DNA of 34,284 nucleotides, taken from assembly GCA_024679535.1 (NCBI GenBank), contig JAIBDF010000022.1:1-34284 (forward strand), given 5' to 3'. Below the pieces are notes generated by a model. The model did no database searches, had not been told where the DNA came from, and saw nothing but the letters and a program-made list of their open reading frames with translations. Shown here in pieces: positions 1-34,284 of the stretch. The stretch is from Chromatiales bacterium (GTDB lineage Bacteria; Pseudomonadota; Gammaproteobacteria; Steroidobacterales; Woeseiaceae). Every line of letters begins with the position of its first letter. Within the stretch, counting starts at the first letter, position 1. Position numbers and translations under genes: made by a program.

Positions 1-1
1 C

Positions 2-877
2 TACCTGGGCCTGATTATTGCGCTGAATTACAGGAACCCGCATTTATCAACATTTGATGAATTCCAGCGCTGGAAGACGCATCCGAAAATTCGCCGCTAC
101 CTCGAGGGCGGCAAACGTATTGGGTACGGTGCGCGTGCCGTGAACAAGGGCGGTCTGCAGTCGTTGCCAAAGCTGGCCTTCCCGGGCGGGATGCTCATCG
201 GTTGCGGTGCCGGCTTCCTGAATGGTGTCAAGATCAAGGGTGCGCACACGGCGATCAAGACGGGCATGCTGGCGGCGGAGAGTATCCAGAAGGCGTTGTC
301 GTCGGGTGATCAGGGGCAGTCCGAACTCAGCGATTTCGAAGCAAGCGTCAATGCATCCTGGGTCTACAAGGAACTGTACAGGGGCCGCAATTTCGGTCCG
401 GGCTTACACAAACTGGGCATGTTCTTCGGTGCGGTGTTCGCATTCATCGACCAGAATATTTTCTTCGGCAAACTGCCATTTACATGGCACAACAAGGATC
501 CTGATCATGAGTGCCTGGACAAGGCCTCTGCAGCAAAGGTGATTGAGTATCCGAAGCCTGACGGTGTGATTACGTTCGACAAGCTGTCCTCAGTGTTCCT
601 GTCGAGCACCAATCACGAGGAAGACCAGCCATCACACCTGAAGCTGAAGGACGAGTCCATTCCGGTCGCGTACAACCTGCCTGAGTACGACGAACCAGCA
701 CAGCGTTATTGCCCGGCGGGTGTTTACGAGATTGTGGACGAGGGCGGCGAGAAGGTATTCAAGATCAGCCCGGCCAACTGCGTGCATTGCAAGACCTGCG
801 ATATTAAGGACCCGAAACAGAATATCGTGTGGACGGTGCCCGAAGGCACCGGCGGACCCAATTACGCCAATATGTGA
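2..877 (+). CDS. Electron-transfer flavoprotein:ubiquinone oxidoreductase, C-terminal part (5' end outside window)
   Basis: The reading frame is open from base 2 and ends at a TGA at 875-877, so only the C-terminal ~291 residues are present. ETF-QO moves electrons from reduced electron-transfer flavoprotein (fed by acyl-CoA dehydrogenases) into the quinone pool at the inner membrane. The visible part holds the FAD/ubiquinone-domain stretch around KLAFPGGMLIGCGAGFLN and the C-terminal 4Fe-4S ferredoxin-like domain, with a first cysteine in RYCPAGVYE and the cluster CVHCKTCDIKDP, followed by the family ending WTVPEGTGGPNY. This end pattern is diagnostic of the family. It converges with a beta-oxidation-type dehydrogenase only 5 bases away, which fits a shared role in acyl-CoA catabolism. 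Truncation is due to the window edge. Confidence 0.95.
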   Translation, partial: YLGLIIALNYRNPHLSTFDEFQRWKTHPKIRRYLEGGKRIGYGARAVNKGGLQSLPKLAFPGGMLIGCGAGFLNGVKIKGAHTAIKTGMLAAESIQKALSSGDQGQSELSDFEASVNASWVYKELYRGRNFGPGLHKLGMFFGAVFAFIDQNIFFGKLPFTWHNKDPDHECLDKASAAKVIEYPKPDGVITFDKLSSVFLSSTNHEEDQPSHLKLKDESIPVAYNLPEYDEPAQRYCPAGVYEIVDEGGEKVFKISPANCVHCKTCDIKDPKQNIVWTVPEGTGGPNYANM

Positions 878-882
878 GGGGC

Positions 883-1650
883 CTACTTGGCCTGCATCCT
901 GATTGCGCCATCACAACGGATGGTCTCGCTGTTCACATACGTCGTTTCGTAGATGAACGCGACCGTGTTGGCGTATTCCTCAGGGTGACCCAGGCGTTTC
1001 GGGAACGGCACCTGGCTCGCGAGCGATGCCTGCACTTCTTCAGACATGCCGGCCATCATTGGCGTCAGCATGATGCCTGGCGCGATGGTGTTCACCCGGA
1101 TGCCGAAGTTTGCGAACTCGCGGGCCAACGGCAGCATCATGGCGTGCACGCCACCTTTCGACGCCGCGTAGGCGGCCTGGCCGATCTGGCCCTCGAATGC
1201 GGCGATTGATGCGGTACTGATAATGACGCCACGTTCGCCGTCCTCACCGGGCTCGTTTTCGTTCATGATCGCCGCGGATTCCTTGGTGACGTTAAACGTT
1301 CCAACCAGGTTGATCTGAATGACACGATTGAAATTCTCTGTTGGCCAGGGTCCTTCACGACCCAGTGCGCGACCCGCATTGGCAACCCCGGCGCAATTCA
1401 CGGCGAGCGTAATGCCGCCCATCGTCTCTTTGGCTTTAAGAACCGCAGCCTTGACAGAATCCTCATTTGATACGTCGGTGCTCACATAGCTCGCCCGGTC
1501 TCCCAGTTTCGCCGCACTTTCTGCACCAAGAGCATCGTTAATATCGAGCAGCACGACCTGGCCGCCTTCGTTGACGATGCGCTGTGCGGTTGCAAAGCCG
1601 AGGCCCGATGCGCCGCCGGTAATGACGGCTTTAGCTTCTGACAATTTCAC
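883..1650 (-). CDS. Short-chain dehydrogenase, HSD10-type 3-hydroxyacyl-CoA dehydrogenase
   Basis: This 255-residue SDR has the Rossmann glycine motif TGGASGLG (11-18), an acidic Asp36 that selects NAD over NADP, NCAG at 85-88 and the catalytic Ser148, Tyr161 and Lys165 (YAASK). The stretches [20 protein letters not shown] and [11 protein letters not shown] resemble human HSD17B10, so oxidation of 3-hydroxyacyl-CoA or 2-methyl-3-hydroxybutyryl-CoA (fatty acid or isoleucine breakdown) is likely. This substrate call is from family resemblance only. The start is a GTG at 1648-1650 preceded by a good GGGAGAG ribosome site. It lies 12 bases downstream of a thiolase gene on the same strand, giving consecutive steps of beta-oxidation. 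Confidence 0.9.
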
Positions 1651-1662
1651 AGAAATCTCTCC

Positions 1663-2844
1663 CTAAAGAATTTCGTATGCGACGGCTGTAGCTTCGCCGC
1701 CACCGATGCACTGGGTTGCAATGCCGCGCGTCAGACCACGAGCGGCAAGCTCGTGCAGCAGCGTGACCGAGATGCGGCAGCCTGTTGCTCCGATCGGATG
1801 GCCCAGTGCGCAGGCGCCCCCGTTCACATTCACTTTGTCATGGCTGATGCCGACATCTTTCATGGCCGCCATCGTCACGACAGCAAAGGCCTCATTGATT
1901 TCGAACAGGTCGACGTCGTCCGGCGTCCAGCCCTGTGCATCGAGCAGTTTCTTCAATGCATAGACTGGTGCCGTTGTGAACCACGCAGGTTCTTGAGCAA
2001 AGGCGGAGTGGCCGACGATCCTGGCAATCGGCGTGAGTCCGCGTTTGTCGGCTTCTGCTGCCGTCATCATCAGTACTGCTGCCGCGCCGTCGGAAATCGA
2101 CGAGGATGTTGCGGCGGTCACGGTGCCATCTTTTGCAAAGGCCGGGCGCAGTGTCGGGATCTTGTCGACGCTGACGTTTCCCGGAGTCTCGTCCGAGTCG
2201 ACGACCGTTTCTCCGCGGCGTGACTTGATGGTCACGGGGGCGATTTCGCCGGCAAAAGACCCGTCGGCTACCGCCCGCTGTGCACGCACAGCGGACTCGG
2301 TGGCAAACGCATCCATCTCTTCGCGCGAAAAACCATACTTATCTGCGGTGACCTGGGCGAAGTGCCCCATCATTTTGCCTTCATACGGGTCCTGGAGTCC
2401 GTCAAAGAACATGTGATCAAGCACTTCCTGGTGACCCATTCGATAGCCGCTCCGTGCCTTGGGAAGCAGGTAGGGGGCATTGCTCATTGACTCGAGTCCC
2501 CCGGCGACCACGATGCCGGCGCTGCCGGCTTTGATCATGTCATGCGCCAGGATGATGGCTTCCATACCGGAGCCACACATCTTGTTAACCGTCACGCAGG
2601 GCACACCTTCGGGTACCCCGGCGCCCAAGGCTGCCTGGCGAGCCGGCGCCTGGCCGAGTCCGGCCGGCAGTACGCAACCCATCATGACGCGATCGATATC
2701 GGCAGCGTCGATGCCGCTGGCGTCAACCGCACCCTTGATGGCTGCGGCGCCAAGCTGAGCTGCGGTTGCACCACTCAGCGCTCCTTGAAATGCGCCGATA
2801 GGCGTTCTTTTGGCGGCTACGATTACGACAGCATCTGAACTCAT
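1663..2844 (-). CDS. Thiolase (acetyl-CoA C-acyltransferase)
   Basis: A 393-residue thiolase of usual length. The nucleophilic cysteine is Cys90 in VNKMCGSG. The second active-site block GGACALGHPIGATG puts the catalytic His at 349, the NEAF motif is present, and the proton-shuttle Cys379 sits in QCIGGGEA. It would either cleave 3-ketoacyl-CoA or condense two acetyl-CoA. The neighbouring HSD10-like dehydrogenase and ETF-QO favour the degradative direction, for example in isoleucine or short-chain fatty acid breakdown. It starts at ATG with GGAG about 11 bases upstream and is followed after 12 bases by the dehydrogenase. The exact chain-length preference cannot be read from the sequence. Confidence 0.93.
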   Translation of the reverse strand: MSSDAVVIVAAKRTPIGAFQGALSGATAAQLGAAAIKGAVDASGIDAADIDRVMMGCVLPAGLGQAPARQAALGAGVPEGVPCVTVNKMCGSGMEAIILAHDMIKAGSAGIVVAGGLESMSNAPYLLPKARSGYRMGHQEVLDHMFFDGLQDPYEGKMMGHFAQVTADKYGFSREEMDAFATESAVRAQRAVADGSFAGEIAPVTIKSRRGETVVDSDETPGNVSVDKIPTLRPAFAKDGTVTAATSSSISDGAAAVLMMTAAEADKRGLTPIARIVGHSAFAQEPAWFTTAPVYALKKLLDAQGWTPDDVDLFEINEAFAVVTMAAMKDVGISHDKVNVNGGACALGHPIGATGCRISVTLLHELAARGLTRGIATQCIGGGEATAVAYEIL

Positions 2845-2930
2845 ATTGCTTTGCTCCAGCCATTGCGAGGATTGATGAAGGCGCCGCTACTGTCCTGCAA
2901 TTTGCGGCGTCGCGCAATACTACAAATATG

Positions 2931-3686
2931 CTAGCCGGGCGCGGTCGACTCGTCCTCATTGTCCAGCAGGTCCGGCTCGCCAAGTACCGCGAGAATTCGT
3001 TGGCGTGCGGTTTCAGCAAGGCCGCGGCTCGTCTCGAACCCGGGATCGCCTGGAGCTATGGCTGGCAGGATATCGATGGTCAATGGGCCATACCGTGGCA
3101 GGAACCGGCGGGCAGGCAGCATGTCGCGCGAACCGCCGATCGAGATCGGGACGACGGGCATATCACCCTTGATCGCGGCCACAAAGGCGCCCGGCCGGAA
3201 ACGGCTGACTCCGGGCTCCTCGCGAAAGGTCCCTTCCGGGAAAAAGCCGAGCGATTCGCCGTCCAGGGCGGCCTTGACGATGTGTCGAGCATCGCGGGTG
3301 CTGCCCTTGATGTCAGTGCGTTCGACGAATTTCGAGCCGGAACGCCGTAACAGGAAATGTGCCGGAGCAAAGTTCCGCATTTCGCCTTTGATCACAAAAT
3401 TGAATCGCCACGGCAGGTATCCTTTGAGCAGCGGTCCGTCGAGATAGCTGGCGTGATTGGCAACGACAATGCAGTTATCAATCGGGAGGTTGTCCATGCC
3501 GCGCACCTGGACATCGACCCGGGGCAGCACGAAGACCATTTTGGCGGCCCAGGTCACCAGTTTCTGGCGTCGGTCGGAGGAGGGCACGATCAGAACGACG
3601 AGCAGCGAGAACAGTACGGACAGACCGAAAGACAGCCAGGCAAACAGTCCCCAGGCCCCGCTCTTGATACGTGTGACCCAGTTCAC
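2931..3686 (-). CDS. Lysophospholipid acyltransferase family protein (PlsC-like)
   Basis: This 251-residue protein has an N-terminal hydrophobic segment at about 12-34, then the acyltransferase motif NHASYLD with His78 and Asp83, and a second motif FPEGTF at 149-154. The usual PlsC motif is FPEGTR. The last position differs here, but an Arg follows directly. Proteins of this family esterify the sn-2 position of lysophosphatidate or related lysolipids at the inner membrane. The start appears to be GTG at 3684-3686. The thiolase gene follows on the same strand after 86 bases, so a loose acyltransferase > thiolase > dehydrogenase unit is possible. The specific lipid acceptor is unknown. Confidence 0.88.
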   Translation of the reverse strand: MNWVTRIKSGAWGLFAWLSFGLSVLFSLLVVLIVPSSDRRQKLVTWAAKMVFVLPRVDVQVRGMDNLPIDNCIVVANHASYLDGPLLKGYLPWRFNFVIKGEMRNFAPAHFLLRRSGSKFVERTDIKGSTRDARHIVKAALDGESLGFFPEGTFREEPGVSRFRPGAFVAAIKGDMPVVPISIGGSRDMLPARRFLPRYGPLTIDILPAIAPGDPGFETSRGLAETARQRILAVLGEPDLLDNEDESTAPG

Positions 3687-3880
3687 CTTATGTCAATGCC
3701 TTGTCTAATGTGTGACAGCGGTCACGCCGGACCCCCGGGTTACTCAGCATACTCATAAACCTTGCGAAATCCGTCGCTTGGCGATGAAGGTGACCCGGTA
3801 TGCTACCAGCAGGACGCAACGGTTGGCAGAGGCAATTTCATCGCACAGAAGGAATGTGCGACTAAGGAAGATGGACGTAT
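3687..3880. other. Divergent intergenic region between acyltransferase and xerD
   Basis: This 194-base spacer must carry promoters for both directions. On the plus strand TTGGCG at 3778-3783 and TATGCT at 3799-3804 resemble -35 and -10 boxes, but the 15-base spacing is short, so the assignment is weak. A ribosome site AGGAAG lies at 3865-3870 ahead of the xerD ATG at 3881. I see no gene in it. Confidence 0.4.
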
Positions 3881-4816
3881 ATGGCTAGTAGCAACAAACA
3901 AAGTAAGCCGGAGTCGAAAAATGTGCTGCGCTCGGAAGAGCTCGTGGACCGCTTTCTCGATGCTATCTGGATGGAACGTGGTCTCTCGAAGAACACGCTG
4001 GGTGCCTATCGCGCTGATCTCATGACGCTGGGCCGCGGCTTGTCCGAGAACGAGAAGTCAATCGAACAGGCTGACAAGGCCGACCTGCTGGATTTCATTG
4101 CCAAGCGCGTGGAGTCCGGCGCCAAGCCGCGTTCGACAGCACGCCAGCTGTCGAGCTTCCGTCGCTTCTTCCGTTACATTATGCGCGAAGGTATGCGCGA
4201 TACCGATCCAACCGCAGAGATTGAGATGCCGCGAATCGGCCGCTCGTTGCCCAAGACGCTTTCCGAAGACGAAGTCGATGAGTTGCTGAATGCACCCAAC
4301 ACCGACGAGCCACTCGGCCATCGCGACCGCGCCATGCTGGAGCTGTTGTATGCAACCGGGCTCAGGGTTTCAGAGCTCATCAACCTCAAGCAATCGCAGA
4401 TCAACTTCAACCAGGGCGTCCTGCGCATCATCGGTAAGGGCGACCGCGAACGTCTTATTCCGCTTGGCGAGGAATCGCAGCGCTGGCTCAAGGATTTCAT
4501 CGATGGGCCGCGCATGGAGATTCTGCTCGAGCGCCAGACTGACTACCTGTTCCCGACACGACGCGGCGATCGCATGACCCGCCAGGCGTTCTGGCACATC
4601 ATCAAGCGCTACGCCGAAAAAGCCGGTGTGCGCCAGAAAATGTCGCCCCACAGCCTGCGCCACGCGTTTGCCACGCACCTGCTGAATCGCGGTGCGGACC
4701 TGCGTGTGGTACAGATGTTGCTGGGTCACAGTGACCTCTCAACGACCCAGATCTACACTCATGTAGCGCGTGAGCGACTCAAAGACCTGCACGGCGAACA
4801 CCACCCGCGCGGATAG
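3881..4816 (+). CDS. xerD: Site-specific tyrosine recombinase XerD
   Basis: A 311-residue tyrosine recombinase with the SAM-like N-terminal core-binding domain (about 20-110) and the catalytic domain. All catalytic residues are present: Arg162 in TGLRVSEL, Lys186, His257 and Arg260 in HSLRHAFATHLL, His283 in LGHSDLSTTQIYTH, and the Tyr292 nucleophile. They are offset by a constant 13-14 residues from E. coli XerD (Arg148, Lys172, His244, Arg247, His270, Tyr279), which supports XerD rather than a phage integrase. With XerC it resolves chromosome dimers at dif under FtsK control. dsbC follows downstream on the same strand, as xerD-dsbC does in E. coli. Confidence 0.95.
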   Translation: MASSNKQSKPESKNVLRSEELVDRFLDAIWMERGLSKNTLGAYRADLMTLGRGLSENEKSIEQADKADLLDFIAKRVESGAKPRSTARQLSSFRRFFRYIMREGMRDTDPTAEIEMPRIGRSLPKTLSEDEVDELLNAPNTDEPLGHRDRAMLELLYATGLRVSELINLKQSQINFNQGVLRIIGKGDRERLIPLGEESQRWLKDFIDGPRMEILLERQTDYLFPTRRGDRMTRQAFWHIIKRYAEKAGVRQKMSPHSLRHAFATHLLNRGADLRVVQMLLGHSDLSTTQIYTHVARERLKDLHGEHHPRG

Positions 4817-4824
4817 AATAGCCC

Positions 4825-4840
4825 CCGGGATTGCTCCCGG
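4825..4840. other. Short GC-rich hairpin between xerD and dsbC
   Basis: CCGGGA at 4825-4830 and TCCCGG at 4835-4840 form a 6-bp stem with a 4-base loop, 8 bases after the xerD stop. No T-run follows, so it would be at best a weak or factor-assisted terminator or an mRNA 3' stabiliser. Confidence 0.4.
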
Positions 4841-4921
4841 ATGGAATATTCATTGCAACAAAATGCCCGTATCGTGGGTCTGTTTGTTAAACTTGCCGCG
4901 CTTCGCATACGGGTTAACTTA

Positions 4922-5668
4922 ATGAATCGAATCTCAGACACTCTCTCAAGGCTGCTGGCAGCTGCCTCAATTCTCTTGCTGGCATCGTCAGCTGTTGCGG
5001 CCGATGTTGATCCGCAGCTCGCCGAGGCGCGCGCCAAAGTCAGCGCGGCAATCGAATTTATCGATCCGCAGGATATCAATACAAGCCCGGTGGAAGGCTG
5101 GTACACGGTTCAAAAGGGTGCCTTCCTGGCCTATGTGTCAGCCGACGGTCGCCACCTTATTCAGGGCGATCTTTATGATCTCGAATCGAAGATAAACCTG
5201 AGCGAGGAAAGCCGATCCGATGCCCGCCGTGAACTGGTTGGTGGTCTCGAAGACGAAGAAGCCATCATGTTCTCGCCCTCCGAGGTCAAGCATTCGGTCA
5301 CGGTATTCACTGACGTCGACTGCACGTATTGCCGCAAGCTGCACGCCGAAATTAACGATTATATGAGCCTTGGGATCGCGGTTCGCTATGTGCTGTACCC
5401 TCGTAACGGCCCGGCGTCGCGTGCATGGAGTACGTCGGAGGACGTCCTGTGCGCCAGCGATCGCGGTCGTGCACTAACCGCAGCCAAGCTGGGTCAGGCA
5501 TTCGAAACATCGAAATGCGATACCTCGATGCTGACGCGCCACTACACGCTCGGACAGGATGTTGGCCTTAGCGGTACGCCCGCGATCGTCCTCGAAGATG
5601 GCACGCTGATCGGTGGATATTTGCCGCCAGCGACGCTCAGCGCACGCCTGGAGGGCGCTGCCGAGTAG
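4922..5668 (+). CDS. dsbC: Periplasmic disulfide isomerase DsbC-like, thioredoxin-fold
   Basis: I choose the ATG at 4922 (248 residues) over the in-frame ATG at 4841, because the protein then begins with a proper signal peptide: NRxS, a hydrophobic stretch at about 11-22, and a cleavage site AVA|AD after residue 26. The mature protein has an N-terminal dimerisation region and a thioredoxin-type domain with the active-site pair Cys134-Thr-Tyr-Cys137. The cis-proline motif is GTPA, and two further cysteines (DVLCAS and SKCDT) match the structural disulfide of DsbC. E. coli DsbC has CGYC, so the Thr variant is a small difference. It isomerises wrong disulfides in the periplasm, kept reduced by DsbD. 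Its position after xerD matches E. coli. No clear ribosome site is visible. Confidence 0.9.
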   Translation: MNRISDTLSRLLAAASILLLASSAVAADVDPQLAEARAKVSAAIEFIDPQDINTSPVEGWYTVQKGAFLAYVSADGRHLIQGDLYDLESKINLSEESRSDARRELVGGLEDEEAIMFSPSEVKHSVTVFTDVDCTYCRKLHAEINDYMSLGIAVRYVLYPRNGPASRAWSTSEDVLCASDRGRALTAAKLGQAFETSKCDTSMLTRHYTLGQDVGLSGTPAIVLEDGTLIGGYLPPATLSARLEGAAE

Positions 5669-5674
5669 CGCTAT

Positions 5675-6208
5675 TCAGGACGTCGAGCGACGCAACTCGT
5701 GTACGTGCACGCCGTTATTCCCGCCACTGTCCTGAAAGTACTTTTCTAACGCGAATTTGCCGCTGTGGAATGCGATCTCCCCCCAGGGGATCTCGTCCTC
5801 GCTGAATAACGCGCTTTCGAGTGTCTCTTCCCCTACACCGTAGTCGCCAACAAGCTTCCCTGTATAAAAGAGATGTACCTGGCCAGCGTCGACGACATCG
5901 ACCATCGCAAACAGGTGGCCCAGTTCGACAGTTGCGAGCGCTTCTTCGAGTGTTTCCCGGGCCGCGCCTCCCGCGACCGTCTCTCCCAACTCCATGAAGC
6001 CCGCCGGAACAGTCCAGTAGCCGTAGCGCGGTTCGATAGCACGTTTGCAGAGCAGAACTTTGCCATCGCGCTCGGCGATACAACCGACGACGACGAGGGG
6101 ATTCCGATAGTGCACCAGATCGCAGCTGTCGCAGATAGCGCGCTCGCGATTGTCATCTTTTGGAACGCGGTAGCTCACTGTGCCACCGCAACTGGAACAG
6201 AATTTCAT
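5675..6208 (-). CDS. Zinc-ribbon Nudix hydrolase
   Basis: I start this 177-residue protein at the ATG 6206-6208, the first residue of the conserved MKFCSSCGG. Longer in-frame starts would read through the tRNA gene. It opens with a zinc ribbon (Cys4, Cys7, Cys26, Cys29). The Nudix box spans 70-92, with Gly70, Glu76, Arg84-Glu85 and the metal-binding Glu88-Glu89. The end of the box reads ALA where the consensus has xGU, a mild deviation. Nudix proteins hydrolyse nucleoside diphosphates linked to another group. The zinc ribbon recalls NudC-type NADH or dinucleotide pyrophosphatases, but this protein is shorter and the substrate is unknown. It begins 18 bases after the mature 3' end of tRNA-Leu and converges with dsbC with 6 bases between. 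Confidence 0.88.
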   Translation of the reverse strand: MKFCSSCGGTVSYRVPKDDNRERAICDSCDLVHYRNPLVVVGCIAERDGKVLLCKRAIEPRYGYWTVPAGFMELGETVAGGAARETLEEALATVELGHLFAMVDVVDAGQVHLFYTGKLVGDYGVGEETLESALFSEDEIPWGEIAFHSGKFALEKYFQDSGGNNGVHVHELRRSTS

Positions 6209-6226
6209 CTTGTCGCCCGCGGTCGT

Positions 6227-6313
6227 TGGTGCCGGGAGGGGGAATCGAACCCCCACTTCCTTTCGGAAACCGGATTTTGAATCCGGCGCGTCTACCAGTT
6301 CCGCCATCCCGGC
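6227..6313 (-). tRNA. tRNA-Leu (anticodon CAA)
   Basis: Reading the minus strand, the 7-bp acceptor stem GCCGGGA pairs with TCCCGGC and is followed by A and an encoded CCA. The anticodon arm CCGGA-TTCAAAA-TCCGG gives anticodon CAA (codon UUG). A long variable arm (TTTCCGAAAGGAA region) and the T-loop GGTTCGATTCC identify a class II tRNA, as expected for Leu. The length is 87 with CCA. Confidence 0.97.
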
Positions 6314-6330
6314 CTGTCTTGAGGGCGCAC

Positions 6331-6359
6331 AGTATAGGCGCGGATCCGTCGCCTTGCGA
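6331..6359 (-). promoter_or_regulatory. Probable sigma-70 promoter of tRNA-Leu and the Nudix gene
   Basis: On the minus strand TCGCAA (6354-6359) and TATACT (6331-6336) are separated by exactly 17 bases. A GC-rich discriminator GTGCGCC follows, typical of stringently controlled stable-RNA promoters. The predicted start lies about 10 bases before the tRNA 5' end. The -35 box matches the consensus at three positions only. Confidence 0.6.
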
Positions 6360-6385
6360 CCCTTTCGGACCCATATGCATCTAAC

Positions 6386-6991
6386 ATGGCAGATATGAGC
6401 AAATTTGCTGACATCGATATTGACCCGGGGATCATCAGGCGAGCCGCGGCGGGTGACGCGCGGGCTCACGAGATCATCTATCGCGCTTTTTCGGCGCCGG
6501 TGTACTCGATCTGCCTGAGGTTCACGAAAGTACCGGCCCACGCTGAGGATCTGGTCCAGGAAACGTTTATCGAGATCATGCGCTCGATCGCAAAGTTCCG
6601 CGGCGAAGCGGCTCTCGGCAGCTGGATCCGGCGAATCGCGGTCACGAAGGCACTGATGTTCCTGCGCTCGGCCTGGACCAAGCGAGGACAGATGCTGGCC
6701 GACGAATGGCATGACGTGACAGAAGGCGATGCCCTGAGTCACGGAGTCTCGCGACATCCGGACGATGCGCTTGACCTGGATGCCGCGCTGGCGAGCCTTT
6801 CGGATGTCAGCCGCACCGTGGTCTGGCTACACGATGTCGAAGGGTTTACGCACAAGGAGATCGCCGGATTCATGGGCAAGACAGAAAGTTTCTCCAAATC
6901 GCAGCTGTCACGGGCCTACCAACGCCTGCGACCGATGCTTGAAGTGCAGGAAGACGGTAAGCGGCCTGAGGGCGCTGCCGCCAGCTATTGA
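6386..6991 (+). CDS. ECF (group 4) RNA polymerase sigma factor
   Basis: A 201-residue two-domain sigma factor. Region 2 (about 22-95) contains the core-binding motif AEDLVQETFIEIMRSIAKFR followed by WIRRIAVTKALMFLR. Region 4 (about 128-185) has the helix-turn-helix LSDVSRTVVWLHDVEGFTHK plus EIAGFMGKTES. The linker between the domains is rich in Asp and His. It likely redirects RNA polymerase to envelope- or stress-response promoters. The downstream single-pass membrane protein is a probable anti-sigma factor, and a secreted PDZ protein follows, all closely spaced on one strand. A second in-frame ATG 9 bases later (6395) is possible. No strong ribosome site is seen for either. Confidence 0.9.
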   Translation: MADMSKFADIDIDPGIIRRAAAGDARAHEIIYRAFSAPVYSICLRFTKVPAHAEDLVQETFIEIMRSIAKFRGEAALGSWIRRIAVTKALMFLRSAWTKRGQMLADEWHDVTEGDALSHGVSRHPDDALDLDAALASLSDVSRTVVWLHDVEGFTHKEIAGFMGKTESFSKSQLSRAYQRLRPMLEVQEDGKRPEGAAASY

Positions 6992-7022
6992 ATGAACGTT
7001 ATGAAGACAGGAGTTACCGGAA

Positions 7023-7607
7023 ATGTCAGGTAACAAAAAGGAAGACGAGATGATTTGCGCGCTCACCGCGGAAGAATATACCGCACTGCAGACGGGGCTC
7101 AATGCGCTCCCGGACACGATGCCGCCGCGTGTTGTGTGGCAGCGTATTCGCGAGCAGGCGGAGGCGGAAGGCCTGATCGCCGCAAAGAACACGCACCAAC
7201 GTTCCAAGTGGTACATGGGCGCTGGCCTTGCCGCTGCCGCACTGATCGCTGCAGTGATGATGCCCATGCTGCTGCAGAATCCGGTTGAGCCTTTGCCAAC
7301 CGTGCCGGAAATCGTCGGCACCACCGCGCCGGTGCCACTGAATACACTGCAAACCCTGATGACCGAGTCGCGTCAACTTGAAAGCAACTTACGAGCGTTG
7401 CCGAACGCGCCGCGCGTGCAACGCGCGAGTACCCTGGCCACGATCTCGGATATCGAAGACCGGATTGCGGCAATCGACTACCAGCTGAATGACCCTGAGG
7501 TGCAGATGTCACCTGAGGACACCGAGCTTTTCTGGCGGGAGCGCGTCAGGTTAATGAAATCGCTGCTGCAGTTGCGCTATGCGCAGGCACAACGTGCGGC
7601 ATTTTAG
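7023..7607 (+). CDS. Single-pass membrane protein, probable anti-sigma factor
   Basis: A 194-residue protein not recognised as a named family. It has a ~60-residue polar N-terminal domain (AEEYTALQTGLNALPDTMPP), one membrane segment at about 64-84, a proline-rich linker, and a helical C-terminal domain rich in Leu, Arg and Glu (about 108-194). The layout of a short cytosolic domain, one membrane pass and a periplasmic domain, placed 31 bases after an ECF sigma gene, is that of anti-sigma factors. No HxxxCxxC zinc motif is present. The start is uncertain: ATG 7023 has AGGAG 9 bases upstream, while ATG 7050 has AAGGAAG (7038-7044) closer to it. The function is inferred from context. Confidence 0.7.
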   Translation: MSGNKKEDEMICALTAEEYTALQTGLNALPDTMPPRVVWQRIREQAEAEGLIAAKNTHQRSKWYMGAGLAAAALIAAVMMPMLLQNPVEPLPTVPEIVGTTAPVPLNTLQTLMTESRQLESNLRALPNAPRVQRASTLATISDIEDRIAAIDYQLNDPEVQMSPEDTELFWRERVRLMKSLLQLRYAQAQRAAF

Positions 7608-7623
7608 ACAGGAGTAGGACCAA

Positions 7624-8607
7624 ATGAAGATGTGGAAAGTGATACTGCCGGTAGCAGCGGTGCTGTTATTCGCAGGGCAAGCCGCTGCCCAGACGGACCA
7701 TGAGGAGCAGGAGCGTGCGCAGGCGATGGAGGCCAGGGAAGCCGAAATAGAAAAGAAACTGCGCGCCGCCGAGGCGCGCATGGCAGAAGCTGCGCGGGAA
7801 ATCGCCGAGATCACCAAGGAACGCCTGCCGCGCATTGCACAAATAGAGCAACGCTTCGCGTTTGCGAGCAAACCACGACTTGGCGTAACCATCGATCCTT
7901 CGGCAGAAGCGGGGCCGGTCGAAGGTGTCACCATTCTCGGTATTTCGCCGGGTAGTGCTGCGAGTGACGCCGGACTGCGTTCAGGCGATATCCTGACCGC
8001 GGTTAACGATGAAAGCCTGAGTGCCGAGAGCTGCAAGGCAGCCAATATGCGGCTGCTCAAATTTATGGAGGCTGTTGAGGAAGGCGATGTGCTGACCGTC
8101 GAGTATCTTCGTGATAACAAGGTCGGCTCGGTCGAGATCGAACCGCGTATTGTTGACGACAGGGCGTTTGCCTGGATCAGCAAGGGCGGGCCCGATCTGG
8201 TTATGCCGGCAATGCCGGTTGACCCCGAGATGGTGGAGCGCCTCAAGATGGAATTTGGATTTCCCTGGGCGGGGAGCGGACTGGGTGACCTCGAACTCGT
8301 GGAACTTAACGATGGGCTCGGTAGTTACTTTGGTACAAATTCGGGCCTTCTGGTTGTTGCCGCCCCGGAGTCAGACGCATTCGACCTGCGAGATGGTGAT
8401 GTCATCCAGACTATCGACGGTCGCGAGCCGAAGGATGTGCGTCATGCCATGCGCATTCTGGCTTCATACCAGGCGGGCGAGAAACTGGAGCTCGGGATCA
8501 TGCGTGACAGGAAAAAAGTCACCATCGACGTAGAAATTCCAGCTGACCACCACGGCAAACTGCACGAAAAGTACGAAATCGAGGTTAAGCCGGCACCATC
8601 CCCCTAG
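7624..8607 (+). CDS. Secreted double-PDZ protein with coiled coil, no protease domain
   Basis: This 327-residue protein starts with a signal peptide (hydrophobic 6-19, cleavage near QAAA|QT at 22). A charged helix rich in Glu, Ala and Arg (about 25-76) follows and probably forms a coiled coil. PDZ1 (about 85-175) contains LGVTID and GISPGSAASDAGLRSGDILT. PDZ2 (about 228-306) contains GLLVVAAPESDAF and LRDGDVIQTIDGREP. No HtrA-type catalytic Ser-His-Asp region is present, so it looks like a binding or sensing protein rather than a DegP or DegS protease. AGGAG lies upstream of its ATG, 16 bases after the membrane protein gene. A role in tuning the sigma / anti-sigma pair is inferred from position only. 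Confidence 0.82.
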   Translation: MKMWKVILPVAAVLLFAGQAAAQTDHEEQERAQAMEAREAEIEKKLRAAEARMAEAAREIAEITKERLPRIAQIEQRFAFASKPRLGVTIDPSAEAGPVEGVTILGISPGSAASDAGLRSGDILTAVNDESLSAESCKAANMRLLKFMEAVEEGDVLTVEYLRDNKVGSVEIEPRIVDDRAFAWISKGGPDLVMPAMPVDPEMVERLKMEFGFPWAGSGLGDLELVELNDGLGSYFGTNSGLLVVAAPESDAFDLRDGDVIQTIDGREPKDVRHAMRILASYQAGEKLELGIMRDRKKVTIDVEIPADHHGKLHEKYEIEVKPAPSP

Positions 8608-8622
8608 TGGCTACCTGGATTC

Positions 8623-8641
8623 GCCACCTGTATCAGGTGGC
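8623..8641. terminator. Perfect hairpin after the sigma/PDZ operon
   Basis: GCCACCTG at 8623-8630 and CAGGTGGC at 8634-8641 form an 8-bp perfect stem with a 3-base TAT loop, 15 bases after the PDZ gene stop. It lacks the T-run of an intrinsic terminator (AACCCC follows), so partial termination or 3'-end protection is more likely than strong termination. Confidence 0.5.
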
Positions 8642-8646
8642 AACCC

Positions 8647-8679
8647 CATGGGCGCGTATGGCTGGTACCCTACGCGCCC

Positions 8680-8682
<3 letters not shown>
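8647..8682. promoter_or_regulatory. 12-bp perfect inverted repeat covering the queA start codon
   Basis: CATGGGCGCGTA (8647-8658) and TACGCGCCCATG (8671-8682) are exact reverse complements around a 12-base loop. The last three bases of the right arm are the queA ATG. In RNA this would hide the start codon in a stable stem. In DNA it could be an operator. No Shine-Dalgarno sequence lies between the repeat and the start. Confidence 0.6.
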
Positions 8683-10814
<2,132 letters not shown>

Positions 10815-10872
10815 CGTGAAATCCGGGCTGCCAGCTTGCCTTCACTGAAGTCGCCCCCAACTCCGGCGCTTA

Positions 10873-10881
10873 TGCCATAAT
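10873..10881 (+). promoter_or_regulatory. Possible extended -10 promoter for yajC-secDF
   Basis: TGC followed by CATAAT (10876-10881) forms an extended -10 element about 27 bases before the yajC ATG at 10908, inside the only sizeable gap (93 bases) of this operon. No good -35 box lies 16-18 bases upstream, which an extended -10 can tolerate. Confidence 0.45.
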
Positions 10882-10907
10882 ACCGCGCTGTTTTTTGGGG
10901 ATATCAA

Positions 10908-11231
10908 ATGGATTTCTTTATTCAGGACGCATACGCGCAAGGCGCACAACAGGGCGACTCGACCAGCTTCATCATCATGATGGTTCTGATGTTCGCCGCT
11001 TTTTACTTTCTACTCATTCGCCCGCAACAGAAAAAGCAAAAGCAGCACAATGAGCTGGTTTCCGCACTGCAGGTTGGCGACGAAGTGCTGACCGCCGGTG
11101 GCATCCTCGGCAAGATCACTGGCGTGAGCGAGCACTACGCGGTTATCGCAATCAGCGACAACACCGAGATCAAGATTCAGAAAGCCAGTGTCTCGATGGT
11201 TGTTCCGAAAGGTACGTACGACGAAGCATGA
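10908..11231 (+). CDS. yajC: Sec translocon accessory subunit YajC
   Basis: A 107-residue protein with one membrane segment (about 20-37) preceded by a short polar N-terminus and followed by the typical RPQQKKQKQHNELVSALQVG and a cytosolic domain (GDEVLTAGGILGKITGV). YajC joins SecD and SecF to help the SecYEG channel. It overlaps secD by four bases (ATGA at 11228-11231). Confidence 0.95.
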   Translation: MDFFIQDAYAQGAQQGDSTSFIIMMVLMFAAFYFLLIRPQQKKQKQHNELVSALQVGDEVLTAGGILGKITGVSEHYAVIAISDNTEIKIQKASVSMVVPKGTYDEA

Positions 11232-13036
11232 ACAAATTTCCCCTGTGGCTTAACGTGCTGGTTCTCGCCGTTCTCCTGGCGGGCTGCCTGTTTGCGCTGC
11301 CCAACATTTATGGCAGCGTCGATGCTGTGCAGGTCGCCGATAACGATGGTCTGGCTTATGATGAGCTGCGGCTCGAAGAGTTTGTCCGTACCGTCGAAAA
11401 CGCTGGCGTAACGCCCGAGGCGGCCTACCTGCAGGACGGGCGGGCCGTGCTGCGCTTCCATTCGACCCAAGAGCAGGAAGCCGCTGGTGAACGACTTCGT
11501 ACCGCCTACGACCGCGAAGCAAATATTGCTGCGACGCTGGCTCCGAAGCTGCCGAAGTGGGCTCGTGATCTCGGTCTCAAACCGATGAGTCTGGGTCTCG
11601 ATTTGCGGGGCGGTGTGTACGTGTTACTCGAAGTCGACATGGAAACGGCGATCGACAGCCGCATGGTGGGCTATCAACAGGGCTTCGATGAGCGCCTTCG
11701 CGATGCAAAGATCCGCCATCGCGTGGACCTGGACGGGCAGACGATCAATATACGTCTGACCGGTGCAGAGGATGTCGAATCGGCGCGCGTTGTTATTCGG
11801 CGCATGGATCAGGACGTCCTTATCAGCGACGGCGCGGACGGTAAGTCGCTGATCGTGCGCATGAGTGAGGCACAGATACAGGCAAGACAGGATTTTGCGA
11901 TCGAGCAGAACATCACTACGTTGCGCAACCGCGTCAATGAGCTGGGCGTCGCTGAGCCACTGGTGCAGCGTCAGGGTGCTGACCGTATCGTTATTCAGCT
12001 CCCGGGTGTTCAGGACCCCAACAAGATCAAAGGCATTCTGTCGGCGACCGCGACCGTCGAATTTCGACTGGTCGACCAGTCAGGTGGTGAGCCCGGTTCT
12101 CGTCGTTTCCAGGGACGAGGCACAGAGGGTGCCCAGATACTCAAGCGGAGCGTAATTGCTTCGGGCGACCAGATCATCGATGCGAGCGCCGGCTACGCTG
12201 AGGGTCAGCCACAGGTCAATATCACACTCGATTCGGCAGGCGGCGAGAACATGCTGCGCACGACCATGGAGAATGTGGGCAAACCCATGTCGACGGTGTT
12301 TATTGAGACCCGTCGCGAAGCGATTCCAGGACGGCCGGGTGAGTTTCGCAAGGTCGTACGCCAGGAGATTATCAGCACAGCCACGATTCAGGGCGTATTC
12401 AAGGACCGTTTCCGGATTACAGGCCTGAGCCCGGGTGAGGCAGCTGACCTGGCGCTGCTGCTACGCGCAGGTGCGCTGGCGGCGCCGGTCTATATTGTGG
12501 ACGAGCGGACGGTCGGACCAACGCTCGGTCAGGACAACATCGATCGCGGCTTCAACGCCATCAAGATCGGTTTCCTCGCCGTTATCATCTTCATGGCAAT
12601 CTACTATCGCGCGTTTGGCCTGATCGCCAACGTGGCGCTGTTGTCGAATGTCGTATTCATCGTGGCAATGCTGTCGATACTGGGGGCGTCGCTGACGTTG
12701 CCGGGTATCGCGGGTATCGTGCTGACCGTCGGCATGGCGGTCGATGCCAACGTGCTCATATTCGAACGAATACGAGAGGAACTTGCGGCCGACTCAGCGC
12801 CACAGTCGGCGATTAATTCGGGTTACGAAAAAGCGCTTTCGTCAATTGTCGATGCAAACGTTACGACCCTGATTGCGGCGGTTGTGTTGTTCTCAATTGG
12901 TACGGGGCCGATCAAGGGCTTCGCCATCACGCTGCTGCTCGGCATCATCACTTCAATGTTTACAGCGATCATAGGCACGCGCACGATCGTCAACCTGGCA
13001 TTCGGCGGGCGTAAGCTGCAGTCGTTGCCGGTCTAG
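11228..13036 (+). CDS. secD: Protein translocase subunit SecD
   Basis: A 602-residue RND-family protein. TM1 (about 7-24) is followed by a large periplasmic region with the signature LGLDLRGGVYVLLEVD (P1) and a second block NRVNELGVAEPLVQRQG. TM2-6 lie in the last ~170 residues, with the SecD motif GLSPGEAADLALLLRAGALAAP and the conserved DANVLIFERIREEL. With SecF it uses the proton gradient to finish pre-protein export. It is coupled to yajC by ATGA overlap and followed by secF after 8 bases. Length is typical. Confidence 0.97.
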   Translation: MNKFPLWLNVLVLAVLLAGCLFALPNIYGSVDAVQVADNDGLAYDELRLEEFVRTVENAGVTPEAAYLQDGRAVLRFHSTQEQEAAGERLRTAYDREANIAATLAPKLPKWARDLGLKPMSLGLDLRGGVYVLLEVDMETAIDSRMVGYQQGFDERLRDAKIRHRVDLDGQTINIRLTGAEDVESARVVIRRMDQDVLISDGADGKSLIVRMSEAQIQARQDFAIEQNITTLRNRVNELGVAEPLVQRQGADRIVIQLPGVQDPNKIKGILSATATVEFRLVDQSGGEPGSRRFQGRGTEGAQILKRSVIASGDQIIDASAGYAEGQPQVNITLDSAGGENMLRTTMENVGKPMSTVFIETRREAIPGRPGEFRKVVRQEIISTATIQGVFKDRFRITGLSPGEAADLALLLRAGALAAPVYIVDERTVGPTLGQDNIDRGFNAIKIGFLAVIIFMAIYYRAFGLIANVALLSNVVFIVAMLSILGASLTLPGIAGIVLTVGMAVDANVLIFERIREELAADSAPQSAINSGYEKALSSIVDANVTTLIAAVVLFSIGTGPIKGFAITLLLGIITSMFTAIIGTRTIVNLAFGGRKLQSLPV

Positions 13037-13044
13037 GAAGCACC

Positions 13045-13986
13045 ATGCAAATAATCAGCAAAAAAACTCGCATTGATTTTCTGAGTCCGGCCCGGCGCAA
13101 AATCGCGGTGATGCTATCCCTGGTGTTTGTCGTCGTCTCGCTTGCCTCGTTGGCCACGCGCGGTCTTGATTTTGGTATCGACTTCACGGGCGGAATTCTG
13201 CTCGAGGTCGGCTACGAACAGGCAGCGGACCTTGAAGCGATTCGCGGCAACCTGACGGATGCCGGTTTTACGGATGCCCAGGTGCAGCTGTTCGGCCGCG
13301 ACACGGACGTACTCGTGCGCCTGCCGCCACAACCAGAAGACAGTGCTACACAAGTTCGCGATGAGCTCCAGGCGACATTGGAGGCCGGCGGTCAGAACAT
13401 TGACCTGCGGCGCATGGAAACCGTCAGCGCCCAGGTAGGTAGTGAACTCGCAGAGCGCGGTGCACTTGCGATGGTGGTCGCACTGCTGCTGATTTTCGTC
13501 TACGTCATGATTCGCTTCCAGTGGAAGTTCTCGGCGGGTGCCGTTGCGGCCCTCGCGCACGACGCGATTGTCACAGTGGGTTTCTTCTCTATCTTCCAGC
13601 TGCCCTTTGACCTGACCGTTGTTGCAGCCGTACTCGCGGTTATCGGTTACTCGCTTAACGACACGGTCGTGGCGTTCGACCGCATTCGTGAAAACTTCTT
13701 CGCATTGCGGGGTGTGTCGGCGGAAGACGCGATGAACACCTCGATCAACGAGATGCTGGCACGTACATTGATTACCGGTCTTACGACTCTGCTCGTACTG
13801 ATCGCGCTGCTCGTGCTCGGCGGCGAGTCGATTGCGCCGTTCTCGATTGCGCTGATCGTGGGCATTATTATTGGCACCTACTCGTCGATTTACACGGCGA
13901 GCGCGACCGCGCTAATGCTCAACGTGAGTCCGCAGGATCTGATCGAGCCGATCAAACATCCGGAACTGATCGACGATTTGCCCTAA
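13045..13986 (+). CDS. secF: Protein translocase subunit SecF
   Basis: A 313-residue partner of SecD with TM1 at about 19-37, the P1 signature FGIDFTGGILLEVGY, and five C-terminal membrane segments. These include VAAVLAVIGYSLNDTVVAFD and RIRENF (the conserved proton-path Asp/Arg region). The N-terminus KTRIDFLSPARRKIAV resembles other SecF starts. It ends the queA-tgt-yajC-secD-secF unit and converges with suhB with only 7 bases between the stops. Confidence 0.97.
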   Translation: MQIISKKTRIDFLSPARRKIAVMLSLVFVVVSLASLATRGLDFGIDFTGGILLEVGYEQAADLEAIRGNLTDAGFTDAQVQLFGRDTDVLVRLPPQPEDSATQVRDELQATLEAGGQNIDLRRMETVSAQVGSELAERGALAMVVALLLIFVYVMIRFQWKFSAGAVAALAHDAIVTVGFFSIFQLPFDLTVVAAVLAVIGYSLNDTVVAFDRIRENFFALRGVSAEDAMNTSINEMLARTLITGLTTLLVLIALLVLGGESIAPFSIALIVGIIIGTYSSIYTASATALMLNVSPQDLIEPIKHPELIDDLP

Positions 13987-13993
13987 ACGATGC

Positions 13994-14791
13994 CTATCTC
14001 AATATCGCCTTGATGTCGCGAGCGCAGAGCTTCGCGAGGCCCGCGTAAACTTTCGGTGTGCCACACAGGACGTGGCCCGATTCCAGGTAGTTCTCGCTGC
14101 CGTCAAGGCCGCTCACAATGCCACCGGCTTCCCGGATGATCAGTGAGCCCGCGGCGAGATCCCATGCTTTGAGGCCGGTTTCCCAGAAGCCGTCGAGGCG
14201 ACCGGCCGCAACGTAGCACAGGTCGAGAGCGGCGGCGCCGGGACGGCGTACGCCAGCGGTATTCTTGACGACCTTGCCGAGCATTTCGAGATACGGGCCC
14301 ATGTCCATGTCTTTCTGTCGGAAAGGAAACCCGGTGCCGATCAGCGCGTATTCCATTTCCTTGCGGCCGCTCACACGAATTTTGCGGTCGTTGAGCGTCG
14401 CGCCTTCGCCCCGCGCCGCAGCGAAGATATCCTGGCTGATCGGATCGTAGACAGCGGCGGCTTCCATACGTCCCTTGACCTGCAGGCCAACCGAAACGCA
14501 GAATTGCGGAAAACCGTGCAGGAAATTGGTCGTGCCGTCGAGCGGGTCGATGATCCAGACGGAGTCAGACTCACCCTGTGCGCCCGATTCCTCGGCGAGG
14601 ATCGCGTGGTTGGGGTAGTGATTCTTGATGACTTCGATGACCGCATCCTCTGCTGCGCGGTCGGCATCACTGACGAAATCGTTGTGTCCTTTTTTTTCGA
14701 CATTGAGCTTGTCGAGCTTGTTGAGATGCCTGATGAGTATGGCGCCGCCACGGCGTGCTGCCATCACGGCCACATTTTGTAATGCGTTCAT
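13994..14791 (-). CDS. suhB: Inositol-1-monophosphatase family protein SuhB
   Basis: A 265-residue lithium-sensitive phosphatase-fold protein. Metal-binding residues are visible: Glu67-Glu68 (AEESG), Asp82 and Asp85 (WIIDPLDGTTNF), and Asp211 (KAWDLAAG). It hydrolyses inositol-1-phosphate. In E. coli, SuhB also acts in ribosomal RNA antitermination with NusA and NusB, which may be why it is conserved. It is divergent from trmJ, the arrangement known from E. coli. ATG start at 14791. Confidence 0.95.
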   Translation of the reverse strand: MNALQNVAVMAARRGGAILIRHLNKLDKLNVEKKGHNDFVSDADRAAEDAVIEVIKNHYPNHAILAEESGAQGESDSVWIIDPLDGTTNFLHGFPQFCVSVGLQVKGRMEAAAVYDPISQDIFAAARGEGATLNDRKIRVSGRKEMEYALIGTGFPFRQKDMDMGPYLEMLGKVVKNTAGVRRPGAAALDLCYVAAGRLDGFWETGLKAWDLAAGSLIIREAGGIVSGLDGSENYLESGHVLCGTPKVYAGLAKLCARDIKAILR

Positions 14792-14899
14792 GAAACGATT
14801 CCGTCAATGTAAAAGAACAGCGCACCCGGTGTGTCCGGGTCGCGAGGGCGTTAGAATACCCGACTTTCAGCTTCTGTCCCATAGCAATGTCTCTTATCC
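14792..14899. other. Divergent suhB/trmJ control region with short hairpin
   Basis: This 108-base spacer holds ACCCGG (14824-14829) and CCGGGT (14835-14840), a 6-bp stem with a 5-base loop, and TAGAAT at 14852-14857, which could be a -10 box for trmJ. I find no convincing -35 box. No gene is seen. Confidence 0.4.
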
Positions 14900-15613
14900 A
14901 TGTCTATTAGAATCATCCTCGTTGGCACCACCCACCCCGGCAATATCGGGGCGGTCGCGCGCGCCATGAAGAACATGGGGCTCAGCGATCTGGCGCTCGT
15001 GCAGCCCAAATACTTCCCGCATGAGGAGGCCACGGCCCGGGCGTCGGGCGCGTCCGATATTCTCGACAGCGCCACAGTGGTCGACTCGCTGGAGGACGCC
15101 CTGACCGATTGCGTCTACGTTGCCGGTGCCAGCGCTCGCTCGCGCACCATCAACTGGCCCAGCATGGGCCCGCGCGACTGCGCCGAACGCATGATCCAGG
15201 AAAGCAGCCATGGCAAGGTCGCCGCTGTGTTCGGGCCGGAAAGGAGTGGTCTGCAGAACGAAGACCTCGATCTCTGCCACACGCTGCTCACGATCCCGAC
15301 GGACCCGGGTTTCAGTTCCTTGAACCTCGGGATGGCGGTGCAGGTCCTGACCTATGAGCTGCGTGTTGCGAGTATGCTCGAGACGGGGCCGGTATTTGAC
15401 GTCGAAGCGCCACCGGCGACCGGCGAGGAAATGGAGCATTTTTATACGCATCTCGAGAACGTGCTCACGGATATCGAGTTTCTTGACCCTGAGAATCCTC
15501 GGCACCTGATGCGCCGCATGCGTCGCCTGTTCATTCGTGCGCGGCCGGACAAGAACGAGGTCAATATCCTGCGTGGCATTCTCACGGCCGTCGACAAGGC
15601 AAAAAAGGACTGA
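14900..15613 (+). CDS. trmJ: tRNA (cytidine/uridine-2'-O-)-methyltransferase TrmJ
   Basis: A 237-residue SPOUT methyltransferase that methylates the 2'-O of residue 32 in several tRNAs. SPOUT motifs are clear: GTTHPGNIGAVARAMKNMG at the N-terminus, AAVFGPERSGLQNEDL, and the knot-forming SSLNLGMAVQVLTYELR. The C-terminal ~70 residues form the short helical extension typical of TrmJ. It precedes the cysteine desulfurase by one base, in the place where E. coli has trmJ followed by iscR-iscS. Here iscR is absent. Confidence 0.94.
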   Translation: MSIRIILVGTTHPGNIGAVARAMKNMGLSDLALVQPKYFPHEEATARASGASDILDSATVVDSLEDALTDCVYVAGASARSRTINWPSMGPRDCAERMIQESSHGKVAAVFGPERSGLQNEDLDLCHTLLTIPTDPGFSSLNLGMAVQVLTYELRVASMLETGPVFDVEAPPATGEEMEHFYTHLENVLTDIEFLDPENPRHLMRRMRRLFIRARPDKNEVNILRGILTAVDKAKKD

Positions 15614-15614
15614 G

Positions 15615-16775
15615 ATGGCCGACCCCATGATCTATCTCGATTACGCCGCATCAACGCCGGTCGATTCGCGGGTGCTGGACCGCATGCGTGAAGTCGCCGA
15701 GATGAACTGCGCGAATCCGTCCTCAACCCATGCAGCCGGCCGTGAGGCGCAGGCGATCATCGCGCATGCGGCCGCGCAGCTCGCCGGCCTGTTAAACGTG
15801 GACCCGGGCACCCTGGTCTGGACCTCCGGTGCCACCGAATCGGACAACCTGGCGATTGCTGGCGGCGCGCGCTACCGGGCGCATCGCGGCAAACATATCG
15901 TTACGATGAAGACGGAGCACAAGGCGGTAACCGATGTATTCGAAACGCTGGCCCGGGACGGCTTCGATGTCACCTGGGTCGAAGCCCAACCGGACGGACG
16001 GCTGAGCCCCGAGACTTTCGCAGCGGCGCTGCGCGAGGACACCCAGTTCGCCTCGATCATGTTCGTCAATAACGAGACCGGCGTCATCCAGGATATCGAG
16101 GCGCTCGGCCTGATTTGTCGTGAACACGACGTGCTGTTCCATGTCGACGGCGCACAGGCGGTCGGCAAGCTCCCCATCGAATTAGGCAGGCTGCCCGTCG
16201 ATCTGCTGTCCCTGACGGGTCACAAGTTCTACGGTCCGAAAGGCATCGGGGCGCTGTATATTGCCGATCGCCCCGGCTGTCATGTCGAGCCGATTCTTTT
16301 TGGGGGCGGGCAACAGCGGCGCCTGCGTCCCGGGACGTTGCCGACAGACCTGATCGCCGGTCTGGGCATGACCGCCGAAGTCGCGGCGGCCAGTATCGAG
16401 GCGGATCTGGAGCATCTGCGCCGCTTGCGGCAAATTCTCTGGGAGGGGATTCGGGACATCGAAGGCGTCGTGCTAAATGGCGATCCGGGCGGTTTCCCGG
16501 GAATTCTGAACGTCAGTGTCGAGGACATTGAAGGCGAGAGCCTGTTGCTGGCGCTGGAGCCGCTGCTGGTCGCGACGGGCAGTGCGTGCAACTCCAAGAC
16601 CCAGGAGCCATCGTACGTCCTGCGTGCTCTTGGGCTCAGCGACAAGCAGGCGCAAAGCGCGATTCGGTTCAGCGTAGGCCGGCCCACCACGCGAGACGAG
16701 GTCGAGTTTGCCGCCGGTCACTACCGTAATGCCGTTGCGCGCTTGCGCGAACTGGCGCCGATGGCGGCCGGATGA
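15615..16775 (+). CDS. iscS: Cysteine desulfurase, IscS type with shortened C-terminus
   Basis: The ATG at 15615 follows the trmJ stop immediately and gives 386 residues beginning MIYLDYAASTPVD, the family start; an upstream in-frame start inside trmJ is not credible. PLP-site residues are present: His102 (KTEHKAV), Asp178 (HVDGAQAVGKLP) and the Schiff-base Lys204 (SLTGHKFYGPKG). The sulfur-carrying Cys325 is in ATGSACNSKTQEPSYVLRALG. It turns cysteine into alanine plus enzyme-bound persulfide. E. coli IscS is 404 residues and has a C-terminal tail after LRDLSP used to hold IscU. This protein stops shortly after LRELAPMAAG. It overlaps the IscU-like gene by ATGA. Confidence 0.92.
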   Translation: MADPMIYLDYAASTPVDSRVLDRMREVAEMNCANPSSTHAAGREAQAIIAHAAAQLAGLLNVDPGTLVWTSGATESDNLAIAGGARYRAHRGKHIVTMKTEHKAVTDVFETLARDGFDVTWVEAQPDGRLSPETFAAALREDTQFASIMFVNNETGVIQDIEALGLICREHDVLFHVDGAQAVGKLPIELGRLPVDLLSLTGHKFYGPKGIGALYIADRPGCHVEPILFGGGQQRRLRPGTLPTDLIAGLGMTAEVAAASIEADLEHLRRLRQILWEGIRDIEGVVLNGDPGGFPGILNVSVEDIEGESLLLALEPLLVATGSACNSKTQEPSYVLRALGLSDKQAQSAIRFSVGRPTTRDEVEFAAGHYRNAVARLRELAPMAAG

Positions 16776-17131
16776 GCACCGATCCGTATAATGCCAGGGT
16801 TCGGGAGCTCTTCGCCGCACCGGAGCATGCCGGCGACCTGGCAGGTGGCGCGACGGTGCTGGCAGACGATCAGGGTGTGCGTGTGGTGATCTCCGCAAGT
16901 GTTGCGGATGGCCGTATTGCGGCCCTGCGCTTCCGCGCCTGGGGCTGCCCACACCTGATTGCGGCGGTGGAGTGGGTTTGCAGCCATTACGAAGGCGAAC
17001 TGCTTCAGGCCCTTGAGAAATTCCCGGTCGACCGGATTATGGAGGATCTGGCTGTACCTATCGAGAAGACCGGTCGTATACTTGTCGTCGAAGACGCGGT
17101 CCAATCGCTTGGCCGCAGTCTCAATCACTGA
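16772..17131 (+). CDS. IscU-like scaffold/sulfur-acceptor protein with degenerate cluster site
   Basis: A 119-residue protein lying exactly where iscU lies between iscS and iscA. By eye it aligns with E. coli IscU: LRFRAWGCPHLIAAVEWV against ARFKTYGCGSAIASSSLV, and VPIEKTGRILVVEDAV against PPVKIHCSILAEDAI. Of the three IscU cluster cysteines only the middle one is kept (Cys59, equivalent to Cys63). The ACGD region reads VLADDQG, so Cys37 and Asp39 are lost. The KIHCS region reads KTGRI, so His105 and Cys106 are lost while the Lys remains. Another Cys is at 70. It may receive sulfur from the desulfurase rather than hold a normal 2Fe-2S cluster; this is an inference. SufE was considered, but the similarity is to IscU. 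Confidence 0.75.
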   Translation: MSTDPYNARVRELFAAPEHAGDLAGGATVLADDQGVRVVISASVADGRIAALRFRAWGCPHLIAAVEWVCSHYEGELLQALEKFPVDRIMEDLAVPIEKTGRILVVEDAVQSLGRSLNH

Positions 17132-17146
17132 TAAAGGTTTGTATTC

Positions 17147-17470
17147 ATGGCAATTTCGTTGACCGATGCGGCGGCAGATCGCGTTCGCACCTACCTCGAA
17201 AAGCGCGACAAAGGCCTCGGGCTGCGTCTCGGTGTGACCAAGACGGGCTGCTCGGGCTATTCCTATGTCATCAACTATGCGGAATCGATCGGCGCCGACG
17301 ATGTCGTATTTGAGGACAAGGGCGTCAAGGTTGTCATCGACCCGGACGCCCTCAGCCTGATTGACGGTACCGAGGTCGATTTCGTCAAGAATGGGCTTAA
17401 TGAGGCGTTCAGCTTCAGGAACCCCAACATCAAGGGCGAATGTGGCTGCGGCGAGAGCTTCAACGTCTAG
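17147..17470 (+). CDS. iscA: A-type Fe-S carrier IscA
   Basis: A 107-residue protein, exactly the length of E. coli IscA and similar throughout: [57 protein letters not shown] and the ending CGCGESFNV. The three cluster or iron ligands Cys35, Cys99 and Cys101 are present. A-type proteins pass iron or 4Fe-4S clusters to target enzymes. It follows the IscU-like gene after 15 bases and ends the reduced isc cluster; hscB, hscA, fdx and iscX are not found downstream. Confidence 0.95.
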
Positions 17471-17636
17471 GGCAGGGATGGCACCGTGCCGCAGAGCACC
17501 TGGTTGTGCGGCGGCGGCCTCAATTCACCTTCTAAGGCGGCTATAGCCGTAGTAGAATTAATAACTTATGTCTTTTCTGCGCCCGGCATGTTGCCGGGTG
17601 CTCATTATCATCATTTCGGAATCAAAGGATTAACAC
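17471..17636 (+). promoter_or_regulatory. ndk leader region with AT-rich promoter candidate and hairpin
   Basis: This 166-base gap holds an AT-rich run at 17550-17570 (TAGAAT at 17553-17558 is a possible -10) without a well-spaced -35. It also holds a perfect hairpin, CCCGGCA (17582-17588) pairing with TGCCGGG (17592-17598) around TGT. The strong ribosome site AAGGA at 17625-17629 is 7 bases before the ndk ATG. The hairpin would lie in the ndk 5' leader or act as a weak terminator for the isc unit. Confidence 0.5.
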
Positions 17637-18068
17637 ATGGCCGTTGAGCAGACGCTCTCCATCATCAAGCCTGATGGTGTGCAAAAAAACCTGATCGGAG
17701 AGATCTACAGTCGTTTCGAGAAAGCCGGGCTGGAAATTGTCGCAGCACGCATGCTGCACCTCACCAAGGAACAGGCCGAGGGCTTTTACGCTGTCCACAA
17801 GGAGCGTCCTTTCTATAACGACCTCGTCACCTACATGACCTCCGGTCCGGTCGTCGTGTCGGCGATAAGCGGCGACGGCGCAATTCTCAAGCACCGCGAC
17901 ATCATGGGCGCGACCAATCCGGCGGAAGCCGAGCCCGGGACCATTCGCGCTGATTTTGCAGAGAGCATCGAAGAGAACATCTGCCATGGTTCTGATGCGG
18001 CAGAGACTGCCGCTGTCGAAATCGCCTTCTTCTTCGGTGACGACGGCGTTTGCCCGCGTACTCGATAA
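17637..18068 (+). CDS. ndk: Nucleoside diphosphate kinase
   Basis: A 143-residue Ndk, matching E. coli from [18 protein letters not shown] to the identical tail VCPRTR. The phosphohistidine is His117 in [14 protein letters not shown]. Other kept motifs are MTSGPVVV and LMGATNPA-like [10 protein letters not shown]. It transfers the gamma phosphate between nucleoside triphosphates and diphosphates. It is preceded by a strong ribosome site and followed by rlmN after 7 bases, the ndk-rlmN order seen in E. coli. Confidence 0.97.
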
Positions 18069-18075
18069 GGGCGGC

Positions 18076-19197
18076 ATGACGGCGGCCCCTGACAAGATCA
18101 ACCTGCTCGGCATGTCGCAAGACATGCTCGAGCAGTTTTTTGCCGAGCGCGACGAAAAGCCGTTTCGCGCCCGGCAAATCCTGCAGTGGGTTCACCAGCG
18201 AGGTGTTGTCGATTTCGACGCGATGACAGACCTGTCGAAGAAACTGCGTGAGCGCCTGCACGCGGACGCTGAGATTATCCTGCCGGCGGTGCAGTCGCGT
18301 CACGACTCGTCGGACGGAACGGTCAAATGGCTGTTTGCGACGGACTGCGGACAGGCCATTGAAACCGTGTTCATCCCGGAGCCGGATCGCGGCACCCTGT
18401 GTATTTCTTCCCAGGTTGGCTGTGCGCTCGATTGCGCTTTTTGTGCGACCGGCGCGCAGGGCTTCAATCGCAACCTGACCAGTGCCGAGATTATCGGCCA
18501 GGTGTTCGTCGCTAACAGTGAATTGCCGCGACGCGAAAACGGCGAGCCTGCTGTTACCAACGTTGTGTTCATGGGTATGGGTGAGCCGCTTGCGAATTAT
18601 CGCAACGTGATACCGGCTCTTAAATTGCTGGTATCGGACTGGTCCTACGGGTTGTCGCGTCGCAGAGTTACGGTGAGTACTTCAGGGCTGGTCCCACAGC
18701 TGAACAAGCTGGCCGATGAGTGCAACGTTGCGCTGGCCGTCTCGTTGCACGCGCCCAATGACGCGCTGCGCAACGATATAGTGCCGATCAACAAGCTGCA
18801 TCCGATCGCTACCTTGCTTGAGGCCTGCTGGACCTACGCGGCCAAGCACGCCAATCGATTTATTACATTTGAGTACGTGATGCTGCGCGGGGTGAATGAT
18901 TCGCTCGCACACGCGGACGAACTTGCCGAACTCCTCGACAAAAAACCTGCGAAGGTCAATCTGATTCCGTTCAACCCCTTCCCGGGCACCGTATTCAAGC
19001 GGTCGTCGGCCGATACGATTCGGCATTTCCAGAATCGGTTGCGCCAGAAAGGGATGGTCGCAACGACCCGCAAGACGCGGGGCGACGACATCGATGCAGC
19101 CTGCGGGCAATTGGCAGGTAAAGTGAGTGATCGCGTACGAAACCGACTTGGAGACAAGACCTTCGGCAACAGAAATATAAAGGTGGTGTCAGCGTGA
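18076..19197 (+). CDS. rlmN: Dual-specificity 23S rRNA/tRNA adenine-C2 methyltransferase RlmN
   Basis: The ATG at 18076, 7 bases after the ndk stop, gives 373 residues. An earlier in-frame start lies inside ndk and is rejected. It is a radical SAM enzyme with the cluster motif Cys116-x3-Cys120-x2-Cys123 ([12 protein letters not shown]). The two mechanism cysteines are Cys109 (TLCISSQ) and Cys343 (DIDAACGQL). It adds methyl to C2 of A2503 in 23S rRNA and A37 in some tRNAs. [17 protein letters not shown] and AVSLHAPND are further family motifs. Cfr-type C8 methylation is unlikely because of the gene order. It overlaps the next gene by GTGA. Confidence 0.95.
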
Positions 19198-19955
19198 AGA
19201 AGAGCGAACTGTTAGTGGTGTTGTTATGCATCGGCACCCTGTTGTCAGCATGCGTCTCGACAACCACGGGCACGCCGGCCCCCGAGGCTAACGAAGCGGA
19301 CGCATCGGAACTCAACTATCAGTTGGGCGCCCGTTACTACCAGAACGGCAGGTACGAGCTGGCTCGCGACCGTCTGATGCTGGCAATTGAGCTCGACCCA
19401 AAGATGGTCGTTGCCTACACGACACTGGGCATGACCTATGAGGCGTTGGACAATCCGCGGCTCGCGACGGAGGCTTACGAAAACGCGGTTCGGATAGCGC
19501 CCCGCGACTTTGACGTCAATAACGCGTATGCCGTATATCTTTGCAAGGCGCGCGATTATGAAGGCTCGAGCAAGTACTTCATGAGGGCTGCGGATCATCC
19601 TGAAAATGACAATGCGGAGCGGACCCTGACGAACGCAGGACTCTGCATGTTAAACAAGCCGGATATGGCTGAAGCAGAACGATTCTTCCGCGCGGCGCTC
19701 GAGCGGCGTTCAAGCTACGGCGAGGCGCTGCTGCAGATGTGCCTGCTAAAATACAAGCAGCAGGATTTCATGAGCGCCCGGGCGTTCCTGCAACGCTTCA
19801 TGAGCTCGGCCAAGCCGACACCTGGCGTCCTCTTTCTGGCAGCGGAAATTGAGGGCAAACTGGGCAATGAACGCGGTCGTAGCGAATTCGTCGACCAGTT
19901 AATAAGCGAGTTTCCCGAGTCGCCTGAGGCACGCAAGGCATTGAGTAGCGGATAA
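19194..19955 (+). CDS. pilF: PilF/PilW-type TPR lipoprotein
   Basis: A 253-residue lipoprotein starting at a GTG that overlaps the rlmN stop (GTGA). The lipobox LLSAC places the acylated Cys at 20. The rest is a row of TPR repeats, e.g. [40 protein letters not shown] and [20 protein letters not shown]. PilF/PilW is an outer-membrane pilotin that helps the type IV pilus secretin assemble. Its position between rlmN and rodZ is common in gammaproteobacteria with type IV pili. No pilus gene is in the window to confirm function. Confidence 0.85.
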
Positions 19956-19964
19956 TAGTTATCC

Positions 19965-20849
19965 ATGAGTGACGACGTAGAAAAAAAGCAGGACGAGACT
20001 GCGCCAGAAGAGGGCCATGGGCCGATGGGTGGCGAACGCCTGGCCGAGGCGCGTCGTGAGCAACAGATTTCGGTTTATGAGATTGCCAAAGAGCTGCACC
20101 TGGACGAACCGAAGGTGCGCGCACTGGAGCGCAACGAGTTCGATGTTTTGGGTGCGCCGGTGTTCGCGAAAGGACACCTGAAGACCTATGCGCAGCTTGT
20201 CCATATCGACGTGGCCGACGTACTGTCCGACTACTATCAACTCACTCGCGCGGCGGCAGTTCCGCCGGTCATCCCGACTCGACCCAGGGTCCGTCGGGAG
20301 TTGTCTCCGGGTCCGTGGATCGCTGCACTTGTCGTTGTCATCGTCGTTGCCACCCTCTACTGGTGGTTTACACGGCCGCTTGATCCAGCAGCGCAGGTCG
20401 ACGAGTCGCCGATCGTGGAAGACAGTATGATCGTGGCGCCGGGGGAAACCGGGGAAGATACGGTGACGACACCCCCTGACACCAGCGATGCCGAGGTCAT
20501 AGAACCGCCAGTTCAGGAGCCGGTTGCCGAACCCGTAACCGAACCCGTAAACCAACCCGTCATTGAGAGCGAGCCTGGATCGTCGCCACCTGTCGAGGAT
20601 GGGCAAATGCGTGTGCTGGTCACTTACTCCGGCGACTGCTGGACGGAAATCAGCGATGCGAGAGGCCGTCGCCTGCTGTTCGCTCTTGGTAAGGATGGCC
20701 GCACGGTGGAACTTAGTGGCGTTGAACCGTTCAACGTCTTATTAGGCAATCCCGGCAATGTTAGTCTGCGCGTTAATGGCGAGGACTACGCGTTGCCGGC
20801 GACCAGTCGTCCCGATCGTCCCATGCGGCTGACAATTTCAGGATCATGA
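19965..20849 (+). CDS. rodZ: Cytoskeletal membrane protein RodZ
   Basis: A 294-residue protein with the RodZ layout. A cytosolic helix-turn-helix domain (about 22-92, GERLAEARREQQISVYEIAK and FAKGHLKTYAQ) contacts MreB. One membrane segment lies at about 117-135. A proline-rich periplasmic linker (about 165-205) follows, then a C-terminal beta domain (MRVLVTYSGDCWTEISDARG and RTVELSGVEPFNVLLGNP). It links MreB to the cell-wall elongation machinery. The linker contains four near-identical 12-base units. It overlaps hisS by ATGA; ispG, which separates rodZ and hisS in E. coli, is missing here. Confidence 0.92.
   Translation: MSDDVEKKQDETAPEEGHGPMGGERLAEARREQQISVYEIAKELHLDEPKVRALERNEFDVLGAPVFAKGHLKTYAQLVHIDVADVLSDYYQLTRAAAVPPVIPTRPRVRRELSPGPWIAALVVVIVVATLYWWFTRPLDPAAQVDESPIVEDSMIVAPGETGEDTVTTPPDTSDAEVIEPPVQEPVAEPVTEPVNQPVIESEPGSSPPVEDGQMRVLVTYSGDCWTEISDARGRRLLFALGKDGRTVELSGVEPFNVLLGNPGNVSLRVNGEDYALPATSRPDRPMRLTISGS
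20517..20564 (+). repeat. Four 12-base tandem units in rodZ linker
   Basis: In-frame units encode EPVA, EPVT, EPVN and QPVI. The second and third units are nearly identical (GAACCCGTAACC, GAACCCGTAAAC). Such a run can change length by slippage without breaking the frame and would only alter linker length in the periplasm. Confidence 0.8.
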
Positions 20850-22117
20850 GCAAAAAACCACAGACTGTTCGCGGGATGAACGACATCCTGCCCGAGACTG
20901 CTGCGAGCTGGCAGTTCCTGGAAAAAGAAGTCGAGAACGTCATTGAGGCTTACGGCTACCGACAAGTGCGCTTACCGCTACTGGAGCACACCGAGGTGTT
21001 CCGCCGTTCGATTGGCGAGGTTACCGACATCGTTGAAAAAGAGATGTATACCTTCGACGATGATGGAGACAGTCTCACGCTCCGCCCAGAGGCGACAGCC
21101 AGTATGGTGCGCGCCGGTATTACCCACGGTCTGTTTCATAACCAGAAGCAGAAACTCTGGACGGTTGGGCCCATGTTTCGTCGCGAGCGACCGCAAGCCG
21201 GGCGGTATCGCCAATTTCATCAATTTGATGTTGAGGCAATGGGCTATGAGGGCCCTGACGTCGATGCGGAACTGATCATTATGAGTGCGCGTTTATGGGA
21301 GCGCCTCGGCATCGACAAGATCCGACTGGAAATCAACTCGCTGGGTGTGCCTGAGTCGCGGGCCGGCTATCGTGAGGCCCTGGTCGAGTACTTTAATGGC
21401 GTGAAAAGTCAGCTCGATGAGGATAGTATTCGCCGCCTCGACAAGAACCCGCTCAGGATTCTGGATAGCAAGAACCCCGAGATGCAGGACATCGTGGCGG
21501 GTGCGCCCATCATGATGGACTACCTCGACGAGGCTTCCGCGGAGCACTTCGCCGGACTCAGGGCGCTGCTGGATGCGGCGGGTGTCGAGTATGCGGTCAA
21601 TCCGCGGCTGGTTCGTGGGCTTGACTACTATTCACGCACCGTATTTGAGTGGGTGACCGATGCGCTCGGCTCGCAAAACGCCGTTTGTGCAGGCGGTCGC
21701 TATGACGGCCTGATTGAGAAACTCGGGGGTCGGTCGACGCCGGCAATCGGGTGGGCGATGGGTGTCGAACGCTTCGTCTCGCTCTATGAGGCCTGCGGTG
21801 GACAGGTGCCGACCGTAATGCCGGATGTCTACCTCGTGGCTGTTGGTGAGGGTACGCAAGAGCGTGCTTTTGCGCTGGCAGAGGAACTTCGCGACGGCAT
21901 CGAGGGGATTCGGGTTGAAATGAATCTCGGCGGCGGCAGCTTCAAGACTCAAATAAAACGCGCGGACAAGAGCGCGGCGAATTACGCGCTGATACTCGGA
22001 GAGCAAGAGCTCAGCGAAGGGTGCATCGGCCTGAAGCCGTTGCGCAGTAATGATGAACAGGAAAGCATTGTGCTGGATGAACTGGCGTCGGTGCTTAAGG
22101 GCAGATTGAGCGGCTAA
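20846..22117 (+). CDS. hisS: Histidyl-tRNA synthetase
   Basis: A 423-residue class II synthetase. The N-terminus VRGMNDILPETAASWQFLE, motif 2 VGPMFRRERPQAGRYRQFHQ, the histidine-specific motifs LVRGLDYYSRTVFEW and AGGRYDGL, motif 3 (PAIGWAMGVERFV) and the C-terminal anticodon-binding domain are all present. It charges tRNA-His. The length equals the E. coli enzyme within one residue. It is translationally coupled to rodZ (ATGA) and followed by yfgM after 28 bases. Confidence 0.97.
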   Translation: MSKKPQTVRGMNDILPETAASWQFLEKEVENVIEAYGYRQVRLPLLEHTEVFRRSIGEVTDIVEKEMYTFDDDGDSLTLRPEATASMVRAGITHGLFHNQKQKLWTVGPMFRRERPQAGRYRQFHQFDVEAMGYEGPDVDAELIIMSARLWERLGIDKIRLEINSLGVPESRAGYREALVEYFNGVKSQLDEDSIRRLDKNPLRILDSKNPEMQDIVAGAPIMMDYLDEASAEHFAGLRALLDAAGVEYAVNPRLVRGLDYYSRTVFEWVTDALGSQNAVCAGGRYDGLIEKLGGRSTPAIGWAMGVERFVSLYEACGGQVPTVMPDVYLVAVGEGTQERAFALAEELRDGIEGIRVEMNLGGGSFKTQIKRADKSAANYALILGEQELSEGCIGLKPLRSNDEQESIVLDELASVLKGRLSG

Positions 22118-22145
22118 CGGCCGCCACAGGTATAAAGGCAGTATC

Positions 22146-22871
22146 GTGGACGATTTAATTTCGGAAAAAGAACAGATTGAACAACTTCGCTCCTGGTGGT
22201 CGGAATACGGCGGCTACGTCATCGGCGGATTGGGTCTGGGTATCGCGTTGCTCGCGGGCCTGAACTATTACACGAATAGCAAGCTGGAAGCGCAGCTCGA
22301 GGCTTCGGTGCTGTACGAGTCGCTGACCCAGCATGTCGTGTCCGGCAGTCTCGAAGCGGCTGAAACCGTGGCGGATGATCTCGGCACCAACTATGCCGCG
22401 ACCAGCTACGCCCCGCAGGCCCAGTTTGCCATGGCTCGTTTGTACATGGATAAGAATCGCGACCAGGACGCGGCCGACGCGCTGAACGGCATCATCGCCA
22501 GCGAAGCCGACGAAGAGCTCAAATTCGTTGCGCGTGCGCGCCTTGCGAGGGTTTATCTATATCAAAACAAAGCGCAGGAAGTTGTCGACATGCTGGAAGG
22601 ACAGCAGTCTGAAGCGTTTGGCCCCGTCTACCAGGAGTTACTTGGCGATGCCTACCACGCGCTCGGTCGCATTGAAGACGCCCAGGCGGCGTACCAGGGT
22701 GTGATGCTGAACCCGCGTTCAGGCGAATTAGTTGACCAGCAGCTCATTCAGTGGAAAGCGCTCGATCTGCCGGAAGCCTCGGCTACAGATGAGGTTGTCG
22801 AAGAAGCGGTTGTTCAGGAACCCACGTCGGAAGACACAGTCGAAGCTACCGAGGCCGAGGAAACCGAGTGA
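22146..22871 (+). CDS. yfgM: YfgM family membrane protein (periplasmic TPR)
   Basis: A 241-residue protein starting at a GTG. It has a short cytosolic N-terminus (SEKEQIEQLRSWWSEYG, the family signature), one membrane segment at about 21-42, and a periplasmic TPR-like domain. The C-terminal tail is very acidic with many Glu and Val. In E. coli YfgM binds the SecYEG translocon together with PpiD and works in the periplasmic chaperone network. It lies between hisS and bamB as in E. coli, and overlaps bamB by GTGA. Confidence 0.9.
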   Translation: MDDLISEKEQIEQLRSWWSEYGGYVIGGLGLGIALLAGLNYYTNSKLEAQLEASVLYESLTQHVVSGSLEAAETVADDLGTNYAATSYAPQAQFAMARLYMDKNRDQDAADALNGIIASEADEELKFVARARLARVYLYQNKAQEVVDMLEGQQSEAFGPVYQELLGDAYHALGRIEDAQAAYQGVMLNPRSGELVDQQLIQWKALDLPEASATDEVVEEAVVQEPTSEDTVEATEAEETE

Positions 22872-24067
22872 ACAACCCGATTCGCATTGCTGCCCTGATC
22901 GTTGCAACGATGCTGGTTGCATCGTGCGGGATGTTTGGTGACAAGGATGAAGAGCTCAAGCCGATGGAGCTCGTCAAATTCGACCAGACACTCAAGATCA
23001 AGAAGATCTGGAGTGCGAGTGTCGGCAGTAATGCAGAATTTCTGCGTCTTGGATTGCGACCCGCCGGTGATGGCAGCCGTATATACGCGGCCGGTCACGA
23101 TGGCAGTGTCACTGCGTTCAATCCCGAAACCGGGAAGCAGATCTGGCGCAACAAGCTGGAAACTAAACTGACGGCGGGTCCGGGTGTTGCCGAAGGGCGC
23201 GTGGTTGTTACGAGTCAGGACGGTTATGCCATTGCGCTCGACGCTGCGACCGGTGCGGAACAATGGCGCGTCGAGATCGAGGGTGAATCACTGGCGCGAC
23301 CGTTGATCAAAGACGACACGGTTATCGTGCAAACGATCGACAATCGCCTCGAAGCCTTATACTTATTTGACGGTCGGAAACGCTGGACACTTGTACAAAG
23401 TGCGCCGGCGCTCACGATGCGTGGTTCCGCCAGCCCCATAGTCGTGGGCCAGACCGTTATTGCCGGATTCGATACGGGACGCATCATTGCTGCGGACCTC
23501 GATACCGGCACGATCATTTGGGAGTCGCTGCTGTCTCCGCCGAAGGGACGATCCGACCTTGACCGCCTCTCGGATATCGATGGATCGTTTGCCGCTGTCG
23601 GGCAGGATCTTTATTCCTCCGGATACCAGGGACGTCTTGCTGCACTGGCGAGTGAATCCGGACAGGTTCTCTGGAATCGTGAAATTTCATCGTATTCCGG
23701 CGTTAGCGCAGACTGGAACAGTGTCTTCACGGTTCGCGATGATGGTGAGATCGTCGCACTGAAGCGTATTAACGGCAACGAGATATGGCGCAACGCGTCT
23801 CTGCTGCGGCGCGAACCCACGCTGCCGGTGCCATTCAACACGACGGTCATTGTTGGCGATCTCGAGGGATACCTGCACTTCTTCAGTAATATCGATGGCG
23901 AGCCCGTGGCGCGCCTGCGCTTGGGTAGCAAAGCAATTACTGCTGTCCCGCTGGTTATGGCCAATCGCCTCTACGTACAGAGCGATGGAGGCAACCTTGC
24001 TGCGTATGTGGTTGTCGACGACCGACCAAAACGTACGCAGCCCGACGTCGCCGAAGACGGTTCCTGA
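22868..24067 (+). CDS. bamB: Outer membrane assembly lipoprotein BamB
   Basis: A 399-residue lipoprotein with GTG start (GTGA overlap with yfgM) and lipobox VASC with Cys20. The body is a PQQ-type eight-bladed propeller; repeated blade ends of the form TGKQIWRNKLETKL, TGAEQWRVEIEGES, DTGTIIWESLLSPP and NGNEIWRNASLLRR are visible. BamB is part of the BAM complex that inserts beta-barrel proteins into the outer membrane. Gene order yfgM-bamB-der matches E. coli. Confidence 0.94.
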   Translation: MNNPIRIAALIVATMLVASCGMFGDKDEELKPMELVKFDQTLKIKKIWSASVGSNAEFLRLGLRPAGDGSRIYAAGHDGSVTAFNPETGKQIWRNKLETKLTAGPGVAEGRVVVTSQDGYAIALDAATGAEQWRVEIEGESLARPLIKDDTVIVQTIDNRLEALYLFDGRKRWTLVQSAPALTMRGSASPIVVGQTVIAGFDTGRIIAADLDTGTIIWESLLSPPKGRSDLDRLSDIDGSFAAVGQDLYSSGYQGRLAALASESGQVLWNREISSYSGVSADWNSVFTVRDDGEIVALKRINGNEIWRNASLLRREPTLPVPFNTTVIVGDLEGYLHFFSNIDGEPVARLRLGSKAITAVPLVMANRLYVQSDGGNLAAYVVVDDRPKRTQPDVAEDGS

Positions 24068-24092
24068 GCGGCATCGGTAGAGGTGCTGCCCC

Positions 24093-25481
24093 ATGCTCCC
24101 TGTCATCGCGCTGATCGGCCGGCCTAATGTAGGCAAGTCGACGTTGTTCAACCGGCTCACGCGCTCCCGCGATGCGCTGGTAGCCGACTATCCGGGCCTG
24201 ACCCGCGATCGCAAGTTCGGTTTTGGCAGGCTGGGTCCCATTCCCTATATCGTTATCGACACGGGCGGCGTTGCCGGCGGCGAAGAAGGTATCGAAGAGG
24301 CTATGGTCGCGCAGACGATCAAGGCGCTGCAGGAAGCAGATGCCGCGATCATCATGGTCGATGGCCGCAGTGGCCTGACGGCAGCTGACGAACACGTTGC
24401 CGATCTCGCGCGCCGCCACGCGAAGAAAACCTGGTTAGCGGTTAACAAGGCCGAGGGCCTCGAATCCACCACGGCAAATGCCGATTTTTACGGGCTGGGC
24501 CTTGGCGACCCGATCGCCGTGTCTGCCGCGCACGGCGACCGCATCAGTGCGCTCATGGACGAAGTGCTGGCGCCCTATGAGGAAGAGGAGTCGGCACCGG
24601 AAGCCGACGACGAAAATGAACTGCGGATTGCGGTTATCGGCCGACCTAATGTGGGCAAGTCGACACTGATTAATCGTCTGCTAGGCGAAGACCGGATGGT
24701 CGTCTATGACATGCCAGGCACGACACGCGACACTATCGAGGTGCCGTTCGAGCGCAGTGATCGCAAGTACATGCTGATTGATACCGCCGGCATTCGACGC
24801 AAAGCGCGCGTCAGCGAGGCGATCGAAAAGTTCAGTATCGTGAAGGCACTGCAGGCAATCGAAAAGGCGCATGTTGTTATCGCTGTGCTTGATGCGCAGG
24901 AGGGCGTGACCGAGCAGGACGTCAGTTTGCTGGGCCTGGTGGTCGAGCGCGGCAGGGCGCTGGTTGTTGTAACTAATAAGTGGGACGGCCTGTCACCGGA
25001 TCAGCGCAAGAAAGTGAGGGACGATCTTGAGCGGCGCCTGCCATTCCTCGATTTCGCCGAACGCATCACGATTTCAGCGCTGCACGGCACGGCTGTTGGT
25101 GACCTGTTGCCAGCTGTAGAGCGCGCCTACCGTGCAGCAACGACCGACCTGTCAACGACCGAGCTAACAAGAGAGCTCGAAGCGGCCGTGATGGAACACG
25201 CCACTCCGATGATACGTGGACGGCGCGTCAAACTCAGGTATGCCCATCAGGGCGGGCGGAATCCGCCCGTCATCGTGATTCACGGCAACCAGACCAACAA
25301 GCTTCCGGAATCGTATCACCGATACCTGATTAATCGTTTCCGCAAAGCGTTCAAGCTCAAGGGTACGCCGGTCCGTCTTGCATTCAAGAAAGGCAAGAAC
25401 CCGTTCGAAGGTCGCCGCAACAAGCTGACGCCACGCCAGGAACGCAAGCGTGCGCGGTTGATGAAGCGCGTCAAGAAATAG
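24093..25481 (+). CDS. der: Ribosome assembly GTPase Der (EngA)
   Basis: A 462-residue protein with two GTPase domains in tandem. P-loops GRPNVGKST lie at 9-17 and 183-191, DTGG and DTAG switch-II motifs at 56 and 230, and guanine-specificity motifs NKAE (118-121) and NKWD. The first has Glu in place of the usual Asp. The C-terminal KH-like domain ends in a basic tail ([20 protein letters not shown]). It acts late in 50S subunit maturation. Confidence 0.96.
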
Positions 25482-25508
25482 CAGGGGCTATACTAACGTC
25501 CTGTCTCG

Positions 25509-26612
25509 ATGGAGCGTGTTATGAGTTCGGCACGAAAAAGCGTTACCTACGACGGACAGTTTCGCATGCATCGTGCGGGCTTCCTCGAGTCGCCGACACT
25601 CGCCTACGAGACGTGGGGTGAGCTCAACGCAGCCCGCGACAATGCCATACTGATTTTTACCGGACTGTCACCGTCCGCCCATGCGACCTCCTGCGCCGTG
25701 GATCCAACGCCGGGTTGGTGGGAAGAAATGATCGGTACCGGTCTGCCCATCGATACGGATCGCTACTTCGTGATTTGCGTAAATTCACTGGGCAGCTGTT
25801 TTGGATCGACGGGCCCGGCGTCGATTGACCCGCTGACGGGAGAGCGCTACCGGCTCAATTTTCCGGTGCTGACGCTGGAGGATGTTGCCGAATCCGCCTG
25901 GTTCGTCGTGCAGCAGCTCGGTGTCGAAGTGCTGCACACGGTGATTGGCTGTTCGATGGGTGGCATGAGCGGCCTCGCATTTTGTGTTCGGCATCCGGAC
26001 AGGGTGCGCGCGTTCATATCCGTATCGTCGAGCACGCGGGCGCTGCCGTTCTCGATCGCGGTACGTTCCCTGCAACGCGAAATGATTCGTTCGGATCCAA
26101 AATGGATGAAGGGTGACTACGAAGTCGGTGACCCGCCCATCACAGGCCAGCGACTGGCGCGCAAGCTGGGGATGATCACCTACCGGTCTCCAGAGGAATG
26201 GGTTCAGCGATTCGGGCGCGAGCGCTCGACATCGCATGCGCGAATCGAGGACCAGTTCGTGCTCGAGTTCTCAGTCGAGTCTTATCTTGAGAACAGCGCG
26301 AATAAATTCACGGGTGCATTCGATCCCAACTGCTACCTGTACCTGTCCCACGCATCCGATCTGTTCGATCTCGCGGAGTACGGTGGCTCATTGCAAAACG
26401 GTTTCAAACGGCTGCAGCTCGAACGCGCCCTCGTGATCGGTGTGCGTACCGATATCCTGTTCCCGCCTGAACAGCAGCGCGAACTCGCAGAAGGGATTGC
26501 CGGTGTGTGCAAGGACACGCAGCTCGCGGCACTGGACTGTATTCGCGGCCACGATTCCTTCCTCGTGGACATGGATGCGTTTCGTCCGGTTATCTGGGAC
26601 TTTCTGGCGTAG
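25509..26612 (+). CDS. MetX-family O-acyltransferase, probable serine O-succinyltransferase
   Basis: A 367-residue alpha/beta hydrolase-fold enzyme with catalytic Ser149 (GCSMGGMSG), Asp315 (RTDILFP) and His348 (RGHDSFLVD). It would acylate the hydroxyl of serine or homoserine from an acyl-CoA. From memory, segments such as LIFTGLSPSAHA, DPTPGWWEEMIGTG, FDPNCYLYLSHASDLFDLAE and ITYRSPEEW resemble the Xanthomonas proteins reclassified as serine O-succinyltransferase (cysteine synthesis) more than classical homoserine O-acetyltransferases. The subclass is an inference. A second in-frame ATG four codons on (25521) is an alternative start. The 3' end overlaps the opposite-strand peptidase gene by 23 bases. 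Confidence 0.85.
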   Translation: MERVMSSARKSVTYDGQFRMHRAGFLESPTLAYETWGELNAARDNAILIFTGLSPSAHATSCAVDPTPGWWEEMIGTGLPIDTDRYFVICVNSLGSCFGSTGPASIDPLTGERYRLNFPVLTLEDVAESAWFVVQQLGVEVLHTVIGCSMGGMSGLAFCVRHPDRVRAFISVSSSTRALPFSIAVRSLQREMIRSDPKWMKGDYEVGDPPITGQRLARKLGMITYRSPEEWVQRFGRERSTSHARIEDQFVLEFSVESYLENSANKFTGAFDPNCYLYLSHASDLFDLAEYGGSLQNGFKRLQLERALVIGVRTDILFPPEQQRELAEGIAGVCKDTQLAALDCIRGHDSFLVDMDAFRPVIWDFLA

Positions 26613-27405
26613 TTAAGACGATTGCCGGGTCCACGGCGGTGCCATTCAGATAGGTACCAAAGTGCAGATGCGGCCCCGTCACGCGGCCCGTGGCGCCGAC
26701 AGATCCCAGGGTCTCGCCAGTCCCCACCATCTGACCTTCTTCAACCGCAATCTCACTCATGTGGCAGTACATGGTCACATAACCCTGACCGTGATCGACG
26801 ATGACCGTGTTGCCGTTAAAAAAATAATCACCCGTTGCGGTCACGATACCCTCCCGCGGCGCTTTGATCGGGGTGCCACTGGCAGCGGCGATATCCATTC
26901 CCTTGTGGGGCGATCGTGGCTGATCGTTGAAGAAACGCCGCAGGCCGAAACTGGAGCTGCGCGGTCCATCGACAGGAGGCGCAAGGGAGATTCCGTCGAC
27001 GGCTACCTCGCGAAAATTATTCAGGGCCCCGTCAATGATCTTGCGCTCGCGACCAATGCGATCAAGCTGTGCCTGATCCGGTGTCACGTAACTCTGGTTC
27101 TTTACCGTCAGGCGCTGCTCGGCATAGGCGTGGTCGGCCACCGTAACGCCCATCTCAATGCCATTTACCCGCACACTTATCTCGCCTGACTGCGTGTCCA
27201 GAGGAATACCTATCACGGCGTTCCAGCGATCGAGTGCCTGTACCACCAGTGCCGGCTTGCTGCCGTAGCTAACGTCGGGTTTGGGGAGCTTCGATGTACC
27301 GACATCCACGATTGCGATACCGCCGGGACGCGGCGAGTGCTCGGCCGCTGTTGATGCGGTTGCCGCAACCATCAAGCACAGCAGGAACAGGGTGCATCTC
27401 ATCAT
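26590..27405 (-). CDS. M23 (LytM) family metallopeptidase, periplasmic
   Basis: A 271-residue exported protein with signal peptide (hydrophobic 5-17, cleavage near 21), an N-terminal domain of about 120 residues, and a C-terminal LytM domain. Zinc ligands are His167 and Asp171 (HKGMD) and His248; His215 (MYCHMS) and His246 (GPHLHFG) complete the site. The full set suggests an active cell-wall endopeptidase rather than an EnvC/NlpD-type activator, which lacks such residues. It cleaves peptidoglycan crosslinks. It starts at an ATG overlapping the xseA stop (4 bases), so the two are co-translated. This pairing with xseA has no obvious functional link. Confidence 0.9.
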   Translation of the reverse strand: MMRCTLFLLCLMVAATASTAAEHSPRPGGIAIVDVGTSKLPKPDVSYGSKPALVVQALDRWNAVIGIPLDTQSGEISVRVNGIEMGVTVADHAYAEQRLTVKNQSYVTPDQAQLDRIGRERKIIDGALNNFREVAVDGISLAPPVDGPRSSSFGLRRFFNDQPRSPHKGMDIAAASGTPIKAPREGIVTATGDYFFNGNTVIVDHGQGYVTMYCHMSEIAVEEGQMVGTGETLGSVGATGRVTGPHLHFGTYLNGTAVDPAIVLTTPESPR

Positions 27406-28739
27406 TCCTTTATTACCTTTGTCACGTTGGCGACCAGTTCTCCTTTTGACAGCCGTGCGCGAATTTCATCCCCGCTTTTGGCAGCAGCGGCGTCAGTTAG
27501 CACATTGCCCTGTGGGTTACGAACGATGGCATAGCCGCGATCGAGTGTGGCCAACGGACTGACCGAGTGCAGGGTGCGCCCCAGCAGCGCAACCCGATGA
27601 TTTAATTCCGACAGGGTTTCATGGGAACCACTGGCAAGCCGCTGACGCAGTGCAGCGAGGTGCGCTATCGATCGTTGCACCGCGAGTGCCGGAGATAGTT
27701 GCGTGAGTTTACCGCGCAGCGCCTGCGTGCCATGTTGCTGTTCGAGAATCTGGCGGCGCATTGCGGCCGCCAGCCGTGCGCGATTCTCGCGCAGGCTGTC
27801 GTGCTGTCGGCGCAAGGTAACGGCCGGGCTGGAGGCCGAAAGTCGCTTACCGAGCCAGTCAAGTTGTTGGGCGCGGTCTTCGACGGTGCGCTGTCCGATA
27901 CGGCCGACGCGCAGCGCTAGTGTGCTGATGCGATGAAGCCAGTCGCGCTGATTCGGTACAACAATTTCGGCGGCGCCTGATGGGGTTGGTGCGCGCACGT
28001 CGGCGACGAAGTCGCAAATCGTGAAATCGACCTCGTGGCCCACGGCGCTGACAATCGGAATAGGACAGTCCGCCACGGCCCTTGCCAGTGCTTCATCATT
28101 GAATGCCCACAGATCCTCGAGAGAACCGCCGCCGCGTCCGATGATGAGAACGTCGCATTCAGCCCGGCGAATCGCGGTCTGCAATGCCTCCAGCAATTCG
28201 CCAGGCGCCGCGTCACCCTGGACCGCGGCCGGATATACGACCACTGGCACCGCAGGAAAACGGCGCCCCAGAATGCTGACGACATCACGAATCGCCGCGC
28301 CGCTTGGCGAGGTGATGACGCCAATACGCCCTGGTAAGACGGGCAGTGCTTGTTTTCGGTCTTCTTCGAACAGGCCTTCGGCGAGCAATTTCTTCTTGAG
28401 CGCCTCATAGCGCTGTTTCAATACGCCTTCGCCGGCGGGCTCCATTTGCTCAACAATGAGCTGGTAGTTGCCGCGAGCCTCGTAAATGCTGACCCGCCCA
28501 TAGGCCAGCACCTTATCGCCGTTCCGGAAGCCGATGGCCGGGCCGCGCTGGCGCTGCCGGAACCATGCGGCACTGACCTGCGCGGCTTCGTCCTTGAGGC
28601 TGAAGTAGATGTGGCCAGATGCGGGTCGCGACATATTGGAGATTTCCCCCTCGACCCAGAGCCTGGCAAGCCCCTGCTCGAGCAGGGTTCGGGCCTTCCG
28701 GTTGAGTTGGGAGACAGAGATTGAGGCTTCGATTGGCAT
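27402..28739 (-). CDS. xseA: Exodeoxyribonuclease VII large subunit
   Basis: A 445-residue protein with the N-terminal OB-fold domain (SVSQLNRKARTLLEQGLARL, then HIYFSLKDEAAQVSAAWF) and the catalytic domain. Catalytic-domain motifs are GVITSPSGAAIRDV, IIGRGGGSLEDLWAFNDE and AVGHEVDFTICDFVADVRAP. A long coiled-coil C-terminal region binds XseB. The complex degrades single-stranded DNA to short oligonucleotides. It is divergent from guaB, as in E. coli. The small subunit xseB is not in the window. Confidence 0.95.
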   Translation of the reverse strand: MPIEASISVSQLNRKARTLLEQGLARLWVEGEISNMSRPASGHIYFSLKDEAAQVSAAWFRQRQRGPAIGFRNGDKVLAYGRVSIYEARGNYQLIVEQMEPAGEGVLKQRYEALKKKLLAEGLFEEDRKQALPVLPGRIGVITSPSGAAIRDVVSILGRRFPAVPVVVYPAAVQGDAAPGELLEALQTAIRRAECDVLIIGRGGGSLEDLWAFNDEALARAVADCPIPIVSAVGHEVDFTICDFVADVRAPTPSGAAEIVVPNQRDWLHRISTLALRVGRIGQRTVEDRAQQLDWLGKRLSASSPAVTLRRQHDSLRENRARLAAAMRRQILEQQHGTQALRGKLTQLSPALAVQRSIAHLAALRQRLASGSHETLSELNHRVALLGRTLHSVSPLATLDRGYAIVRNPQGNVLTDAAAAKSGDEIRARLSKGELVANVTKVIKE

Positions 28740-30323
<1,584 letters not shown>

Positions 30324-30324
<1 letters not shown>

Positions 30325-31889
30325 TGTCAGTCGATATTCATGCCCATAAGCTGCTGATCCTTGATTTCGGCAGCCAGTACACCCAGCTAATCGCCCGTCG
30401 CGTGCGTGAGGTCGGGGTTTACTCCGAGATTCACCCCTGGGATATGTCGGACGACGATATCCGGGAGTTCGGTCCGAGCGGCGTCATCCTCTCGGGTGGC
30501 CCCGAGTCGGTGAACCTCGATGATCCGCCGCGCGCACCGCAGCTCGTGTTCGAGCTTGGCGTGCCGGTTCTTGGAATCTGCTATGGCATGCAGACCATGG
30601 CGGCGCAGCTGGGCGGCACGGTCGAGGCGTCATCGCATAGGGAATTTGGCTACGCCGAGATCGAGCCGACCGAGTGTCGCTTGCTGCACAGCCTGAGCGA
30701 TGAGGCGAGTCACGCCATGCTGAAGGTGTGGATGAGTCACGGCGACCGCGTTGAGCAGATTCCGCCGGGTTTTGTCGCGACGGCAGCCAGCGCCAACTCG
30801 CCGCTTGCGGCAATGGAAGATGCCGAACGCAATTTCTACGGCGTGCAGTTTCATCCTGAAGTCACGCACACGCCACAGGGCATGGAAATCCTGCATCGCT
30901 TCGTGCGCGAGATTTGTGGCTGTTCGGGCGACTGGACTCCTGACAATATCGTGGCTGATGCGATTACTCAGGTGCGCGAACAGGTAGGCGAGGGTAAGGT
31001 GCTGCTTGGCTTGTCAGGCGGCGTGGACTCGTCAGTCGTGGCTGCGTTACTGCACGAAGCGATTGGGGACCAGCTGGTTTGCGTATTTGTCGATCACGGA
31101 CTCCTGCGTCACAACGAAGGCGACCAGGTTATGGAGACCTTTGCCGAGCACATGCACATTAACGTGATTCGTGTAAATGCAGCGGATCGCTTTTTCGGCG
31201 CGCTTGACGGTGTCAGCGATCCTGAAGAAAAGCGCAAGATTATTGGCGGCCAGTTCATCGAGGTATTTGATGAGGAGGCGCATAAGCTCGAAGGTATTGA
31301 GTGGCTGGCACAGGGCACGATCTACCCGGACGTCATCGAGTCGGCGGGCGCAAAAACGGGCAAGGCGCACGTCATCAAGTCACACCACAACGTGGGTGGC
31401 TTGCCCGAGACAATGCGCATGAAACTTGTCGAGCCGCTCCGCGAGTTGTTCAAGGATGAGGTGCGCAAGATTGGTCTTGAACTCGGCCTGCCGCGCGAGA
31501 TGGTATACCGCCACCCATTCCCGGGTCCGGGTCTCGGTGTCCGCATACTCGGTGAGGTGAAACGCGAGTACGCGGGGCTGCTGCAGCTGGCCGATGATAT
31601 TTTCATCGAAGAACTGCACAAGCAGAAGCTCTACGATGAAACCAGCCAGGCGTTCGCCGTGTTCCTGCCGGTAAAATCGGTTGGCGTCATGGGCGATGGT
31701 CGTCGCTATGACTACGTGATTGCCTTGCGCGCCGTTGAGACGATCGATTTCATGACGGCACGCTGGGCGCGACTGCCTTATGAGTTCCTGGAGCATGTTT
31801 CATTGCGCATCATCAACGAGGTTGATGGGATCTCGCGCGTCACTTACGACATCTCGGGCAAGCCGCCGGCGACGATTGAGTGGGAATAA
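30324..31889 (+). CDS. guaA: GMP synthase (glutamine-hydrolysing)
   Basis: A 521-residue bifunctional enzyme making GMP from XMP, glutamine and ATP. The N-terminal class I glutaminase has Cys86 (GICYGMQ), His177 and Glu179 (QFHPEV). The ATP-pyrophosphatase P-loop SGGVDSS is at 231-237. The C-terminal dimerisation domain ends [12 protein letters not shown], identical to E. coli. It is in one unit with guaB and overlaps the tadA start. Confidence 0.97.
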
Positions 31890-32362
31890 TGGGGTCCGAC
31901 TGGTCGCCACGTGATACGGAGTACATGCGCGCAGCGCTGGCCGAGGCGACCGTCGCCGCGGTTGAAGGAGAGGTGCCTGTCGGCGCCGTGGTTGTCATGG
32001 ATGATGACATTGTGGCGACCGGGTCTAACCGCTCAGTCCACGATTCAGATCCAAGCGGGCATGCGGAAATCATAGCGCTCCGCGCTGCCGCCGACGACCT
32101 CGGCAATCACAGGCTGACCAACGCGACGCTCTACGTCACGCTGGAACCTTGTGTAATGTGTGTCGGCGCGCTATCTCAGGCCAGGGTAGGACGCGTCGTT
32201 TTCGCCGCTTACGACAAGAAAGCAGGTGCGCTTGGCAGCGTCGAGGACCTTTCCGATTCGCGCGCATTGAATCACCGTTTTGAAGTTAATGGCGGTTTGC
32301 TTGCCGACGAGGCGGGCGAGCTGCTTAAGGTCTTCTTCGAGGCCCGACGTCAAGGAACATAA
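31889..32362 (+). CDS. tadA: tRNA-specific adenosine deaminase TadA
   Basis: I choose ATG 31889, overlapping the guaA stop by one base (TAATG), giving 157 residues; a GTG at 31880 in the same frame is a possible alternative. Zinc-deaminase motifs are His58-Ala-Glu60 (SGHAEIIAL) and Cys88-x2-Cys91 (LEPCVMC). ARVGRVVFAAYDKKAGALGS is a TadA-specific block. It makes inosine at position 34 of tRNA-Arg(ACG). The neighbouring mltF, convergent here, is also next to tadA in E. coli. Confidence 0.94.
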   Translation: MGSDWSPRDTEYMRAALAEATVAAVEGEVPVGAVVVMDDDIVATGSNRSVHDSDPSGHAEIIALRAAADDLGNHRLTNATLYVTLEPCVMCVGALSQARVGRVVFAAYDKKAGALGSVEDLSDSRALNHRFEVNGGLLADEAGELLKVFFEARRQGT

Positions 32363-32402
32363 GAGAATAGCGGCGGCGTAACTGCACGCGGCATCAACAG
32401 AG

Positions 32403-33794
32403 TCAGGTTGCTTCGCCGCCTTCCTGCGTTTCCCGAGGTTCCTCGCTCGCCGTCCCATCCTGATCGGTCAGCCACTGCAGAATGTTGTAGTAGGCGCGGA
32501 TATTATTGACGTACAACACCGGTTCCCAGCCGCGGGCGTAGCCGTAGGGTACCTGCGTATACCATTTGCGTTGCGCAAGCAGCGGCAGTGCGGTCCGGAT
32601 ATCAATCCAGGTGTCCGGATCGCCGCCTTGCGATTCGGCAATCATGCGCGCGTCCTTGATGTGATTGAAGCCGACGTTGTAGGCGGCGAGCGCCATCCAG
32701 GTTCGATCAGGCTCGGCGACGGTGTCGGCGACTCTTTCGGTTTGCCGAGCGAAGTATTGAGCGCCGCCCAGGATACTGGCCCATGGATCCTCGCGATTGT
32801 CGATGCCTAGGTAGTCGGCAGTGGCTTCTGTGAGCATCATGATGCCACGCACGCCGGTAGGCGATACGGCCTGAGCGCGCCAGTGTGACTCCTGGTAGCC
32901 GATGGCGGCAAGCAATCGCCAGTCCACGTCCCATTCGGCGCCGGCTTCTTCAAACATTGCGCGGTAGCGGGGCAGGCGGCTTTCGTAATGGCGGATGAAA
33001 TTGCGCGTGCCGACGTAGTCGTATTTCTTGGTGTGGCCGTAGTAGCGGTCGTGAACGCGAGAGAGCATTCCCGAATCACCGGCAGAGAGCACGAACTCAT
33101 CGGCCCGGGCCAGCAACGAGTCCGCGGTGCGGCGAGGAAACGCCCAGGCGATCTGGTCTTCGATATTGAGGTCGAGCGCAATGCGCAGGTCCGGATAAAA
33201 GTGCCGCTGGATATTGAAGTCAGGGCTGTCGGCGACGGTTAGTTCGACCTCACCCATTGCGACTTTGGCCAGAAGGTCCGCGAACTCGACATCGGCATTC
33301 TCGGTCCAGGTGAGGTCCGGATAGTCCTGCTGGATCTTTTGAAGGATCTCGACGTGGCTGCTCGATGCAACGATCTCGATAGATCGGTCAAGGATGTCGT
33401 CAATGGAGCGCGGCCGCCCGGTGCCGAGCTTGTAGATCAGGTGGACGTCGACCGACTCATAGGGATGACCGAAGTTGAGAAACTCGCGTCTCGTGTCGGT
33501 GATCGACAGACCGGCGGCAGCCATGTGGGCCTGGCCAGACAGCAGGAGCGGCAGAATTTCGGAGACGCTTTCGACAGTTTCGATTACCAGCGTAACGCCG
33601 AGCTCCTCGGCAAATGCCCGTACCAGATCGTATTCAGGGCCCGTGGGACCATCGGGGCTGATCGTGTAGGAGGTCGGGCTGTTCCGCGTGACGACGCGGA
33701 GTTCACCCGTTTCCAGGACCTGGTCGAGGATCGGCGCGGCCGGGGAGCACGTCCCGATGAGGCCTGCCAAACTGATGATGAGTAATAGTCGCAA
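32403..33794 (-). CDS. mltF: Membrane-bound lytic transglycosylase F (MltF)
   Basis: A 463-residue protein with an N-terminal export signal (LLLIISLAGLIGTC). Cys16 could be a lipidation site, but the lipobox is atypical. A solute-binding-protein-type regulatory domain lies at about 30-260 (GELRVVTRNSPTSY, GPEYDLVRAFAEELG). The C-terminal SLT domain has catalytic Glu302 (GYQESHW), PTGVRGIMMLT and the AYNVG motif. It cleaves the glycan strand of peptidoglycan, forming 1,6-anhydro ends. The start is TTG at 33792-33794 with GGGAAG upstream; no ATG or GTG lies between it and an upstream in-frame stop. It ends 40 bases from the tadA stop, convergent. Confidence 0.93.
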   Translation of the reverse strand: MRLLLIISLAGLIGTCSPAAPILDQVLETGELRVVTRNSPTSYTISPDGPTGPEYDLVRAFAEELGVTLVIETVESVSEILPLLLSGQAHMAAAGLSITDTRREFLNFGHPYESVDVHLIYKLGTGRPRSIDDILDRSIEIVASSSHVEILQKIQQDYPDLTWTENADVEFADLLAKVAMGEVELTVADSPDFNIQRHFYPDLRIALDLNIEDQIAWAFPRRTADSLLARADEFVLSAGDSGMLSRVHDRYYGHTKKYDYVGTRNFIRHYESRLPRYRAMFEEAGAEWDVDWRLLAAIGYQESHWRAQAVSPTGVRGIMMLTEATADYLGIDNREDPWASILGGAQYFARQTERVADTVAEPDRTWMALAAYNVGFNHIKDARMIAESQGGDPDTWIDIRTALPLLAQRKWYTQVPYGYARGWEPVLYVNNIRAYYNILQWLTDQDGTASEEPRETQEGGEAT

Positions 33795-33854
33795 GCGCGG
33801 CTTCCCATATCGCTGGAAGGGTGATTATCGCATCAGGCGGCGCGGAATGGACCC

Positions 33855-33883
33855 TTGACATTGGACAGTTTGCTCACCAATAT
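33855..33883 (+). promoter_or_regulatory. Probable sigma-70 promoter of tRNA-Ser
   Basis: A perfect -35 box TTGACA (33855-33860) is followed after 17 bases by CAATAT (33878-33883) and a GC-rich discriminator. The predicted start is about a dozen bases before the tRNA. Confidence 0.65.
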
Positions 33884-33901
33884 TCCTGCCCCCGACCTCA
33901 C

Positions 33902-33992
<91 letters not shown>

Positions 33993-34000
33993 ATTAGGAA

Positions 34001-34030
34001 ACTAATCCCTTGTTATTGCAGGGGTTTAGT
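34001..34030 (+). terminator. Probable terminator hairpin of tRNA-Ser
   Basis: ACTAATCCCTTG (34001-34012) pairs with CAGGGGTTTAGT (34019-34030) over 12 positions with one mismatch and one G-T pair, around a 6-base loop, 8 bases after the tRNA. The following TCTCTAGTC is only moderately T-rich. Confidence 0.55.
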
Positions 34031-34284
34031 TCTCTAGTCTTGAATTGCCCATACTTCAGACCATACTTCGCTCTGCGCTGCTCCAGTTTTCAAGCAGACA
34101 ATTGTTGCGTTCGTTATCAGCAGATTCTCTCTATGCACTGGGGATGCACTGGGTCAAAAAAACGGTTCAACTCGATCTGACCGGAGGGAGTGGCGTATTA
34201 CGCTTCCGTCCAATTGATTGGATGGTCACCCATACGCAGTAAGATTGCTCAATTGGCTTCCACGCATTCGCTCTTCGTGCAGCA
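34031..34284. other. Gene-free low-GC stretch after tRNA-Ser, possible island edge
   Basis: No convincing gene is seen on either strand to the window end. A hand count gives about 49% GC, well below the neighbouring genes. It holds small direct repeats, CCATACTTC at 34049-34057 and 34061-34069, and ATGCACTGGG at 34133-34142 and 34144-34153, plus the palindrome TCCAATTGATTGGA at 34209-34222. The 3' ends of tRNA-Ser genes are common integration sites, so this may be the start of an accessory region or a decayed remnant. Confidence 0.35.

Follow-up and report, generated by a model that had tools for sequence, protein, structure and literature searches.

We analysed a 34,284-nucleotide stretch of DNA from a Chromatiales bacterium (the window, in what follows) and found that it encodes, on the + strand at positions 16772..17131, a protein of 119 residues which has kept the IscU fold while losing most of the ligands that hold a cluster. 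This protein, designated IscU* (gene iscU*), was identified from profiles, alignment, an AlphaFold2 model and Foldseek comparison. With moderate confidence we favour the reading that IscU* is an IscS-dedicated 'pseudo-scaffold' subunit, which tunes the cysteine desulfurase IscS or passes the persulfide of that enzyme on to non-cluster targets. The cluster site is what usually defines IscU; across the order examined (Steroidobacterales), that site has largely been lost, and the fold and some of the surface facing IscS remain. IscU* separates the service of IscU to the desulfurase from its service to clusters and makes the question testable, and it bears on the supply of sulfur for tRNA thiolation in Gram-negative bacteria without Tus proteins. 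For annotators, the consequence is that a NifU_N match beside iscS is no evidence for the ISC pathway. Literature searches, covering the listed titles and abstract openings from an open-access library, showed neither a report of a protein of this kind nor one of a fusion between IscS and IscU.

IscU* is a genuine homologue of IscU and not a chance match. The Pfam family NifU_N matches it at 27.5 bits (cut-off 22), and the NCBIfam IscU profile (TIGR01999) gives 25 bits, far below its cut-off of 192.4. The initial annotation had named a better match to a known single-cysteine acceptor family as grounds for rejecting its reading; a Pfam search at E up to 10 returned just NifU_N and one family under its own cut-off, with no match to SufE or TusA. 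Structure prediction gave an IscU fold: the AlphaFold2 model, built with 76 relatives in the alignment, has a pLDDT of 94.6 and a pTM of 0.88, and its best Foldseek matches are IscU chains, including that of E. coli (3lvl_A, TM 0.85, rmsd 1.5). SufU, to which NCBIfam assigns sulfur transfer within a desulfurase system, belongs to the same superfamily but differs from IscU* in fold comparison (TM about 0.6), in profile (TIGR01994 does not match the window protein at E up to 1) and in being present as a separate gene in the same genome. Profile and fold together rule out, for the window protein, a SufU or NifU misread as IscU*; among the 77 members of alignment A2, TIGR01994 matches 17 at E up to 0.01.

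In an alignment to IscU of E. coli, the protein has Gln34 for Cys37, Val36 for Asp39, Cys59 for Cys63, Cys70 for Thr74, Lys99 for Lys103, Gly101 for His105 and Arg102 for Cys106. The loss of two of the three cluster cysteines with retention of Cys59, as noticed in the initial annotation, is therefore borne out by the alignment, and since Asp39 and His105 have gone as well, Cys59 (codon 16946..16948, + strand, motif GCPH) is the sole survivor of the five cluster-site residues. The codon of the additional Cys70 lies at 16979..16981 (+ strand). IscU* resembles E. coli IscU in fold, in its place after iscS and in some docking residues (Tyr3, Gly62, Cys63 and Lys103), but lacks the remaining ligands and the LPPVK chaperone motif, which reads VPIEK, and its locus lacks hscBA and fdx.

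Profiles confirm that the gene occupies the iscU position between an iscS-like and an iscA-like gene. All genes of the locus lie on the + strand in the order trmJ, iscS, iscU*, iscA, ndk, rlmN, where trmJ, ndk and rlmN are names that we presume from the sequences of these neighbours. The trmJ-like gene (14900..15613), a conserved left neighbour with a relative in 105 of 115 loci of the order, precedes the gene for an IscS-type cysteine desulfurase of 386 residues (15615..16775, from profile searches and translation), whose C-terminus is about 15 residues shorter than that of E. coli IscS. The uninterrupted iscU* frame overlaps the iscS stop codon at its start by ATGA. Downstream lies the gene for an IscA-like A-type carrier of 107 residues (17147..17470, from profiles) that retains the motifs TGCSG and GECGCG; the carrier scores above the cut-off of the subfamily TIGR00049 (119 versus 58.8) and below those of NF007049 (158.7 bits, cut-off 181) and TIGR02011 (149, cut-off 150.6). 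The next conserved neighbours are the ndk-like gene (17637..18068), with relatives in 114/115 loci of the order, and the rlmN-like gene (18076..19197), with relatives in 112/115; no hscB, hscA or fdx lies between iscA and the ndk-like gene.

The source genome (3.49 Mb, 95% complete; the window is its contig C39) contains two NifU_N genes, iscU* and one sufU, so that, on the question raised in the initial annotation, IscU* does coexist with a SUF system and with a further U-type protein. This SufU (134 bits, cut-off 92.5) is encoded on contig C107 together with SufS, SufT and two genes of the SufB/SufD core. Locus L005 (G000 contig C175, about 12061-12156) also has a short match to the SufB/SufD core, with a gene for an IscR-like regulator (58 bits) upstream of it, and is probably the other end of a suf operon divided between contigs.

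To describe the distribution of the protein, we searched 147 sampled genomes of the order by tblastn and obtained matches in 127, representing 52 of 55 genera. Of the 127 match places 110 were fetched, and one locus (L104, genome G069) was dropped as a true IscU. Among the 20 genomes lacking a match, six (G084, G014, G027, G028, G040 and G098) hold a diverged copy in the same place, and IscU* was not detected in the other 14, which comprise nine genomes of family f12, four incomplete genomes (70-81%) and G134. A plasmid collection contained no match. The nearest named relative, at 69%, is from a Woeseiaceae metagenome-assembled genome. From 173 relatives found, 80 named loci were kept (29 Woeseiaceae, 5 Steroidobacteraceae, 2 Chromatiales, 1 Lysobacterales and 43 with no rank); these were left out of the residue counts, as the search pattern contained GCPH and its conservation in them holds by construction. 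The column of true IscU used for comparison comprised 16 sequences with E. coli, 5 of 20 rows being unaligned.

Residue counts for the order were made on 115 aligned sequences from 14 families, that of the window included. Cys37 is found in none, Asp39 in 2, His105 in 4 and Cys106 in 5, and the Cys63 equivalent is present in 109; within the order, the prediction that relatives would keep this cysteine and lose the other ligands thus holds. The six exceptions include all three examined sequences of family f14. Adjacent positions are also conserved, with Pro64 in 113/115 and the histidine of GCPH (His61 in IscU*) in 80/115. The carriers of Cys106 are four sequences of family f16 and one of f7, which look like an intermediate, and the ligands seem to have been lost stepwise. 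A cysteine at the Thr74 position, corresponding to Cys70 of the window protein, is present in 23 of 24 sequences of its own family (f1) and recurs in several others. Its role as a substitute for a lost Cys63 was considered and no association is claimed, as it occurs in 8 of 25 sequences without Cys63 and in 33 of 118 with it.

Beyond the order the pattern changes. We surveyed 370 genomes of the class, of which 286 matched, most with scores typical of true IscU; we picked 80 whose best match was weak or unusual and inspected 30 loci, some of which proved to be intact IscU or NifU. Thirty degenerate or uncertain iscU-like loci were fetched, and two (L257, L258) were dropped as SufU-like, leaving a set of 28 sequences from 19 families which was chosen by hand rather than sampled and from which intact IscU and long NifU loci were excluded. 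In this set Cys37 and Asp39 occur in 0/28, Cys63 in 9/28, Cys106 in 4/28 and His105 in 7/28, and 18/28 have none of the three ligand cysteines; of the docking residues, Lys or Arg at 103 and Tyr3 are each found in 12/28. The expectation that relatives keep Cys59 therefore does not extend beyond the order, the remaining cysteine being dispensable in other lineages (19/28 without it). Several independent origins of the degeneration are not claimed, given that an IscS tree built from 91 selected rows requires just a single change between intact and degenerate forms. One outside genome, G365, carries a full isc operon (L289: iscS, iscU, two A-type genes, hscB, hscA, fdx and iscX) and a separate IscS-IscU* fusion (L262), and five outside loci (L267, L268, L293, L295 and L296) have a tandem pair of desulfurase-like genes before the degenerate iscU.

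The loci are marked by linkage to the desulfurase gene. The iscS gene is directly upstream in 111/115 loci of the order, the other four being stretches that end too soon, and in 27/28 outside loci, the remaining one starting at a contig end. Where the genes are separate, a start codon no more than 40 nt away from the iscS stop is present in 88/99 loci of the order and 24/25 outside. In 14 of the 143 loci (nine in f10, three in f15 and one each in f27 and f136) the two genes form one uninterrupted frame in which IscU* follows in frame at the C-terminus of IscS, and in 12 of 13 inspected junctions the join comes after the last helix of IscS, whose end contains LR (often LRALSP). In E. coli, according to Shi 2010 (PMC2854127), IscU sits near the IscS C-terminus. 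Fusion needs five changes in the 91-row IscS tree and six in a 110-row tree, and, for those 13 fused rows that retain Cys63, the starred branches force two.

The surface through which such a partner would dock is partly conserved. The contacts of IscU to IscS described in the same source (PMC2854127) are Tyr3, Tyr11, Gly38, Val40, Lys42, residues 59-64 and Lys103, and E. coli IscU no longer binds IscS when it carries K103E or lacks residues 1-12. In the order, position 103 is Lys or Arg in 109/115 sequences, Gly62 is kept in 107/115, Gly38 in 85/115 and Tyr3 in 82/115 (21 gaps), and Tyr11 is replaced by Phe in 93/115; in place of Val40 most sequences have Trp or Arg, and position 42 is Lys or Arg in just 52/115. 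On the side of IscS, of which 109 sequences of the order were compared, Glu311 is present in 105, Leu380 in 106 and Arg381 in 103, Met315 and Glu347 are not constant, and the proteins have lost the C-terminal tail. A broken neighbouring IscS was considered and not seen, the equivalents of the active-site residues Cys328, His104 and Lys206 being intact in all 109. The changes at Val40, Lys42, Met315, Glu347 and the tail, together with weaker conservation in the outside set, speak against docking at the IscU site.

Fused and separate proteins differ at the N-terminus. An aromatic residue at position 11 is found in 2/14 fused versus 114/129 separate proteins (Fisher p 1e-8, uncorrected for relatedness) and Tyr3 in 1/14 versus 93/129 (Fisher p 3e-6, likewise uncorrected), and 12/14 fused proteins have no N-terminal docking helix, so that the tether to IscS may replace this helix in the fusions. 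The contrast is suggestive, since the tree offers only four independent contrasts, about three of them agreeing, and significance is not reached when relatedness is counted. Overall, linkage, fusion and selection on the gene give good support to IscU* as a working partner of IscS, and the docking residues support this partnership less evenly.

In the mechanism that we propose for the pseudo-scaffold subunit, IscU* would derive from the scaffold IscU, in bacteria which depend on SUF and in which the other ISC components are missing, would dock at the old IscU site near the IscS C-terminus and would no longer build clusters. Within this order Cys59 would take the IscS persulfide and hand it, or help present it, to non-cluster acceptors. 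The near invariance of the Cys63 equivalent in the order and its retention in 13 of the 14 fused proteins make it likely that Cys59 carries a persulfide here. The same two observations count against the main rival, in which IscU* is a non-catalytic adaptor that just shapes or regulates IscS (its activity, its stability or the access of other partners to it) and the presence of Cys59 is incidental, as for a pseudoenzyme-type subunit. We give this adaptor a substantial but lesser probability, for Cys63 is missing from 25 of the 143 sequences overall, including one fusion (L256), and yet the gene and its place beside iscS persist; moreover, partner binding is reported to affect E. coli IscS activity (PMC11302665). 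The loss of Cys63 from 19 of the 28 outside relatives indicates that Cys59 chemistry is not the whole story and that a relay is not general.

If sulfur is relayed by IscU*, the best candidate acceptor would be MnmA, which makes 2-thiouridine (s2U) in tRNA, since most genomes lack TusA and TusE. MnmA is present in all 147 genomes of the order, in 140 above the cut-off, a TusA-family gene in 26/147 (21 above the cut-off) and a TusE/DsrC-family gene in 7/147. Six of these seven genomes also have an IscU* match, which counts against the proposal. In E. coli, TusA feeds MnmA through a relay (PMC2854127 and PMC5372745); this route to s2U is therefore mostly incomplete in the order, and MnmA must be reached otherwise. 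In Bacillus subtilis, the desulfurase YrvO and MnmA alone make s2U (PMC5372745). Because a desulfurase suffices there, and because family f12 has MnmA with no detected IscU* and may show that MnmA does not always need it, MnmA as the target of IscU* is put forward just as a proposal. The single TusA-like gene of the source genome (L305, 3387-3614) adjoins open reading frames that look by eye like DsrE-type and sulfite oxidase genes, neighbours that suggest it probably serves sulfur oxidation. A stronger form of the relay, which we hold only tentatively and consider rather doubtful, is that IscS and IscU* constitute a rebuilt sulfur-delivery enzyme, in which the ligand-stripped scaffold would act as a built-in persulfide arm that feeds MnmA and other acceptors directly and would replace the Tus relay in a large gammaproteobacterial order, in some lineages as one chain with the desulfurase.

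Known systems offer partial parallels to the proposed subunit. TusA, like the proposed IscU*, is a small protein that partners IscS and accepts sulfur on a cysteine, but it uses another docking site on IscS (PMC2854127), and IscU* has no Pfam TusA match; TusA stacks on IscS Trp45, a position that is Arg in 71 of 109 IscS sequences of the order. In NfuA, a degenerate A-type domain without one of its ligand cysteines persists as an accessory part (PMC8593673), but this domain belongs to another family and is fused to a working Nfu domain, not to a desulfurase. Of the sulfur-acceptor role first suggested for the window protein, the acceptor function itself is compatible with these data; delivery to SUF is less supported, as the suf cluster of the source genome carries its own SufS and SufU.

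The cluster machinery of these genomes makes IscU* unlikely as a cluster scaffold. HscB was found in none of the 147 genomes (the E. coli control was positive) and HscA near none of the 143 loci, while SUF is present in 144/147 genomes and in 113/113 good ones; PMC10631705 describes a tendency of ISC and SUF toward mutual exclusion, especially in Gammaproteobacteria. An altered scaffold, in which two IscU*, or IscU* with IscA or glutathione, would hold a cluster through the Cys59 of each chain, could draw on the conservation of Cys59 and of the GCPH histidine and on the position of iscA, which is next in 108/115 loci of the order. It is nevertheless quite improbable, as Asp39, His105 and Cys106 are gone, HscB is absent, SUF is present and Cys63 itself is dispensable in some relatives. 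The specific idea that a cluster is built together with IscA is less supported, since in 17 of 143 loci no iscA was seen over 700 nt or more downstream; in 13 of these, ndk is the next gene.

With the NifU_N profile, scores in the range of true IscU (>170 bits) occur among the 147 genomes just in G062 and G069, the next score being 112. The two genes concerned (L290 in G062 and L291 in G069) have no iscS in the 9-10 kb fetched around each and are perhaps acquired or contaminant sequence. The nine sampled genomes of f12 have neither an IscU* nor a trmJ match and do have SUF and MnmA; an IscS relative was not found in three f12 stretches containing mnmA, and the isc locus may have been lost in this family. 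Three f12 genomes (G050, G068 and G086) carry a second NifU_N match.

That iscU* is a functionless remnant of an isc operon in decay is very improbable: its divergence, an omega roughly double the iscS value and triple the iscA value, and the apparent stepwise loss of ligands, with Cys106 retained in f16, would fit a relic, but the 127 tblastn matches contain no internal stop, the gene is retained in 14 families with its start close to the iscS stop, and fusion to iscS, which has occurred in four families, is unlikely for a dead gene. A sequencing artefact or a single decayed copy, which relatives carrying all three ligand cysteines would have indicated, is likewise ruled out by the uninterrupted matches in relatives and by selection, and none of the 143 aligned sequences (115 from the order and 28 from outside) has the three cysteines together. 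In codon models of the window and 49 named relatives showing all three genes, omega is 0.222 for iscU*, 0.098 for iscS and 0.075 for iscA; iscU* is under purifying selection that is looser than that on its neighbours and clearly constrains the gene.
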